Assembly: GCF_018636735.1 (NCBI RefSeq)
Contig: NZ_CP045200.1
Coordinates: 1,426,001-1,490,000, forward strand
Source: Erythrobacter sp. 3-20A1M
GTDB lineage: Bacteria > Pseudomonadota > Alphaproteobacteria > Sphingomonadales > Sphingomonadaceae
Length of the DNA stretch: 64,000 bases
Direction: 5' to 3'
A model generated the notes under the pieces. That model was not told the DNA's origin and ran no database searches. It was given only the letters and a program-made list of their open reading frames with translations. Positions 1 to 64,000 of the stretch are shown one piece after another. Position numbers and translations under genes: made by a program. Every line of letters begins with the position of its first letter. Position 1 is the first letter of the stretch.

Positions 1-894
1 GGCGTGGTCATCTTCCTCCTTACCATGGCGACCGCCTTCATGGGCTACGTCCTGCCTTGGGGCCAGATGAGCTTCTGGGGGGCGAAGGTCATCACCGGCC
101 TGTTCGGCGCGATCCCGCTGGTGGGCGAGCCGATCCAGGTCTGGCTGCTCGGCGGCTACGCGCCCGACAACGCCGCGCTGAACCGCTTCTTCTCGCTGCA
201 TTTCATGCTGCCCTTCGTGATCGCGGGCGTCGTGATCCTGCACATCTGGGCGCTGCACATCCCCGGGTCGTCCAACCCGACCGGCGTTGAGGTAAAGAGC
301 GAAGCGGACACCGTGCCGTTCCATCCGTACTACACGGCGAAGGACGGGTTCGGGCTCGGCATTTTCCTCATTATCTACACGCTGTTTGTGTTCTTCCTGC
401 CGAACTATCTCGGCCACCCGGACAACTATATCGAGGCGAACCCGCTTTCGACGCCGGCACACATTGTGCCCGAATGGTACTTCTGGCCGTTTTATGCGAT
501 CTTGCGCGCCTTTACCTTCGACTTCATCCTGCCGGCGAAGCTGTGGGGTGTGCTCGCGATGTTCAGCGCGATCTTGTGCTGGTTCTTCCTGCCCTGGCTC
601 GACAAGTCGCCGGTGCGCAGCGGCCACTACCGCCCACTGTTCCGCAAGTTCTTCTGGTTCGGGCTGATCCCCGCGATGGCCGTGCTGTTCTATTGCGGCG
701 GCGCGCCGGCGGAGGAGCCCTATGTGATGCTGAGCCAGATCGCGACCGCGTATTATTTCCTCCACTTCCTCGTGATCTTGCCGATCGTATCGTCGATCGA
801 GCGGCCCGAGCCGCTGCCGCTATCCATTACCGAGGCGGTGCTGGGCTCCGACAAGACGCCGGTGAAGGGCGAGAACGCCTCTCCGGCGGTATGA
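1..894 (+). CDS. petB: Cytochrome b of the bc1 complex (5'-truncated by window edge)
   Basis: C-terminal about 297 residues of cytochrome b, the quinol-oxidising integral membrane subunit of respiratory complex III. The frame is open from base 1, so the true start lies outside the window. Visible features are several hydrophobic helices, a paired-His helix ([15 protein letters not shown]) carrying haem ligands, and the PEWY motif of the Qo site ([12 protein letters not shown]). It is followed 22 nt later by cytochrome c1, the normal fbc/pet order; the Rieske gene would be expected just upstream. Identity is near certain; only the N-terminal part is missing. Confidence 0.97.
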
Positions 895-916
895 CGCGAC
901 AGGGAAAGACCACACG

Positions 917-1804
917 ATGATCCGCCTATTTGGTATCGCCGCAGGGCTCGTATTTACACTTGTCGTGCTGCTGGCCTTCATATCCGGCGCATATACCGCC
1001 GCGACCGATCCGACGCCCGAAAGCGTCGACCACGTATTCCATCTGCATCCGCACGAGCCGGAGGGCGGCTATTCGTTCACGGGGCCGGTCGGCACCTGGG
1101 ACCTGGCGCAGCTCCAGCGCGGGTACAAGGTGTACAAGGAAGTGTGCGCCGCCTGCCACTCGATGAAATTCGTCGCGTTCCGCGATCTGGGCGAGCTCGG
1201 CTACGACGAGGGCCAGGTGAAGGCGATCGCGGCAAGCGTGCAGGTTCCCGGTGTAAACCCGGACACGGGCGAGGAAACGAGCCGGGCCGCGACCCCGACC
1301 GACTATTTCCCGTCGCCTTATCCGAACGAGGTCGCTGCCAAGGCGGCCAATGGCGGGAAGGTGCCGCCCGATCTCTCGCTGATCACCAAGGCGCGCGAGG
1401 ACGGCACGGATTACGTTTATTCCCTGCTGACCGGCTACCGCGATCCCGCGACCTTCAAGCTTGAGAACGGCGAATCCCTCCACGAGGCGTTCCCGGACTG
1501 GTCGGTTCCGCCGGGGACCTATTTCAATCCCTACTTCTCGGCGCTGGCGATCGGCATGCCGCCGCCGCTGACGAGTGAAGGCCAGGTGACCTACGACGAC
1601 GGCACCAAGGCGACCATTCCCCAGATGTCGAAGGACGTTTCAGCATTCCTGACTTGGACTGCGGAGCCGAAGCTGGTGAAGCGCAAGCAGACCGGCTGGC
1701 CGGTGGTCCTGTTCCTCATCTTCGCCTCGGTTCTGGCCTATTTCGCCAAGAACCACGTCTGGGCGGCGGTGAAGCCGAAGAAGAAGGCGAGCAGGACTGA
1801 CTGA
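917..1804 (+). CDS. petC: Cytochrome c1 of the bc1 complex
   Basis: 295-aa membrane-anchored c-type cytochrome that passes electrons from the Rieske centre to soluble or membrane cytochrome c. It has an N-terminal hydrophobic signal/anchor (residues 3-25), the haem attachment motif CAACH at residues 77-81, a downstream AIGMPPPL segment supplying the Met axial ligand, and a C-terminal transmembrane helix (GWPVVLFLIFASVLAYF) followed by a Lys-rich cytoplasmic end. It lies 22 nt after cytochrome b and is probably cotranscribed with it. Confidence 0.97.
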   Translation: MIRLFGIAAGLVFTLVVLLAFISGAYTAATDPTPESVDHVFHLHPHEPEGGYSFTGPVGTWDLAQLQRGYKVYKEVCAACHSMKFVAFRDLGELGYDEGQVKAIAASVQVPGVNPDTGEETSRAATPTDYFPSPYPNEVAAKAANGGKVPPDLSLITKAREDGTDYVYSLLTGYRDPATFKLENGESLHEAFPDWSVPPGTYFNPYFSALAIGMPPPLTSEGQVTYDDGTKATIPQMSKDVSAFLTWTAEPKLVKRKQTGWPVVLFLIFASVLAYFAKNHVWAAVKPKKKASRTD

Positions 1805-1823
1805 CGCTGGTCCTGCGCCGGGC

Positions 1824-2360
1824 ATGACGCTGGCGGAACTGGAGCGCCATGTGCGCACCGTTCCCGACTTTCCGAAGCCGGGTATCCAGTTCCGCGACAT
1901 CACCACGCTGTTGTCGAATGGCGAGGCGCTCGCGGCATCCGTTGCGCTGCTTGCCGAACGCGCGCGGGCGCATCAGGCGGAATTGATCGCCGGGATCGAG
2001 GCGCGCGGCTTCATCTTCGGCACCGCAGTGGCGGTAGAGCTGGGCCTGGGCTTCGTGCCCGTACGCAAACCGGGCAAGCTCCCGGTGCCGACCATCGCCG
2101 TCGGTTACGCACTGGAATACGGCGCCGATCGGCTGGAACTCGATCCGGGGGCCGTGCCGCCCGGGACGCGGGTGGTTCTGGTCGACGACCTCGTTGCAAC
2201 CGGCGGAACCGCACTCGCCGCGACCGATCTGCTGCGCCGCACGGGCGCGCACGTCGCCGCCGCGCTATTTGCCATCGACCTTCCCGATCTCGGCGGTGCG
2301 CAGCGGCTCAGAGCAGAGGCTGTCCCTGTCGATGCCCTGATGACCTTTCCGGGCGACTGA
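1824..2360 (+). CDS. apt: Adenine phosphoribosyltransferase
   Basis: 178 aa, the normal length for Apt, which salvages adenine to AMP with PRPP in the cytosol. The PRPP-binding signature VLVDDLVATGGTA lies around residues 117-129, and the N-terminal FPKPGIQFRDITTLL segment is typical of bacterial Apt. It starts 19 nt after the cytochrome c1 stop. Its position behind the bc1 genes is a recurring arrangement in Sphingomonadales, from general knowledge, and does not imply a respiratory role. Confidence 0.96.
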   Translation: MTLAELERHVRTVPDFPKPGIQFRDITTLLSNGEALAASVALLAERARAHQAELIAGIEARGFIFGTAVAVELGLGFVPVRKPGKLPVPTIAVGYALEYGADRLELDPGAVPPGTRVVLVDDLVATGGTALAATDLLRRTGAHVAAALFAIDLPDLGGAQRLRAEAVPVDALMTFPGD

Positions 2361-2450
2361 CGCGGCATTACATACGCGGTGCGGATACTTTGCCCCGCGC
2401 GCGCATTCGGAGTAGGGTCAAGCGAAGGCCGAGGGGACAGCCACGCCATC

Positions 2451-4304
2451 ATGCATTCTGAAGCGCTCGTTATCGCCATCATCGGTGTCCTTGGCATCGG
2501 TGCGCAATGGCTCGCCTGGCGAACCAACTGGCCCGCCATCGTCCTCATGCTGGCCGCCGGCTTCCTCGCCGGACCGATCCTCGGTTTTCTGAATCCGGAG
2601 GAAACCTTCGGTAACCTGCTGGAGCCGATGATCAGCATCGGGGTCGCGCTGATCCTGTTCGAAGGGGGATTGAGCCTCGACCTGCGCGAATTGCGCCATT
2701 CCGGCGATGCCGTCTGGCGGCTCGCCACGATCGGTGTCGCGGTAGGTTGGGCGCTGGGATCGGCCGCCGGGTTCTACGTTGCCGGCATCGTCTGGCCGGT
2801 AGCGATCCTGTTCGGGGGCATCCTGGTGGTGACCGGCCCGACCGTCGTGCTTCCCCTGCTAAGGCAATCGAACATTCAGACCCGGCCCGCTTCGATTCTG
2901 AAGTGGGAAGCGATCGTGAATGATCCGACCGGCGCGCTGTGCGCCGTGATCGCCTACGAGTATTTCCGCAAGGTTGCCGAGGCACCAGGAGCCTCCCTGC
3001 TTGAGGTGGTCCCGCCGCTCCTCATCGCAGCGGTGATCGCAGGGGTGATCGGCTACGCCGCCGCAGCGGCAATCGCCTACCTCTTCCCGCGCGGCGCGGT
3101 GCCTGAATATCTGAAGGTCCCCGTACTCTTCAGCGTGGTCATCGGAGTGTTCGTACTTTCGAACAAGATCGAGCATGAAGCAGGGCTGGTCGCGGTGACC
3201 GTGATGGGCGTCGCGCTTGCCAATATGGACATGTCGAGCCTGCGATCGATCCATCCGTTCAAGGAGAATATCGCGGTCCTGCTGGTCTCGGGCATATTCA
3301 TCCTGCTGTCGTCATCGCTCCAGTTCGACGAACTCCAATATTTCAACTGGCGCTTCGGCGCGTTCTTACTCGTCCTGCTCTTCTTTGTACGCCCCGTGAC
3401 GGTCTTGGTCTCGCTGCTCGGCAGCTCCACTCCGTGGAACGAGCGATTGTTCATCGCCTGGATCGCGCCGCGCGGTATCGTGCTGGTCGCGATCTCGGGC
3501 CTGTTCGCCCTGCGCCTGAACGAAATCGGCTATACCGATGGAAATCTGCTGATCGGGTTGAGCTTCGCGGTGGTCGTGGCGACCATTGTGGCGCATGGTT
3601 TCACGGTCGACATCGTCGCTCGTTGGCTCAAGATAAAGGGCACGAACCGCCCCGGCCTGCTTGTGGTCGGTTCCACTCCGTGGGGCGTGGCTTTGGGCAA
3701 GCAGATGCACGATTTGGACACTCCGGTGATGGTGGTCGATTCGAGCTGGCAACGTCTCGCCGCCGCGCGTCGTGAAGGATTACCGTATTATCACGGCGAG
3801 ATCCTGAACGAGGCGACCGAACATAACCTTGATCTGAATCCCTACCAGGTGCTGGTCGCAGTGACCGAGAACGAGGCCTACAACGCACTGGTATGTAGCG
3901 AGTTCGCTCACGAGGTCGGTCGCGACAGCGTCTACCAGCTCGGCGATGCGGACGAGGAGGATCATCGCGCTCTGCCGCCTTCGCTCCGCGGGCGAGCCCT
4001 GTTCGAGGCCGGCTTCGGCGTCGCCGAGGTGCACCAGCGCCAGCAGGACAAATGGGAATTTCGCCGAACCAAGCTGACCGACGAATTCTCGATCGAAGAT
4101 GCGCGCGAGAAACTGCCCGACGGGGCGCAGATGTTGTTGCTGTTGCGTGAAGGCGGCATAATGCGCTTCTTCACGCATGCCGCCCGGCCCGAGCCGAGGG
4201 CTGGCGATATCGTGATATCCTATTCCCCGCCCGAGCCGGGAGATCGCGAGGCCGCCGCAGCGAAACGCGCAGCGAAACGCGCCAGCCCGGCACAGCCGGC
4301 ATGA
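2451..4304 (+). CDS. Cation/proton antiporter (CPA1/NhaP-like) with C-terminal TrkA-N/RCK domains
   Basis: 617 aa from the ATG at 2451; an upstream in-frame GTG at 2379 would add a non-hydrophobic leader and is less likely. The N-terminal about 400 residues form 12-13 hydrophobic helices with the NDPTG motif around residues 161-165, the ion-binding Asn-Asp of CPA antiporters. A Rossmann-like TrkA-N domain follows (GLLVVGSTPWGVALGKQM), then a TrkA-C-like end and a Lys/Ala-rich tail. The likely role is Na+ or K+ export in exchange for protons, gated by a nucleotide. The ion specificity cannot be read from sequence. Confidence 0.9.
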   Translation: MHSEALVIAIIGVLGIGAQWLAWRTNWPAIVLMLAAGFLAGPILGFLNPEETFGNLLEPMISIGVALILFEGGLSLDLRELRHSGDAVWRLATIGVAVGWALGSAAGFYVAGIVWPVAILFGGILVVTGPTVVLPLLRQSNIQTRPASILKWEAIVNDPTGALCAVIAYEYFRKVAEAPGASLLEVVPPLLIAAVIAGVIGYAAAAAIAYLFPRGAVPEYLKVPVLFSVVIGVFVLSNKIEHEAGLVAVTVMGVALANMDMSSLRSIHPFKENIAVLLVSGIFILLSSSLQFDELQYFNWRFGAFLLVLLFFVRPVTVLVSLLGSSTPWNERLFIAWIAPRGIVLVAISGLFALRLNEIGYTDGNLLIGLSFAVVVATIVAHGFTVDIVARWLKIKGTNRPGLLVVGSTPWGVALGKQMHDLDTPVMVVDSSWQRLAAARREGLPYYHGEILNEATEHNLDLNPYQVLVAVTENEAYNALVCSEFAHEVGRDSVYQLGDADEEDHRALPPSLRGRALFEAGFGVAEVHQRQQDKWEFRRTKLTDEFSIEDAREKLPDGAQMLLLLREGGIMRFFTHAARPEPRAGDIVISYSPPEPGDREAAAAKRAAKRASPAQPA

Positions 4305-4324
4305 ATGATTCGAGGAAAAGACCG

Positions 4325-4978
4325 ATGAACCGCACCCCCCTTATCGCCATCGCAGTGGCGACCTTTGCACTCGGCTTGACTGCCTGTGACGAAGGCAGGG
4401 AGGCTCAGCCCTCATCCACCCCCACACAAACATCCACGCCTACCTCTGCCGATCCGGTCAGCATCATCCGGCCCGATATCGAGGAGGCGCCGACCGTCCC
4501 TCTCGAATCGCTCGATGCGACCATCGGCTTCGGCAGCACCGGGTCGGAGATATCGCCCGAGGCCGAGGCGCAATTGCGCGACGTGCTCGAGTCTCCGCAA
4601 TTGTCGCGCGGGCAGGCTATTACCATTCGCGGGCATTCCGACAGTTCGGGGCGGAACGAGGCGAACATGAAGCTGTCGCAGGAACGGGCCAATGCCGTGC
4701 GCGACTGGCTGGTCGACCACGGCGTCGCGAAGGACCGGCTGACGGTGATCGCGTTCGGAGAGCAGAACCCGGTTCAGCCCAACGCGCTTCCCGATGGCAC
4801 CCCGAACGAACCGGGCCGGACCGCGAATCGCCGCGTGGAAATCCACGTCGCGGTGCCTGCAGGCGCCACCATGACCGCAGAGGAAGCGCAGTCGGCGCAA
4901 GAGAAGGATGCAGTTCGCGCCACGGCGGCACCGAACTCGGCCCAGCCAACCACCGAACCAACGGGCTCGGACGAATAA
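4325..4978 (+). CDS. OmpA-family lipoprotein
   Basis: 217 aa from the ATG at 4325, preceded by an AGGAAAAG ribosome binding site. An upstream ATG at 4301 overlaps the previous stop codon and is less likely because it would disturb the signal peptide. The N-terminus is a lipoprotein signal ending in a lipobox (LGLTAC, Cys21). A Pro/Thr/Ser-rich linker and an OmpA C-terminal peptidoglycan-binding domain follow (TIRGHSDSSG, then NRRVEIHV). The protein is probably outer-membrane anchored with the OmpA domain in the periplasm. The antiporter stop and this gene nearly touch, so the two may be cotranscribed. Confidence 0.88.
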   Translation: MNRTPLIAIAVATFALGLTACDEGREAQPSSTPTQTSTPTSADPVSIIRPDIEEAPTVPLESLDATIGFGSTGSEISPEAEAQLRDVLESPQLSRGQAITIRGHSDSSGRNEANMKLSQERANAVRDWLVDHGVAKDRLTVIAFGEQNPVQPNALPDGTPNEPGRTANRRVEIHVAVPAGATMTAEEAQSAQEKDAVRATAAPNSAQPTTEPTGSDE

Positions 4979-5026
4979 AGCGGCGTTGACGGATAGCCCC
5001 CACCGGTGGCAATGCGAGCCGGTAGA

Positions 5027-5100
5027 GCGGGTATAGCATAGTGGTAATGCTCTAGCCTTCCAAGCTAGCTAGAGGGGTTCGATTCCCCTTACCCGCTCCA
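5027..5100 (+). tRNA. tRNA-Gly (anticodon TCC)
   Basis: 74-nt cloverleaf including the encoded CCA. The acceptor arms GCGGGTA and TACCCGC pair fully. The anticodon stem CTAGC/GCTAG closes the loop CTTCCAA with anticodon TCC. The T arm GAGGGGTTCGATTCCCCTT has the standard TTCGATT loop. It stands alone between an OmpA-like gene and the molybdenum oxidoreductase operon; no integrase or direct repeat was seen beside it. Confidence 0.97.
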
Positions 5101-5220
5101 GTCTCTCCTTAGTGTATCGCCGACAGCTTCCCCGACGAGAGATCGAGCCGTGCCTCCAGTGGCGAATTCCGCCCCTGAAAGATAGTCGGACCCCAAATGC
5201 TTCCAGTTGGTTAGGATACC

Positions 5221-5745
5221 ATGGAGGCACATGTGAGCGATACCATCACCGTAAACGGAACCGAGCATTCAGTCCCGGATGACCCCCGTGTCACACTACT
5301 GGATTTTCTTCGCCAGCACATTGGCTTGACCGGCACGAAAAAGGGCTGCGACCATGGCCAATGCGGGGCGTGCACGGTTATCGTCAACGGTATGCGCATC
5401 AATAGCTGCCTTACTTTGGCTGCGATGCACGATGGCGATAGCGTGACCACGATCGAGGGTCTTGGCACGCCGGAGGCGCCGTCGTCGTTGCAAACCGCGT
5501 TTGTGGAGCATGACGGCTACCAGTGCGGCTATTGCACGCCGGGCCAGATTTGCTCTGCGACCGCGATGCTCGACGAGATCGCCAGCGGCTTCGCCAGCGA
5601 CGCGAGCGAGAACCTGCAGGGCGAGATGCGACCGACGCCAGAGGAAATCCGCGAGCGAATGAGCGGCAATCTGTGTCGCTGTGGAGCCTACGCTAATATC
5701 GTGGCCGCCATTCAGGATGTAGCCGGCAAGGGAGACGCCCGATGA
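5221..5745 (+). CDS. paoA: [2Fe-2S] subunit of a molybdenum aldehyde oxidoreductase (PaoA/YagT type)
   Basis: 174 aa. The N-terminal plant-ferredoxin-like cluster site is GCDHGQCGACT with a following Cys, and the C-terminal site has CGYCTPGQIC and GNLCRCGAY, the two-cluster layout of the xanthine dehydrogenase family small subunit. It closely follows E. coli PaoA in sequence but has no Tat signal, so a cytoplasmic enzyme is inferred. Start is uncertain: ATG 5221 has AGGA upstream, while GTG 5233 has GGAGG five bases before it. It overlaps the FAD subunit by 4 nt. Confidence 0.92.
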   Translation: MEAHVSDTITVNGTEHSVPDDPRVTLLDFLRQHIGLTGTKKGCDHGQCGACTVIVNGMRINSCLTLAAMHDGDSVTTIEGLGTPEAPSSLQTAFVEHDGYQCGYCTPGQICSATAMLDEIASGFASDASENLQGEMRPTPEEIRERMSGNLCRCGAYANIVAAIQDVAGKGDAR

Positions 5746-6728
5746 GACCGTTCGACTTCCAGCGGCCTGACAGCCTCGCGCACGCCCACCAGCTTGCGGC
5801 CCCGGAAAATGCGACCGCGATCGCGGGAGGTACCAACCTCCTCGACCTGATGAAGCTGCAGGTGGAACGACCTGAGCGCCTGGTCGATATCAACCGTCTT
5901 GGGATGACCGAGATCGCGGATGGTGCCGATGGCGGTCTGCGCATCGGAGCGCTCGCCTCCAATACCGCGACGGCCAACCATGATCGGGTGCGCGCCGAAT
6001 ATCCGGTGCTCGCCCGTGCCATCCTGGCCGGAGCGACGCAGCAATTGCGCAACCGGGCCACGACCGGCGGAAATCTTTGCCAGCGAACGCGCTGCTATTA
6101 TTTCACCAATATCGACCAACCGTGCAACAAGCGCGAGCCGGGATCGGGGTGCGGTGCCATCGACGGCATAGCGCATCTGCACGCGATTCTCGGCACCAGC
6201 GCCGATTGTATCGCAACTTACCCCGGTGACATGGCGGTGGCGATGAGCGCCTTGGGCGCCACGGTCGAAATCGAAAGCGCTGATGGCATCGAACGCTCCG
6301 TTCCGGTGCGCGACTTTCACTTGCTGCCCGGTGATACGCCTTGGCGCGACAACGTGCTGGAAACCGGAGATATTATCACCGCTGTCACGCTTCCGGCGCC
6401 GGTTCCCGGCAAACAGCTTTATCGCAAGGTGCGCGAGAGATCGTCTTACGCGTTCGCGCTGGTATCGGTAGCGGCGATCGTCGCCATGGAAGATGGCGCC
6501 ATTACCCGCGCCGACCTCGCCTTCGGCGGGATTGCGCACAAACCGTGGTATGATCCGCGCCTGTCGGAGCTTCTTATTGGAGAGGCACCATCGCGTGCGC
6601 TGTTCGACAAGGCGGCCGATGTGCTGCTGGAGGACGCACGCGGCTACCGCGAGAACGATTTCAAGATACCGCTTGCCCGGCGCACGCTTGCCGCGGTGCT
6701 GGCCGAAGCGACGGAGACCGAACTATGA
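5742..6728 (+). CDS. paoB: FAD-binding subunit of the molybdenum aldehyde oxidoreductase (PaoB/YagS type)
   Basis: 328 aa. The FAD-binding loop IAGGTNLLDLMK lies near residues 28-39 and TTGGNLCQRTRC near 107-118. The insert with Cys residues (LCQRTRCYY, then QPCNKREPGSGCGA) is characteristic of the PaoB branch, where it carries an extra [4Fe-4S] cluster. It passes electrons between the 2Fe-2S subunit and FAD. ATGA-type overlaps with both neighbours indicate a translationally coupled three-gene operon. Confidence 0.92.
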   Translation: MRPFDFQRPDSLAHAHQLAAPENATAIAGGTNLLDLMKLQVERPERLVDINRLGMTEIADGADGGLRIGALASNTATANHDRVRAEYPVLARAILAGATQQLRNRATTGGNLCQRTRCYYFTNIDQPCNKREPGSGCGAIDGIAHLHAILGTSADCIATYPGDMAVAMSALGATVEIESADGIERSVPVRDFHLLPGDTPWRDNVLETGDIITAVTLPAPVPGKQLYRKVRERSSYAFALVSVAAIVAMEDGAITRADLAFGGIAHKPWYDPRLSELLIGEAPSRALFDKAADVLLEDARGYRENDFKIPLARRTLAAVLAEATETEL

Positions 6729-8914
6729 GCGCGCACCTGAAGCAGGATGAGCCCATCACCTCGAACCGGCTCGACAAGATGAAGCAGGGGATCATCGGGA
6801 AGCCGATATCGCGCATCGACGGGCTGGCGAAAGTTACCGGGACTGCGCCCTACGCGGCAGAATATCGGGTCGAAGGTCTGGCCGAAGGCGTGCTCGTCAC
6901 CTCGCGCATCACCTATGGAGAGGTGGTTTCCATCGACAAGACCAGCGTGATGTCCATGCCCGGCGTTATCGCGGTTGTCGACGACGAGCGCCTGACCACG
7001 CGCGCCGCGCAGGGCACCGCCAACGAGGCACCCCAGCAGGATCCGCGCACGGTCTGCTATTGGGGCCAACCGATCGCGCTGGTCGTCGCTGAGACCTTCG
7101 AGCAGGCGCGCGATGCGGCAAAGCACCTGAAGGTCGAATACCGTGCGACAAGTGGGGCCCCGCTCGACCCCGATGGCGTAACGCCGGAAGAGCAGGAAGA
7201 CGAGACCGTCAACCAGGGCGATCTGGATGGAGCAATGGCGAGTGCCGCGCATACGAGCGATGTGCAGGTCAAAACCGAAGGGCACGCGTCTGCGGCCATG
7301 GAGCCGCACGCGGCGATCGCCGAATGGGTTGGCGACAGGTTGACGGTCCACGCCTCCCTGCAGATGCCGAACTATAACATTACCGAACTGGCGGACAGCC
7401 TGGGTATCGAGGAAGATAATATCCGGCTCGTATCTCGCTATGTCGGCGGGGGCTTCGGCTCGAAACTAGGCATCAGCGAAGAGACGGTGGCGGCCGCGGT
7501 CGCGGCGCGCGAACTCAAGCGACCGGTGCGGGTGGTGATGAGCCGCCAGCAAGTCTTCCAGTGCGTCATGCGCCGGTCCGAAACGACACAGAGATTGCGC
7601 TTGGCGAGTGACGAGGAAGGTCGGCTGGACGGCTTCGGCCACCAGGCGCTCGTTTCCAATCTGCCGGGTGAGGAATTCGCCGAGCCGGTCCTCCAGTCCT
7701 CGCATTTCCTTTACGGGGGCGAGAACCGGCAACTGAAGCTGGAAGTCGCTCGCATTCACAGGATGACGGCCGGTTCAGTCCGCGCACCGGGCGAAGCCGT
7801 CGGCATGCCGGCGCTGGAAATCGCGATGGATGTCCTCGCGGAAAAATCGGGCGTCGATCCGGTCGAATTGCGGTTGCGGAATATTCCGGATCGCAACCCG
7901 GAAGAGGACCTTCCCTTTTCCTCGCGCAAACTGGCAGAATGCCTGCGGGAAGGGGCGGACAAGTTCGGATGGGACGGTGGGCCCAGGACACCACGCCAGC
8001 GCCGCGAGGGCGAATGGTGGATCGGCACCGGAATGGCGAGCGCCGCGCGCGTGCACAATGTCGGCGAAGCCAAGGCCCGCGTGACTTTGAAGAGCGACGG
8101 CACGGCCGTGGTTCAGAGCGATATGACCGACATCGGCACCGGGACCTACACCATCGTCGCACAGATTGCCGGCGAGATGCTTGGCCTGTCCGTAGAGCAG
8201 GTGCTGGTGGAACTGGGTGATACGGATCATCCCAAGGGTCCGGGCTCGGGCGGAAGCTGGGGCGCTGCGTCGATCGGGTCGGCTGTCTATGTCGCGTGCG
8301 AAGCCTTGCGCGAAAAGATTGCGCAGCGCGTTGGCACCAGCGAAGAAAGCATGGAGCTTCGCGATGGCGCAGTGGTCGGCGGCAAGTCACTGGCGGAATT
8401 GCTGGATGGAGAAGACCTCTCCGAAGAAGGGCATTACGAGCCGGGCGATATTTCCGACAGCCATACCGCATCCGGTTTCGGCGCGTTTTTCGCCGAAGTT
8501 CGGGTCAATCGCTTTACCGGCGAAACCCGTGTCAACCGCATGCTGGGTGCCTTCGGTTTCGGGCGGGTGCTGAACGAGAAGACGGCCCGATCGCAATGTC
8601 TGGGCGGGATCACCTGGAGCATCGGCGTTGCGTTGACCGAGGCGCTGCTGTTCGACCCGGTCGACGGCCATCTCGTGAACTGCGACCTTGCGGAATATCA
8701 CGTGCCCGTGAACCGTGACGTGGCCGATGTCGAAGTCCTCATGCTCGAAGAGCGTGATCCGGTCGCAAGCCCGATTCAGGCGAAGGGCATCGGTGAACTG
8801 GGGATGTGCGGCGGCGCGGCGGCGATCGCGAATGCGATTTACAATGCCAGTGGCGCGCGCATCTATCATTACCCGATGACACCGGAGCGAGTGCTTGCCG
8901 CTCTGCCGGACTGA
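6725..8914 (+). CDS. paoC: Molybdopterin-binding catalytic subunit of the aldehyde oxidoreductase (PaoC/YagR type)
   Basis: 729 aa, the size expected for the large subunit of PaoABC-type enzymes. Visible family motifs are the molybdopterin segment VGGGFGSK, the segment GPGSGGSWGAAS, and the C-terminal KGIGELG with the likely catalytic Glu. It would oxidise aldehydes or N-heterocycles at a molybdenum cytosine dinucleotide cofactor. No PaoD/XdhC-like cofactor insertion gene is adjacent, so maturation must rely on a factor encoded elsewhere. Substrate cannot be assigned from sequence. Confidence 0.93.
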   Translation: MSAHLKQDEPITSNRLDKMKQGIIGKPISRIDGLAKVTGTAPYAAEYRVEGLAEGVLVTSRITYGEVVSIDKTSVMSMPGVIAVVDDERLTTRAAQGTANEAPQQDPRTVCYWGQPIALVVAETFEQARDAAKHLKVEYRATSGAPLDPDGVTPEEQEDETVNQGDLDGAMASAAHTSDVQVKTEGHASAAMEPHAAIAEWVGDRLTVHASLQMPNYNITELADSLGIEEDNIRLVSRYVGGGFGSKLGISEETVAAAVAARELKRPVRVVMSRQQVFQCVMRRSETTQRLRLASDEEGRLDGFGHQALVSNLPGEEFAEPVLQSSHFLYGGENRQLKLEVARIHRMTAGSVRAPGEAVGMPALEIAMDVLAEKSGVDPVELRLRNIPDRNPEEDLPFSSRKLAECLREGADKFGWDGGPRTPRQRREGEWWIGTGMASAARVHNVGEAKARVTLKSDGTAVVQSDMTDIGTGTYTIVAQIAGEMLGLSVEQVLVELGDTDHPKGPGSGGSWGAASIGSAVYVACEALREKIAQRVGTSEESMELRDGAVVGGKSLAELLDGEDLSEEGHYEPGDISDSHTASGFGAFFAEVRVNRFTGETRVNRMLGAFGFGRVLNEKTARSQCLGGITWSIGVALTEALLFDPVDGHLVNCDLAEYHVPVNRDVADVEVLMLEERDPVASPIQAKGIGELGMCGGAAAIANAIYNASGARIYHYPMTPERVLAALPD

Positions 8915-8957
8915 TGTGGGCTAACGGCTGGCGGACAAGCCGCAGTTATGCTTTTGC

Positions 8958-9824
8958 ATGCCCTTTATGTCGCGTATCCGGACTCGATCGATGACCGAAC
9001 GCCCTCTCATGTCGATTTATCCTGCAATCCGGGACGACATCGCCGATCTTACGACCCGGCGCCCGCTTCCGGGACGCGGTGTTCCGCATCTCGACCCGTT
9101 CCTGTTTCTGAACCATCATGGCCCGCAGACTTACCCTCCGCGGAACCACGGCCTGCCGTTTGGACCTCACCCGCATCGCGGGTTCGAGACCGTCACCTTC
9201 GTCCTCGCCGGAAGTCTGGCGCATAGCGACAGTAGCGGTGCGCAGAGCGTGGTAAAGGATGGCGGTGTGCAATGGATGACCGCCGGTTCGGGCATCGTCC
9301 ATTCGGAACTTTCGCCGGACACGTTCAAAGCGGAGGGCGGGCCGCTCGAAATACTGCAGCTTTGGGTCAATCTTCCGGCAGCATTGAAGTTTACCGAACC
9401 CGCGTATCGAGAGGTACCGGCCAAGCTCATTCCAGAAGTCGATCTCGGGGAGGGAGCAACCTTGCGACCCGTTTCTGGATTTGACGATGCTCCGGTGGAT
9501 TCGCTGACGGGTATCGCGCTCGGAACGTTGACCCTGGAGGCGGGGGCCGAAATATCTCTGCCGATACCGTCCGATCACACGATTTTCTTCTATACGATCC
9601 GCGGAGAAGCGAAGGCCGGCGGAGCGACGGTTCCCGAGCATCACCTCGCCACCTTCGGCAGTGGCGAGCACCTCGTCATCGCGGCGGAAAAACGGGTGAA
9701 CATTCTGCTCGGCCATGCAGAGCCGATCAGGGAACCGATCGTGGCGCATGGCCCGTTCGTGATGAACAGCGAACGGGAAATCGTCGAAGCGTTCGAGGCC
9801 TATCGTCGCGGTGAATTCGCCTGA
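8958..9824 (+). CDS. Pirin family protein
   Basis: 288 aa bicupin of the pirin family. The N-terminal cupin has the metal-binding pattern around GPHPHRGFETVT and the signature VQWMTAGSGIVHSE; a second cupin covers roughly residues 190-260. Some pirins are quercetin 2,3-dioxygenases and others are redox cofactors, so the function is open. Start is unsure: ATGs at 8958, 8967, 8991 and 9009 are all possible and none has a strong ribosome binding site. It converges with acs. Confidence 0.88.
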   Translation: MPFMSRIRTRSMTERPLMSIYPAIRDDIADLTTRRPLPGRGVPHLDPFLFLNHHGPQTYPPRNHGLPFGPHPHRGFETVTFVLAGSLAHSDSSGAQSVVKDGGVQWMTAGSGIVHSELSPDTFKAEGGPLEILQLWVNLPAALKFTEPAYREVPAKLIPEVDLGEGATLRPVSGFDDAPVDSLTGIALGTLTLEAGAEISLPIPSDHTIFFYTIRGEAKAGGATVPEHHLATFGSGEHLVIAAEKRVNILLGHAEPIREPIVAHGPFVMNSEREIVEAFEAYRRGEFA

Positions 9825-9868
9825 TCGATCGCCTCCCGGAATTTTCGCTTAGCCTCGTCCGCTCTCCC

Positions 9869-11836
<1,968 letters not shown>

Positions 11837-11917
11837 CTGTATCTCTCCCGTATGAATTACTCTTCCCGTATGATCGAAACCGCGCTGCCGGCGCAACGAT
11901 CCGGTGCGGGCCTTCCT

Positions 11918-12775
11918 CTATCGCGCCGCCACCGCCATGTTGTCGATAAGGCGCGTCGAACCGAGCCGCGCCGCCGCGACGAGGCGGCCGGCTCTGTCCC
12001 CCGGCTGGTGCAGCGGAGCAAGCGAGCCGGCATCGACGAAATCGACGTAATCGACGACGAATCCCGCCGCTTCGATCTGTTCGCGCGCATTGGTCAGGGC
12101 GTCGCCGGGCGAAACACCGTTTTCGATCGCGGCGACCGCTTGGGTGAGAGCGGCGGGAAACGCGGTCGCCTGTTCGCGCTCGTCCGGGCTCAAGTACCGG
12201 TTGCGGCTCGATAGCGCGAGACCGTCCGCCTCGCGCACCGTGGGGATACCGATGATCGCGTCGGCGTGCGGCTGCGAGAGATCCAGATCGCGCGCCATGC
12301 GGCGGATGACGGCGAGCTGCTGCCAGTCCTTCTCACCGAACACCGCCAGATCGGGCCGAACCTGATTGAAAAGCTTGCACACGACGGTCGCCACGCCATC
12401 GAAATGCCCCGGGCGGCTGGCCCCGCACAGCCCCTCGCTGACACCGGCAACGCTCACCGTGGTGGCGAAGCCTTCCGGGTAGACTTGCTCGATAGAAGGC
12501 GCCCACAGCAGCGACACGTCCTCCGCCTCGAGCAGGGTCGCGTCGCGTTCGAGCTGGCGCGGATAGGCGTCGAGATCCTCGTTCGGGCCGAACTGGGTCG
12601 GATTTACGAAGATCGACACCACCACCCGGTCAGCCTTCGCCGCGGCCGCGCGAACCAGCGCCAGATGCCCTTCGTGCAGCGCGCCCATGGTCGGCACCAG
12701 CGCGATCGTTTCGTGCCGTTTGCGCAGGGCCGCGACCGCTGTTCTCAACATATCGAGCTCGGCAAAGATTTGCAC
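11918..12775 (-). CDS. panC: Pantoate--beta-alanine ligase
   Basis: 285 aa from the GTG at 12775, chosen because it gives the family length and has AAGGGG eight bases upstream; longer frames add a non-homologous leader. PanC makes pantothenate from pantoate, beta-alanine and ATP. Recognisable motifs are VPTMGALHEGHL near the N-terminus, the FVNPTQFGPNEDL segment, and FGEKDWQQL. It is divergent from mipZ, with their start regions about 110 nt apart. Confidence 0.96.
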   Translation of the reverse strand: MQIFAELDMLRTAVAALRKRHETIALVPTMGALHEGHLALVRAAAAKADRVVVSIFVNPTQFGPNEDLDAYPRQLERDATLLEAEDVSLLWAPSIEQVYPEGFATTVSVAGVSEGLCGASRPGHFDGVATVVCKLFNQVRPDLAVFGEKDWQQLAVIRRMARDLDLSQPHADAIIGIPTVREADGLALSSRNRYLSPDEREQATAFPAALTQAVAAIENGVSPGDALTNAREQIEAAGFVVDYVDFVDAGSLAPLHQPGDRAGRLVAAARLGSTRLIDNMAVAAR

Positions 12776-12882
12776 GGCGATAGCCCCTTCGATAAAACCT
12801 GTCGCAACCGCGACGCCCGCCGCCCTAGCGCCGGCATGGTCATGCGGGCAAATGTTCTCGAACAAAAGGGCAGCCAATCCCC

Positions 12883-13695
12883 GTGTCTTCTCAGCGTCCG
12901 CACCGTATCGTTTTCGCCAATGAGAAGGGGGGGACAGGCAAATCGACCACGGCGGTGCATGTCGCAGTCGCGCTCGCTTATCGCGGTGCCCGCGTTGCCG
13001 CGATCGATCTCGACCCGCGGCAGCGCACCATGCACCGCTATTTCGAGAATCGGGCCGAAACGCAGCAGCGGCGTGATATCGAACTGCCGGGCGCGAAGTG
13101 CGAAGTCATCGCCGAGGATCTCGATACCGAGGGGCTGGAGGATCTGGCGCAGCGCGTGGGCGAAGGCCACGATTTCCTGATCGTCGACACCCCGGGCCGG
13201 GACGATCCGCTGGCGCGCCATGCCGCGACCGAGGCGGATACGCTGGTCACCCCGCTCAACGACAGCTTCGTCGATTTCGATCTTATCGGGCAGGTCGACG
13301 CGGAAACCTTCAAGGTGCGCCGCCTCAGCTTCTACGCCGAGCTGATCTGGGAGGCGCGGCTCAAGCGCAGCCGCGCCACGATCGACGAGCAGCGGCGCGA
13401 GATGGACTGGATCGTGGTGCGCAACCGCACCGGCCATACCGAGGCGCGCAACAAGGCCCGGCTCGATCGCGCGCTGACCGAACTGAGTAAGCGTGTGGGT
13501 TTTCGCGTGACGCCGGGACTGTCGGAACGCGTGATCTATCGCGAACTGTTCCCGAGTGGCCTGACCCTGCTCGACAAGGGGCATCTGGGCGATCTGGGCA
13601 CCAGCCATCTGGTCGCCCGGCAGGAATTGCGCGAGCTTGTCCTGTCGCTGAACCTGCCCGACGCGGTCCGGGCGCAACAGCTGGAGCCTGCATGA
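12883..13695 (+). CDS. mipZ: Division-plane positioning ATPase MipZ
   Basis: 270-aa ParA/MinD-superfamily ATPase. It has the deviant Walker A motif ANEKGGTGKSTTA near residues 12-24, DLDPRQRTMHRYFENR after strand 2, and DTPGRDDPLARHA as Walker B/switch region. MipZ is essentially restricted to alphaproteobacteria, where it forms a gradient from the ParB-bound poles and inhibits FtsZ polymerisation. It overlaps the J-domain gene by 4 nt, so the two are translationally coupled. Confidence 0.96.
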   Translation: MSSQRPHRIVFANEKGGTGKSTTAVHVAVALAYRGARVAAIDLDPRQRTMHRYFENRAETQQRRDIELPGAKCEVIAEDLDTEGLEDLAQRVGEGHDFLIVDTPGRDDPLARHAATEADTLVTPLNDSFVDFDLIGQVDAETFKVRRLSFYAELIWEARLKRSRATIDEQRREMDWIVVRNRTGHTEARNKARLDRALTELSKRVGFRVTPGLSERVIYRELFPSGLTLLDKGHLGDLGTSHLVARQELRELVLSLNLPDAVRAQQLEPA

Positions 13696-13988
13696 TCCGG
13701 GTGATCGTGCTGGCGGCCCTGGTGTCGCTGGCCTGCCGCTGGGCCTTCGGCAAATGGCCGTGGGACTATCTCCGCCCACCGCGGACCCAGGCAACCGAGC
13801 TTTCGAGGGCCCGCTCCGTGCTCGAAGTTGGGGTGGATGCCGACCGCCGCGCAATCCTGGAAGCGCACAGGCGCGTGGTTGCGCGGGTGCATCCCGATCG
13901 TGGCGGAACCAGCGAAGAGGTGCACCGCGCGAACGAGGCACGCGATCTCCTGCTGTCCCGATTGCCCGAAGATGGAGCCACGCAATGA
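13692..13988 (+). CDS. Small membrane-anchored J-domain protein
   Basis: 98 aa. An N-terminal hydrophobic helix (about residues 2-20) is followed by a short C-terminal J-like domain with the HPD motif (VVARVHPDRGGTSEE, residues about 58-72) and a following helix. The family is DnaJ-like and TIM14-like in layout; a role in recruiting DnaK at the membrane is inferred only. It overlaps both mipZ and the phosphomannomutase gene by 4 nt. Confidence 0.85.
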   Translation: MIRVIVLAALVSLACRWAFGKWPWDYLRPPRTQATELSRARSVLEVGVDADRRAILEAHRRVVARVHPDRGGTSEEVHRANEARDLLLSRLPEDGATQ

Positions 13989-15505
13989 GCCACGCCCTCG
14001 ATCCGACCATCCTGCGCGAATACGACATACGCGGGATCATCGGCGAAACACTGGAGGCGGACGATGCGCGCGCGATCGGACGCAGCTTCGGCACGCTGAT
14101 GCGGCGCGACGGCGGCCGAACCGTGGCGGTCGGCTATGACGGGCGGGTCAGTTCGCCCACGCTGGAGCACGCGCTCGTCGAAGGGCTGACCGCTAGCGGC
14201 TGCGACGTCGTGCGGATCGGCCTGGGCCCGACCCCGATGCTCTATTTTGCGGAAGCTTCGCGCGAGGATGTGGATGGCGGGATCCAGATCACCGGAAGCC
14301 ATAACACGCCCAATTACAACGGCTTCAAAATGGTTTTTCGCGGCCGCCCGTTCTTCGGTACGGATATCGCGACGCTGGGCCGGATGGCCGCCGCAGGCGA
14401 TTGGGAGGATGGCGAGGGAGAAGTTGCGGAGGTCGACATTCTGGGCGTTTACGTCGACCGGCTCCTGCTAGGGCTGGACGGGCTGGACGGGCTGGACCAT
14501 ACAGCGCTCCAGAGTCTGCGTGTAGGTTGGGACGCTGGGAACGGCGCGGCCGGTCCGGCGCTGGAAGCATTGGCCGCGCGCCTGCCCGGAGAGCATCATC
14601 TCCTCTACACCGATGTCGATGGTCGTTTTCCCAATCACCATCCCGATCCCACGGTCGAAGAGAATCTCGCCGACCTCGTCGCGTTGGTGAAGGAGAAGAA
14701 CCTCGATTTCGGGGTGGCGTTCGATGGCGACGGAGATCGCATTGGCGCGATCGACGGGGCGGGCAGGGTGATCTGGGGCGACCAGCTTTTGATGATCTAT
14801 GCCGAGGATCTTCTGCAGCGGCACGCCGGCACGACGATCATAGCCGACGTGAAAGCCAGTCGCGCGCTGTTCGACCACGTTTCGACCCATGGCGGCAAGC
14901 CGCTGATGTGGAAGACCGGCCATTCACTGATCAAGTCCAAGATGAAGGAAACGGGCAGCCCGCTGGCTGGCGAGATGAGCGGCCATGTGTTCTTCGCGGA
15001 CGATTACTACGGCTTCGACGATGCGCTCTATGCTGGGGTGCGTCTGATCGCCGCGAGTGCCCGACTGAGCCGATCGGTGACGGAATTGCGCGGGGCGATG
15101 CCCGAGCTTTTCAATACGCCCGAGTTGCGTTTCCAAGTGGACGAGGATCGCAAGTTCGCCGCAATCGAGGAGGTGTCGCAACGGCTCGCCGATAGCCCAA
15201 TCCAGGTGGATGCGACCGATGGCGTGCGGGTCACCAACGAGCACGGCTGGTGGTTGCTGCGTGCTTCCAACACCCAGGATGTGCTGGTCGCGCGGGCCGA
15301 AAGCGACAGCGAAGCCGGGCTCGAACGTCTGCTGGCGCAGATCGACGAGCAGCTGATGTTATCCGGGCTGGAAAGAGAGCCGCAAAAGGGGCACTGGAAA
15401 GTGCACAGCGGGGGGATTTGCAATGCGTACCGGCACCTGGCTCGTTTCACTTGTTGCACTGCTCGCGGCTGGTTCGCCGTTGGCCGCACAGGATTATGCA
15501 GATGA
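13985..15505 (+). CDS. Phosphomannomutase/phosphoglucomutase
   Basis: 506 aa from the ATG at 13985, overlapping the preceding stop. It interconverts hexose 1- and 6-phosphates for envelope polysaccharide precursors. Motifs are the N-terminal REYDIRGIIGE, the phosphoserine loop QITGSHNTPNYNG, the Mg loop FDGDGDRIGAID, and the sugar loop GEMSGHVFF. Family members usually end near 460 residues. Here the frame continues about 45 residues past the conserved C-terminal domain with a Cys/Arg-rich tail of no recognisable character, overlapping the next gene by 83 nt, so a frameshift near the 3' end is possible. Confidence 0.93.
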   Translation: MSHALDPTILREYDIRGIIGETLEADDARAIGRSFGTLMRRDGGRTVAVGYDGRVSSPTLEHALVEGLTASGCDVVRIGLGPTPMLYFAEASREDVDGGIQITGSHNTPNYNGFKMVFRGRPFFGTDIATLGRMAAAGDWEDGEGEVAEVDILGVYVDRLLLGLDGLDGLDHTALQSLRVGWDAGNGAAGPALEALAARLPGEHHLLYTDVDGRFPNHHPDPTVEENLADLVALVKEKNLDFGVAFDGDGDRIGAIDGAGRVIWGDQLLMIYAEDLLQRHAGTTIIADVKASRALFDHVSTHGGKPLMWKTGHSLIKSKMKETGSPLAGEMSGHVFFADDYYGFDDALYAGVRLIAASARLSRSVTELRGAMPELFNTPELRFQVDEDRKFAAIEEVSQRLADSPIQVDATDGVRVTNEHGWWLLRASNTQDVLVARAESDSEAGLERLLAQIDEQLMLSGLEREPQKGHWKVHSGGICNAYRHLARFTCCTARGWFAVGRTGLCR

Positions 15506-16412
15506 ACCGATAACGCGGGATGCCGGCCCCGCCCCGCTGGAGGTAATCCCAATCCCGCCCTCTACCCCGCAAGACGACGAGGCGGGAGAAGTCGAAGAAA
15601 GCGAAGAGCCGGTGTTCGGCGACGAGCTGGAGGAGGCGATGGCCGAACTGGGCGAGGAGATGCCCGATTTCGGCAGCATGTTCGGCGATGCTTTCAAGCC
15701 GGAACCGCTCACCCCGGAGCAGGAAGCCCGCTTGCCCACCGCCGGTCGGGTCGTCGACCGGATCTTTCCAAACGGCACTTACGCGCGGATGGTGGATTCG
15801 ACGCTTGCACCGATGATGGAAGGCCTGATGGGCTCCGAAATTGGAACGCCGCGCGGGGAGGTTGCTTGTCTGCTGGGAATGGACGAGGATGATCTCGACG
15901 ACCTGGACGACGAGCAGGTCGCTGCGGCGGTGGGAATTCTCGATCCCGTCAATGCGGAGCGTGCCGCCGCCACCACCAAGATGATGCTGGAGATGGTCAG
16001 TAGCCTGCTGGACGCGATCGAGCCTGCGTATCGCACCGGCCTGACGCGCGCCTATGCCAAGCGGTTCGATGAGAGCGAGATGGACGCGATGGTCGCCTTC
16101 TTCGATACGCCGGCCGGCCAGCACTACGCGGCGGAATCGATGCTGATCTATGCCGACCCGGAAGTCATGGCCGCGATGAACGAGATGGGCCCGGCGATGA
16201 TGGCGGTGATGCCCGACTTGATTAGAGGCATGGGCAAGATTGCCGAAGACTTCCCCGAGGCGCGAAAGTTCGGGGAGTTGAACGAGGCTGAACGTGCGCG
16301 CCTTTCCGATCTCCTTGGCGTCGGCCAGGCGGAGCTCGAATCGCTCCAGCCGGATCAGGACGATGATGGCGACGATGGCGAATACGAGGACGGTAGCTTC
16401 CTCGAAAGCTGA
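15423..16412 (+). CDS. Secreted DUF2059 domain protein
   Basis: 329 aa with an N-terminal signal peptide (hydrophobic core SLVALLAAGSPL, cleavage likely after LAAQ). A strongly acidic linker follows. The C-terminal half carries the DUF2059 pattern, including YAKRFDESEMDAMVAFFDTP. The family is periplasmic or surface-associated with unknown function. The acidic C-terminus (DQDDDGDDGEYED) is notable. Its start lies inside the tail of the phosphomannomutase gene. Confidence 0.85.
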   Translation: MRTGTWLVSLVALLAAGSPLAAQDYADEPITRDAGPAPLEVIPIPPSTPQDDEAGEVEESEEPVFGDELEEAMAELGEEMPDFGSMFGDAFKPEPLTPEQEARLPTAGRVVDRIFPNGTYARMVDSTLAPMMEGLMGSEIGTPRGEVACLLGMDEDDLDDLDDEQVAAAVGILDPVNAERAAATTKMMLEMVSSLLDAIEPAYRTGLTRAYAKRFDESEMDAMVAFFDTPAGQHYAAESMLIYADPEVMAAMNEMGPAMMAVMPDLIRGMGKIAEDFPEARKFGELNEAERARLSDLLGVGQAELESLQPDQDDDGDDGEYEDGSFLES

Positions 16413-16484
16413 CGGTTCTCTGCGCGCGCGTGGAACCGCGTGCGCGGGCGCGCGCTTTTTCCGCATGCTGCTGAGCCCCACCGC

Positions 16485-18917
16485 ATGACGGACGACCTGC
16501 CGCCGGAAATCGCACGCTGGTTCGCCGGGCGCGGATGGCGTGTCCGGCGCCATCAGAGCGAGATGCTCGACGTGGCGCGCTCGGGTCGCCATTCCCTGCT
16601 GGTGGCCGATACCGGAGCGGGCAAAACTCTGGCGGGTTTCCTGCCCACGCTGGCCGATTTCTGCCCTTCGCAGGGTACCGACGCACCGCCTTCCAACACG
16701 CTGCATACGATCTATGTCTCACCGCTCAAGGCGTTGGCGCATGACGTTCAGCGCAATCTGGTCGCGCCGGTCGAGGAGATGGGTCTGCCCATCCGCATCG
16801 AGACCCGCAGCGGTGACACCCCGTCGGATCGCAAGCGCCGCCAGCGCGAGCGCCCGCCGAATGTATTGCTGACCACGCCGGAATCGCTGTCGCTGTTGCT
16901 GTCCTATCCGGAAAGCCTCGACATGTTCGCTGGGATGAAGCGCATTGTGGTGGACGAGATCCACGCCTTTGCCACCGGCAAACGTGGCGACCTGCTGGCA
17001 CTGTGTCTCGCGCGCCTGCAGGCGCTCGCACCCGAACTCCAGCGCGTCGCGCTATCTGCGACACTCGCCGAACCGGAGGCTTTCCGCGAGTGGCTCGCGC
17101 CATGGGGCGAGGTAGACAGCGTCGCGCTGGTCGAAGGGGAAGCGGGAGCGGAGCCGGACGTCGAGATCCTGCTGCCGGAAGAGGAACGGGTTCCGTGGGG
17201 TGGGCACGCCGCGACTTGGGCAATCCCGCAGCTCTACGAGGAAATCCGTCGCAACCGTACCACGCTGGTGTTCACCAATACGCGCTTCCTGGCGGAATAC
17301 ACCTTCCAGAACCTGTGGGACGTGAACGAGGACAAGCTACCGATCGGGGTGCATCACGGCTCCCTGTCGAAGGAAGCGCGGCGCAAGGTGGAAGGGGCGA
17401 TGGCGCGCGGGGAATTGCGCGCGCTGGTCGCCACGGCAAGCCTGGATCTCGGGGTGGATTGGGGCGATATCGACTGCGTTGTACAGATGGGCGCGCCGAA
17501 GGGGTCGAGCCGATTGTTGCAGCGTATCGGTCGCGCGAACCACCGGCTCGACCAGCCCAGCCGGGCGCTGTTGGTGCCCGGCAACCGCTTCGAATTCCTC
17601 GAGGCGCAGGCGGCGAAGGATGCGGTCGATGCCGGTAAGCGCGACGGCGAGGATTTCCGGCCCGGTGCGCTGGACGTGCTCGCTCAGCACGTAATGGCTT
17701 GCGCGTGCGCCGCGCCATTCGACGAAGCCGCGCTGCTGGCAGAGATACGCTTGTGTCTTTCCTACGCCTGGGTGGACGATACGGTGTGGCAGCGGGTGCT
17801 GAATTTCGTCGCCACGGGCGGATATTCCTTGAAGGCCTACGACCGGTTCCAGCGCATCGTGCGTGATCGCACCGGCATGTGGCGACTGACGCATCCCGAA
17901 CAGGCGGCGCGGCATCGGCTGAATGCCGGGATCATCGTCGATTCAGAGATGCTGACGGTCCGCTTCAGGAATGGCCGCCAGCTGGGCAAGGTGGAGGAAC
18001 GGTTCGCCGCCTCGCTTTCGCCCGGTGACACCTTCGCCTTCGCCGGCACCTCGCTCGAAGTTGAGCAGGTGAAGGACATGGAGCTGATCGTGCGCGCGTC
18101 AACCAAGGCGGCCATGATCCCTTCCTATGGCGGGTTGCGCCTCCCGCTGACGACGCATCTGGCGGAGCGGGTGCGCGAGATGCTGGTCGACCGCGCGGGC
18201 TGGGCGCGCTTCCCGGACGATGTGCGCGAATGGCTGGAGGTGCAGGACTGGCGCAGCGTGCTGCCGGGACCGGACAATCTGCTGGTCGAGACCTTCCCCC
18301 ACGCCAATCGGCACTACACGGTCTATTATACCTTCTGCGGATGGAACGCGAACCAGTCGCTCGGCATGCTGATCACGAAGCGGATGGAGGATCGCGGCCT
18401 GCTGCCGGGGGGGTTCGTCGCCAACGATTACTCGCTGGCGGTCTGGGGCCTGAAGCCCGTGACCGATCCCGCACCTCTGCTGTCGGCCGATATTCTGGCG
18501 CACGAATTCGTCGATTGGGTGCAGGATTCGCATCTGCTCCGACGGTCCTTCCGCGAGGTGGCGGTCATCGCCGGCCTGGTCGAGCGGCAGCAGCCGGGCA
18601 AGCGCAAGAGCGGAAAGCAGGTCACTTTCTCGACCGACCTGATTTACGACGTATTGCGCAAATACGAGCCCGAGCACGTGCTGCTCGAAGCGGCCTGGGC
18701 CGACGCGCGTCAGCGGATGACCGATGTCGGGCGGCTGGGCGACCTGCTGGACAGCGCAGCAGAGCGGCTCGAGCATGTGGAACTTGATCGGGTGAGCCCG
18801 CTCGCGGTGCCGGTCATGGTGATGATCGGTCGCGAGAGCGTGCCGCAGGGCGCCGTCGACGATGAACTGCTGCTGGAAGCCGAGAGCCTGGCCGCGGCAG
18901 CGATGGGTACACCCTAA
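16485..18917 (+). CDS. Ligase-associated DNA damage response DEXH-box helicase (Lhr-like)
   Basis: 810 aa from the ATG at 16485. An SF2 helicase core shows Walker A ADTGAGKTLAGF, the DEIH box VVDEIHAFATG, ATASLDLGVDWGD and the motif VI region QRIGRANH. An Lhr-type winged-helix and C-terminal extension follow. The length fits the ligase-associated Lhr group, which normally neighbours a DNA ligase, an exonuclease and the metallophosphoesterase PdeM. None of these follows here: the next genes are the minus-strand exb operon. Confidence 0.92.
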   Translation: MTDDLPPEIARWFAGRGWRVRRHQSEMLDVARSGRHSLLVADTGAGKTLAGFLPTLADFCPSQGTDAPPSNTLHTIYVSPLKALAHDVQRNLVAPVEEMGLPIRIETRSGDTPSDRKRRQRERPPNVLLTTPESLSLLLSYPESLDMFAGMKRIVVDEIHAFATGKRGDLLALCLARLQALAPELQRVALSATLAEPEAFREWLAPWGEVDSVALVEGEAGAEPDVEILLPEEERVPWGGHAATWAIPQLYEEIRRNRTTLVFTNTRFLAEYTFQNLWDVNEDKLPIGVHHGSLSKEARRKVEGAMARGELRALVATASLDLGVDWGDIDCVVQMGAPKGSSRLLQRIGRANHRLDQPSRALLVPGNRFEFLEAQAAKDAVDAGKRDGEDFRPGALDVLAQHVMACACAAPFDEAALLAEIRLCLSYAWVDDTVWQRVLNFVATGGYSLKAYDRFQRIVRDRTGMWRLTHPEQAARHRLNAGIIVDSEMLTVRFRNGRQLGKVEERFAASLSPGDTFAFAGTSLEVEQVKDMELIVRASTKAAMIPSYGGLRLPLTTHLAERVREMLVDRAGWARFPDDVREWLEVQDWRSVLPGPDNLLVETFPHANRHYTVYYTFCGWNANQSLGMLITKRMEDRGLLPGGFVANDYSLAVWGLKPVTDPAPLLSADILAHEFVDWVQDSHLLRRSFREVAVIAGLVERQQPGKRKSGKQVTFSTDLIYDVLRKYEPEHVLLEAAWADARQRMTDVGRLGDLLDSAAERLEHVELDRVSPLAVPVMVMIGRESVPQGAVDDELLLEAESLAAAAMGTP

Positions 18918-18998
18918 CGCGTAGGGGAAGGTCGTCCCACATCATGTCTAGAGCAGCGTTTGATGGGCCATGATTCCGACAGAGGCGGCATACAGGAT

Positions 18999-19028
18999 AA
19001 AAAAAGGGGCGGATCGCTCCGCCCCTTT
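18999..19028 (-). terminator. Rho-independent terminator of the tonB-exbBD operon
   Basis: An 11-bp perfect stem (19003-19013 with 19018-19028, arms AAAGGGGCGGA and TCCGCCCCTTT) encloses four bases, which read GCGA (a GNRA loop) on the minus strand, and is followed on that strand by a run of seven T. It lies 30 nt after the exbD stop. The plus-strand direction has a weaker T tract, so it may also stop the helicase gene. Confidence 0.9.
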
Positions 19029-19057
19029 CTCTTGGTGATGAGCTTGCAGCCGCGGGG

Positions 19058-19498
19058 CTATTCGCCCGTGCCGAATGAGCGATACTGTTCGTTACCGACG
19101 AAGCCGAACTTGCTTACGCCCGAACCCTTGATGATGTTCAGGACGTGGGCCGAGAGGTCGTAACTCGCCTGCGGCTCCGGCTCGAACTGGAGCTCCGGCT
19201 CGGGCACGATGTCGCGGGTGATCAGCAGGTTGCGGGTCAGTTCGCTTTGATCGATCCGGTCGCCGTTCCACAGTATTTGATCGTTTTCGGTCAGGACGAT
19301 CTTGTTCTTGTCCGGCTCGATCTGATCTTCCGGCGGAGGGTTCGGGTTTGGCTGCGGCAGATCGATATTCACCGCATGCGTCGCCACCGGGATGGTGATG
19401 ATGAACATGATGAGGAGGACGAGCATGACGTCGATCAACGGCGTCGTGTTCATCTCCATCATCGGACTGCCATCGTCCTTGCCGCCTGACATTGCCAT
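19058..19498 (-). CDS. exbD: Biopolymer transport protein ExbD (distal copy)
   Basis: 146 aa, a standard ExbD/TolR. A short cytoplasmic end carries [18 protein letters not shown], a transmembrane helix with the conserved Asp used for proton conduction, followed by a periplasmic domain. It works with ExbB to energise TonB. It is the last gene of the tonB-exbB-exbD-exbD operon and starts 26 nt after the other exbD. Confidence 0.93.
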   Translation of the reverse strand: MAMSGGKDDGSPMMEMNTTPLIDVMLVLLIMFIITIPVATHAVNIDLPQPNPNPPPEDQIEPDKNKIVLTENDQILWNGDRIDQSELTRNLLITRDIVPEPELQFEPEPQASYDLSAHVLNIIKGSGVSKFGFVGNEQYRSFGTGE

Positions 19499-19524
19499 GG
19501 TCGGTTACTCCTGAGTAGCGCCCG

Positions 19525-20058
19525 TCAACCGTTGGGGTCGACAGGGTTGGAAATGAAGCCGACGGTCGGATAACCTGCCGCCTGCACGTTGTAGATGGTG
19601 CCCGCGACGCAGCGCCACGGTGCGTTCACATCGCCGCGGATGTGGACCTGCGGGATCAGATCGGGATCCGCCATGATCGCATCCGGGCCGCCGGCACGCT
19701 GCACGATGGCATCGAGACGGGCGAACGCCTGATCGTAAAGCTCTTCCGAGCTCACCGGGGTGACGTTGCCGAAATAGATGCGGCATTCACCATTCCGGCT
19801 GGCACCCTCGAAACCGGGGTCTCCGGCGCTGCGGCCCTGATTATCCGTCGTGGAGACGGTGAGCTGAAGGTTCTCGACCTTATCTTTCGATTCGGTCGAT
19901 TCCATGATCGGAATACGCAGCTTGTCGATCGTCTGGATCGCGACAGGAACCGCGATGAGGAAGATGATCAGGAGCACGAGCATCACGTCCACCAATGGGG
20001 TGGTGTTGATGTCGGACATCGGCGTCTCGGCGCCGCCTCCTCCTGTCGAAATGGCCAT
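19525..20058 (-). CDS. exbD: Biopolymer transport protein ExbD (proximal copy, extended periplasmic domain)
   Basis: 177 aa. The N-terminal [18 protein letters not shown] segment and membrane Asp are conserved. The periplasmic part is about 30 residues longer than in the neighbouring copy and includes a Gly/Asn-rich stretch with an isolated Cys ([10 protein letters not shown]). Two tandem ExbD genes are common in Sphingomonadales TonB systems, which have many TonB-dependent receptors; ExbB-ExbD hetero-assembly is inferred. Confidence 0.92.
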
Positions 20059-20133
20059 GTCTACATCCTATCCTTCGGTCCAGCGGACCCGAGGGTGAGG
20101 GGGCGGCGAGAAAGGCCTCGCCGCCCGCGATAC

Positions 20134-20964
20134 TTACTTCCGCGTCGTGGTGGTGGTCGTCGTGCCCGGCTTGGTCGCCGTGGTCGTCGTCGTGGCGGGA
20201 CGCGCGGCCGCACCGGTGGTTGCGGCCTTGCCGGCCTGCTGGGTCGAGGTAGCCGTCATCACCTTCGGCTTCACCGCACCGTTCGAGTTGATGTAGGCAA
20301 GCAGGTCGGTCGAGAAGCCCGTCAGCAGCTCGGCGATCCGCTTGTTGCGCTGCTGCAGCCAGTTGTAGGCGAGCACCGCTGGCACCGCGACGAGTAGCCC
20401 GATCGCGGTCATGATCAGCGCTTCACCGACGGGGCCGGCAACCTTGTCGATCGACGCCGAACCGGCGAGGCCGATGTTGATCAGCGCGCGATAGATGCCG
20501 ATAACCGTACCGAGCAGACCGACGAACGGCGCGGTCGCACCCACGGTGGCGAGGAACGGCAGGCCGCCCGCCAGGCGCGAGTTGATCGTCGCTTCCGAAC
20601 GGGCCAGCGAACCGTGGAGCCAGTCGTGGGCTTCCATTTTGTCCGACATCTGGCCGTGGGTTTCCTGGGCCCGCACGCTGTCGTCGACCATCTGGCGCCA
20701 TGCGCTGTTCTTGTCGAGCTTGGTCGCGCCTTCCTTCAGCGAACCCGCACGCCAGAAATTCTGCCGCAGGTTCTTGTACTGGTTCAAGATCTTCTGCTGC
20801 TCGAGCAGCTTGGTGATCAGGATGTAGAACGAACCGACCGACATGATGACGAGGACGGAAAGAATGATGATCGCGATCCAGCCACCCTGCTGGATAGCTT
20901 CGACGATGCCGAACTGGTTCTGCGGAGCCGCACCTTCGGCAGCGATAAGAAGATTAATGAACAT
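20134..20964 (-). CDS. exbB: MotA/TolQ/ExbB proton channel protein
   Basis: 276 aa. Three hydrophobic segments are visible (residues about 28-50, 150-175 and 195-217), with the family signature GLLGTVIGIYRALINIG and LLVAVPAVLAYNW. It forms the inner-membrane proton channel that drives TonB. The C-terminal about 45 residues are an Ala/Thr-rich, Lys-dotted low-complexity tail ending in a run of seven Thr, not part of the ExbB core. Confidence 0.94.
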   Translation of the reverse strand: MFINLLIAAEGAAPQNQFGIVEAIQQGGWIAIIILSVLVIMSVGSFYILITKLLEQQKILNQYKNLRQNFWRAGSLKEGATKLDKNSAWRQMVDDSVRAQETHGQMSDKMEAHDWLHGSLARSEATINSRLAGGLPFLATVGATAPFVGLLGTVIGIYRALINIGLAGSASIDKVAGPVGEALIMTAIGLLVAVPAVLAYNWLQQRNKRIAELLTGFSTDLLAYINSNGAVKPKVMTATSTQQAGKAATTGAAARPATTTTTATKPGTTTTTTTRK

Positions 20965-21012
20965 TGCGAGGTCCTCTCGAATGGAAAAGGAGATTAAAGT
21001 GAAATGGTGTCG

Positions 21013-21681
21013 TTATTCGGGAATTTGCCAGCGTACGGTGCCCGAGTAGGCACCCTCACCGTTGAAGCGCGCGCGGCGACTGATGAGACTGCAAGCGGCG
21101 TCCTTCAGATCCTGCGGCGCCGACCCACCGGTGACGGTACAGTTCGACACGCGGCCATTTCCTCCGATGGCTAGGCGGAAAGACACCGTTCCCGTGTAGT
21201 CGCGGTTGATCCAGCTCGAACGATAGTCGTTCGGCGTAACCCATGCGCCGGGATTGTTGGTCGGCTTAAGTGGCGGCGGTGGCGGCGGAGGTGGGGGCGG
21301 CGGCGGAGGCGGCGGCGGCGGCGGGGGATTCCCCGGCGGCAGTTGAATCGAAGGCCTCGTGCTTACCGGACGCTGCGGCGGAATCTCGTCCGTCGTCTTC
21401 TGCGGCGGCGTCTGGTTCGACAGCTTCACCGGCGGTTGCGGCACCACGATCGGGGGGCTCACTTCGCGCGGCTCCTCCGGCGGGGGAGGCGGCGGGGGCG
21501 GGGTTTCCTCAGGCGGCGGCGGCTCCTCGATATCGACGGTCGTCACCTTCTCGACCGCCTTCTTAACGGCCTCGTAGGCGAGGCCCGTGACGAGAAGGTA
21601 ACCGATCGCGAGATGGACAATCACAACGATGACAATCGCGACGATGCGATTGGTGCTCATCTGTTGGTCAGCATAGGCCAT
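21013..21681 (-). CDS. tonB: Energy transducer TonB
   Basis: 222 aa. A cytoplasmic start and one N-terminal transmembrane helix (IVAIVIVVIVHLAIGYLL) precede a very long Pro-rich periplasmic spacer that includes 19 consecutive prolines. The C-terminal TonB domain covers about residues 145-222 (NRDYTGTVSFRLAIGGNGRV). It links ExbB/ExbD proton flow to outer-membrane TonB-dependent receptors. It is first in a four-gene operon. An alternative start is ATG 21660. Confidence 0.93.
   Translation of the reverse strand: MAYADQQMSTNRIVAIVIVVIVHLAIGYLLVTGLAYEAVKKAVEKVTTVDIEEPPPPEETPPPPPPPPEEPREVSPPIVVPQPPVKLSNQTPPQKTTDEIPPQRPVSTRPSIQLPPGNPPPPPPPPPPPPPPPPPPPLKPTNNPGAWVTPNDYRSSWINRDYTGTVSFRLAIGGNGRVSNCTVTGGSAPQDLKDAACSLISRRARFNGEGAYSGTVRWQIPE
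21271..21327 (-). repeat. Polyproline tract inside tonB
   Basis: Nineteen consecutive proline codons with mixed third bases (CCG, CCA, CCT and CCC), so the DNA repeat is interrupted. It forms the rigid periplasmic spacer of TonB. Confidence 0.9.
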
Positions 21682-22042
21682 GCGGTCGCATCACTCCATT
21701 TACGCCAGGTTAACCCCGGCCTGTTGTCCGAACAATGTCGGACGGGTTCAAAGTATCCTGCATATCGCGCATCCGGGCAAATCCAACCCCCTTTCCCCAA
21801 ACGAGTGGGTCGCGGGCAGCCAGGGCTTCCTGCAGGGTCGGTATCGCCGGTTGGGCGACACACTATGCCGATGGCAGACTATCTCCCCCACCTCTCGGCC
21901 CGAGGCGGACCCTTAAACAGTCCGTAACGCGCTCGCAAACGCTTTTCAGGTTAAGGATCGATTCACACGTGCCGCGGTCCTCTATGCAATTATTGCGGCG
22001 GCCGGGATCGAAGCCCGCCGCGGCGCTTTCACCGGAGACACC
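21682..22042. other. Intergenic region between divergent tonB and a secreted-protein gene
   Basis: 361 nt without a supportable gene. It should hold the promoter of the tonB operon (minus) and of the gene at 22043 (plus). I see one inverted repeat, GTCCGA-N6-TCGGAC at 21726-21743, and a GGAG about 13 nt before the tonB ATG. No convincing Fur box was found by eye. Confidence 0.6.
21726..21743. promoter_or_regulatory. Candidate operator upstream of tonB (inverted repeat)
   Basis: GTCCGA and TCGGAC are separated by 6 nt, about 45 nt before the tonB start. Six-base arms with this spacing suit a dimeric repressor, but the regulator is unknown and the match may be chance. Confidence 0.3.
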
Positions 22043-22924
22043 ATGCCGACCTTTCGCCCGACCCCTATCGCTTCGCTCGCCCTTGGCCTTGCCCTTGCCG
22101 CGCAGACGCCCGTGGCAGCGCAGCAATATCGCGACGGCATGGCGATCGAACGCACGGCCCCCGGTGAGCCGAGCTACGCCGATCTGGTCGCCCTGGCCGA
22201 CGCCGCCCCACTGGTGTTGCGTGCACGGGTGACGAAGCAGGCGACCGTCGATCCCGAACGCGCGCCCGACGTGGCCCCGGGTTACGCCCGTGTCTATATA
22301 GAGGCCGATACACAGGCACTGATCGCCGGGACCATGCCGATCGGCGAATCCTTGCGCTATGTCGTCGACATGCCGCGCGATGCGAAGGGCAAGGTACCGA
22401 AGATCAAGAAGCAGGACGTCTTGCTGTTCGCGCGCCCGGTCACCGGGCGGCCCGGTGCGATCCAGCTGGTGGCGCCCGATGCGCAATTGCCGTGGAGCGC
22501 GCCTCTGGAAGCGCGCCTGCGCATCATCCTCGCGGAATTGCTCGCAGCCGATGCTCCACCCGTCATTACCGGCGTGCGCGACGCGCTGTCGGTGGCGGGC
22601 ACGCTTTCCGGCGAATCGGAGACCCAGCTGTTCCTGGCGACCCGTTCCGGCGACCCGGCCTCCATCACGGTGGTCCGCCGACCGGGCATGGCGCCGCGAT
22701 GGGGCGTCTCCTTTTCCGAGCTCGTCGATCAGGCAGCCGCGCCGCCGCAGTCCGGAACGCTCGCCTGGTACCGGCTCGCCTGCGCGCTGCCCGATCGTCT
22801 GCCCGACGATGTGAACCTTTCGTCCGACCCGCAGGACCGCATTCGCGCGGCGCAGGACTACGCAATCGTGCGGGAGGACCTCGGGGCGTGCACCTATACA
22901 CGCACGCCGCCCCCGGCCTCCTGA
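22043..22924 (+). CDS. Hypothetical secreted protein
   Basis: 293 aa, starting with a signal peptide (SLALGLALAAQTPVAAQQ). The mature protein begins with a segment (PSYADLVALADAAPLVLRAR) followed by a mostly beta, Pro-spaced sequence without a catalytic motif that I recognise. The signal and composition suggest a periplasmic protein. It is followed by hom after 133 nt. Confidence 0.75.
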   Translation: MPTFRPTPIASLALGLALAAQTPVAAQQYRDGMAIERTAPGEPSYADLVALADAAPLVLRARVTKQATVDPERAPDVAPGYARVYIEADTQALIAGTMPIGESLRYVVDMPRDAKGKVPKIKKQDVLLFARPVTGRPGAIQLVAPDAQLPWSAPLEARLRIILAELLAADAPPVITGVRDALSVAGTLSGESETQLFLATRSGDPASITVVRRPGMAPRWGVSFSELVDQAAAPPQSGTLAWYRLACALPDRLPDDVNLSSDPQDRIRAAQDYAIVREDLGACTYTRTPPPAS

Positions 22925-23057
22925 TCCAACGCGGGCTGTCGGCGGTCCAAGATTATGTGCCTCCTTTTCTCCGCCTCGCGCGGGTAGGGCGCGCCACCAT
23001 GGCAATCGAAACCCATTCCGCGCGACGGACCATTGAACACGGCCGAGCGCTACCGAC

Positions 23058-24368
23058 ATGACCGCCCCGCTACGCATAGCCATCGCCGGACTCGGCACGG
23101 TCGGGGCGGGCGTCATTCGCCTGCTGGAGGAGAACGGCGCGCTGGTGGAAGCCCGCGCGGGTCGGTCGATCGTGGTGAGCGCGGTGAGCGCGCGCGATCG
23201 TTCGCGCGAGCGCGGGGTGGATCTGTCGCAGATCGCCTGGTGCGACGACATGGCGGCGATGGCCGCGCGCGACGATGTGGACGTGGTGGTCGAACTGGTC
23301 GGCGGGTCCGACGGACCTGCTCTCGCCCTGGCGCGCGGCGCGCTGGGGGCGGGCAAGGGTCTCGTCACGGCGAACAAGGCGATGATCGCGCATCACGGGC
23401 AGGAGCTGGCCGAACGCGCGGAAGAAAGCGGCGCGCCCTTGCGGTTCGAGGCCGCCGTCGCGGGCGGTATCCCGGTCATCCAGGGGCTGCATGGCGGCGC
23501 ATCGGCCAACCGGATCGAGCGCGTGTACGGCATCCTCAACGGCACCAGCAATTACATCCTCACCGCGATGGAGGCGACGGGCGCGGATTTCGGCGACACG
23601 TTGGCCGAAGCGCAGCGTCTGGGCTTTGCCGAAGCCGACCCGGCGTTCGACATCGACGGGGTCGACGCGGCGCACAAGCTGGCGATTCTCGCCGCGTTGT
23701 CCTTCGGCACGCGGATCGATTTCGGCAATGTGGAGGTCGAGGGCATTCGCCGCGTGCGCGCCGCCGACATCGCGCAGGCCGATGCGCTGGGCTTCGTCGC
23801 GCGGCTGATCGGTGTCGCCGATATCGAAGGGGAGCCGCACGCGCCCCGCCTCCTGCAGCGGGTTCGCCCCTGCCTGATCGCCAAGACCCACCCGCTCGCC
23901 TCCATCGACGGACCTACCAACGCCGTGGTGGCGGAGGGAGATTTCGTCGGTCGCCTGCTGTTCCAGGGACCCGGCGCAGGTGCCGGGCCGACGGCCAGCG
24001 CGGTGGTCGCCGACCTGATCGGGATCGCGCGCGGCGACCGTTCGCCCGCCTTCGCCCTGCCCGCCGCCCGGCTTCGGACGTTGGACAAGGCCGATTCGGG
24101 CGCGCGCACCGGCCGGTCCTATCTCCGCTTCACGGTGGCCGACCGCCCCGGCGTGCTGGCCGAACTGACCGCGGCCATGCGCGATGCGGACGTCTCCATC
24201 GAAAGCCTGATCCAGCAGGGCGAGGCGGAGGAAGGTGGCGCGGTGCTCGTCTCCATGGTGACGCATCAGGGGCCGGTGCGCTGCGTGCGAGAGGCGATCG
24301 CGCTGCTGGACGGTTCGCCCATCCTGGCCGACACGCCGCTGGTGATGCCGATCCTGGGCACCAGCTAG
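23058..24368 (+). CDS. hom: Homoserine dehydrogenase
   Basis: 436 aa, the full-length bacterial form. An N-terminal Rossmann fold (IAGLGTVGAGVIRLLEE) binds NAD(P), the middle catalytic region has NGTSNYILTAM and the conserved EADPAFDIDG, and the C-terminal about 80 residues form an ACT domain (DRPGVLAELTAAM). It reduces aspartate semialdehyde to homoserine for Thr/Met synthesis. The ACT domain suggests threonine feedback. Its stop overlaps that of the convergent downstream gene. Confidence 0.97.
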   Translation: MTAPLRIAIAGLGTVGAGVIRLLEENGALVEARAGRSIVVSAVSARDRSRERGVDLSQIAWCDDMAAMAARDDVDVVVELVGGSDGPALALARGALGAGKGLVTANKAMIAHHGQELAERAEESGAPLRFEAAVAGGIPVIQGLHGGASANRIERVYGILNGTSNYILTAMEATGADFGDTLAEAQRLGFAEADPAFDIDGVDAAHKLAILAALSFGTRIDFGNVEVEGIRRVRAADIAQADALGFVARLIGVADIEGEPHAPRLLQRVRPCLIAKTHPLASIDGPTNAVVAEGDFVGRLLFQGPGAGAGPTASAVVADLIGIARGDRSPAFALPAARLRTLDKADSGARTGRSYLRFTVADRPGVLAELTAAMRDADVSIESLIQQGEAEEGGAVLVSMVTHQGPVRCVREAIALLDGSPILADTPLVMPILGTS

Positions 24369-24874
24369 CGCCCGGGCATTTCGCCCTTCGCGATCTTGTC
24401 TGCATCGGAGCCGGGCGGGGCCTCGGGCAGCGCCTCGATATCGAAATAATAGGTCGGCGGCGGCGGGCAGGGCGGGACGAAGCATCCTCGCGCCACCACA
24501 TCGCCCGGATATTGCGGCTCCAGATCGGGCGGATCGCCGGCCCAAGACAGGTGCGAATCGTCTCCTTGGTCGAGGCTGGAGCGCACGTGGTATTTCGCCG
24601 AATCCTCCAGCCGCGCGCACACCACGATCTCGTCAGGAGTGCGCTCGCGCTGTTTCTCGCATTCGATCGGAACTTCGGGTTCGGGAGCCGGCGGCCCATA
24701 GACCTCGCGCGCCTTGGCCAGCGCTTCGTCGACGGATACCTTGTCCTGCTGCGAGGCGGGAGCGGGGGCGGCAGAAGCCTCCGCCTCCTGCGCTGCCACC
24801 GGTGCCGGGGAGAGCAGGACGAGACCCAAGGGGGCCAACAATGTCGCGAGGAAAGCTCGCGTCCAACTCGACAA
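24365..24874 (-). CDS. Hypothetical secreted protein
   Basis: 169 aa with a clear signal peptide (LLAPLGLVLLSPAPVAAQ). The mature part is Pro/Glu-rich and contains paired Cys residues (PIECEKQRERTPDEIVVCAR and CFVPPCPPPP). I recognise no domain. It converges with hom, sharing 4 nt at the stops, and is divergent from glpX. Confidence 0.72.
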   Translation of the reverse strand: MSSWTRAFLATLLAPLGLVLLSPAPVAAQEAEASAAPAPASQQDKVSVDEALAKAREVYGPPAPEPEVPIECEKQRERTPDEIVVCARLEDSAKYHVRSSLDQGDDSHLSWAGDPPDLEPQYPGDVVARGCFVPPCPPPPTYYFDIEALPEAPPGSDADKIAKGEMPGR

Positions 24875-24930
24875 GGCGGCATCCCCCCGTTAGGCGAGCG
24901 CCAAATTCTCCGCCGAGGAATGAATTGCCC

Positions 24931-25914
24931 ATGAATGATGTCAACGTCCCCCCCAGTTCGGTTCTCGACCGGGTTCTCGTCCTCGAAATGGTGCGCGTCA
25001 CCGAGGCTGCGGCGGTCGCCGCGTCGACGCTGATCGGTCGCGGCGACGAGAAGGCCGCCGACGCCGCCGCGGTGGAGGCGATGCGCAAGGCCTTCGACGA
25101 ACTCTACATGGACGGGACCGTGGTGATCGGCGAGGGCGAGCGCGACGAGGCTCCTATGCTCTTCATCGGCGAGAAGGTCGGCGGCGCGCCGGGCAAGGGG
25201 CCGAAGATCGACATCGCGCTCGATCCGCTTGAAGGGACCACGATCACGGCGAAGGCCGGTCCCAACGCGCTCGCGGTGCTGGCTGCGGCGGAAGAGGGCA
25301 ATCTGCTCAACGCGCCCGACGTCTACATGGACAAGCTGGCGGTGGGGCCGGGCTATCCCGCCGGGATCATCGACCTTGCCAAATCGCCGACCGAGAACGT
25401 GCGCGCCGTGGCGGGTGCCAAGGGCGTGGAGCCGTCCGAAATCATCGTCTGCGTGCTCGACCGGCCGCGTCATGCCGATCTGATCGCGGAACTGCGCGCG
25501 CTGGGCTGCGGCGTCGTGCTGATCGGCGACGGCGACGTGGCGGGCGTGATCGCGACGACCGACGAGGACACCACGATCGATATGTATATGGGCCAGGGCG
25601 GCGCGCCCGAGGGCGTGCTGGCCGCGGCGGCGCTGCGCTGCGTCGGCGGACAGTTCAACGGCCGGCTGGTCTTCCGCAACGAGGACGAGAAGGCGCGGGC
25701 GGCCAAGTGGGGGATCGAGGATCTCGACAAGATCTACACCCGCGACGATCTGGCCAAGGGCGACTGCATCTTCGCCGCGACCGGGGTGACCGACGGATCG
25801 CTGCTCGAAGGGGTGAAGCGCCGGCGGGGCGGGCTGATGACGACCGAGAGCGTGGTGATGCGCGCCAGCAGCGGCACCGTCAGGTGGATCAGGGGCGAAC
25901 ACCGCAAGGCCTGA
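24931..25914 (+). CDS. glpX: Class II fructose-1,6-bisphosphatase
   Basis: 327 aa from the ATG at 24931, with GAGGAA about ten bases upstream. GlpX hydrolyses fructose 1,6-bisphosphate in gluconeogenesis. The metal-binding and catalytic regions are visible as DGTVVIGEGERDEAPM, DIALDPLEGTT and MYMGQGGAPEGVLAAAALR. Sphingomonads often lack a class I enzyme, so this may be the only FBPase; that point is inference. Confidence 0.96.
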   Translation: MNDVNVPPSSVLDRVLVLEMVRVTEAAAVAASTLIGRGDEKAADAAAVEAMRKAFDELYMDGTVVIGEGERDEAPMLFIGEKVGGAPGKGPKIDIALDPLEGTTITAKAGPNALAVLAAAEEGNLLNAPDVYMDKLAVGPGYPAGIIDLAKSPTENVRAVAGAKGVEPSEIIVCVLDRPRHADLIAELRALGCGVVLIGDGDVAGVIATTDEDTTIDMYMGQGGAPEGVLAAAALRCVGGQFNGRLVFRNEDEKARAAKWGIEDLDKIYTRDDLAKGDCIFAATGVTDGSLLEGVKRRRGGLMTTESVVMRASSGTVRWIRGEHRKA

Positions 25915-25996
25915 ACCGGCTTGGGCCGCCGCCGACGGACGGCTCGACACCTGTAGGAATGGAACGCCGACCGGGGGGTTTTCGAAAACTTTCCGA

Positions 25997-26473
25997 TCAT
26001 CGGCGCGCGCGCCCCTCACGCGGCTCCGCGGGTTCGTGGGTGCACCGCCGAACCAGGTGCAAAAGCGCGGAATTGTCGGCTTTTCGGCGTATCGCCGTCA
26101 TGCGCCCGCGATAGAGCACGGGCTGCACCAGCCCCGTGTCGACACGCGCGAACAGCGCCGGAACGGTCAACTTCCGGTAATCGTCCCTCGGCCCCGCGCT
26201 CCGCCCCGATCCCGGCGGAGTCATCACCCGGTCCCAGGCATTGGCGAAGCTCGCCGCGTCGGCCCGCGCGCGCAGGCAATAGGCGCTCGCCTTGCTCATG
26301 CCGACCTGCCGCGCCGCCGCGGTGGGGGACCCGGTGAGATAGAGCGCGGCGAGAAACCCGCACTGGCGCTCCACGCTCCACCCGTCCTTTCTTGCGCGCA
26401 CCGGCACGGGGCGGAAGAAGGGCGGGCGACGACGGAGCGTATGGGCGGGAGGCTTGGGCACGGACTTCGGCAT
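25997..26473 (-). CDS. Hypothetical protein with helix-turn-helix-like segment
   Basis: 158 aa from the ATG at 26473 (MPKSVPKPP). It is very basic at the N-terminus. A central segment (GSPTAAARQVGMSKASAYCL) has the spacing of a transposase- or terminase-small-subunit-like helix-turn-helix. The family seems typical of sphingomonads. The longer open frame upstream has no homology-like features. DNA binding is inference. Confidence 0.65.
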   Translation of the reverse strand: MPKSVPKPPAHTLRRRPPFFRPVPVRARKDGWSVERQCGFLAALYLTGSPTAAARQVGMSKASAYCLRARADAASFANAWDRVMTPPGSGRSAGPRDDYRKLTVPALFARVDTGLVQPVLYRGRMTAIRRKADNSALLHLVRRCTHEPAEPREGRARR

Positions 26474-26661
26474 CGGGCAGGATAGGGCAGATCGGGCGCG
26501 AGTAGGAAAGACCTTCCCGCCCCCCCTGCTGCCGCTCCTTATCGGCGCGCGCAACGGCAGCGATCCCCGGCTGCCCGCCCCCACCCATGTTGCAATCCCG
26601 TGACCCTCGGCTAAGTCCGGCGACAGCGATTCTGCGCCGCCGACAGGGACCCCGCATCCAG

Positions 26662-27597
26662 ATGAAAATCATGTCCGCCAATTCGAACCTGCCGCTCGCC
26701 CGGGCGATCGCGGGTTATCTCGAAATGCCGCTGACCGACGCCAGCGTGCGACGCTTCGCGGACGAGGAGATCTTCATCGAAATCCACGAGAACGTGCGGG
26801 GCGAGGATGTCTTCATGATCCAGTCGACCAGCTTCCCCGCGAACGACAACCTGATGGAACTACTGATCGGGATCGACGCTTTGCGCCGCGCCTCCGCCCG
26901 CCGGATCACGGCGGTGATCCCCTATTTCGGCTATGCCCGGCAGGACCGGAAGCCCGGCCCACGCACGCCGATCTCGGCCAAGCTGGTGGCGAACCTCATC
27001 ACGCAGGCCGGGGCCGACCGCGTGCTGGCGGTCGATCTGCATGCCGGGCAGATCCAGGGCTTCTTCGATATTCCGACCGACAATCTGTACGCCGCGCCCG
27101 TGATGGCGGCCGATATCCAGGCGCGCTATGGCGATCAGGACCTGATGGTGGTCAGCCCGGACGTGGGCGGCGTGGTGCGCGCGCGGGCGCTGGCGAAGCG
27201 GCTCGACAATGCGCCGCTGGCCATCGTCGACAAGCGGCGCGACCGGCCCGGCGAATCGGAAGTGATGAACATCATCGGCGACGTGCACGGGCGGCACTGC
27301 ATCCTGATCGACGATATCGTCGATTCGGGCGGGACGCTGTGCAACGCGGCGCAGGCGCTGCTGGACCAGGGTGCCAGCTCGGTCGCGGCCTATATCACCC
27401 ACGGCGTGCTGTCGGGCGGCGCGGTCGCCCGCGTCGATGGCTCCGCGCTGAAGGAACTGGTCATCACCGATTCGATCCGTCCGACCGATGCGGCGCTCGA
27501 TTCGGACAAGATCCGCATTCTCACCATCGCGCCGCTAATCGGCGAGGCGGTGCGCCGCATCGCCGACGAGAGTTCGGTTTCGAGCCTGTTCGACTAG
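26662..27597 (+). CDS. prs: Ribose-phosphate pyrophosphokinase
   Basis: 311 aa from the ATG at 26662. It makes PRPP from ribose 5-phosphate and ATP. Signatures are the N-terminal [12 protein letters not shown], the [15 protein letters not shown] flexible loop, [11 protein letters not shown], and the PRPP-binding [15 protein letters not shown]. It is followed by hisN with one base between, so the two are cotranscribed, linking PRPP supply with histidine synthesis. Confidence 0.96.
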
Positions 27598-27598
27598 G

Positions 27599-28417
27599 AT
27601 GGCCAGCGCCGCCGATCTCGCCTTCGCCCAGCGGCTGGCCGATGCGGCAGGGGCGGCGATCCGCCCGCTGTTCCGCGGCGACTGGGCGGACGATCGCAAG
27701 GGCGATGCCTCCCCCGTGACGGAGGCGGACCGCGCTGCGGAGGCGGCGATGCGCCAGCTGATCGAGGCGGAGCGGCCCGACGACGGGATCATCGGCGAGG
27801 AATACGGCACGCATAACGAGAGCGCGGGTCGGCAATGGGTGCTCGATCCGATCGACGGTACGATCAGCTTCATGGCTGGTCGCCCGATCTTCGGCACGCT
27901 GATCGCGCTGGTGCAGGATGGGTGGCCGGTGCTGGGCGTGATCGACCAGCCGGTGTCGCGCGAGCGCTGGGCCGGGCTGATCGGCCAGCCGACCACCTTC
28001 AATGGTTCGCCCGTCAGCACCCGGTCGTGCCGCGCGTTGGACGGCGCGATGCTGGCGACCAGCAGCCCGCATTATTTCGGGCCCGACCATGCGGAAGCCT
28101 ATATGGCGCTCGCCAGCGAGGTCGGGCGCAATCGCAAGCAGGGGCTGATCGTCTATGGCGGCGACTGCTACAATTACGGCCTGCTCGCCTCCGGCCATCT
28201 CGACATCGTGTGCGAGGCGGGCTTGCAGCTCTACGATTATGCCGCGCTGGTCCCCATTGTGGAGGGCGCCGGCGGCACCATGAGCGATTGGCAGGGTCAT
28301 CCGCTCGACGCCGACAGCGACGGTACGGTGCTGGCGCTGGGCGATCCGGCGCGGCTGGAAGACGTGCTGGAGGCGATGGGCGCGGCGTCCGCGCACCACC
28401 ACCACGACCACGACTGA
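27599..28417 (+). CDS. hisN: Histidinol-phosphatase (inositol-monophosphatase family)
   Basis: 272 aa. Metal-site motifs are VTEADRAAE, GEEYG and VLDPIDGTISF, with the C-terminal YDYAALVPIVEGAGG. The HisN type is favoured over inositol monophosphatase by the sequence around FMAGRPIFGT and by the position beside prs. It would remove phosphate from histidinol phosphate. The protein ends in a His/Asp-rich tail. Confidence 0.9.
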   Translation: MASAADLAFAQRLADAAGAAIRPLFRGDWADDRKGDASPVTEADRAAEAAMRQLIEAERPDDGIIGEEYGTHNESAGRQWVLDPIDGTISFMAGRPIFGTLIALVQDGWPVLGVIDQPVSRERWAGLIGQPTTFNGSPVSTRSCRALDGAMLATSSPHYFGPDHAEAYMALASEVGRNRKQGLIVYGGDCYNYGLLASGHLDIVCEAGLQLYDYAALVPIVEGAGGTMSDWQGHPLDADSDGTVLALGDPARLEDVLEAMGAASAHHHHDHD

Positions 28418-29167
28418 TCAGGCCATGGTCAGCCCGCCATCGACGCGCAGTTCGGTGCCGGTAATGTAGTTCGCATCGTCGGACAGGAGGAACAGCGCCG
28501 CCTTCGCCACGTCCTCGGGCTCGCCCACCCGGCCGAGCGGGACCATGCCGGCGACCTTTTCCTTGTACTGCTTCTGCTCTTCCTCGCCCATGCCGCCGCG
28601 GTCGTGGAAGTTGGAATTGGTCAGGCCCGGGGTGACCACGTTCACGTTGATTTTGCGCTTCGCGTAATGCGTCGCGAGTGAACGCGCGGCCTGGCGGATG
28701 CCCGCCTTCATCGCCGAATAGACCATGGTGTCGGCCCGCCCGCCGCCCACGGTGCCCGATCCGATCAGCAGCATCTTGCCGCCATCCTTCAGCCTGTCGC
28801 CCAGCGCCTGCGCCTGCAGGATCGGGGCGCGCAGATCGACCTGGTAATGCCGGTCGAGATGCTCGCCATCCACCTCCGCCATGTCGCGAAACGCGCCGTA
28901 GCCTGCGTTGAGGAATACGCCGTCGAGGCCGTCGGGTGCGAACTCGTCGATCGCCGTCAGCAATTCGTCGATCGCGCCATCGGCGGTGACGTCGTTGGCG
29001 ATCACTGTCGCGTCGGGCAGGTCGTTGCGCGTCTGCTCGATATGGTCGGGGCTATGCCCGGTCAGCAGCACGCGCGCGCCCTCCGCCAGCAATTGCCGCG
29101 CGGTTTCCTTGCCGATGCCCGAGGTGCCGCCGGTGACGAGGACGGCGCGGTTCGTGAAGCGGGGCAT
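28418..29167 (-). CDS. SDR family oxidoreductase
   Basis: 249 aa classical short-chain dehydrogenase. It has the NAD(P) loop VTGGTSGIGKETAR and the C-terminal GTELRVDGGLTMA. The catalytic tetrad position appears as YSAMKAGIRQAAR with Ser in LLIGSGTVGG. Substrate is unknown. AAAGGAA precedes the ATG. Its stop directly abuts the hisN stop in convergent orientation. Confidence 0.9.
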   Translation of the reverse strand: MPRFTNRAVLVTGGTSGIGKETARQLLAEGARVLLTGHSPDHIEQTRNDLPDATVIANDVTADGAIDELLTAIDEFAPDGLDGVFLNAGYGAFRDMAEVDGEHLDRHYQVDLRAPILQAQALGDRLKDGGKMLLIGSGTVGGGRADTMVYSAMKAGIRQAARSLATHYAKRKINVNVVTPGLTNSNFHDRGGMGEEEQKQYKEKVAGMVPLGRVGEPEDVAKAALFLLSDDANYITGTELRVDGGLTMA

Positions 29168-29186
29168 GGGGTGGTTCCTTTCGAGT

Positions 29187-29216
29187 GAGCGGGGGTACGC
29201 GGTTCAAATCCCGCTC
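29187..29216 (+). other. tRNA T-arm-like sequence (possible remnant)
   Basis: The stretch contains GGTTCAAATCC, matching the tRNA T-loop consensus, inside a 7-bp inverted repeat GAGCGGG/CCCGCTC. No D arm, anticodon arm or CCA can be assembled, so it is not a functional tRNA. It could be a fossil or chance. Confidence 0.25.
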
Positions 29217-29284
29217 CGGCCCGCGCGTTCCGCCGATTGGCTCGGCACTTCGGCACAGGGATGGACGTGGGGCGTTGGCCGGAC

Positions 29285-30049
29285 ATGAGCGAACGCAAAT
29301 CGATAGTGATCACCGGCGGCGGTGCCGGGATCGGGCGCGCGAGCGCGCTGCACTTCCACGGCCTGGGCTGGTGCGTCGCCGCGCTGGACAAGGATGGAGA
29401 CGCGCTGGCGGAGCTGGCCGGCCTGCTCCCGGCGAGCGACTGCCTGACGCTTGAATGCGATGTCGGGGTGGAGGACGAGGTGGAGCAGGCGTTCGCCGCG
29501 ATCGGCGACTGGCTGGACGATGCGCCGCTCACCTGCCTGGTCAACAATGCGGGGATCGCCGATCCCTATGCCGGGCCGCTGGAGGATCTCGCGCTCGACA
29601 AATGGCAGGCGTGGATCGATGCGAGCCTGACCGGCGCGTTCCTTTGCAGCCGCGCGGCGGTCAAGCTGCTGCGCCGCGCGGAAGGGGCCAGCATCGTCAA
29701 TATCTCCAGCACCCGCGCGGTGATGAGCGAACCCGAGAGCTTCGCCTATGCCGCGGCGAAGGGCGGGGTCGACGCGCTGACCCATGCCATGGCGGTCTCG
29801 CTTGGTCCCGACATTCGCGTCAACGCGATTCGCCCCGGCTGGATCGAGACGCGCGACTGGCAGAAGGAAGCCGAGCGCGAGGACCCGAACCACCGCGCGA
29901 AGGACCGGGAGCAACACCCCGCGGGCCGGGTCGGTCGCCCGCAGGATATCGCGGAGGCGATCGAATATCTCGCGGGGGCAGGCTTCGTCACCGGGCAGCA
30001 CGTCAATGTCGATGGCGGCATGACGGTGAAGATGATCTACGAGCACTGA
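29285..30049 (+). CDS. SDR family oxidoreductase
   Basis: 254 aa from the ATG at 29285. The cofactor loop is ITGGGAGIGRASALHF, the active-site region YAAAKGGVDALTHAM follows Ser in VNISSTRAV, and the end is TGQHVNVDGGMTVKM. Asp after the second strand (ALDKDG) suggests NAD+ preference. Substrate unknown. It starts 117 nt from the divergent SDR. Confidence 0.9.
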   Translation: MSERKSIVITGGGAGIGRASALHFHGLGWCVAALDKDGDALAELAGLLPASDCLTLECDVGVEDEVEQAFAAIGDWLDDAPLTCLVNNAGIADPYAGPLEDLALDKWQAWIDASLTGAFLCSRAAVKLLRRAEGASIVNISSTRAVMSEPESFAYAAAKGGVDALTHAMAVSLGPDIRVNAIRPGWIETRDWQKEAEREDPNHRAKDREQHPAGRVGRPQDIAEAIEYLAGAGFVTGQHVNVDGGMTVKMIYEH

Positions 30050-30066
30050 TCGGGGGGACCGGAACG

Positions 30067-30474
30067 ATGCGGCTGTTTCTCTACGGCGTCCTGCTGGGCG
30101 ATATCGCGCAAGGCGCGGCGCGGCGGCTGGCCGACAAGATCGACGATGGGTTTCCGGCTGTCGCCACGGGTCGGCTCTATGTGGTGGAGGATGCGGAGGG
30201 CCCGTTCCCCGCCTTTGTGCCCGACCCCGCCGCCGGGCCGGTGCGCGGCATGGTGCACGAGGTGGAGCCGCAGGTGATGGCGACGATCGATATCTTCGAA
30301 CGGGCGGGCGAGGATTACGATCGCCGCTCGATTCCGTTATACGCGCCCGACGGCACGGCAATTCCTGCGGGCGCCTATTGCTGGCGCGGTCCGGTCGAGG
30401 GGCTGGAGCGGATCGAGCACGGCGATTTCGCGCGTTGGCTGGACGAGAGCGGACGGCGGCCCTACGGCGCCTGA
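30067..30474 (+). CDS. Gamma-glutamylcyclotransferase-like (AIG2/GGCT family) protein
   Basis: 135 aa from the ATG at 30067, 17 nt after the SDR. The N-terminal LFLYGVLLGD fits the YGxL loop of the family, and EVEPQVMATIDIFERAG includes a candidate catalytic Glu region. Enzymatic identity (gamma-glutamyl amine or glutathione breakdown) is not established by sequence. Confidence 0.75.
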   Translation: MRLFLYGVLLGDIAQGAARRLADKIDDGFPAVATGRLYVVEDAEGPFPAFVPDPAAGPVRGMVHEVEPQVMATIDIFERAGEDYDRRSIPLYAPDGTAIPAGAYCWRGPVEGLERIEHGDFARWLDESGRRPYGA

Positions 30475-30613
30475 AGCCTTGCAATCTGCGTGGCAGGCGC
30501 TATGTGCGCCCACCTCACCGACACATGAATCGGATGATCGGCCTGGCTGTTAGGGCTGCCAGGGCGGATCGGATGTGTCCCTGACTATCGAAACTTCTCG
30601 ACAGGAGATGAAA

Positions 30614-30817
30614 ATGCCCAAGCTGAAGACCAAGAGCGGTGTGAAGAAACGCTTCAAATTCACCGCCACCGGCAAGGTCAAGCATGGTGTCGCGGGCAAG
30701 CGCCACCGCCTGATGAGCCACAATGCGAAGTATATCCGCCAGAACCGCGGCACCAGCGTGCTGTCGGACGCCGACGTCGCGCACGTCAAGAAATGGGCGC
30801 CCTACGGTTTGAATTGA
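30614..30817 (+). CDS. rpmI: 50S ribosomal protein L35
   Basis: 67 aa, start [15 protein letters not shown] at 30614 with AGGAG at 30603-30607. Basic, full-length L35. It is followed by rplT after 51 nt. infC, which usually precedes this pair, is not present upstream; the neighbour is instead a GGCT-like gene. Confidence 0.97.
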
Positions 30818-30868
30818 TTTGGCGGGTCGGGCGGATGCCCGGCCGCACCGATTTAGGAAGGATATACT

Positions 30869-31228
30869 ATGCCTCGCATCAAACGCGGCGTCACCACGCG
30901 CCAGAAGCACAAGCGGCTGCTCGACCAGGCCAAGGGCTATCGCGGTCGTCGCAAGAACACCATTCGCGTCGCGCGCCAGGCGGTCGAGAAGGCCGGCCAG
31001 TACGCCTATCGCGACCGCAAGGTTAAGAAGCGCAGCTTCCGCGCGCTGTGGATCCAGCGGATCAACGCCGCGGTCCGCGCCGAAGGCCTGACCTATTCGC
31101 AGTTCATGCACGGCGTGAAGCTTGCCGGGATCGAGCTCGACCGCAAGGTCATGGCAGATCTCGCGATGAACGAAGGCGCGGCCTTCAGCCACATCGTCAA
31201 GCAGGCCAAGGACGCGCTGCCTGCGTAA
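30869..31228 (+). CDS. rplT: 50S ribosomal protein L20
   Basis: 119 aa. Typical L20, with the basic N-terminal extension ([20 protein letters not shown]) and the globular C-terminal domain ([18 protein letters not shown]). It binds 23S rRNA early in 50S assembly and in many bacteria represses its own operon. It is preceded by GGAAGGA and followed by a terminator. Confidence 0.98.
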
Positions 31229-31246
31229 GCTGGCCGGGCGTCGCCT

Positions 31247-31266
31247 GTCCTGAGCCTGTCGAAGGG
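31247..31266 (+). repeat. Dispersed sphingomonad repeat unit (single copy here)
   Basis: GTCCTGAGCCTGTCGAAGGG matches, from memory, a short palindromic repeat frequently found between genes in Sphingomonadales and other proteobacteria. It lies in the rplT-pheS gap just before the terminator. Confidence 0.55.
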
Positions 31267-31303
31267 CGCTTCCGGCCTGACCTGACGACGCTTTGATTTC
31301 AGG

Positions 31304-31341
31304 AAGCGCCATTCCCGCCCATGCGGGGGTGGCGCTTTTTC
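31304..31341 (+). terminator. Rho-independent terminator after rplT
   Basis: Stem AAGCGCCA (31304-31311) with TGGCGCTT (31330-31337), an inner CCCGC/GCGGG helix, followed by TTTTTC. It separates the ribosomal protein genes from pheS 27 nt further on. Confidence 0.85.
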
Positions 31342-31367
31342 TTTGTCCCCCTTAATCGGCACCGACG

Positions 31368-32483
31368 ATGAGCACCGAACAAGAACAACAGGTCACCCAA
31401 ACGCTGGAGCGGCTGCACGCCGCCGATGGCGTCGACGCCGTCGAGGCAATCCGCGTCGAGGCGCTGGGCAAGCAGGGCTGGATCAGCCAGCTGATGAAGA
31501 CGCTGGGCAAGATGAGCCCGGAAGAGCGCCAGAGCGAAGCCCCGCGCATTCAGGGCCTGCGTGCCCGCGTCGCCGAGGCGGTCGAGGACCGCAAGGCCGC
31601 GCTGGAGGCGGCGGCTCTGGAGGAACGGCTGGCGAGCGAGCGGCTCGACCTGACGCTGCCCGCGCCGCAAGCCCCGCGCGGGACGGTCCACCCGGTTGCC
31701 CAGGTGATGGACGAGCTGGCCGAAATCTTCGCCGATCTCGGCTTCGCGGTCGCCACCGGTCCGGAAATCGAGACCGACTGGCACAATTTCACCGCGCTCA
31801 ACATGGCGGAAACGCATCCCGCGCGCGCTGCGCACGACACGTTCTATTTCCCCGATCGGAATGCGGACGGCTACCAGATGCTGCTGCGCACCCATACCAG
31901 CCCCGTACAGATCCGATCGATGCAGGATCACGGCGCGCCGTTGCGCATCATTGCGCCGGGCCGCACCTATCGCTCCGACAGCGACGCGACGCACACGCCG
32001 ATGTTCCACCAGGTGGAAGGGCTGGTGATCGACGAGGGCATCCATCTCGGCCATCTCAAATGGACGCTCGAGACCTTCCTCAAGGCGTTCTTCGAGCGCG
32101 ACGACATCGTGCTGCGTCTGCGCCCCAGCTATTTCCCCTTCACTGAGCCGAGCGTGGAGGTCGATGTCGGTTACGCCACCGAGGGTGGCCGCCGCGTGGT
32201 CGGCGGCGACGGCGATGCGCCGGGCCATGCGTGGATGGAACTGCTCGGCAGCGGCATGGTCAACCGCCGCGTGCTGGAATTCGCGGGCGTCGATCCTGAG
32301 CGTTACTCGGGCTTCGCCTTCGGCTGCGGGATCGACCGCCTCGCCATGCTCAAATACGGGATGAACGATTTGCGCGCCTTCTTCGACGGGGATGCCCGCT
32401 GGCTGTCGCACTACGGCTTCGGCGCAGTCGACCAGCCGACCCTGTCGGGCGGCGTGGGCGCGCCGGTGGGAGCAGGGGCATGA
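31368..32483 (+). CDS. pheS: Phenylalanyl-tRNA synthetase alpha subunit
   Basis: 371 aa. An N-terminal coiled-coil tRNA-binding region is followed by the class II catalytic core with [20 protein letters not shown] (motif 2 region), [12 protein letters not shown], and the motif 3 region [18 protein letters not shown]. It charges tRNA-Phe as an alpha2beta2 complex with PheT. Its stop overlaps the pheT start by 4 nt. Confidence 0.98.
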
Positions 32484-34909
32484 AGTTCTCGCTCGAATGG
32501 CTGAAATATTTCCTCGAAACCGATGCCACGGTCGGGGAGGTCGCCGACGCGCTCAACCGCATCGGACACGAGGTCGAGGGGATCGAGGACCCGGCGCAGA
32601 AACTGGCGGGCTTCCGCGTTGCCGAGGTGCTGACCGCAAAGCCGCATCCCGATGCCGACAAGCTGCAAGTGCTGGAGGTCTCGACCGGCGAAGGCGATCC
32701 GCTGACCGTCGTGTGCGGCGCGCCTAATGCGCGCGCGGGCATGAAGGGCGTGCTCGGTCTGCCCGGCGCGGTAGTCCCGTCGAACGGGATGGAATTGCGC
32801 AAGAGCGCGATCCGCGGCGTCGAATCGAACGGCATGATGTGCTCGGTTCGCGAGCTGGAGCTGGGCGATGCGCATGAGGGCATTATCGAACTGCCCGAGG
32901 ACGCGCCGGTGGGGGCGAGCTTCGCGGACTACCACGCCGCCTCGCCGGTGATCGACGTCGCCATTACCGCCAACCGGCCCGATTGCATGGGGGTGATGGG
33001 GATCGCGCGCGATCTCGCCGCGGCGGGGCTCGGCACGTTCAAGCCGTTCCCGGTGCCGGAGGTCGCGGCGAAGGGCGCGTGTCCGATCGAGATCCGCACC
33101 GACGATCCGGAGGGCTGCCCCGCCTTCTACGGCCGCGTCGTGCGCGGCGTGTCGAACGGCGCCAGCCCGGAATGGATGCAACGCCGCCTGATCGCCGCGG
33201 GCCAGCGCCCGATCAGCGCGATCGTCGACATCACCAATTACCTGATGCTCGCCTTCGGGCGGCCCGCCCATGCCTACGACCTCGCGAAGCTATCGGGCGC
33301 GATGACCGCGCGCCGGGCGCGGGACGGCGAGAGCGTCGAGGCGCTAAACGAGAAGACCTACACGCTCGACGACACCATGACGGTGATCGCGGACGAAGCC
33401 CAGGTCCACGACATCGCCGGGATCATGGGCGGCGAACATTCGGGCGTCACGCAAGGCACGACCGACGTGTTGCTGGAGATCGCCTATTTCGATCCGGCGC
33501 GCATCGGGGTGACCGGGCGCAAGCTCGGCCTCGCCAGCGATGCGCGCACCCGGTTCGAACGCGGGGTCGATCCCGCCTTCCTCGACGACGGGCTCGCGAT
33601 CCTGACCGACCTCGTGCTGCGCATCTGCGGCGGCGAGGCGAGCGAGGTGGTGCGCGCGGGCGAGCCGCCGGTCGAGCCGCGCGAAGTAGCTTTCGATACC
33701 GATTTGGTTCGCACCTTAGGCGGTGTGAACGTGCCCGTCGCTCAACAGCTTTCGATATTAGAGTCACTCGATTTTCGGGTGCCAAAGACGCCTAGCTCGG
33801 CGCGGGCGGGCGGCACGCGACACCAAATTCCGGTGGGGATCCCCGCGCGGCGGCACGATATCGAGGGGCCGGCCGATCTGGTCGAGGAAGTGGTGCGCAT
33901 CCATGGGCTCGACCGGGTGGAAAGCGTGGCGCTGCCGCGTCGCGAAGGCGTCGCCACGCCCACCGCGACGCCCCAGCAACTGCTCGAACGCCGCCTGCGC
34001 CGCGCCGCCGCGGGTCGCGGGCTGAACGAGGCGGTGACCTGGTCCTTTCTGCCGGTTCCGCAAGCGGAACAGTTCGCCACCGATGGCTCGGACCTTTGGG
34101 TCCTCGAAAACCCGATCAGCGAGGACATGAAGGCCATGCGCCCCTCGCTGTTGCCCGGCCTGATCGGCGCGGCCAAGCGCAATGCCGATCGTGGGGCGGA
34201 CGCCACGCGGCTGTTCGAGATCGGCCGCCGCTACCTTCGCGGCGAAAGCGGCATGAGCGACGAGCGCCCGACGCTCGGCGTGCTGCTTGCGGGGGATCGC
34301 ACCCCGCGCGGTTGGGCGACCGGCAAGGCGACCGGTTTCGACGCGTTCGATGCCAAGGCGGAGGCCGAGGCGCTGCTGGCCGCCGCGGGCGCGCCGGTTG
34401 CCAACCTGATGGTGATGGACGGCGCTGGCGCGCAGTTCCATCCCGGCCAATCGGCGACGCTGCGGCTCGGCCCCAAGAACGTGCTCGCCCGCTTCGGCGC
34501 GCTCCATCCCGCTACGCTGAAGGCGTTCGACATCGACGGCCCGGTGGTCGCGGTCGAGATTTTCCTCGACGCGCTACCGGCCAAGAAAGGCGAGCCGAGC
34601 TTCGCTCGCAGCGCCTTCAGCCCGCCTGCCCTGCAGGCGATCACGCGCGACTTCGCCTTCCTCGTCCCCGAGGCGCTTCCGGCGGGCGATCTGCTGCGCG
34701 CGGTGCGCGGGGCGGAGAAGCAGGCGATCGCCGACGCGCGCGTGTTCGACGTCTTCGCCGGCCAGGGCGTGCCCGAGGGTAGCAAGTCGGTCGCGATCGA
34801 GGTCGTCCTGCAACCGGGTGAGAAGAGCTTCACCGAAGACCAGATCAAGGCCATTTCCGAGCGCATCGTCGCCGCCGCGGCGAAGCAGGGCGCGGAGCTG
34901 AGAGGATAG
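32480..34909 (+). CDS. pheT: Phenylalanyl-tRNA synthetase beta subunit
   Basis: 809 aa, full length. In order: the EMAP/tRNA-binding domain (about residues 40-150), the B3/4 editing domain with [17 protein letters not shown] at its edge, the B5 domain, the inactive catalytic-like domain, and the C-terminal ferredoxin-fold anticodon-binding domain ([20 protein letters not shown]). Translationally coupled to pheS. Confidence 0.98.
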
Positions 34910-34913
34910 ACCG

Positions 34914-35666
34914 ATGAGCAGGACCGCATTCGTCACCGGAGCCACCGCCGGGATCGGCGAGGCCACCGTGCGCGCGCTGGTCGCCAGCGGCTGGCGCTGC
35001 GTCGCGACCGGGCGGCGCAAGGAGCGGCTGGACGCGCTGGTCGAGGAACTGGGCGCGGACAAGGTCCACGCAGCGGTGTTCGACGTGCGCGATACCGACG
35101 CGATGGACGCCGCGATCGCTGCGTTGCCCGACGCGTTCGCCGGGATCGATCTGCTGGTGAACAATGCCGGTCTGGCGCAGGGCCTCTCGCCCGCGCAGGA
35201 GTCCAATCTCGACGACTGGCAGACGATGATCGACACCAACGTCAGCGCGCTGGTGACGCTGACGCGCAAGCTGCTGCCGGGCCTGATCGAGCGTAAGGGC
35301 GCGATCATCTCGATCGGCTCGGTCGCGGGCAGCTACATCTATCCCGGCGGCAACGTCTATGCCGGCAGCAAGGCGTTCGTGAACCATTTCACGCTGGCAT
35401 TGCGCGCCGACCTCCACGGCACCGGCGTCCGCGTCACCTCGATCGAGCCGGGCATGGTCGAGACCGAATTCACCAAGGTCCGCACCGGCAGCCAGGAGGC
35501 GTCGGACGAGCTCTATGCCGGGGTCGATCCGATGACGGGCGAGGATATCGCGAACACGATCCGCTGGATCGCCGAGCTGCCGCCGCATCTCAATATCAAC
35601 CGCCTCGAGCTGATGCCGGTGAACCAGGATTTCGCGGGCTTCCGGGTGGCGCGCGAGAACCACTGA
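34914..35666 (+). CDS. SDR family NAD(P)-dependent oxidoreductase (YdfG-like)
   Basis: 250 aa. Cofactor loop VTGATAGIGEATVRAL, NNAGLAQG, and the active site IISIGSVAGSYIYPGGNVYAGSKAF. The TDMVE-like GMVETEF end resembles YdfG-type 3-hydroxy acid dehydrogenases. Arg after the second strand (ATGRRKERLD) suggests NADP+. It starts 4 nt after pheT and is 14 nt before prfC. Confidence 0.9.
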   Translation: MSRTAFVTGATAGIGEATVRALVASGWRCVATGRRKERLDALVEELGADKVHAAVFDVRDTDAMDAAIAALPDAFAGIDLLVNNAGLAQGLSPAQESNLDDWQTMIDTNVSALVTLTRKLLPGLIERKGAIISIGSVAGSYIYPGGNVYAGSKAFVNHFTLALRADLHGTGVRVTSIEPGMVETEFTKVRTGSQEASDELYAGVDPMTGEDIANTIRWIAELPPHLNINRLELMPVNQDFAGFRVARENH

Positions 35667-35680
35667 TCCGAGAACCCAGA

Positions 35681-37249
35681 ATGTCCGATGCCAATCCCCG
35701 CCGCACCTTCGCGATCATCTCGCACCCCGACGCGGGCAAGACCACGCTGACCGAGAAACTGCTGCTGAAAGGCGGCGCGATCCATCTCGCGGGTGAGGTC
35801 AAGGCGCGGGGGCAGGCGCGGCGCGCGCGGTCCGACTGGATGAAGATCGAGCAGCAGCGCGGCATCTCGGTCACCTCCAGCGTGATGACCTTCGAACGCA
35901 ACGGCATCACCTTCAACCTGCTCGACACGCCGGGGCACGAGGATTTCTCCGAAGACACCTATCGCACGCTGACCGCGGTCGATTCGGCGATCATGGTGCT
36001 GGACGCGGCGGCGGGTATCGAGCCGCAGACATTGAAGCTGTTCGAGGTCTGCCGCCTGCGCTCCGTGCCGATCATCACGCTGGTCAACAAGATCGACCGC
36101 GAGGGGCGCGACGCCTTCGAACTGCTCGACGAGATCGCGGAGAAGCTGGCGCTCGACACCGCGCCGATGAGCTGGCCGGTCGGTATGGGCGGCCTGTTCG
36201 AGGGGGTGTACGATTTCGAGCGGGACGAGCTGCAACTGCCCGAAGGCGATGCGAAGGAATTTCGCGGCAAGAGCCTGTCCTTCGACGGCCCCGAAGACCC
36301 GAAGCTGGCGGAGCACCTGTCTGCAGACGGGGTCGCGCGCGTTGCGGAAGAGGGGCTGTTGGCGCGCGAGGGCTATCCCGATTTCGATTTCGAGGCCTAT
36401 CGCAACGGCGACCTGACCCCGGTCTATTTCGGCAGCGCCTTGAAGCAGTTCGGCGTCGACGCGATCATCGACGCGATCGCGAAATACGCGCCCGATCCGC
36501 GGCCCCAGCCCGCCGACGAGGGCGAGATTTCGCCGACCCGGGACGAGGTCACCGGCTTCATCTTCAAGGTGCAGGCCAATATGGACCCGAACCACCGCGA
36601 CCGCATCGCCTTCATGCGGCAGGTGTCGGGCACCTTCAAACGTGGCATGAAGTTGACGCCGTCGGGCCTCGGCAAGCCGATCGCGGTGCATTCGCCAATC
36701 CTGTTCTTCGCGCAGGACCGCGAGATCGCCGACACCGCGCTGCCCGGCGACATCATCGGCATCCCCAATCACGGCACGCTGCGCGTGGGCGATACGCTGT
36801 CCGAGAAGAACGACGTGCGCTTCACCGGCCTGCCGAATTTCGCGCCCGAAATCCTGCGGCGCGTCCAGCTGCGGGATCCGACCAAGACCAAGCAGCTGCG
36901 CAAGGCGCTGGACGATCTGTCGGAAGAGGGCGTGATCCAGGTCTTCTACCCGGAGATCGGCGCGCAGCACATCGTCGGCGTGGTCGGCCAGCTGCAGCTG
37001 GAAGTGCTGATCAGTCGGCTGGAGGCGGAATACAAGGTGGAGGCCGCGCTGGAGCCCGCGCCCTTCGCCACCGCCCGCTGGGTGAAGGGCGAGGGCAAGC
37101 CGCTGGAGGAATTCGAGAGTTTCAATCGCGCCAATCTCGCCCGCGACCGCGACGGCGATCTGGTATTCCTCGCGAAAAGCCCGTGGGACGTGAACTACCA
37201 GGCGGAAAAGCATACCGAGCTGGCGTTTTCCGCCACCAAGGAGCGGTGA
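35681..37249 (+). CDS. prfC: Peptide chain release factor 3
   Basis: 522 aa translational GTPase that recycles RF1/RF2 from terminated ribosomes. G motifs: SHPDAGKTTLTEKLLL (G1), DTPGHEDFSEDTYRTL (G3), NKIDREGRDAFELLDEI (G4). RF3 is told from EF-G by the shorter length and the SEDTYR sequence after G3. Confidence 0.97.
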   Translation: MSDANPRRTFAIISHPDAGKTTLTEKLLLKGGAIHLAGEVKARGQARRARSDWMKIEQQRGISVTSSVMTFERNGITFNLLDTPGHEDFSEDTYRTLTAVDSAIMVLDAAAGIEPQTLKLFEVCRLRSVPIITLVNKIDREGRDAFELLDEIAEKLALDTAPMSWPVGMGGLFEGVYDFERDELQLPEGDAKEFRGKSLSFDGPEDPKLAEHLSADGVARVAEEGLLAREGYPDFDFEAYRNGDLTPVYFGSALKQFGVDAIIDAIAKYAPDPRPQPADEGEISPTRDEVTGFIFKVQANMDPNHRDRIAFMRQVSGTFKRGMKLTPSGLGKPIAVHSPILFFAQDREIADTALPGDIIGIPNHGTLRVGDTLSEKNDVRFTGLPNFAPEILRRVQLRDPTKTKQLRKALDDLSEEGVIQVFYPEIGAQHIVGVVGQLQLEVLISRLEAEYKVEAALEPAPFATARWVKGEGKPLEEFESFNRANLARDRDGDLVFLAKSPWDVNYQAEKHTELAFSATKER

Positions 37250-37280
37250 CAGGCGGCGCGTTCGGACCTAGCATGGCGCA

Positions 37281-37838
37281 ATGGCCGATTTCACCGACAC
37301 GTTGACTGACGACCACATGGCGATGATCGCGCGCCAGCCGGTCTTCTTCGTCGCCACCGCAGCCCCCGATGCGCGCATCAACCTCAGCCCCAAGGGCTAC
37401 GATGCGTTTCGCGTGCTGGCGCCCGACCGGGTCGCTTATCTCGATCTGGGCGGATCGGGCAACGAGACCAACGCGCATCTGCTCGCCGACGGGCGGATCA
37501 CAGTCATGTTCTGCAATTTCGAACAGCCTGCGCTGATCCTGCGCATCTACGGCCGGGGTCGGCCGGTGCTGCCCGCCGACGCCGAGTGGGCGGAACTGGC
37601 GGCGCATTTCGAGCTGATGCCCGGCACGCGGCAGATCTTCGACATCGCGGTGGAGAGCGTGCAGACCAGTTGCGGCTGGGGGGTGCCGCTGATGACGCTC
37701 GAGCGCGAGCGCGGCACGCTGCACAAATACCACGCGCAGGCCGATCCGGTGAAATGGGCGGCCAAGATGGCGCAGCGAACCGTCAGCATCGACGGGCTGC
37801 CGGCCCGCCCGACCGACCGCTATATCGCCGGCGAATAG
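37281..37838 (+). CDS. Pyridoxamine 5'-phosphate oxidase family protein
   Basis: 185 aa split-barrel flavin-binding protein. Typical segments are FVATAAPDARINLSPKGYDAF, YLDLGGSGNETNAHL and MFCNFEQPALILRIYGRG. The group binds FMN or F420-like cofactors or haem; substrate is unknown. It may be cotranscribed with the nuclease-like gene 4 nt downstream. Confidence 0.88.
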   Translation: MADFTDTLTDDHMAMIARQPVFFVATAAPDARINLSPKGYDAFRVLAPDRVAYLDLGGSGNETNAHLLADGRITVMFCNFEQPALILRIYGRGRPVLPADAEWAELAAHFELMPGTRQIFDIAVESVQTSCGWGVPLMTLERERGTLHKYHAQADPVKWAAKMAQRTVSIDGLPARPTDRYIAGE

Positions 37839-37842
37839 GCGC

Positions 37843-38538
37843 GTGCGGCTGAAGCTCGCCAGTTACAACATCCACAAGGCGGTCGGCACCGACAGGCGCC
37901 GCGACCCGGCGCGGATCATCGCGGTCCTGCGCGAGCTGAATGCCGATGTCATCGCGCTGCAGGAGGCGGACGAGCGGCTGGGCGAACGCGAGACGGTGCT
38001 GCCCCGCGCCGCGCTGGACGACACGCCGTGGAAGGTCGTGCCTATCGCGCGGCGGCCCCGATCGATCGGGTGGCACGGCAACGCGCTGCTGGTGCGCCGA
38101 TCGATGACCATTGCCCATTGCGAGCCGCTCGACATGCCGACGCTGGAGCCGCGCGGGGCCGTGTGCGCGGATTTGGAGCACGAGGGCCATCTCTTTCGCA
38201 TCGTCGGCACGCATCTCGACCTGTCGGGCCTGCGGCGGCGCAGCCAGGTGCGCCACCTGCTCGGCCATATGGAGGCCGCTACCCCCGCCTGCCCCGAAGT
38301 GCTGATGGGCGATTTCAACCAGTGGCGCAGCTCCGCCGGGGCGATGGACGAATTCGGCCCGCAATGGCGCGCCCTGTCCCCCGGACGCAGCTATCCCGGC
38401 GTGCGTCCGATCGCGCGGTTCGATCGCATGGTGGTGTCGAAGAGCTGGCGTATCGTGGAGCAGGGCGTCCATCACAGCGCGCTCGCGACCCGCGCCTCCG
38501 ACCATTTACCGATCTGGGCGGCGCTAGAGCTGCCCTAA
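37843..38538 (+). CDS. Endonuclease/exonuclease/phosphatase (EEP) family protein
   Basis: 231 aa with a GTG start at 37843. EEP-fold motifs are ASYNIHKAVGTD, ALQEADERLG, GTHLDLSG, GDFNQWRS and the C-terminal RASDHLPIWAALELP containing the SDH catalytic triad part. It may act on nucleic acid or on phospholipid-like substrates. No signal peptide is seen. Confidence 0.87.
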   Translation: MRLKLASYNIHKAVGTDRRRDPARIIAVLRELNADVIALQEADERLGERETVLPRAALDDTPWKVVPIARRPRSIGWHGNALLVRRSMTIAHCEPLDMPTLEPRGAVCADLEHEGHLFRIVGTHLDLSGLRRRSQVRHLLGHMEAATPACPEVLMGDFNQWRSSAGAMDEFGPQWRALSPGRSYPGVRPIARFDRMVVSKSWRIVEQGVHHSALATRASDHLPIWAALELP

Positions 38539-38545
38539 TATTAGG
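38534..38545. promoter_or_regulatory. AT-rich palindrome upstream of the PII-amtB promoter
   Basis: CCTAATATTAGG is a perfect 12-bp palindrome overlapping the stop of the EEP gene, about 90 nt upstream of the sigma-54 promoter. A related half, GCCTAATTT, follows at 38550. The position suits an enhancer site, but it does not match the known NtrC consensus. Confidence 0.3.
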
Positions 38546-38631
38546 CGCTGCCTAATTTCTAACCAACACGGCGGGTCGAGCATCCTGCCCGGTAACCCTC
38601 AGCCCATTGAAATAGCGCCTTTCCTCTGCAC

Positions 38632-38647
38632 TGGCACGGCTTTTGCT
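38632..38647 (+). promoter_or_regulatory. Sigma-54 (RpoN) promoter of the PII-amtB operon
   Basis: TGGCACG-N4-TTGCT matches the -24/-12 consensus exactly, with GG (38633-38634) and GC (38645-38646) separated by 10 nt. Transcription should start near 38658, about 45 nt before the PII gene. It implies NtrC-dependent induction under nitrogen limitation. Confidence 0.9.
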
Positions 38648-38692
38648 GCCGTAGGCGGAAGCCGGAAACGGGTCCGGCGATTCAGTGCATGA

Positions 38693-39040
<348 letters not shown>

Positions 39041-39062
39041 TATCCGAGGGGGACAACAGACA

Positions 39063-40427
39063 ATGATCCGTACACTCCTACGCGGCACCGGCGCGGCGCT
39101 CGTTACCGGGCTCGCCGCCACCGCCGCCTTCGCTCAGGAAACGGCAGACGCGGTCGCCGGCTCGCCCATCGCGGCGGCCACCGCCGAAACCGCCGCTGCC
39201 GTTCCCAATCCGGGCAACAACGCCTGGATGATGACGTCGACCATCCTCGTCCTGATGATGATCCTGCCGGGTCTGGCGCTGTTCTATGGCGGCCTCACCC
39301 GGTCCAAGAACATGCTGTCGACCATGACGCAGATCGGGGGGGCGACCGCGCTCGCCATGCTCGTCTGGGTGATGTGGGGCTACGGCACCGCGTTCGGACC
39401 GGAGGGGAACGCCTTCTTCAGCTGGGGCAAATACTTCCTCAGCGGCGTCACCTCCGACAGCACCGCCGCAACGTTCAGCGACGAAGTCATCAGCGAATAC
39501 GTGTTCGCGAGCTTCCAGATGACCTTCGCGGCGATCACGCTCGCGCTGATCCTCGGCGCGACGGTGGAGCGGCTCAAGTTCTCGGCCGTCATGCTGTTCG
39601 GGATCATCTGGCTCACGGTCGTCTATTTCCCCATCGCCCACATGGTCTGGGCCGAAGGCGGGCTGCTGTTCGACATGGGCGCGCTCGATTTCGCCGGGGG
39701 CACCGTGGTGCACATCAACGCCGGTGTCTCGGCCCTGGTGCTCTCCATGCTGCTGGGCAAGCGCCGGGGCTATCCGGCGGAGCCGATGCCGCCGCACAGC
39801 CTGACGCTGACCATGGTCGGCACCGGGCTGCTATGGGTGGGCTGGTTCGGCTTCAACGCCGGGTCGGAGCTGGAGGCGGACGGAACCGCCGGCCTGGCGA
39901 TGATCAACACCTTCGTCGCCACCGCGGCGGCGGGCCTGGGCTGGATGCTGATGGAGAAGTTCTCCGGGCACAAGGGCTCCACGCTCGGCTGGTGCTCGGG
40001 CATCATCGCCGGTCTCGTCGCGGTGACCCCCGCGGCGGGCAACAGCGGCCCGTTCGGTGCCATCGTGCTGGGCTTCATCGCCTCCGCCGTGGCCTTCTTC
40101 GCGGTCGCCAAGCTGAAGCCGAAGCTGGGATATGACGACGCGCTGGACGTGTTTGGCATCCACGGCGTGGCCGGCATCGTCGGCGCGATCGGCACCGGTA
40201 TCGTCTACAGCCCCGCGCTGGGCGGGCCGGGCGATCCGGCGGACTATTCGATGGGCGGACAGGTGATGATGCAGATCATCGCCGTGATCGTCGCCATCGT
40301 GTGGGCCGCCGTCGGTACGCTGATCATCGGCTTCATCGTCAAGGCGCTGACCGGCCTGCGGGTCTCCGAGGAAGTCGAAGTCGAAGGTCTCGACATCGGC
40401 GAACATGGAGAGCGCGCCTACAACTGA
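39063..40427 (+). CDS. amtB: Ammonium transporter AmtB
   Basis: 454 aa. Signal-like N-terminus (LVTGLAATAAFAQ) and about 11 transmembrane helices. Signatures include LFYGGLTRSKNMLSTM, DFAGGTVVHINAG with one pore His, and DVFGIHGVAGIVGAIGTG with another. It conducts ammonium into the cell. It lies 22 nt after the PII gene and shares its promoter. Confidence 0.97.
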   Translation: MIRTLLRGTGAALVTGLAATAAFAQETADAVAGSPIAAATAETAAAVPNPGNNAWMMTSTILVLMMILPGLALFYGGLTRSKNMLSTMTQIGGATALAMLVWVMWGYGTAFGPEGNAFFSWGKYFLSGVTSDSTAATFSDEVISEYVFASFQMTFAAITLALILGATVERLKFSAVMLFGIIWLTVVYFPIAHMVWAEGGLLFDMGALDFAGGTVVHINAGVSALVLSMLLGKRRGYPAEPMPPHSLTLTMVGTGLLWVGWFGFNAGSELEADGTAGLAMINTFVATAAAGLGWMLMEKFSGHKGSTLGWCSGIIAGLVAVTPAAGNSGPFGAIVLGFIASAVAFFAVAKLKPKLGYDDALDVFGIHGVAGIVGAIGTGIVYSPALGGPGDPADYSMGGQVMMQIIAVIVAIVWAAVGTLIIGFIVKALTGLRVSEEVEVEGLDIGEHGERAYN

Positions 40428-40435
40428 TTACCGAA

Positions 40436-40485
40436 TTGGCGGGGCCGGGGCCTCTCTCTCCTCTCCCGGGCCCCGGCCCCGCCAA
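40436..40485 (+). terminator. Long GC hairpin immediately after amtB
   Basis: A perfect 17-bp inverted repeat (40436-40452 with 40469-40485) with a 16-nt pyrimidine-rich loop begins 8 nt after the amtB stop. No T run follows, so it may stabilise the 3' end or assist the terminator further on. Confidence 0.6.
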
Positions 40486-40517
40486 ACCATGTTCCTCCTG
40501 CGAACAAGCCACCTTGC

Positions 40518-40550
40518 AAGGGCCGGGGCCAAGTGCTCCGGCCCTTTTTT
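40518..40550 (+). terminator. Rho-independent terminator of the PII-amtB operon
   Basis: Nine-base stem AAGGGCCGG (40518-40526) with CCGGCCCTT (40538-40546) followed by TTTTTT. Second hairpin after amtB. Confidence 0.85.
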
Positions 40551-40586
40551 ATGCGCGCGTCAGAGACAGCCGCGAAAGTCCCCGGC

Positions 40587-42176
40587 TTAGGCGCGCTCGG
40601 CGGCCTGCACGAAATCCGCGCAGCGCTCGCCGATCATGATGCACGGTGCATTGGTGTTGCCGCCCACGATCCTGGGCATGATCGAGGCATCGGCGATCCA
40701 CAACCGCTCCAGCCCGCGCGCTTTCAGCGTCGGATCGACCACGCTGTCCGCGTCGGCGCCCATGCGGCAGGTGCCGACGGGATGATAGATCGTGTCCGCG
40801 CGGTCGCGGATCAGCTGGTCCAGCGCGGCCTCGTCCGACGGGTCGACGGGATAGCGGTCGGTCGGGCCGAAGGCCTGCAGGGCCGGTGCTTCCCCGATCC
40901 GCTGCGACAGGCGCACGCCGTCGCGCAGCAGGGCGATGTCGTCCGGATCGCCCAGGAAGTTCGGATCGATCGCGGGCCCTTCCGCCGCGTCGGGCGAGGC
41001 GAGCCGCACCGTGCCGCGGCTCGCGGGCCGCAGGACGCAGGCGTGGAGCGAGAAGCCGTGCCCCTTCACACGGGTACGTCCGTGATCCTCCAGCATGGCA
41101 GGCACGAAATGCCATTGCATGTCGGGCGCAGGCGCACCGTCGCGCAGCGTCAGGAAGCCGCCGGTTTCGGCATAGGGCGTGGTCATCGGCCCGCTGCGGC
41201 TGCGGCGGTGCTGGACCAGCGCCTTCGCCGTGCGCATCATCCCGGCCAGAGAATCGCCGACCGGCACGTCGCTGGTGGTCTGCCAGCTCGACACGTAATC
41301 GACATGGTCCTGCAGATTGGCGCCAACGTCGGGCCGGTCCTGCACCACCTGGATGCCATGCTCTCGCAAGTGCCCGCCCGGCCCGATGCCGGACAGCATC
41401 ATGATCTGGGGCGAGTTGAACGCGCCGGCGGACAGGATCACTCCGCGCCGGGCGGTCAGCGTCTGATGCCCGCGCCCCTTGCGCACCACCACGCCGGTCA
41501 CGCAATTGCCCTCGATCTGCAGGCGCTCCACCAGCGTGTTGGTTCGCAAGTGGACATTGGGCTGGTCGAGCACCGGCTCGACGAAGGCACGCCCCGCGCT
41601 CCAGCGCTCGCCCTTGTGCTGCGTCACCTGGAAGGTGCCGAAGCCTTCCTGCCGGGCACCGTTGAAATCCTCGTTCAGCGGCAATTGCAGCGACGCGGCC
41701 GCTTCGACGAAGGCGGCGCTGGCGGGATTGACCGAGCGCTGGTCGGACACAAACAGCGGGCCGCCTGCGCCGTGCCATTCGCTCGCGCCGCGCTCGTTCG
41801 CTTCCGACTTGCGGAACCATGGCAGCACCTCGTCCCAGCTCCAGCCGGTGCAGCCCATGGCGGCCCAGTTGTCGTAATCCCATGGATGGCCGCGCAGATA
41901 GAGCATGGCGTTGATCGCGGAGGATCCCCCCAGCCCGCGCCCGCGCGGCTGGTAGCCCCGTCGCCCGTTCAGCCCCTTCTGCGGGACTGTCTCGTAGCGA
42001 TAGTTCTGCCGCTTCCCGATGAAGGGCATCAGCCCCGGCGTCTTCACCGCCAGCGTGTCGTTGCGCCCGCCCGCCTCGATCAGGCAGACCTGCCGCGTGC
42101 CATCCTGCGCCAGCCGACCGGTCACCGCGCTGCCCGCGCTGCCGCCGCCGATCACGATGTAATCGTATTGATCCAT
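40587..42176 (-). CDS. GMC family oxidoreductase (choline/alcohol dehydrogenase-like)
   Basis: 529 aa from the ATG at 42176, which has GGAGAG upstream. An N-terminal FAD Rossmann motif ([18 protein letters not shown]), the GMC signature [20 protein letters not shown], and the C-terminal catalytic His region [10 protein letters not shown] with [14 protein letters not shown]. It oxidises an alcohol with FAD. Close to BetA in layout, but no betaine genes are nearby, so choline is not supported as a substrate. Confidence 0.92.
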
Positions 42177-42218
42177 GAACTGCCTCTCCTCGGCGGAAAG
42201 ACTAGGCAGCACCCGCGA

Positions 42219-43166
42219 CTACGACAATCGCCTTTCGCGTGGAGGTTCGGGCCGGTCCTCCAGCGGGCGCGGCTGGCCGCTCCGCCGCGCCCAGCGCGCG
42301 CGGATCATGTCGGAGGTTTCCCGGCTGCCGTCATGGCTCCAGCCCGGTTCGCGCAGCAGATAGGACAGCTTGTGCCGCCACGGCGCCCGGGCGATGTCGC
42401 GGCCCATGCCGATCCATTCGTGGAACACGCTCCACAGGAAATGGAACGTGCCGAGCTGCTTCACGATGCCGTAGCGGATCGGTTCGTCGTCGCGCTCGGG
42501 TTCGAAAGAGCCGAACGCCTTGTCCCACACGATGAAGACGCCGGCGAAGTTGCGGTCGAGATAGCGCGGATTGGTCGCATGGTGGACGCGGTGATGGCTC
42601 GGCGTGTTCATCACCGCCTCGAACCAGCGCGGCATCCGCCCGATCGCCTCGGTATGAATCCAGAACTGGTAGATCAGGTTGAAGCCGTGGCAGATCGCGA
42701 TCATCGCGGGGTGGAAACCCAGCAGGACGAGCGGCATCGTGAAGATGAAACCCAGCGCGAAGAAGCCGGTCCAGCTCTGCCGCAGTGCGGTGCTGAGATT
42801 GTAGTGCTGGCTGGAATGGTGGTTGACGTGTGCCGCCCAGAACCAGCGCACCCGGTGCCCCAGCCGATGCGCCCAGTAATAGGCGAAATCGTCCGCCACG
42901 AAACAGATCGGCCAGGCCCACCACACCAGCCACCACCGCGCGCCGAAATCGAACAGCCGGAACTGGTAGAGCCACAGGAACAACGCCAGCGTGGCGATGC
43001 CGGTGATCGCGCCGATGACCGTGCTGCCGAGCCCGATGGCGAGCGAGGTCAGCGTATCGCGCGGCTCGTAGGCCGTGGGCCGGCGGAAGCGCGCCCACAC
43101 CATCTCGGCCAGCACCAGCAGCACGAAGGCCGGAATGGCGTAGGTGATGGGGCTGAAATCGGGCAT
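42219..43166 (-). CDS. Sterol desaturase family (fatty acid hydroxylase superfamily) protein
   Basis: 315 aa integral membrane di-iron enzyme. His boxes visible are HRLGH, HVNHHSSQHYN and HHRVHH, with another His-containing segment FHEWIG, and about four to six transmembrane helices. The substrate (carotenoid, ornithine lipid, fatty acid or hopanoid) is not shown by the sequence. It lies 42 nt upstream of the GMC gene on the same strand, so an operon is likely. Confidence 0.9.
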   Translation of the reverse strand: MPDFSPITYAIPAFVLLVLAEMVWARFRRPTAYEPRDTLTSLAIGLGSTVIGAITGIATLALFLWLYQFRLFDFGARWWLVWWAWPICFVADDFAYYWAHRLGHRVRWFWAAHVNHHSSQHYNLSTALRQSWTGFFALGFIFTMPLVLLGFHPAMIAICHGFNLIYQFWIHTEAIGRMPRWFEAVMNTPSHHRVHHATNPRYLDRNFAGVFIVWDKAFGSFEPERDDEPIRYGIVKQLGTFHFLWSVFHEWIGMGRDIARAPWRHKLSYLLREPGWSHDGSRETSDMIRARWARRSGQPRPLEDRPEPPRERRLS

Positions 43167-43173
43167 CGCGGCG

Positions 43174-43572
43174 TCAATCTACCCGCTGCGCGCGGGTCAG
43201 CCAATCCGGCGGGGGTTGGCGCAGGGCGATCGCGAGCCTGCCGAACAGGCGATCGCCGCTCGCGATAGCCAGCGTTCCGTCGCGCCCGATCGCGATCGCC
43301 TCGCGCGATACCGGCCGAGCGGCGAAATGCGCCCCGTGGACCTTGATCGCGATGAACCGGTCGTCATCCCCCCGCACCAGCGCGGTGCGTCCGTCGCGCC
43401 CGACCAGCGCATCGACCGGTTCGAAGCCGCCGTCCGCCTCCTGCGCCAGCGCCTTCGCGTGGGCCGCATCCGCTATCCGCGTACCCCGGCCCAGGCCGAG
43501 CCATGCGGCGATGCCGAACAGGGCGAGGATCGCCGCCAGCGACAGACCTGCCTGGAGCAGCATGTCGCCCAT
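43174..43572 (-). CDS. Hypothetical membrane-anchored protein
   Basis: 132 aa. One N-terminal transmembrane helix (LLQAGLSLAAILALFGIAAWLG) is followed by a soluble beta-rich domain. I recognise no known motif. It is tightly packed between terC and the desaturase gene (7 nt on each side), so it is part of that minus-strand cluster. Confidence 0.72.
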   Translation of the reverse strand: MGDMLLQAGLSLAAILALFGIAAWLGLGRGTRIADAAHAKALAQEADGGFEPVDALVGRDGRTALVRGDDDRFIAIKVHGAHFAARPVSREAIAIGRDGTLAIASGDRLFGRLAIALRQPPPDWLTRAQRVD

Positions 43573-43579
43573 CGCACGA

Positions 43580-44374
43580 TCACCCCTCGCCGCTGGCGCC
43601 GGAGGCGCTGCGGCGGCGCTGGAACATGTTCAGCAGTTCGACGGCGACGGAGAAGCCCATGGCGGCGTAGATATAGCCCTTGGGAACATGGAACCCGAAG
43701 CCGTCGGCGATCAGCACCAGCCCGATCATCACCAGGAAGGCCAGCGCGAGCATGACCAGCGTGGGGTTGTGTTCGATGAAACGCGCCAGCGGATTGGCCG
43801 CGAACAGCATGATACCCACGGTGATCACCACCGCGGTCACCATGATCGGGATATCATCCGTCATGCCGACGGCAGTGAGAATCGAATCGATCGAGAACAC
43901 CATGTCGAGCGCGATGATCTGGACGATGGCGGAACCGAAGGTGAGGGTCGCCTGCGTCGCCGGGCCGTCGCGCATGTCGCGATCGGGGGCATGCGGCTCC
44001 ATATTGTGATGGATTTCGCGCGTGGCCTTCCACAGCAGGAACAACCCGCCCGCGAGCAGGATCAGGTCGCGACCGGAAAACGCCGTCTCGAAGCTCGGCT
44101 CGCCATAGGCGTTCGGGCTGCCCGACAGGCCCAGATCGAACAGTGGGGTTTGCAGGGTCACCAGCCAACCGATCAGCAGCAGCAGACCGATACGCATGAC
44201 GAGCGCCAGCAAAAGCCCGATTTTTCGCGCCTTTTCCTGTTGCTCCGGGGGGAGCTTGTTCGACAGGATCGCGATGAAGATGAGGTTGTCGATACCGAGC
44301 ACGACTTCCAGCGCAATCAGGGTCAGGAGCGCTGCCCAGGCGGCGGGATCGGAAAGAAGCGAAAGGATATCCAT
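43580..44374 (-). CDS. TerC family integral membrane protein
   Basis: 264 aa from the ATG at 44374. About seven transmembrane helices; conserved acidic segments [17 protein letters not shown] and [16 protein letters not shown] carry the paired Asp residues of TerC/Alx. Members export or handle metal ions such as manganese, including for exoenzyme metalation. The ribosome binding site is weak. Confidence 0.92.
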
Positions 44375-44570
44375 CCGCGCATCTTTGGCCAAACCGGTCC
44401 AAAGCGGCAAGAGTGTCGAAAGCAAGATAGTTTCGCCGCAGCGCAGGATTATGCGCTTTCCTGAAATACCACCTTAAATTGTTCGCGCTCGACCCGGAAT
44501 CGCGCTATGACCCATCGCGAAAACTAACGGGGGTATGCAGTTTCGCTCGCGTTCGACCCTGCAAGTTTGT

Positions 44571-44598
44571 CCGGCAAGGGGCCGTCTCGCCTTGCCGG
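44571..44598 (+). promoter_or_regulatory. Hairpin in the 5' leader of the cold-shock gene
   Basis: CCGGCAAGG and CCTTGCCGG form a perfect 9-bp stem with a 10-nt loop, 47 nt before the start codon. No T run follows, so it is not a usual terminator. A cold-responsive or attenuating leader structure is possible. Confidence 0.45.
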
Positions 44599-44645
44599 GC
44601 CCGGTTTGAGAGGCGGTTGCAGAAGACCAGGGTACTGACAGGATT

Positions 44646-45428
44646 ATGGGTTACGATAGAGGGCGTCGTCGTGGGCGCGACAAGCGCGATGGTTTCGGCG
44701 AAGACGGCTTCGATCCGTTTCAGGGTGGGGGCAATTTCGGCGGCGGCGACCGGTTCGGCGACCGTGGCGGTTTCGATGACCGTGGCGGCGGCGGTGGTGG
44801 CGGCGGCTACGGCGATCGTTCCGGCGGCGGCGGGCGCGGCGGCTTCGGCGGCGGCCCGCGTGGCGGCGGCGGCGGTGGCGGCGGCGGTTTCAACCGCATG
44901 CCCGCGCAGGTCGTCGGCACCGGCAAGGGGACGGTGAAGTTCTTCAACGGCCAGAAGGGTTTCGGTTTCATCCAGCAGGATGGCGGCGGGGAAGATATCT
45001 TCGTCCACATCAGCGCCGTTGAGCGCGCCGGGCTGGAAGGCCTGGCCGAAGGGCAGGAGCTGGAATTCAACCTCGTCGATCGCGGCGGCAAGATCTCGGC
45101 TCAGGACCTGCAGGTCGTGGGCGACGTGATCCCGGTCGAATCGCGTGGCGGCCCCGGCGGTGCGCGGCGCGACGATGCCGGCGCTGGCGCGCCCCGGCGC
45201 GAGCTGACGGGTGAGAAGGCGACCGGCACGGTCAAGTTCTTCAACTCGATGAAGGGCTTCGGCTTCCTCGTGCGCGACGACGGTCAGCCCGACGCATTCG
45301 TGCACATCAGCGCGGTGGAGCGGTCCGGCCTCGGCCAGATCAACGAGGGCGAACGTTACCAGTTCGATCTCGAGGTCGACCGACGAGGCAAGCATTCGGC
45401 GGTCAATCTCGTCCCCGTTCAGGACTGA
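44646..45428 (+). CDS. Cold-shock protein with Gly-rich N-terminus and two cold-shock domains
   Basis: 260 aa. An RGG/FGG-like glycine- and arginine-rich region covers residues 1-80, followed by two cold-shock domains. Each has RNP1-like and RNP2-like motifs: GTVKFFNGQKGFGFIQ with DIFVHISAVE, then GTVKFFNSMKGFGFLV with DAFVHISAVE. It binds single-stranded RNA/DNA; tandem domains are common in alphaproteobacterial Csps. The SD (AGGA) is unusually close to the ATG. Confidence 0.95.
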   Translation: MGYDRGRRRGRDKRDGFGEDGFDPFQGGGNFGGGDRFGDRGGFDDRGGGGGGGGYGDRSGGGGRGGFGGGPRGGGGGGGGGFNRMPAQVVGTGKGTVKFFNGQKGFGFIQQDGGGEDIFVHISAVERAGLEGLAEGQELEFNLVDRGGKISAQDLQVVGDVIPVESRGGPGGARRDDAGAGAPRRELTGEKATGTVKFFNSMKGFGFLVRDDGQPDAFVHISAVERSGLGQINEGERYQFDLEVDRRGKHSAVNLVPVQD

Positions 45429-45488
45429 TCCCGCGCCTTCGCCCGCACCGGTTTGACCGCATGCGGACAGGCACCTAGAGAACACCAG

Positions 45489-45514
45489 ATGGCGGCCCGA
45501 ATGGGTCGCCATTT
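45489..45514 (+). terminator. Probable terminator after the cold-shock gene
   Basis: ATGGCGGCCC (45489-45498) pairs with GGGTCGCCAT (45503-45512), with one G.T pair and a GAAT loop, followed by TTTG. It ends 33 nt before argD. Confidence 0.6.
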
Positions 45515-45547
45515 GTCGTTTCGCTTTCCGATCATCAGAGGTACGCC

Positions 45548-46741
45548 ATGGCCATTTCCCCCCTCATGCCCGTCTATCCGCGCTGCGACGTCCGCCCCGT
45601 GCGCGGCGACAACTGCCACCTGATCGACGAGGACGGGACGCGCTATCTCGATTTCGCCAGCGGCATCGCGGTCAACCTTCTGGGCCATTCGCATCCCGGA
45701 CTGATCGGGGCGATACAGCAGCAGGCCGAAACGCTGATGCACGTGTCGAACCTCTACGGCAGCCCGCAGGGGGAGCGGCTGGCGCAGACGCTGGTCGATC
45801 ACACCTTCGCCGATACGGTGTTCTTCACCAATTCGGGTGCGGAAGCGGTCGAATGCGCGATCAAGACGGCGCGCGCCTATCACCAGCATGAAGATGGCGA
45901 TTCGAACCGGACCGAGCTGATCACTTTCACCAGCGCCTTCCACGGTCGCACGATGGCGACGATCAGCGCTTCCAACCAGGAGAAGATGCACAAGGGCTTC
46001 ATGCCCCTGCTGCCCGGTTTCCAGTATTGCGAGTTCGACGACCTCGCGGCGGCCAAAGCGATGGTCGGGCCGAAGACCGCGGGTTTCTTGGTCGAACCGA
46101 TCCAGGGTGAAGGCGGCATCCGCCCCGCGAGCCAGGAATTCATCGAGGGGCTGCGGGCGATCTGCGACGAGCAGGACCTGATGCTGGTGTTCGACGAGGT
46201 CCAGTGCGGCGTGGCGCGCACCGGGCACCTCTACGCATACGAAATGTATGGGGTGGAGCCCGACGTGATGGCCAGTGCGAAGGGGATCGGCGGCGGCTTC
46301 CCGCTCGGCGCGTGCCTTGCGACCGAGAAGGCGGCGCGCGGCATGGGCTTCGGCAGCCACGGTTCGACCTATGGCGGCAACCCGCTCGCCATGGCGGCGG
46401 GCAGTGCGGTGATGGAGGTCGTGACCGATCCCGATTTCCTTGCCGACGTGCGTGCGAAGGGCGAACGCATCCGTACCCGGCTGGACCAGTTCATCGGCAA
46501 TTATCCGGACCTGTTCGACTGCGTTCGCGGCGCCGGGCTGATGCTGGGCGTGCGGATGAAGGTGGAGAGCCGTCCGTTTTTCCAGCACCTGCGCGACAAG
46601 CACCAGCTGCTGACGGTGGCGGCAGGCGACCAGACGCTGCGCGTGCTGCCGCCGCTGGTCGTCGGCGATGCCGAGATCGACGAGTTCTTCGACAAGCTTT
46701 CGGCGGGGGCGGCCGACTACGATCCGAGTGCGACGGGATGA
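45548..46741 (+). CDS. argD: Acetylornithine aminotransferase
   Basis: 397 aa class III PLP aminotransferase. Motifs are [34 protein letters not shown], and [14 protein letters not shown]; the PLP Lys lies in [14 protein letters not shown]. It converts N-acetylglutamate semialdehyde to acetylornithine. The ArgD assignment over other class III enzymes rests on the 4-nt overlap with argF. Confidence 0.94.
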
Positions 46742-47670
46742 CCGCGCCCCGCCACTTCCTCGATCTGTCCAATGCCGGCGGGGATGCGATCGCGGCCATG
46801 CTGGTCGATGCGATCGACCGCAAGCGGGCCCGTGCCGACTGGCCGAAGGGGCGGTGCGATTCGGATGCGCCGCTCGCTGGCCGCGTGCTGGCGATGATTT
46901 TCGAGAAAAGCTCGACCCGCACCCGCGCCAGCTTCGACATGGCGATCCGCCAGCTCGGCGGCAGCGCGATGGTGATGGAATCGGGCTCGATGCAGCTGGG
47001 ACGCGGCGAGTCGATCGCCGATACCGCGCGGGTGCTCAGCCGGATGGTCGATGCGATCATGATCCGGACCGACGATCACGCGAAGATCGAGGATATGGCG
47101 CGCCACGCCACGGTGCCGGTGATCAACGGCCTCACCGATCGATCGCATCCGTGCCAGATCGTGGCCGACCTGCTGACCATCGTGGAGAACGGCAAGAGCC
47201 TGCCCGGCCTCGAACTCGCCTGGTTCGGGGATGGCAACAACGTGCTCCATTCGATCCTGGAGGCGGCGGGCCTGATGCGTTTCAACGTGCGCGTCGCGAC
47301 GCCCGCGGGTTACGAGCCGGAGCGCGAATTCGTGGAACTGGCCCGGGCCGCGGGCTCGACCGTCACCTTGACGCAGGATGCAGGCGCCGCCGCCGACGGG
47401 GCCGATATCGTGGTGACTGATACCTGGATATCCATGGGTCAGGCCCATGCGGAGGAGAAGTTGGCGGCGATGGCGCCGTACCGCGTCGATGCCGACCTGA
47501 TGGCGCGGGCGAAGCCGGATGCGCGCTTTCTTCACTGCCTGCCCGCCCATATCGGCGACGAGGTGACCGAGGGTGTGTTCGAGGGCCCGGCATCTTTGGT
47601 CTTCGACGAAGCCGAAAACCGCATCCATGCGCAAAAATCCGTCCTGCTGTGGGCATTCGGCCTGCTCTGA
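46738..47670 (+). CDS. argF: Ornithine carbamoyltransferase
   Basis: 310 aa from the ATG at 46738, which overlaps the argD stop. It makes citrulline from ornithine and carbamoyl phosphate. Signatures: [15 protein letters not shown] for carbamoyl phosphate, [12 protein letters not shown], and [18 protein letters not shown] for ornithine binding. Confidence 0.97.
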
Positions 47671-47728
47671 AGGGTAGCTGCGGAACGCGGGGTCTTCTCT
47701 GCGGCGCGAAAATTCCCATATTCGGGTC

Positions 47729-48645
47729 ATGCCCGAAAATCCCGCGTCGCAGACCGTCTCCCAGGAGGAGACCTATTCGGATCGCCTGTTGGCGTTCTCC
47801 ATTCCCGCGCGCGACGTGCGCGGGCGCGTGGTGCGTCTCGACGAGGTGCTCGACAACGTGCTTGCCGCGCACGATTACCCACCGGCGATCAAGCATCTCC
47901 TGGCCGAAGCGCTCCTGATAGCGACGCTCATCGGTGCCCTCGTCAAGCGCGACGAAGGGCAGATGACCATGCAGGCGCAGACCGATGGCGGCGTGGTGAA
48001 GCTGCTCGTTTGCGATTATCGTGGCGGCGAACTGCGCGGCTATGTCGATTTCGATCGCGAGCGGCTGGCCACGCTGGGGGCGAATCCCGGCCTCCCCGCG
48101 CTGTTCGCCGGCGGTTATCTCGCGATCACTTTCGACATGGCTGATGGGCGCGGGCCTATCAGGGAATTGTTCCGCTGGAAGCCGATTCGCTCGCCGAAGC
48201 GTGCGAGAGCTATTTTCTCCAGTCGGAACAAGTCCCCACCCAGATTCGCATCGCGGTGCGTTCCGGCCCGGATGGCTGTTCGGGCGCGGGCTTGCTGATC
48301 CAGCACATGGCCGATGGCGAGGAAGGGCGCGAGCGCATCGAGGCGCGGCAGGAGCACCCGCACTGGGAGCATGTGTCGGTCATGGCCGGCAGCGTGCGGC
48401 ACGAGGAACTGCTCGATCCCGAGATTTCGCTGGAGGCGCTGCTCTGGCGCCTGTTCCACGAAGAGGACGCAGTGCGAACCACGCTGGGGCCGCGGATCGT
48501 GCGCGGCTGCCGCTGTTCGCAGGATTACTACCGCACGGTGCTCGCCCGGTTTCCCGAAGAAGACTTGCGCGACATGCGTGACGAAAGCGGAAACATTCCG
48601 GTCGACTGCGCATTCTGCAGCAAGGTCTTTTCCGTGGCGGCATGA
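47729..48645 (+). pseudogene. hslO: Hsp33 redox chaperone gene, split by a frameshift
   Basis: The N-terminal Hsp33 core is read from 47729 to about 48154 (frame 1, ending normally at FDMADGRG). The protein then continues in another frame from 48157 (YQGIVPLEAD) to 48645. Frames join only if two bases are skipped or one base is added near 48155-48156. A one-base repair gives 305 aa, the family length (about 290-300). The C-terminal zinc/redox switch is intact: CRC at GCRCSQ and CAFC at CAFCSKVF. No stop interrupts the second frame. It follows argF by 58 nt. Without repair, translation would run to 48298 in the wrong frame. A natural frameshift or a sequencing error cannot be separated from sequence alone. 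Confidence 0.85.
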
Positions 48646-48728
48646 AACCGAATCGACACCTATCGGTGATAGGCGGTCTGATGAACCGCACCATCCACCA
48701 TTATCGACACCATGAAAGGGGACCCGCG

Positions 48729-49163
48729 ATGCTTCGCACCGGGACGACATCGACGCGATCCTCCGGCCGGCTGCGCAGTGGCGCGATCGGCGCGGCCATC
48801 GCCGCACTGGCTCTGGTCAGCCCGGTTCGGGCCGCAGCGCCCGAACTTGGCAAGCTCCAGCCGCTGCAGAGCGGCATGTGGGAAGTGCGCGACCGGGAAA
48901 CCAAAGCGACAAGCAGGATCTGCCTGCGTTCGGGGACCGAGCTCATTCGGCTGCGGCACCGCTCCAATGGGCCGTGCAAAAGCTATCTCATCGAAGACGG
49001 GCCGAGCCGGGTCGCGGTGCAGTACAGCTGCAGCAAGTCGGGATACGGCCTCACTACCATCCGGCGCGAAAGCTCCACTCTCGTGCAGCTTACATCGGAA
49101 GGCATGAGCAACGGTCAGCCTTTCTCGTTCTCCGTGGAGGCGCGCCGCACCGGCGGCTGCTGA
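48729..49163 (+). CDS. Hypothetical secreted protein, possibly DUF3617-like
   Basis: 144 aa from the ATG at 48729 with AAAGGGG upstream; a longer frame from 48642 would place the signal internally. Signal peptide core GAIGAAIAALALVSPVRAAA. The mature protein opens with LQSGMWEVRDRE, similar to DUF3617 proteins, and contains four Cys residues spaced for disulfides. Function unknown. Confidence 0.68.
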   Translation: MLRTGTTSTRSSGRLRSGAIGAAIAALALVSPVRAAAPELGKLQPLQSGMWEVRDRETKATSRICLRSGTELIRLRHRSNGPCKSYLIEDGPSRVAVQYSCSKSGYGLTTIRRESSTLVQLTSEGMSNGQPFSFSVEARRTGGC

Positions 49164-49215
49164 ACGAACGCAGATCGGGCTTGGGCCGCGTCGGGACTTC
49201 GGCTAGCCCGGCCCG

Positions 49216-49917
49216 ATGGCTGAAACTGGCGAACCTGTTGCCGTCGTTCTCCTTTCCGGGGGACTGGATTCCATGGTGTCCGCCGCGCTCGCGCGCGAGC
49301 AGGGCTTCGCGCTTCATGCGCTCACCATCGATTATGGTCAGCGGCACCGCCGCGAACTGGATGCCGCGCGCCGGATCGCTGCGGAACTGGGCGCGACCCG
49401 GCATGTCGAACTCGCGCTCGACCTGCGCAAGTTCGGCGGTTCGGCGCTGACCGACGATGTCGACGTACCCAAGGACGGGGTGGGGGAAGGCATTCCGGTC
49501 ACCTATGTGCCGGCGCGCAATCTCGTATTCCTGTCGCTGACCACCGCCTTCGCCGAAAGCGGCGGAGCGCGCGACATTTTCATCGGTGTCAACGCGCTCG
49601 ACTATTCGGGCTATCCCGATTGCCGACCCGAATTCATCACCAGTTTCGCCCACACAGCCAGCCTGGGCACGAAGATCGGGGTGGAGGACGGCCCGATCGT
49701 CATTCACGCGCCACTGCAGTACATGTCAAAGGCGGACATCGCGCGGGAGGCCGACCGGCTCGGCCTCGATACGGGGATGAGCTGGTCGTGTTACGATCCG
49801 CGTGCGGACGGATTGCCATGTGGCGCTTGCGATAGTTGCCGACTTCGGCGCAAGGGGTTCGCGGAAGCGGGTCTGGAGGATGGGCTGCGGTATCCCGACG
49901 ACATACCGCCGGCCTAG
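49216..49917 (+). CDS. queC: 7-cyano-7-deazaguanine synthase
   Basis: 233 aa. N-terminal PP-loop ATP-binding motif VVLLSGGLDSMVSAALA, then SWSCYDPRADGLPCGACDSC with the zinc-binding Cys cluster. It makes preQ0 from carboxydeazaguanine for queuosine tRNA modification. The other que genes are not in this window. Confidence 0.96.
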   Translation: MAETGEPVAVVLLSGGLDSMVSAALAREQGFALHALTIDYGQRHRRELDAARRIAAELGATRHVELALDLRKFGGSALTDDVDVPKDGVGEGIPVTYVPARNLVFLSLTTAFAESGGARDIFIGVNALDYSGYPDCRPEFITSFAHTASLGTKIGVEDGPIVIHAPLQYMSKADIAREADRLGLDTGMSWSCYDPRADGLPCGACDSCRLRRKGFAEAGLEDGLRYPDDIPPA

Positions 49918-49928
49918 GGAGAGAACGA

Positions 49929-51533
49929 ATGCCGAATGCTGACGAAGTGCCCGCAGCTCAGCCTGCGCGCGATGCCGGTGTGCCTGCCTATAGCTGGTAT
50001 GCGCTGACGGTCCTGCTGTTGGTCTATGTCCTCAATTTCGTCGACCGGCAGATCCTCTCGATCCTCGCCAACGACATCAAGGCGGATCTTGGCGTCAGCG
50101 ATGCCTATCTCGGTTTCCTGTACGGAACCGCCTTTGCCATCTTCTACGCGCTGTTCGGCATACCTTTGGGCAAGTTGGCCGATAGCTGGCACCGGGTGCG
50201 CCTGATGTCGATCGGGCTGGCGCTGTGGTCGGCCATGACCACGCTGTCCGGCCTCGCACGCACGGCCCCGCTGTTGACCGCGGCGCGAGTCGGGGTCGGC
50301 GTGGGGGAGGCGACGGCGAGCCCTTCCGCCTATTCGCTCATTTCCGACTGGTTTCCGGCCCGATTGCGGGCGACCGCGCTCGCGATCTATTCCTCCGGCC
50401 TGTATCTCGGCGGCGGCCTTTCCCTGCTCATCGGCGGGTTGATCGTGGAGAACTGGGAATCGGCTTATCCCAACGGCGGCCCGCTGAACCTCGCCGGTTG
50501 GCAAGCGGCCTTCATCATCGTCGGCCTCCCGGGGCTCGCGCTGGCGCTATGGGTGCTGACGCTTAAGGAACCGGTTCGCGGCCTGATCGACGGCATGCCC
50601 AGCGAGCCGGTGGAGAAGCCCTTCCGCGGTTTCGTGGACGAACTGCTGCAGATCATTCCCCCGCTGACCATCCTCGGCGCGGCGCGGCGCGGTGTCGGCG
50701 CGCTGCTGGTGAATGTCGGCGCGATCGTCCTGTTTGCGCTGCTGGCGATAGGGCTCACGAATTGGCTCGGGTCGGGGCCCGGAGCGGTCGTCGCGCAGGT
50801 CTCGGACCAATGGCTGTTCCTCGGCGTCGGCTATTACGCCATCTTCAGCTGGGCCACCGCGCTGCGTTCGCGCGACCCGGTGACCTTCAGCCTGACTTGG
50901 GGTTCGCCCGCCTTCATGACCACCATTCTGGGTTACGGCGTCGTGGCGTTTATCGCCTATGCCACGTCCTATTGGGGGGCGCCCTATGCCGAGCGAGCTT
51001 TTGCAATCAGCAAGGCGGAGATCGGGCTGCTGCTGGGCGCGCCCAGCGCGGTGGCAGGCTTCCTGGGCGTCATCGCCGGCGGCAGAATGGCAGATGCACT
51101 CTATCTCCGGACCCCATCGGGCCGCTTGTTCGTGGTCCTCTTCGGCTTGATCGCGCCGCTGCCGATCATCTGGACGATGTTCACCACATCGAGCCAGACG
51201 GTGTTTCTCATCGCGGCGTTCGCCGCGCAGTTCTGCGGGGCAAGCGCACTGGGTGCGGCGGCGGCGGCGAGCCAGGCGCTGGTCCTGCCGCGGATGCGGG
51301 GGGTGGCCACGGCGACCTTCTTTCTCGCTACCACGCTGGTCGGCCTCGCGCTCGGTCCGTATCTCGCCGGTCTTGTTTCGGCCAAGCATGGGGATGATCT
51401 CGCCACCGGCATGCTGAGCATTCTCGCGGCTGCGCCGGTGGGACTGATCCTCCTGGTGGTCGCTATCCGCCTCGTGCCGAAAGCGGAAGCGACACTGCAG
51501 GAGCGGGCGAGGGCGGCGGGCGAACCGATCTAA
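49929..51533 (+). CDS. MFS transporter
   Basis: 534 aa from the ATG at 49929 with GGAGAG upstream. About 12 transmembrane helices, the first NFVDRQILSILANDIK and motif A-like GIPLGKLADSWHRVRLM between TM2 and TM3. It resembles the hexuronate/spinster-like group of the major facilitator superfamily. Substrate unknown. The gap to queC is 11 nt. Confidence 0.9.
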   Translation: MPNADEVPAAQPARDAGVPAYSWYALTVLLLVYVLNFVDRQILSILANDIKADLGVSDAYLGFLYGTAFAIFYALFGIPLGKLADSWHRVRLMSIGLALWSAMTTLSGLARTAPLLTAARVGVGVGEATASPSAYSLISDWFPARLRATALAIYSSGLYLGGGLSLLIGGLIVENWESAYPNGGPLNLAGWQAAFIIVGLPGLALALWVLTLKEPVRGLIDGMPSEPVEKPFRGFVDELLQIIPPLTILGAARRGVGALLVNVGAIVLFALLAIGLTNWLGSGPGAVVAQVSDQWLFLGVGYYAIFSWATALRSRDPVTFSLTWGSPAFMTTILGYGVVAFIAYATSYWGAPYAERAFAISKAEIGLLLGAPSAVAGFLGVIAGGRMADALYLRTPSGRLFVVLFGLIAPLPIIWTMFTTSSQTVFLIAAFAAQFCGASALGAAAAASQALVLPRMRGVATATFFLATTLVGLALGPYLAGLVSAKHGDDLATGMLSILAAAPVGLILLVVAIRLVPKAEATLQERARAAGEPI

Positions 51534-51557
51534 TCGCCGCCCGCGCGCGAGGAACGG

Positions 51558-52142
51558 TCAGGCCCTTTCAAGCACTCCGCACGCCACGCGGCTTCCCGCG
51601 TCCCCTGCCGGGTCGGTCCGGTAGTCGTCGGCACCCGAATGGATCACGACGGCGGTACCGTCGGCGTCGAACAGTATCTTCATCAACTCTGTCTGCATTC
51701 CGCGCAGATCGACGGTGGTGCTGACGGTACCCGAAGGACCGACCTCTAGATTGGGCATGTCGCCCAGATGGGGGCCGGTGGGATTCTCCAGCCCGTGGTG
51801 CCTGTCGTAGGGATTGAGATGGCCGCCGGCCGACGTGAAGTCCGGCGGCGTGCACGAGCCGGTTTGATGCAGGTGGAACCCATGCATCCCGGGAGTGAGT
51901 CCGGTGGCCACTAGGGCTACCGTAATCGTGTTTCCGCTGCCCATCAGTTGGACCGTACCGCCCGGAGCTCCTGTCGCGGAGATGAGCCGGGCACTGGCCA
52001 GCTGCTCGATCGGAAGATCGCCGACTGTCGGGGTAGCGCAGGCGGAAAGACTCAGTGCGCCTGCGGCGAGAAGGAGCGCGCCGAACACATTGGCGTGGAA
52101 GGCTTCGCCGCGGAAAGATTTGCGAGGGTTTCGGGTCGCCAT
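51558..52142 (-). CDS. sodC: Cu/Zn superoxide dismutase family lipoprotein
   Basis: 194 aa from the ATG at 52142. Signal with a lipobox at LSLSAC, so it is likely attached to a membrane facing the periplasm. Metal ligands are visible in HGFHLHQTGSC and GGHLNPYDRHHG, with a following conserved Asp in GDMPNL and a C-terminal RVACGVL Cys that may disulfide-pair with the first. It converts superoxide to H2O2 and O2. Confidence 0.91.
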   Translation of the reverse strand: MATRNPRKSFRGEAFHANVFGALLLAAGALSLSACATPTVGDLPIEQLASARLISATGAPGGTVQLMGSGNTITVALVATGLTPGMHGFHLHQTGSCTPPDFTSAGGHLNPYDRHHGLENPTGPHLGDMPNLEVGPSGTVSTTVDLRGMQTELMKILFDADGTAVVIHSGADDYRTDPAGDAGSRVACGVLERA

Positions 52143-52183
52143 CTCTAATCCTTTTCGTGAGAGAGGATATCCTGACGCCAACG

Positions 52184-52213
52184 AAAAAGGGGCCGGATCG
52201 CTCCGGCCCCTTT
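52184..52213 (-). terminator. Rho-independent terminator of the OmpA-family gene
   Basis: Perfect 12-bp stem (52186-52197 with 52202-52213) with a GCGA tetraloop on the minus strand and a TTTTT run after it. It lies 23 nt after the OmpA stop. The stem core and loop are nearly identical to the terminator at 19003-19028. Confidence 0.9.
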
Positions 52214-52236
52214 CCAATTCGATCGGATCGATCGCC

Positions 52237-53376
<1,140 letters not shown>

Positions 53377-53571
53377 TATGTAATTCCCCTTCTTATTGGA
53401 ATTGAAGCCACCAAGAGGCCTCCCATCTAACTTTTCCCCTATACAGAGGCAAGCGGCTAATCCGGCCCAATGTTGCAAGAATGCCTCATATCCTGGGATA
53501 GTACGGCAAAAAAGAGCGAGACCAGCCTCCTGTGATGCGCAAACGGCAACTCGGCGGATGGGTTCCAATAA

Positions 53572-54027
53572 TTATTGCGAAAGCACGCCTGCAGCTTGCA
53601 ATGTTGCAATTAGGTCACGGATCGTCTCGCGCGCTTCGCTATCGATCGTCGCTCCGCCATCAGGCAGTTGCGGAGGCGAGGCAAGGTGCCATCCGTCGCG
53701 AAACAGGAGGTGGCAAGCCGCGCTACGATCCCATGCCCGCATGCCGGAAACGGGGGCGCAGAAGAGCCATTCGCCGCCGGTGAAGGTGGCGAGATGGTCG
53801 GGCCGGTCCGCCCAGGACTGGCTCGCGGCGGTGCCCACCAGCCACATGTCACCTTCGTCCGGGTCGGCGGGTGGCGTGTCGGCTACCCCCACGACAGCGG
53901 GCGCGATCAGCGCATCGAGCCGTGCGAGCGCTTCGTTGACGAAGAACTCCTTCTGCGCCTGTCCGGGATAGAGCAGGGGGAGGCTATGCCGAGCAGTGTG
54001 GTTGGCGGACTGGAACGGGTCTGACAT
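53572..54027 (-). CDS. DUF2793 protein at the end of the GTA cluster
   Basis: 151 aa. The N-terminal part has the conserved YPGQAQKEFFVNEALARLDALI of DUF2793 proteins, often found beside phage or GTA tail genes. It lies 27 nt after the g15-like gene on the same strand, and an AAAGGAAG ribosome binding site precedes it. A role in tail tip or host binding is inference. Confidence 0.83.
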   Translation of the reverse strand: MSDPFQSANHTARHSLPLLYPGQAQKEFFVNEALARLDALIAPAVVGVADTPPADPDEGDMWLVGTAASQSWADRPDHLATFTGGEWLFCAPVSGMRAWDRSAACHLLFRDGWHLASPPQLPDGGATIDSEARETIRDLIATLQAAGVLSQ

Positions 54028-54054
54028 GGGTCGCTTCCTTTGTGGAAAGTGTGA

Positions 54055-56229
54055 TTACAGGATGGCAAGCGAAGTGGGCGGGCCGGCCGAGAAGCTCCCC
54101 ACCTGCTGCACCCAGAGGGTCTCGCTGGGGAAGGCGACCTCGAGCGCGTGCATCTCGTCGGCGGCGAAGCGGTATTCGCCCCGGCTGGCGGTCCAGCTAC
54201 GCACGGGGTACGCCAGGTCGCCGATCCCCAGACGGTAGAGTTCGCGTTCCTCGACCAGCGGAGCGTCCACCGCATCTCGCCAGAGCCAGGCACCCCGCGC
54301 GCGACGGGTCCAGGAAAACGTGACCGCGCCATCGCTCTCGGTCGATCGCCTTGTATGGACGGGGGCGAGGGGGCGCACGCCTGCCCCCGGTTTCCGGACA
54401 TCGGCTTCGATCGGCTCCGAGGTGCCTCGTCCGATCGCCGTCATCCGCGTGCCCGCGAGCGACATGGCGGGCGCGCCGGGGAGCGGCAGCAGCGCCTCGT
54501 CGATCAGGATCGCGCTGGTCTCAGCCGCATGGCCCACCTGCGCCATCGGTTCGGTCCCGCCGCGCCCGCGCAACAGGCCGGTCAGCCGCCAGCGGGTTTC
54601 CCCGACCGCTTCCGCATCGAGGAACTGCACGATTTCGTCCCCGACCAGCAGCCGGTTCGCGCCGGCGACCAGCCCCTCCATCGTGGTCGGTGTCAGACGC
54701 ATATGGGCAAAGGACAGATCGACGAGCATGCTGGCCGCCTGTTCGAACCGCACGGCGCGCGAGGGAGGCAAGGGCTCGGCCAGCCGTCCCTCGACCGCCG
54801 CCGCGCGCGCGAAGTCGACCACCGGCACCAGCTCGTCGCCCCGGTGCGCGAATAGCGCCGCGCCATCCTCCGGATGTTCGCCGGAAAGTACCGCGTAGAG
54901 CGGCGGGCCGCTTGCATCGCCGCGCCCGTCCCACGGCAGATCGACCAGGGAGAACCGTAGCGCGCCGGGTGCCCTGTCCCGCGGCAGCACGGGCGATCCG
55001 GCATCGGTCGCGCCGTCCATCGCCGGTACGCCCGCGCCGCTTTCCAGCGCCAGTTCGAGCTCCACGGCGCTATCGCGCCATTCCCAGGCGGTTACCCGCC
55101 ACAGGCCCGCATGTCCCGGAACCCTGACAAGCGCGCCGGGCGCGAACCGCGCGTCGAGCGCGGCGAGCCGCCACGACACGCGCCGACGCGAGGTGCCTTG
55201 GCGCCGCGCCGCATCTTGCAGCAGCCGCCGGGCCTCGGCAGCCGGTAGCGCGACGGGGCAGTCGAACGACCTCTCTCCGTCGCCGGTCGCCCGTCCCTCC
55301 GCGCGTTGGATACCCGGCTGGAAATCGAGCGCCGGATCGTAATAGCGGATCGCGCGCAGCGGGGATGCCGGATCGGTCTCGCGCACCCATTCCGCGCCGG
55401 CATGGGCTGTTCCCTGCGAGAGAACCTCCAGCGCCTCGGGCAAATGGGGTTCGTCGCCCGTGGCTGGCGCGCGCAGTATCGCCTTTCGGGCGAACCCGGC
55501 GATATCGACAGGATAGAGGCGGCCCAGCATCGCGAGCATGTCGCGCGGCGTGCCGCCGTCCACCGCCAGGCCGGTCAAGCCGACCAGCTCGCTCTCGCCG
55601 GAGGCTTGCGGCGACCCGGCCGCAATCGCCCCTAGCGAGACCGATGCGGGCGCTGCCATCACTTCGAAAGTAAGCGCGGGAAGACGATTGCCGAAATCGG
55701 CGAGCGGCAGGTCTTCGAAGACGAGGTAGGCCGTATCGCGAAAGGCAGGGCAATCGGCCCCTATCGCGGCGGCGATCAGCGGATCGGGCGGCTGATCGGC
55801 AAAGCCACGATGGACGCGCAACTGCCCGCCCGTCTTGAGATCGCCCGCCGCCCCGCGCAGCAGCGCGCCATCGGCCCAGATCCGACCGATCGCGGTAATC
55901 GGCCGGCTGCAAACCGCGACTGCGAAGGATGCGGAATAGCTGTAGCTGGTGGTGCTCGGCTGCCCCTTTCCGCCCCCCGCGCTGGACCGACTCTCGTGCA
56001 GTTGGGAGGCCCAGATCACGCTGCCCGGCACGCGCATGGTGCCGTGGATGCGGGCGATCGGCGTGCCGTAGGTCGACGTCGTGAGCGCCAGTTCCCTCAG
56101 CCGCGGTCCTTCGCGTGCCGGTGCCCCGAACACGGAACCGTCGAGCTGCCGCCCGATCGCCGCGCCGAGCAGGCCGCCCACCGGTCCGCCGACCAGTGTT
56201 CCGACAGTCGATAGAACGAGCGTGGCCAT
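54055..56229 (-). CDS. GTA host-specificity/megatron protein (RcGTA g15-like, short form)
   Basis: 724 aa from the ATG at 56229, with AAGGATATC upstream. The N-terminal sequence ATLVLSTVGTLVGGPVGGL and the following segment with GTPIARIHGTMRVPGSVIWA match the tail-tip megatron family. RcGTA g15 is about 1,300 aa; this copy is half that, and I see no TIM-barrel-like hydrolase region in it. It would form the tail tip and contact the recipient. Confidence 0.88.
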   Translation of the reverse strand: MATLVLSTVGTLVGGPVGGLLGAAIGRQLDGSVFGAPAREGPRLRELALTTSTYGTPIARIHGTMRVPGSVIWASQLHESRSSAGGGKGQPSTTSYSYSASFAVAVCSRPITAIGRIWADGALLRGAAGDLKTGGQLRVHRGFADQPPDPLIAAAIGADCPAFRDTAYLVFEDLPLADFGNRLPALTFEVMAAPASVSLGAIAAGSPQASGESELVGLTGLAVDGGTPRDMLAMLGRLYPVDIAGFARKAILRAPATGDEPHLPEALEVLSQGTAHAGAEWVRETDPASPLRAIRYYDPALDFQPGIQRAEGRATGDGERSFDCPVALPAAEARRLLQDAARRQGTSRRRVSWRLAALDARFAPGALVRVPGHAGLWRVTAWEWRDSAVELELALESGAGVPAMDGATDAGSPVLPRDRAPGALRFSLVDLPWDGRGDASGPPLYAVLSGEHPEDGAALFAHRGDELVPVVDFARAAAVEGRLAEPLPPSRAVRFEQAASMLVDLSFAHMRLTPTTMEGLVAGANRLLVGDEIVQFLDAEAVGETRWRLTGLLRGRGGTEPMAQVGHAAETSAILIDEALLPLPGAPAMSLAGTRMTAIGRGTSEPIEADVRKPGAGVRPLAPVHTRRSTESDGAVTFSWTRRARGAWLWRDAVDAPLVEERELYRLGIGDLAYPVRSWTASRGEYRFAADEMHALEVAFPSETLWVQQVGSFSAGPPTSLAIL

Positions 56230-56266
56230 GAACGTGATATCCTTGTGGAGAGGAGTCGGCGGGCCG

Positions 56267-56671
56267 TCATCCGAACCGCCAGCGGCAATGGATCGGCCAG
56301 GGAACCGCCCCCGGCTGGTGGACCACGCGCCTGAGCGAGGCATGCGCGTGAACGAAACCGGTCGGCCCGGTCATCACGAGAAGATGGTGCTGCCCCGGTC
56401 CGGGCCGGGCGAGCACGATGTCGCCGACCCATGCTGGGCCGCCGACGATCCGGCCCCCGGCATTCTCGCAGGACGGAATGAGGTGATCGCAGCTGCGATT
56501 GCGCCAGCCATAGGCACGCGGGAGGGGAAGCGTGATGCCCGCGGCCCCCAGGCTCCATTCGATCACCCCGACGCAATCCAGCCCCAGCGCCGGGTCGCGT
56601 CCATGCAGCCGGAACGGGGTGCCGACCAGCGTCAGGGCGGCAGCGGCGATCGCCGCGCCGCGATCGCTCAT
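56267..56671 (-). CDS. GTA NlpC/P60-like cell-wall peptidase (g14-like)
   Basis: 134 aa from the ATG at 56671, which overlaps the upstream stop. NlpC/P60 catalytic Cys in GLDCVGVIEWSLG and His in HHLLVMTG. It would cut recipient peptidoglycan during DNA entry. Confidence 0.92.
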   Translation of the reverse strand: MSDRGAAIAAAALTLVGTPFRLHGRDPALGLDCVGVIEWSLGAAGITLPLPRAYGWRNRSCDHLIPSCENAGGRIVGGPAWVGDIVLARPGPGQHHLLVMTGPTGFVHAHASLRRVVHQPGAVPWPIHCRWRFG

Positions 56672-57483
56672 CCGGGCATCGCGGGGCGGCGGGTCAGCAG
56701 GTCGTTGCCGGGAAGATGCGCCTCGCCGCGAAAGTTCGCTCCGTTGCCGAACCGCGTGCGGCAGGTCGCCAGCGTGTGATCGCATCCCTCGCGCAGGATC
56801 GCGCGGCTGCCGGGCGGTTGTCCAGCAGGGATCGGATCGATGGTCAGCGCGTCGCCGTCCGCCGCAACCACGCTGGCGCGCAAGCCACGGGCCGGACCGT
56901 CGAGCCAGCGCAGCGAACCGAAGCGATGGAGAGCTGCATCCATCCCTTCAAACCGGGCAATGCCGGTATCGGGGGCGAGCGCCAGCAGCACGACCTCACT
57001 TTCATGGGCCGATGGAGGAAGGTTGCAGCCCGGCCCGCAGAAGGCCGCGCGGCAGGTCGGGCTGGTCCGCGGCACGGTATCGCGGTCGAGTGCTGCCGTT
57101 TCGGGCAGGAGCTGCGCCTCGAAGCCATTGCCGGAATGGGCGACCTCGCCGATCGTGCCGGTGAACAGGGCGATGCGTTCGAGGGTCTCGCAATCGACCG
57201 CGCCCACGATCACGCGGGCGGCGTCGAAGCGCCCGGCGGTAAGGTCGTCCTCGGCGATCCCGTCATGCGAAAGCGCGCCAGAGACCCCGGCGCTGTCGCC
57301 TTCCAGCCCGGCGACCAGCCGGATCGCGGATGGGGCGATCCCCGGGGCGGCGCGATGCGTCAGCCCGTCGAACCACAGGTCGCGATCGTGCGCGCAGAAC
57401 CCGTGCGCGATGCCGTCGCGCCGGAACACCTGCCAATAGGGGACGACCGACTCCAGCGGCCCATCGAGCAGGACCGGGCTCAT
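56668..57483 (-). CDS. GTA tail hub protein (DUF2163, g13-like)
   Basis: 271 aa. Sequence HGFCAHDRDLWFDGLTHRA and the C-terminal CRTRFGNGANFRGEAHLPG with several conserved Cys fit the DUF2163 tail hub family. In RcGTA it holds an iron-sulfur-like Cys cluster at the baseplate. 4-nt overlaps on both sides show translational coupling. Confidence 0.93.
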   Translation of the reverse strand: MSPVLLDGPLESVVPYWQVFRRDGIAHGFCAHDRDLWFDGLTHRAAPGIAPSAIRLVAGLEGDSAGVSGALSHDGIAEDDLTAGRFDAARVIVGAVDCETLERIALFTGTIGEVAHSGNGFEAQLLPETAALDRDTVPRTSPTCRAAFCGPGCNLPPSAHESEVVLLALAPDTGIARFEGMDAALHRFGSLRWLDGPARGLRASVVAADGDALTIDPIPAGQPPGSRAILREGCDHTLATCRTRFGNGANFRGEAHLPGNDLLTRRPAMPG

Positions 57484-59798
57484 ACCGCCTCCCTTATCTC
57501 GACCAGCGGCACGCTGGGCGCTTCGCCCGCGGCGAAGGCGGCACCCGATATGTCGAGCCGGTCGGAGGCGAAGCGGACGGGCACGTCGAACGCGAATCCC
57601 GCACGCACCTCCTCCCCTGCCACCGGAGGTGTGGCGAGCACGATCCAGCCGCCATCCTCCAGGGTGAAGTCACTCGTCTCTTCGATTCCGACCGCGACGC
57701 GCACCGTTGGCGCGCGGGGGCGGGTGATGCGCCGTTCCTGCGCCTCCGCGCCGTCGCCGTAGCGCTTCACCAGCGCGAAGCGGGTGCGCGATCCGTCGCC
57801 CGTCCCGATAAGCTGGTCGAACGGCGTGGGCATGCCCACCATGGCGCGCGAGCTGCAATCGAAGGGATCGGCGATGCGGAAGCCGCGTGCCGCCCCGCGC
57901 CGGGCGCGGAAGAAGGCGAGCAAGGTGTGCCGCTCCTCCTCCGAACGGATGCCCGGCCCGACCTCGAACGAGAGGCGCGCGTCGGCCCATTGCGTGTTGC
58001 GCCGCTCGTGCCCCGAAGCGGTCGCGGCGATGGTGGTGCGAAATTCCGGGCTGACCGCCGCGTCGCGGCCCAGCGCCAGCGGGTAGAGCACATCGTCGAA
58101 AGCTTGCATCTCGTCCTCCGGCGTGGGGATGCGGGTGTATCCGTCGCGCGCCACCTGCGGCAGCGCCCAGACGTAGGAACGGACCGTGCCGCGCCGTTCG
58201 GCCTCGGCCAGCCCGGCGTCGATCGCGCGCCAGAAGGCAGGCGCATCGGCGGCGTAGCGCACGAAACCGGCGAGATATTCCTGCCGGTTGGGCGGGTAGC
58301 CCAGCTGTTCGTCCATGAAGGCATAGGCAGCTGTCCTGCGCCCCTCGCCGCCCGCGGTCAGCCAGTCGTAATCTTCCAGCTGCAGCCCGTCGAAGCGCGG
58401 GTGGGCGAACCCGCCCGGCAAGTTGGCCCGCCGCAGCCCTGGCATGGCGGGATCGAGGATGGTCGGGGTGAACAGCAGCAGCCACACCTCGATTTCGCGC
58501 GGCATGGCCGCGCGCAGCGCGTCCTGGATTCCTTCCGCCAGCGCGGCGAGCGCTTCGCCCGCTTGGTCCAGCACCGCCTGTTGCAGCTCCGACAGCGGTG
58601 CACGCATATCGGTAATCGGGGCGGCAGCATCGCTGAAGGCGGCGCGCGCTGCGCTATCGTAGAGGCAGATCGCGCCGTCCGGGTTCACCCACCACCATGG
58701 CTCGCCCAGTTGCAGGCGCAGCGGCAGGTCGGTTTCCGCCACCAGCGCCATGAAGGCCTGCGCTGTCGCGCGCAGGAAAGCGCGCGCCTCCGGGACACAG
58801 GGCGACAGCAGCGTGGAAGGCGGCTCCCACCCGGTCAGGGCCGGTGCCCCGTCGGGCGCGCGCTGCATCCAGCCGGGCGGGCAGTCCTGCGCCAGCAATT
58901 CGACCGAAACCGAAACCATTGGCTCGAACCCAGCCCGCTCGCACGCGGCGAACAGGCTGCGATGCCAGTTGACGGCCGGTGCGGCGAGTTCGCCCGCCGC
59001 GTTCGCCTCCAGCGCACCGTCGACCCATTCGAGCCGGTAGTGGTGGCTCATCCCGACATAGTGGACGAAGCGCGCGGCATAGCCGAGGCCGCGCATCGCG
59101 CGCACCAGTCGCTCTGGCGTCTGGTTGTAGCTGTCGTCGTAGGCGGTGCACATCCCGGTGCCGTGATGGGGGACCAGCACGTCGCCGATCTCCAGCATGG
59201 CGTCTTGTCCGTCGCAGCGCATCTCGCTCAGCTCGACCCAGCCATTGGCGCGCGCCGGCAACCGGGCGTGGCTCGCCGGGTCGTAGCCGGGCGGGGCGAG
59301 CGAGACGAACATGCGGTCGATATCCGCCGGGTGGACCGGCGCGCCATCCGCCGCCCAACCATCCGCCAGCGCCGAGAACGGCAGTACGATCCGCGCATCC
59401 TCCGGCGTGCCGATGGCGTAGTTCCACAGCCGCACGAACCAGCTGCGCGGTGCGCCGGCGGCATCGCGCCCCTCGATCGTCAGCGTCGGCCCGTGCACCT
59501 CGTCGAGCGGGATGAGCCCGGCCGAGCGCCAGCGGAAGCGGAGCTCGGCATGGGCGTAATCGCGCAGCGTCCGGTAGGCGAGCAGTGGATGATCGAGCGT
59601 ATCCTCGCTCCACCAGATCAGCCCGGCGAGCGCGTCATGGTGGTGGAATTCGCACTCCACCCGCAGCGCGTCCGGGCCGGTGCTGACGACACTGGCGAGC
59701 ATCGGGCGCGGGAAATCGACCGTCCAGAACCGTGGATCGAAGCGCTGGATGAAATCGCTGTCCTGCCCGTTGCGCTCCTTGGCGAGCCAGAAAGCCAT
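57480..59798 (-). CDS. GTA distal tail protein (DUF2460, g12-like) with a large N-terminal TIM-barrel-like extension
   Basis: 772 aa. Residues about 564-772 match the DUF2460/TIGR02217 distal tail protein, around 210 aa, the whole of RcGTA g12; visible segments are SGHERRNTQWADARLSF and FRARRGAARGFRIADPF. The first about 563 residues are additional and resemble a glycosidase-like or tail-associated TIM barrel (TGMCTAYDDSY, LRLQLGEPWWWVNPDG). It has AAGGACC upstream. It may place an enzyme or sheath-like domain on the distal tail. Confidence 0.9.
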   Translation of the reverse strand: MAFWLAKERNGQDSDFIQRFDPRFWTVDFPRPMLASVVSTGPDALRVECEFHHHDALAGLIWWSEDTLDHPLLAYRTLRDYAHAELRFRWRSAGLIPLDEVHGPTLTIEGRDAAGAPRSWFVRLWNYAIGTPEDARIVLPFSALADGWAADGAPVHPADIDRMFVSLAPPGYDPASHARLPARANGWVELSEMRCDGQDAMLEIGDVLVPHHGTGMCTAYDDSYNQTPERLVRAMRGLGYAARFVHYVGMSHHYRLEWVDGALEANAAGELAAPAVNWHRSLFAACERAGFEPMVSVSVELLAQDCPPGWMQRAPDGAPALTGWEPPSTLLSPCVPEARAFLRATAQAFMALVAETDLPLRLQLGEPWWWVNPDGAICLYDSAARAAFSDAAAPITDMRAPLSELQQAVLDQAGEALAALAEGIQDALRAAMPREIEVWLLLFTPTILDPAMPGLRRANLPGGFAHPRFDGLQLEDYDWLTAGGEGRRTAAYAFMDEQLGYPPNRQEYLAGFVRYAADAPAFWRAIDAGLAEAERRGTVRSYVWALPQVARDGYTRIPTPEDEMQAFDDVLYPLALGRDAAVSPEFRTTIAATASGHERRNTQWADARLSFEVGPGIRSEEERHTLLAFFRARRGAARGFRIADPFDCSSRAMVGMPTPFDQLIGTGDGSRTRFALVKRYGDGAEAQERRITRPRAPTVRVAVGIEETSDFTLEDGGWIVLATPPVAGEEVRAGFAFDVPVRFASDRLDISGAAFAAGEAPSVPLVEIREAV

Positions 59799-59842
59799 GT
59801 GGGGGGTCCTTTTCTTTCTTGTTTGGCCCTCAAGCGCCGGGC

Positions 59843-59980
59843 GGCGGGCATCCGCCCGCCTTGGCTACGGCCTGACCGGCCGGCGCGCAGTCGCGCTTGC
59901 GGGCTGCTGGCGCAGCCCGAACCTTTCCAGGCCGTGGTGGCCCGGGAAGTGTCCGGGGCTGCGACCAGCAGCCCCGCAAG
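59843..59980. repeat. REPIN-like hairpin element in the gap between tape-measure and distal-tail genes
   Basis: Three hairpins lie here: 59843-59860 (GGCGGGC/GCCCGCC), 59900-59919 (CGGGCTGC/GCAGCCCG) and 59955-59975 (GGGGCTGC/GCAGCCCC). The last two are in inverted orientation to each other, and CTTGCGGGCTGCTGG (59897-59911) pairs with CCAGCAGCCCCGCAAG (59965-59980) with one extra G. The layout is that of a REPIN. The whole 269-nt gap (59799-60067) has no gene. Confidence 0.6.
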
Positions 59981-60067
59981 GCCACGCGGCCGCCCCGCAG
60001 GTGCCCCGACGCGCAAGCGGCGGGAACAGCACCGAGGACGCGCCGACGGATGTCGGTGCGGAAAAAA

Positions 60068-60640
60068 TCAACCCAACAACGCCCGCCGCACCGCCGCCGC
60101 CACCTGCCGCCCGGACTGGCGCAGCGCGACGGGGCTGTCGGTGCGGTTGGGCTGGGCGAGGCGGATGTCGACCGAGACCTGCCGCGCGCCTTCGCGGCGG
60201 TCCGCGGCGGGCAGCACGCGCCCCGCGCTGGTCGGCACGAACAGCTCCGGCCCGCGCTCGCCCACCAGATAACCGCTGCCGGGCGAGACCGGCCCGCCGG
60301 TCGCGCGGCCCGGCAGGCCGAGCAATCCGCCCAGCAGCGAGCCGAGGATACCGCCCGCGCCGCTCTTCGCCGTACCGCCGAGCAGGCCATCGAGGCCGAG
60401 CTTCAGCGCCTGGGCCGCCACCTGGTCGATCACCGACAGCGCGGTGCGGCGCAGATCCTCGAAGCCGAGGCTGCCCTTGCGAATGGCGGACAGCAGCCCG
60501 CGCTCGAGCACGTCGCCCGCCCTGCCGAAGCCCGACACCAGCTGGCTGTCCACGGTCGCGCGCATCCGCGCGACGTCGGCAGCGAAGCCTTGCGTGCTGG
60601 CGCGCACTTCGATCAGCATTTCGTCGATCGGATCATCCAT
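60068..60640 (-). CDS. GTA tape measure protein (g11-like)
   Basis: 190 aa. An N-terminal helical region (MLIEVRASTQGFAADVARM) is followed by a Gly-rich segment (GSLLGGLLGLPGRATGGPVS) and a C-terminal motif (YLVGERGPELFVPTSAGRVL) typical of phage tape measure ends. RcGTA g11 is about 219 aa, so a short tail is inferred. It overlaps the chaperone gene by 8 nt. Confidence 0.9.
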   Translation of the reverse strand: MDDPIDEMLIEVRASTQGFAADVARMRATVDSQLVSGFGRAGDVLERGLLSAIRKGSLGFEDLRRTALSVIDQVAAQALKLGLDGLLGGTAKSGAGGILGSLLGGLLGLPGRATGGPVSPGSGYLVGERGPELFVPTSAGRVLPAADRREGARQVSVDIRLAQPNRTDSPVALRQSGRQVAAAVRRALLG

Positions 60641-60830
60641 CTCTGTCGCGCTCCATCATTCTGGCGAGATCGGTGCGGGAGAGGCCCGCCACCGAGACAT
60701 GCGTCGGGTCCGCCAGGGCTTGGGCCAGCTCCTCGGGCGTGGCGGCCCAGAATTCGTCCGGTCGCCAGCCGAGCGCGCGGGCGGCCAGCGCCAGCAGGCG
60801 CGGCGCGGTCTCTCGGAAGGCGTCGCTCAT
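60633..60830 (-). CDS. GTA tail assembly chaperone (g10.1/rcc01693-like)
   Basis: 65 aa. Helical with the conserved LGWRPDEFWAATPEELAQAL, matching the short phage tail assembly chaperone encoded between g10 and g11 in RcGTA. Overlaps both neighbours, so expression is coupled. Confidence 0.85.
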   Translation of the reverse strand: MSDAFRETAPRLLALAARALGWRPDEFWAATPEELAQALADPTHVSVAGLSRTDLARMMERDRDG

Positions 60831-61144
60831 CCGCTACCCTTCAGGATCGTGCCGAGCAGGGTGCGCAAGGGCTTGGCGCAGGCGGCAAGCCCCGCCGCGA
60901 CCACCGCTTCGCCGACCTGCTCGCGCGTCAGCGCCTCGCGCCCGGCGAGGCAATGCCAGAACAGCGCCGCCATCTCGGCCAGCCGCAGCTCGCCCGCCGC
61001 CGCCCGGTCGACCAGCGCGAACAGCGGGCCGAGCTCCTCCTCCGCCGCGACCAGCGCGGTGAAGCTGGGGCGCAGCAGATGCGGCCGCCCGGCGATCGCA
61101 AGCGCGGCTTCCCCGCGCAGCTCGTTGGGCACGGGGCCGCTCAT
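60827..61144 (-). CDS. GTA g10-family protein (tail assembly chaperone)
   Basis: 105 aa from the ATG at 61144. Typical N-terminus with NELRGEAALAIAGRPHLLRP, then a helical core with LVAAEEELGPLFALV. The family is GTA-gp10. The start overlaps the g9 stop by 4 nt. Confidence 0.88.
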   Translation of the reverse strand: MSGPVPNELRGEAALAIAGRPHLLRPSFTALVAAEEELGPLFALVDRAAAGELRLAEMAALFWHCLAGREALTREQVGEAVVAAGLAACAKPLRTLLGTILKGSG

Positions 61145-61548
61145 GCGGGCATCACCGGGCCGGAGCTTTCCAGCTGCATGGTATAATTGCGCTCGCCGTT
61201 GAAATCGCCGGCATAGTCGAGCCGCTGGACCAGGAAGCGCCCGCGCAGCTTCGCCCCGTCCTCGAACGACAGCTCGTAATCGTCGATCGTACCCGCAAGC
61301 GCATGGCCCTGCACCCGCGCCTCCGCCTGCGAGCCGAGGAAGATACCCGCCGCGGAGACCGAGACCGAGCGCGTTCCCGCGCCCGACAGCAGCTCGCGCC
61401 AGCCGCCCGATTCCTTGTGCGTGACGACCACCGTGTCGCCATTGATCGACAGCTGCGTGGTGCGCAGCCCGGCAACGGTCTGGTAGGCGGCGGGGGTGGC
61501 CCCGTCGCCGATCTTGAGAAGGAATGCGGAGCCTTTCTGGGCTGTCAT
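61141..61548 (-). CDS. GTA major tail tube protein (TP901-1 family, g9-like)
   Basis: 135 aa from the ATG at 61548, with AAAAAAGGATC upstream. The N-terminal AQKGSAFLLKIGDGATPAAY and GRFLVQRLDYAGDFNGE are typical of the TP901-1-type major tail protein, which forms the tail tube. A strong SD suits its high copy number. Confidence 0.92.
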   Translation of the reverse strand: MTAQKGSAFLLKIGDGATPAAYQTVAGLRTTQLSINGDTVVVTHKESGGWRELLSGAGTRSVSVSAAGIFLGSQAEARVQGHALAGTIDDYELSFEDGAKLRGRFLVQRLDYAGDFNGERNYTMQLESSGPVMPA

Positions 61549-61583
61549 GATGGGATCCTTTTTTGTGGGGCGAAGAACGGGCT

Positions 61584-61710
61584 CCCCTCCCGCTTGCGGG
61601 AGGGGTCGGGGGTGGGCAGGGTGAAGGGCGGGCAGGCTGGCCCACCCTGCTGCGACTAGACGCCGCCAAGCGGCGCCAAGTCTCGCTGCCCCTCCCGCGA
61701 GCGGGAGGGG
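61584..61710. repeat. Paired inverted hairpins (REPIN-like) between g8 and g9
   Basis: Two nearly identical hairpins, CCCCTCCCGC-tt-GCGGGAGGGG at 61584-61605 and CCCCTCCCGC-ga-GCGGGAGGGG at 61689-61710, flank an inner inverted repeat (GCAGGGTG and CACCCTGC). The right hairpin abuts the g8 stop codon at 61712. The pattern fits a mobile REP pair inserted in the operon. Confidence 0.65.
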
Positions 61711-61711
61711 G

Positions 61712-62104
61712 TCAGGTGGAGAGACACCGCATCCGGTATTCGAGCAGCGTGCCGCGCGCATTGTCGGCGCGGCGTTCGGCGCGGGCGCGCAGGAAGGCGA
61801 TCGAGGCGATGGCGAAGCCGCTTTGCGCGCGCGGCAGGGCCTCTATCCGCCGCTCGATCGCATCGACCAATGGGCCGTCGCCTGCCGGGTCGTTTCCGCG
61901 CGTGTGCAGTTCCAGCGCGACGCGAAGCTCGCGGCCCGCCTGCGTCTTCGTGCTCCAGTCGGTCGAGGCGCTGGCGACCAGCGCCAGCCAGGGCGGCGTG
62001 GCACGCACGATGGCCTCCTCCGCGACGATGTTGAGGTGGTCGGTCAGGGCCGGGTCGCTCGCCAGCCAGTCGATCAATGCGGCGCGCAGGGCGGTTTCCA
62101 TCAT
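61712..62104 (-). CDS. GTA tail terminator protein (DUF3168, g8-like)
   Basis: 130 aa from the ATG at 62104 (or ATG 62101). The N-terminal METALRAALIDWLASDPALT and the central TPPWLALVASASTDWSTKTQAG fit DUF3168, the tail terminator/completion protein. The hairpin pair downstream separates it from g9. Confidence 0.9.
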   Translation of the reverse strand: MMETALRAALIDWLASDPALTDHLNIVAEEAIVRATPPWLALVASASTDWSTKTQAGRELRVALELHTRGNDPAGDGPLVDAIERRIEALPRAQSGFAIASIAFLRARAERRADNARGTLLEYRMRCLST

Positions 62105-62271
62105 CGCTCGTCTCCGAACAGGGGCCAGAGCAGCGCTGCGTCGCGCCACCGGGCTTCGTCGCCACGCCGCCGGTGCAGCATGTCGTCGGCCCGCGCACCG
62201 GCTGCTTTCGCGGCGCGGTCGGTCATTCGACGCACTAGCGCCGCGCCGCCGGTCAGCTGCGCGGCGATCAT
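62101..62271 (-). CDS. Unassigned small ORF at the GTA g7 (stopper) position
   Basis: 56 aa, strongly basic N-terminal half (MIAAQLTGGAALVRRMTDRA) and a C-terminal WRDAALLWPLFGDER. It overlaps g6 and g8 by 4 nt. In RcGTA this slot holds a roughly 110-aa head-tail stopper. I see no stopper-like features, so it is either a divergent short replacement or a remnant. Confidence 0.6.
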   Translation of the reverse strand: MIAAQLTGGAALVRRMTDRAAKAAGARADDMLHRRRGDEARWRDAALLWPLFGDER

Positions 62272-62813
62272 GCGAGGCGCATCCGGCGCCACGGCTGCCA
62301 CAGCGCGGCGATGGCGGCGGGCGGTTGCGATTCGCCCCCTTCTACCCGCTCGCGGAAGAGATGCGCGGCGAGGCGCAGCATCCCGTGGCGCAGACCGTCG
62401 GGCACGGCGGACCATGTGGCGGCGAGCCCCGCATCGAAGCGGACGCGCACCCGGCCAGCAGCGCCCTGGCGCAGCAGCCGGACATGCCCGGTTCCGTCCG
62501 CCGCGATGTCGAAGGCGTAGGCATCGGCGGCGAAGGGGAAGGCGGGACCGTCGGCCGGAACCCCCTCGACCTGCGTGATCGCCAGCACTGGCCGGGTGCC
62601 TAGCACCCGCCACTCGCCCGATGCGGGCAGCGTTTCCTCCGCCGTCGCCACCAGCGGCAGCACGCCGGTAAAGGCCTCGCACGCCTCCGCCGCCGTGCGC
62701 AGCAGCGCGGCGAGCGCCGCATCGTCGCCGGTGGTGGTGATCGCCAGCCAGTGCTTCAATTCGGCCAGCGCCGCCGCCCCGGGGTCGGGCGGGGTGATGA
62801 AAGTCCGCTGCAT
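62268..62813 (-). CDS. GTA head-tail adaptor (g6-like)
   Basis: 181 aa from the ATG at 62813. Helical connector with LAELKHWLAITTTGDDAALAAL and a C-terminal MLRLAAHLFRERVEGG typical of phage gp6/HK97 gp6 adaptor proteins. It links the portal to the tail. Separated from the capsid gene by an 86-nt gap with a strong hairpin. Confidence 0.9.
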   Translation of the reverse strand: MQRTFITPPDPGAAALAELKHWLAITTTGDDAALAALLRTAAEACEAFTGVLPLVATAEETLPASGEWRVLGTRPVLAITQVEGVPADGPAFPFAADAYAFDIAADGTGHVRLLRQGAAGRVRVRFDAGLAATWSAVPDGLRHGMLRLAAHLFRERVEGGESQPPAAIAALWQPWRRMRLA

Positions 62814-62856
62814 GGGAGAGTGGCTCCGGTCAGTTGTGAGAGTGCGGAAAGGGTGT

Positions 62857-62892
62857 TTGTTTGCGCACGCCCATCCGGGCGCGCGCAAACAA
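62857..62892 (-). terminator. Strong hairpin between the GTA capsid gene and the adaptor gene
   Basis: TTGTTTGCGC-a-CGCCC / GGGCG-c-GCGCAAACAA, a 15-bp stem with one mismatch and a 4-nt loop, 7 nt after the capsid stop. No T run follows on the minus strand, so it may act as an RNA-stability or partial termination element rather than a full terminator. Confidence 0.55.
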
Positions 62893-62899
62893 CAACCTC

Positions 62900-64000
62900 T
62901 TACCCCTCGATCTTCAGCAGCTTGATCGCCGCGCTATCCAGCACCTGCCCGCCCACGCGCTTGGTGGCGTAGAAATGCACGAACGGCTTGTTGGTGAAGG
63001 GATCGCGCAGCACCTGCGTCGCGCTGCGCTCCGCGATCAGATAGCCGTGGCGGAAATTGCCGAAGGCGATGGGGAAAGCGCCGGTCGCGATGTCGGGCAT
63101 GTCCTCCGCCTCGATCACCGGATAGCCGAGCAGCCGGTCGGGCTGTCCCTCCACCATGCCCGGCTGCCACAGGAACGCGCCGTCGCCGGTCTTCAGCTTG
63201 CGCACCTGCGCCAGCGTGGCCGAGTTCATCACGAAGCTCGCGCCCTGGCGATGCCCTGCCTTCAGCGTGTGGACCAGATCGATCAGCAGCGCGTCGGGGG
63301 CCATGCCCAGCCCGGCATCGTCGCCGGTACCCACATATTGCAGCGTGCCGAAGGCGCGGATCGAGTCCGCGGCGGCGGAAGCCGGCGCGGCGAGGAACCC
63401 CTCCGGCTGGTTGGTGCCGGTGCCGGTCACGAAGGCCGCCCCTTCCGCGCGGGCGAACTCCATCGCGATCTCGCTCGCCAGCCACGCCTCCAGATCGAAG
63501 CCCGCATCGTCCAGCATCGCCTGCGAAGCGGCGGGGTTGGCGTAGAGCTCGCCCGTCGGCGGGGCGATCTCGGCGAAGCGCGGGGTGTCGGTCTCCGGCC
63601 GACCGGCGGTCTCGCTGACCCAGCCCGAGGCGGTGCCGCCGGTGGACACAAGCTTGCGATAACCGGCGCTGCCGGTCTGCACGACCTGCGCGATGGCGCG
63701 GATCGGGCTGATCTCGGTCAGTTCGCGGGCGATCAGCGCGTCGATCTGGCGCGGCACGGCATAGCCGCCGTCCGATGGCACCGCGCCGCTGATCGACTTG
63801 ATCTCCGCGGTGGAGCCGCGCCGCAGGTAGCCGTCGACGAAGCCTTTCACTTCGGGCGTGTCGGAGACGGGCGCGAGCGCGGGACGTGTCGCCGCGCGGG
63901 CGATGCGGTCGACCCGGGCCTTCACCTCGTCGACGTCGGTGCGCAACGTCGCGATCGCGGCGTCGGCCCCTTTCTGCTTCGCTTCGAGAACGTCCTGGCG
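62900..64000 (-). CDS. GTA major capsid protein (HK97 fold, g5-like, 5' end outside the window)
   Basis: About 366 residues up to the window edge; the frame is open to base 64000, so the N-terminus is missing. The upstream part includes the helical delta-like segment (ATLRTDVDEVKARVDRIARA) and the HK97 N-arm (AVPSDGGYAVPRQIDALIAR). Further HK97 motifs are VSETAGRPETDTPRFAEI and GTGTNQPEGFL. It forms the GTA head shell. Confidence 0.95.
   Translation of the reverse strand, partial: RQDVLEAKQKGADAAIATLRTDVDEVKARVDRIARAATRPALAPVSDTPEVKGFVDGYLRRGSTAEIKSISGAVPSDGGYAVPRQIDALIARELTEISPIRAIAQVVQTGSAGYRKLVSTGGTASGWVSETAGRPETDTPRFAEIAPPTGELYANPAASQAMLDDAGFDLEAWLASEIAMEFARAEGAAFVTGTGTNQPEGFLAAPASAAADSIRAFGTLQYVGTGDDAGLGMAPDALLIDLVHTLKAGHRQGASFVMNSATLAQVRKLKTGDGAFLWQPGMVEGQPDRLLGYPVIEAEDMPDIATGAFPIAFGNFRHGYLIAERSATQVLRDPFTNKPFVHFYATKRVGGQVLDSAAIKLLKIEG

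Follow-up and report, generated by a model that had tools for sequence, protein, structure and literature searches.

The distal tail protein (Dit) gene of a gene transfer agent (GTA) in Erythrobacter sp. 3-20A1M, g12, carries a complete phage-type tail-sheath module joined in frame upstream of Dit, and, as judged from sequence, Dit's own start survives inside the fusion. By its layout, g12 seems designed to produce the distal tail's ring protein in two forms, with the module and without it. The same arrangement recurs across Sphingomonadales, where it accompanies a g15 megatron that has no peripheral TIM domain.

Results

A tail-sheath module fused to the distal tail protein

The reading frame at 57480..59798 (minus strand, as are all features given here; positions count from the start of the window, the whole 64,000-nucleotide stretch analysed) encodes a long product of 772 aa which, by its profile matches, is an RcGTA-type Dit with a complete module upstream. 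NCTSP_N (PF23844; residues 17-205, 59184..59750; 317 bits, E 3e-95) is followed, in the expected order, by the NCTSP TIM barrel (TIM-barrel_NCTSP, PF23845; residues 210-554, 58137..59171; 493 bits, E 4e-148), both far above curated cut-offs of 27 bits, and these matches identify the module as a member of the non-contractile tail-sheath family of phage N4. The DUF2460 distal tail domain (residues 568-769, 57492..58097) is recognised by PF09343 (E 3e-72) and by TIGR02217, which matches residues 566-769 at 187 bits against a cut-off of 136.65 and covers model positions 1-209 of 210. A sequence-only reading of this DNA had started the DUF2460 part at about residue 564, given it the length of RcGTA g12 and taken the first 563 residues for a complete extra module. 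Both points hold: a Dit part that begins at Met564 has 209 aa, RcGTA Rcc01695 is 210 aa in the PDB, and the two Pfam domains account for the module. A defence-system library gave no match for g12. As a separate observation, phrog_6040 aligns to residues 8-712, and thus reaches into the Dit part, and phrog_2913, named glycoside hydrolase, matches the Dit part; the records of both, as seen, state neither a fusion, a g15 swap nor an internal start.

By gene content, g12 belongs to an RcGTA-like GTA of Sphingomonadales, with a head-tail cluster that runs from terminase to g15 and includes a short tape measure. Ahead of g12 are the major capsid protein g5 (62900..63946, PF05065), the head-tail connector g6 (62268..62888, TIGR02215), the tail completion protein g8 (61712..62149, PF11367), the tail tube protein g9 (61141..61761, PF06199), g10 (60827..61669, PF11836), whose true start is probably later because Phage_TAC_11 sits at residues 185-278 of the longest ORF, and the 190-aa tape-measure protein g11 (60068..60640, PHROG tape-measure matches); portal and terminase genes (PF04860, PF03237) lie past the window end (L056). 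After g12 come the baseplate hub g13, unfused here (56668..57483, TIGR02218, 163 bits), the NlpC/P60 cell-wall peptidase g14 (longest ORF 56267..56785, true start probably inside it, PF00877), g15 and then a DUF2793 protein (53572..54027, PF10983). No replication or lysogeny gene, integrase included, was found among ten flanking ORFs tested.

Fold of the module

AlphaFold2 predicts an eight-stranded alpha/beta barrel at about residues 214-546 of g12, with ten-residue pLDDT means of 81-96 except for 59-63 at residues 251-270, in agreement with the TIM-barrel-like domain proposed from the letters alone. Among the matches listed, the structure nearest to the model is N4 gp64 (Z 30, barrel 29% identical), followed by glycosidases and their kin (beta-galactosidase 1kwg, Z 23.2; beta-amylase 3voc and PgaB 4p7q, Z 21.8), such that the module is both sheath-like and hydrolase-like, as had been suggested, and its barrel resembles known TIM-barrel glycoside hydrolases. 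The RcGTA megatron is not among the listed matches, an absence that is uninformative because the Foldseek copy of its PDB chain holds only 439 residues. Most of residues 560-617 have pLDDT below 50, and the geometry of module and Dit is therefore taken from RcGTA.

Four putative cleft residues, Asp221, Glu300, Glu366 (codon 58701-58703) and Glu475 (codon 58374-58376), are invariant in all 106 aligned module sequences, which come from podo-, myo- and siphoviruses, prophage-like elements and GTAs. In enzymes of clan GH-A the catalytic acid pair lies at the ends of strands 4 and 7, with the nucleophile on strand 7. In the g12 model Glu366 comes after strand 4 and Glu475 ends strand 6, and catalysis by the barrel is only putative because Glu475 is not placed on strand 7. 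The portions of the N4 gp64 literature at hand do not call that protein an enzyme.

TIM domains of g12 and g15

The g15 megatron (54055..56343) is 762 aa in its longest form, and the invariance of Met39-Ala-Thr in the family alignment suggests a start at 56229 and a true length of 724 aa, the length the sequence-only reading had used; the RcGTA megatron has 1304 aa. Against the latter g15 has a strong N-terminal match (134 bits) and a weak C-terminal one (13 bits; 22 bits to the R4C megatron). It retains the adhesin-like part and the C-terminal Pfam domains and, at 373 bits, falls below the 800 required by the GTA megatron equivalog NF048004. The peripheral region of the RcGTA megatron has no match in g15, and GTA_TIM (PF13547) has none in g12 or g15. 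The structure model of g15 (mean pLDDT 67) was used solely to note the missing eight-fold alpha/beta pattern. The short g15 is a general pattern: where a Dit fusion is the neighbour (89 distinct g15 genes), 33-105 residues separate the adhesin-like and central parts, and where a hub fusion is (3 genes, see below), 42-43, compared with 511-769 in 26 distinct g15 genes with GTA_TIM. Among 15 g15 genes with neither TIM family, 13 bear other inserts of 363-454 aa; five representatives of these had no Pfam family match in the insert. Co-occurrence of module and short g15 represents only about two or three independent events.

The earlier proposal that a domain moved from the megatron to Dit is thus right in part: a barrel is present in g12 and absent from g15, but the g12 barrel shows no profile kinship to the TIM domain of other g15 proteins. 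Profile-profile comparison by hhalign gave the module a probability of at most 0.6% against megatrons and g15 inserts alike, and its homology to the TIM region of g15 or to other inserts was rejected. With no kinship detected between the TIM families of g12 and g15, we describe the change as a swap. Separately, one GTA_TIM protein has a weak GH113 match.

Occurrence and selection

A profile survey found the module in 72 of 147 Sphingomonadales genomes and DUF2460 in 75, all 72 module carriers included, with GTA_TIM in none of the 147. Among 289 Alphaproteobacteria surveyed across the class, 4 have the module, 29 have GTA_TIM and none has both. Comparison of frame lengths places module and DUF2460 in one shared frame in 67 of the 72 genomes, and the module is interrupted or shortened in 5. 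Six family-level groups within Sphingomonadales (f1, f3, f4, f6, f7, f8) contain Dit fusions; the module tree holds 59 of 61 chosen Dit fusions and 10 other sequences, with L054 and Nerthus left out. Median dN/dS is 0.23 for the module (260 pairs) and 0.17 for Dit (259 pairs), and by this measure both are under purifying selection.

An internal start at the junction

A free Dit of 209 aa (57480..58109) would begin at the internal ATG of Met564 (58107-58109), a conserved start codon with a Shine-Dalgarno-like (SD) GGAGG 5 nt upstream (58115..58119). The junction was compared over 99 distinct fusions, which remain of 121 NCT-DIT loci once each junction sequence is counted only once; in some of them the module is interrupted. 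In the residue-564 column the codon is ATG in 57, GTG in 38 and TTG in 2; the other two fusions have ATG one codon away. Valine in this column is GTG in 38 of 38 cases, against a background of 54% (P = 8e-11, a value overstated by the shared ancestry of the 99 fusions). A Dit tree built from 98 of them, with the two off-column ones coded ATG, has at least 18 changes between start-codon types.

An upstream SD-like word of 4 or more nt is present in 97 of 99 fusions (98%); synonymous resampling expects 71%, with 0 of 500 resamplings as high, which means that much of the signal is already predicted by the coding of an acidic linker. Words of 5 or more nt are found in 74% against 36% expected (again 0 of 500), and words of 6 nt are in slight excess (17% against 13%; 19 of 500 as high). 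Over the 771 columns, start codons and SD are combined only at the start of the long form and at residue 564. The long form's own start column is present in 74 sequences, of which 68 have ATG or GTG, 62 of these 68 with an SD of 4 or more nt. The linker between module and Dit is 8-20 aa, one outlier aside, and the frame is kept. The g12 gene thus combines a conserved in-frame internal start codon with an SD beyond what coding constraint predicts.

In three loci (L139, L141, L153) the module is fused to the hub, g13, instead of to Dit. In all three, start codons are found 14-20 residues ahead of the hub match, though no SD word there exceeds 3 nt. The hub junctions were considered as a clean negative control and given up, as start codons are present there, without an SD of 4 or more nt; for this reason the contrast between Dit and hub fusions is weak. 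The conserved internal start and the alternative hub fusion are additions to what had been noted before on this DNA.

Discussion

A scenario to which we give a probability of about 0.7 as a whole is that the GTAs of this order descend from one in which an N4-type sheath module became fused, in frame, to the upstream side of the Dit gene, with g15 being without a TIM-bearing peripheral domain, and that the Dit start codon and ribosome-binding site were retained within the fusion. Given this retention, the most likely outcome is two proteins from one gene: sheath-Dit of 772 aa and free Dit of 209 aa. Both products may enter the six-membered Dit ring, and a limited number of sheath/TIM modules would then be hung around the distal tail and baseplate, where their targets would be surface or biofilm glycans, to be bound and probably cleaved ahead of DNA delivery. 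We infer the synthesis of both forms, the mixed ring and the probable glycan-degrading skirt from the gene's layout; with one of the two starts silent, the DNA would also be consistent with a single product, long or short. A stricter version, in which two starts set a fixed ratio of sheath-Dit to free Dit in a mixed six-fold ring (perhaps three of each, in line with a three-fold baseplate and with the three TIM domains missing from g15) and active glycosidases open extracellular polysaccharide as the counterpart of the RcGTA tailspike TspA, seems to us rather unlikely in its entirety.

It might be argued that only the 772-aa protein is made and that the internal start codon is a relic of a once separate Dit gene. 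Maintenance of the frame over a linker of variable length (8-20 aa, one outlier aside) and an SD at the long form's start in 62 of 68 scored sequences are in keeping with this simple fusion. We nevertheless hold it to be unlikely on the grounds that across six family-level groups, and through at least 18 changes, the codon is still ATG, GTG or TTG (with two one-codon shifts), and that the SD exceeds the coding expectation. Even less would we expect the cluster to be a decayed prophage with the fusion free of selection; interrupted or shortened modules in 5 of 72 genomes could be read this way, whereas a dN/dS of about 0.2, a shared frame in 67 of 72 and the lack of an integrase among the ten flanking ORFs tested speak against it.

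Two further alternatives concern the module. Physical relocation of the peripheral TIM domain of g15 to g12, as the sequence-only reading had it, is very improbable: both TIM barrels are of glycosidase type (the GH113 match included) and module and GTA_TIM occur together in no genome of either sample (147 and 289), but the families are without profile similarity and the module's kin, its NCTSP_N part included, are phage sheath proteins. Another reading is that the barrel is inactive and the module a sheath with a purely structural or receptor-binding role; this is compatible with two products from g12 and deserves more weight, although we find it doubtful. N4 gp64:gp65 form a six-fold sheath in which gp65 is the receptor-binding protein (PMC12633501, as far as the accessible part goes). 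Against inactivity stand the acidic residues of the cleft, which do not vary in any of the 106 sequences for all the diversity of the phages, prophage-like elements and GTAs they come from, and the glycosidases and kin that are the best listed structural matches after N4 gp64.

For Sphingomonadales GTAs the exchange of one component, the head completion protein, is already published (PMC9765227, in the portion seen); the present case would be the second, and a larger one. In 72 of the 147 sampled genomes, some half of them, a phage sheath module sits on another protein in replacement of a large baseplate domain, and the gene layout points to two products from one frame. The role of TIM domains at the baseplates of GTAs and RcGTA-like phages, and the matching of a six-fold ring to a three-fold baseplate, become directly testable. 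The g12 fusion is not mentioned in the available portions of PMC7296036, PMC13420450, PMC11409702, PMC9765227, PMC10883770, PMC6821227, PMC10783043, PMC10276861, PMC9127768, PMC8669472 or PMC12633501, and an earlier notice is possible; a literature search on internal starts gave none on GTAs by title among the matches listed. From PSI-BLAST and Pfam, the R4C authors remark on a link between Dit and a family of glycoside hydrolases (PMC10276861); the part of that paper at hand makes no statement of a fusion, a g15 swap or an internal start.

Comparison with known systems

RcGTA Rcc01695 (g12) is of the same Dit family and stands in corresponding gene order, but its Dit (210 aa) is without an N-terminal module. 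Conversely, the RcGTA megatron Rcc01698 (g15) has a peripheral region (230-744) in a three-fold baseplate (PMC7296036, excerpt), which is absent from g15 here; the role of this large baseplate domain was called unknown (PMC13420450, excerpt). According to the same paper, RcGTA also has TspA, a glycan- and biofilm-degrading tailspike that lies around the distal tail, touches Dit and the peripheral domain of the megatron, is a separate, detachable beta-helix trimer and is reported only from Rhodobacterales. The module described here is, in contrast, a covalently attached TIM barrel of putative activity, and the likeness is that of a device around the distal tail.

The hub-fused loci share with the present one the same module, an RcGTA-type baseplate and a short g15, but their Dit is separate. 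Dit is also separate in the Lokivirus phages Halfdan and W9, in which the NCTSP gene comes after a gene annotated as distal tail protein; hub homology was not detected in the C-terminal part of the Lokivirus NCTSP proteins, of which there are only two sequences. The N4 sheath gp65:gp64 (PDB 9lc0, 9yf4) has both Pfam domains of the g12 module, found in an N4-like phage. There, by the accessible part of PMC12633501, the domains belong to two separate proteins that surround a tail of 450 Angstrom, whereas here they form one 563-aa module on a GTA Dit. One domain is thus common to podo-, myo- and siphoviruses, prophage-like elements and GTAs; in some it is attached to Dit, in others to the hub, and elsewhere to neither.

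A sheath module fused to the distal tail protein

The gene g12 (57480-59798, minus strand) was called as a single open reading frame of 772 aa, in which domain matches place NCTSP_N (residues 17-205) and an NCTSP TIM barrel (residues 210-554) ahead of DUF2460 (residues 568-769). This confirms the sequence-only reading that the distal tail protein, Dit, is fused to an extra N-terminal module. When compared with solved structures, the Dit part matched RcGTA Rcc01695 and the R4C Dit, and the front part matched N4 gp64 and N4 gp65; an excerpt of the N4 report describes these two proteins as building a six-fold non-contractile sheath around the tail (PMC12633501). A structure model of the fusion (29 input sequences, mean pLDDT 80) predicts eight alternating strands over residues 214-546, in keeping with the barrel that had been suspected. 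The nearest structure was N4 gp64, with Z 30 and an rmsd of 2.2 over 301; the next best of the 50 entries listed are barrels of glycosidase type, among them beta-galactosidases, beta-amylases and PgaB (Z 19-23). Traces of the fusion are already present in databases: phrog_6040 covers the module and runs partway into Dit, and phrog_2913, a match to the Dit portion, bears the name glycoside hydrolase. The R4C authors, in a passage of their paper, likewise linked Dit to a glycoside hydrolase family (PMC10276861). We infer that such names on Dit probably stem from fusions such as g12.

The surrounding genes form a compact RcGTA-like head-tail cluster on the minus strand, in the order terminase, portal, capsid (g5), g6, g8, g9, g10, g11 (a short tape measure of 190 aa), g12, g13 (baseplate hub), g14 (NlpC/P60 peptidase), g15 (megatron) and a DUF2793 gene. 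No integrase was found among the ten flanking ORFs tested, which comprise OmpA-type, MFS, Hsp33-like, aminotransferase, protease-like, DUF3800, EAL/GGDEF and IS1595 transposase genes and two without a family. The genome is a single contig of 3.1 Mb. The nearest named relatives of the g12 protein are from Alteraurantiacibacter and Erythrobacter (60-61% identity), behind an alphaproteobacterial MAG (62%). A 980-aa open frame on the plus strand (57330-60272), antisense to g12, is probably a high-GC effect.

A conserved second start within the fusion

The most interesting part of the finding is a conserved second start. The Dit part of g12 opens with a methionine at residue 564, matching the start of the separate RcGTA gene. 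Among 99 distinct fusions the codon in this column was ATG in 57, GTG in 38 and TTG in 2, and the remaining two (L129 and L137) had ATG one codon away. Every valine in the column was GTG (38/38), compared with 54% of valine codons in the same genes, and both leucines were TTG, compared with 13% of leucine codons. On a Dit tree of 98 sequences, with the two off-column cases coded as ATG, the start-codon type changed at least 18 times, always to another start codon.

A Shine-Dalgarno-like word (SD) of at least 4 bases preceded the Dit start in 97/99 fusions, versus 15% of the 2698 ATG/GTG codons elsewhere inside the frames. When synonymous codons were resampled with the residues kept constant, the average expectation was 71%, against 98% observed, and none of 500 trials reached the latter; for at least 5 bases the values were 36% and 74% (again 0/500), and for six bases the difference was small, with 19/500 resamplings reaching the observed value. 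Over 771 alignment columns, start codons were combined with an SD only at the Dit-start column and at the long form's own start, where 62/68 scored sequences had an SD of at least 4 bases. Three fusions of the module to the hub have in-frame start codons 14-20 residues ahead of the hub match, none with an SD of at least 4 bases (0/3), a weak contrast given three sequences only. Nine loci have a broken module frame, and eight of them retain a full Dit domain together with its start; three of these loci share the same Dit match and are probably one gene.

The simplest reading of these sequence patterns is that g12 would make both a 772-aa and a 209-aa protein, the second start probably turning the fusion into a two-product gene. 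No prior description of such a gene was found among the literature listings and excerpts covered.

Replacement of the megatron TIM domain

It had also been proposed that the barrel moved to Dit from g15. The g15 product in the window matches the RcGTA megatron well in its N-terminal part and weakly in its C-terminal part; it retains both Phage-tail_3 and Rcc01698_C (Pfam), scores 373 bits against a megatron equivalog cut-off of 800 and, as anticipated, gave no match to GTA_TIM, the TIM family of g15. Over the loci compared, g15 was classed by the gap between its adhesin-like and central parts, which is 33-105 aa beside a Dit fusion (89 distinct genes), 42-43 aa beside a hub fusion (3 genes) and 511-769 aa with GTA_TIM (26 distinct genes). 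Fifteen sequences (13 distinct genes) have neither TIM family; their gap is 363-454 aa in 13 and about 120 in the distant L203 and L207. The thirteen (L192-L196, L199-L201, L204-L206, L208, L210) are RcGTA-type g15s of other alphaproteobacterial elements with inserts at the peripheral-domain place, and five of these inserts, when tested, matched no Pfam family.

The proposal was half right. A TIM domain is indeed absent from g15 and present on g12, but profile comparison, even after phage sequences were included, detected no relationship between the module and the TIM region of g15 (probability at most 0.6%), and relocation of the g15 domain is not supported. It is therefore fair to state that one TIM-bearing part was replaced by another at a neighbouring place. 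Since the RcGTA Dit N-terminus contacts hub and megatron, as an excerpt of the RcGTA work describes (PMC7296036), a module attached there would, by analogy, sit near the former place of the peripheral domain.

Distribution and ancestry of the module

Among 147 sampled genomes of Sphingomonadales the module was present in 72, DUF2460 in 75 and GTA_TIM in none. All 72 module-bearing genomes have DUF2460, in the same frame (judged by frame length) in 67. In the other five the module is interrupted or shortened, and Dit remains whole and retains its own start codon (L155 in G010, L122 in G035, L124 in G140, L126 in G072 and L125 in G144). DUF2460 occurs without the module in three genomes, two with a long g15 carrying another insert (G021, G065) and one with a g15 of a distant kind (G039). 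Across 289 Alphaproteobacteria the module occurred in 4 (three Sphingomonadales and G303), GTA_TIM in 29 and both in none; DUF2460 occurred in 48, of which 27 had GTA_TIM, 4 the module and 17 neither. IMG/VR contigs filed as viral (L022-L051, L053) and a fecal 'Bacteriophage sp.' record (MT840053.1) resemble fragments of Sphingomonadales GTA clusters.

The module has more than one mode of attachment. In G013, G026 and G303 it is fused to the hub g13, Dit is separate (209-215 aa) and g15 is short. Of the three hub-fusion loci (L139, L141, L153), L139 has a probable tape measure of 815 aa (prophage-like), and the tape measure of L153 is short and matches RcGTA_tape weakly. In Lokiviruses Halfdan and W9 an NCTSP gene directly follows a gene annotated as distal tail protein, and no hub similarity was detected in its C-terminal part. 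In a phylogeny of 69 barrels all three hub fusions grouped together (100/99) beside the Lokivirus and N4-type barrels (96/86). The Dit fusions fell on one side of a moderately supported branch (92/79), except for L052, a P22-like podovirus placed among them by branches with good support. The NCTSP protein of this viral contig lies at 8992-11328, and the contig encodes P22-like portal and coat proteins. Because of this grouping, with L052 nested, it is most likely that the Dit fusion arose once and was then inherited, and the tree suggests that the module passed from a GTA, or a near relative of one, to at least one phage, L052.

Possible function and comparison with TspA

Asp221, Glu300, Glu366 and Glu475 were kept in 106/106 aligned modules, whether from GTAs, prophage-like elements or podo-, myo- and siphoviruses, and are predicted to lie at or just after barrel strands 1, 3, 4 and 6. 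In the model the putative acid pair (Glu366, Glu475) falls outside the usual clan GH-A places. Pairwise dN/dS had a median of 0.23 over 260 non-independent pairs for the module and of 0.17 over 259 pairs for Dit. A glycan-cutting role is likely for the module, a putative enzyme. Excerpts of the R4C paper give that particle's peripheral domain as mannanase-like by prediction (PMC10276861).

A preprint of July 2026 reports that RcGTA bears a detachable spike, TspA, which degrades biofilm and is present as up to 6 trimers per particle, that TspA contacts the OB domain of Dit and the peripheral domain of the megatron, and that non-Rhodobacterales species with the megatron have no TspA; it describes the role of the RcGTA peripheral TIM domain as unknown (PMC13420450). 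Sheath-Dit would be a good candidate to do the job of TspA in Sphingomonadales in another form.
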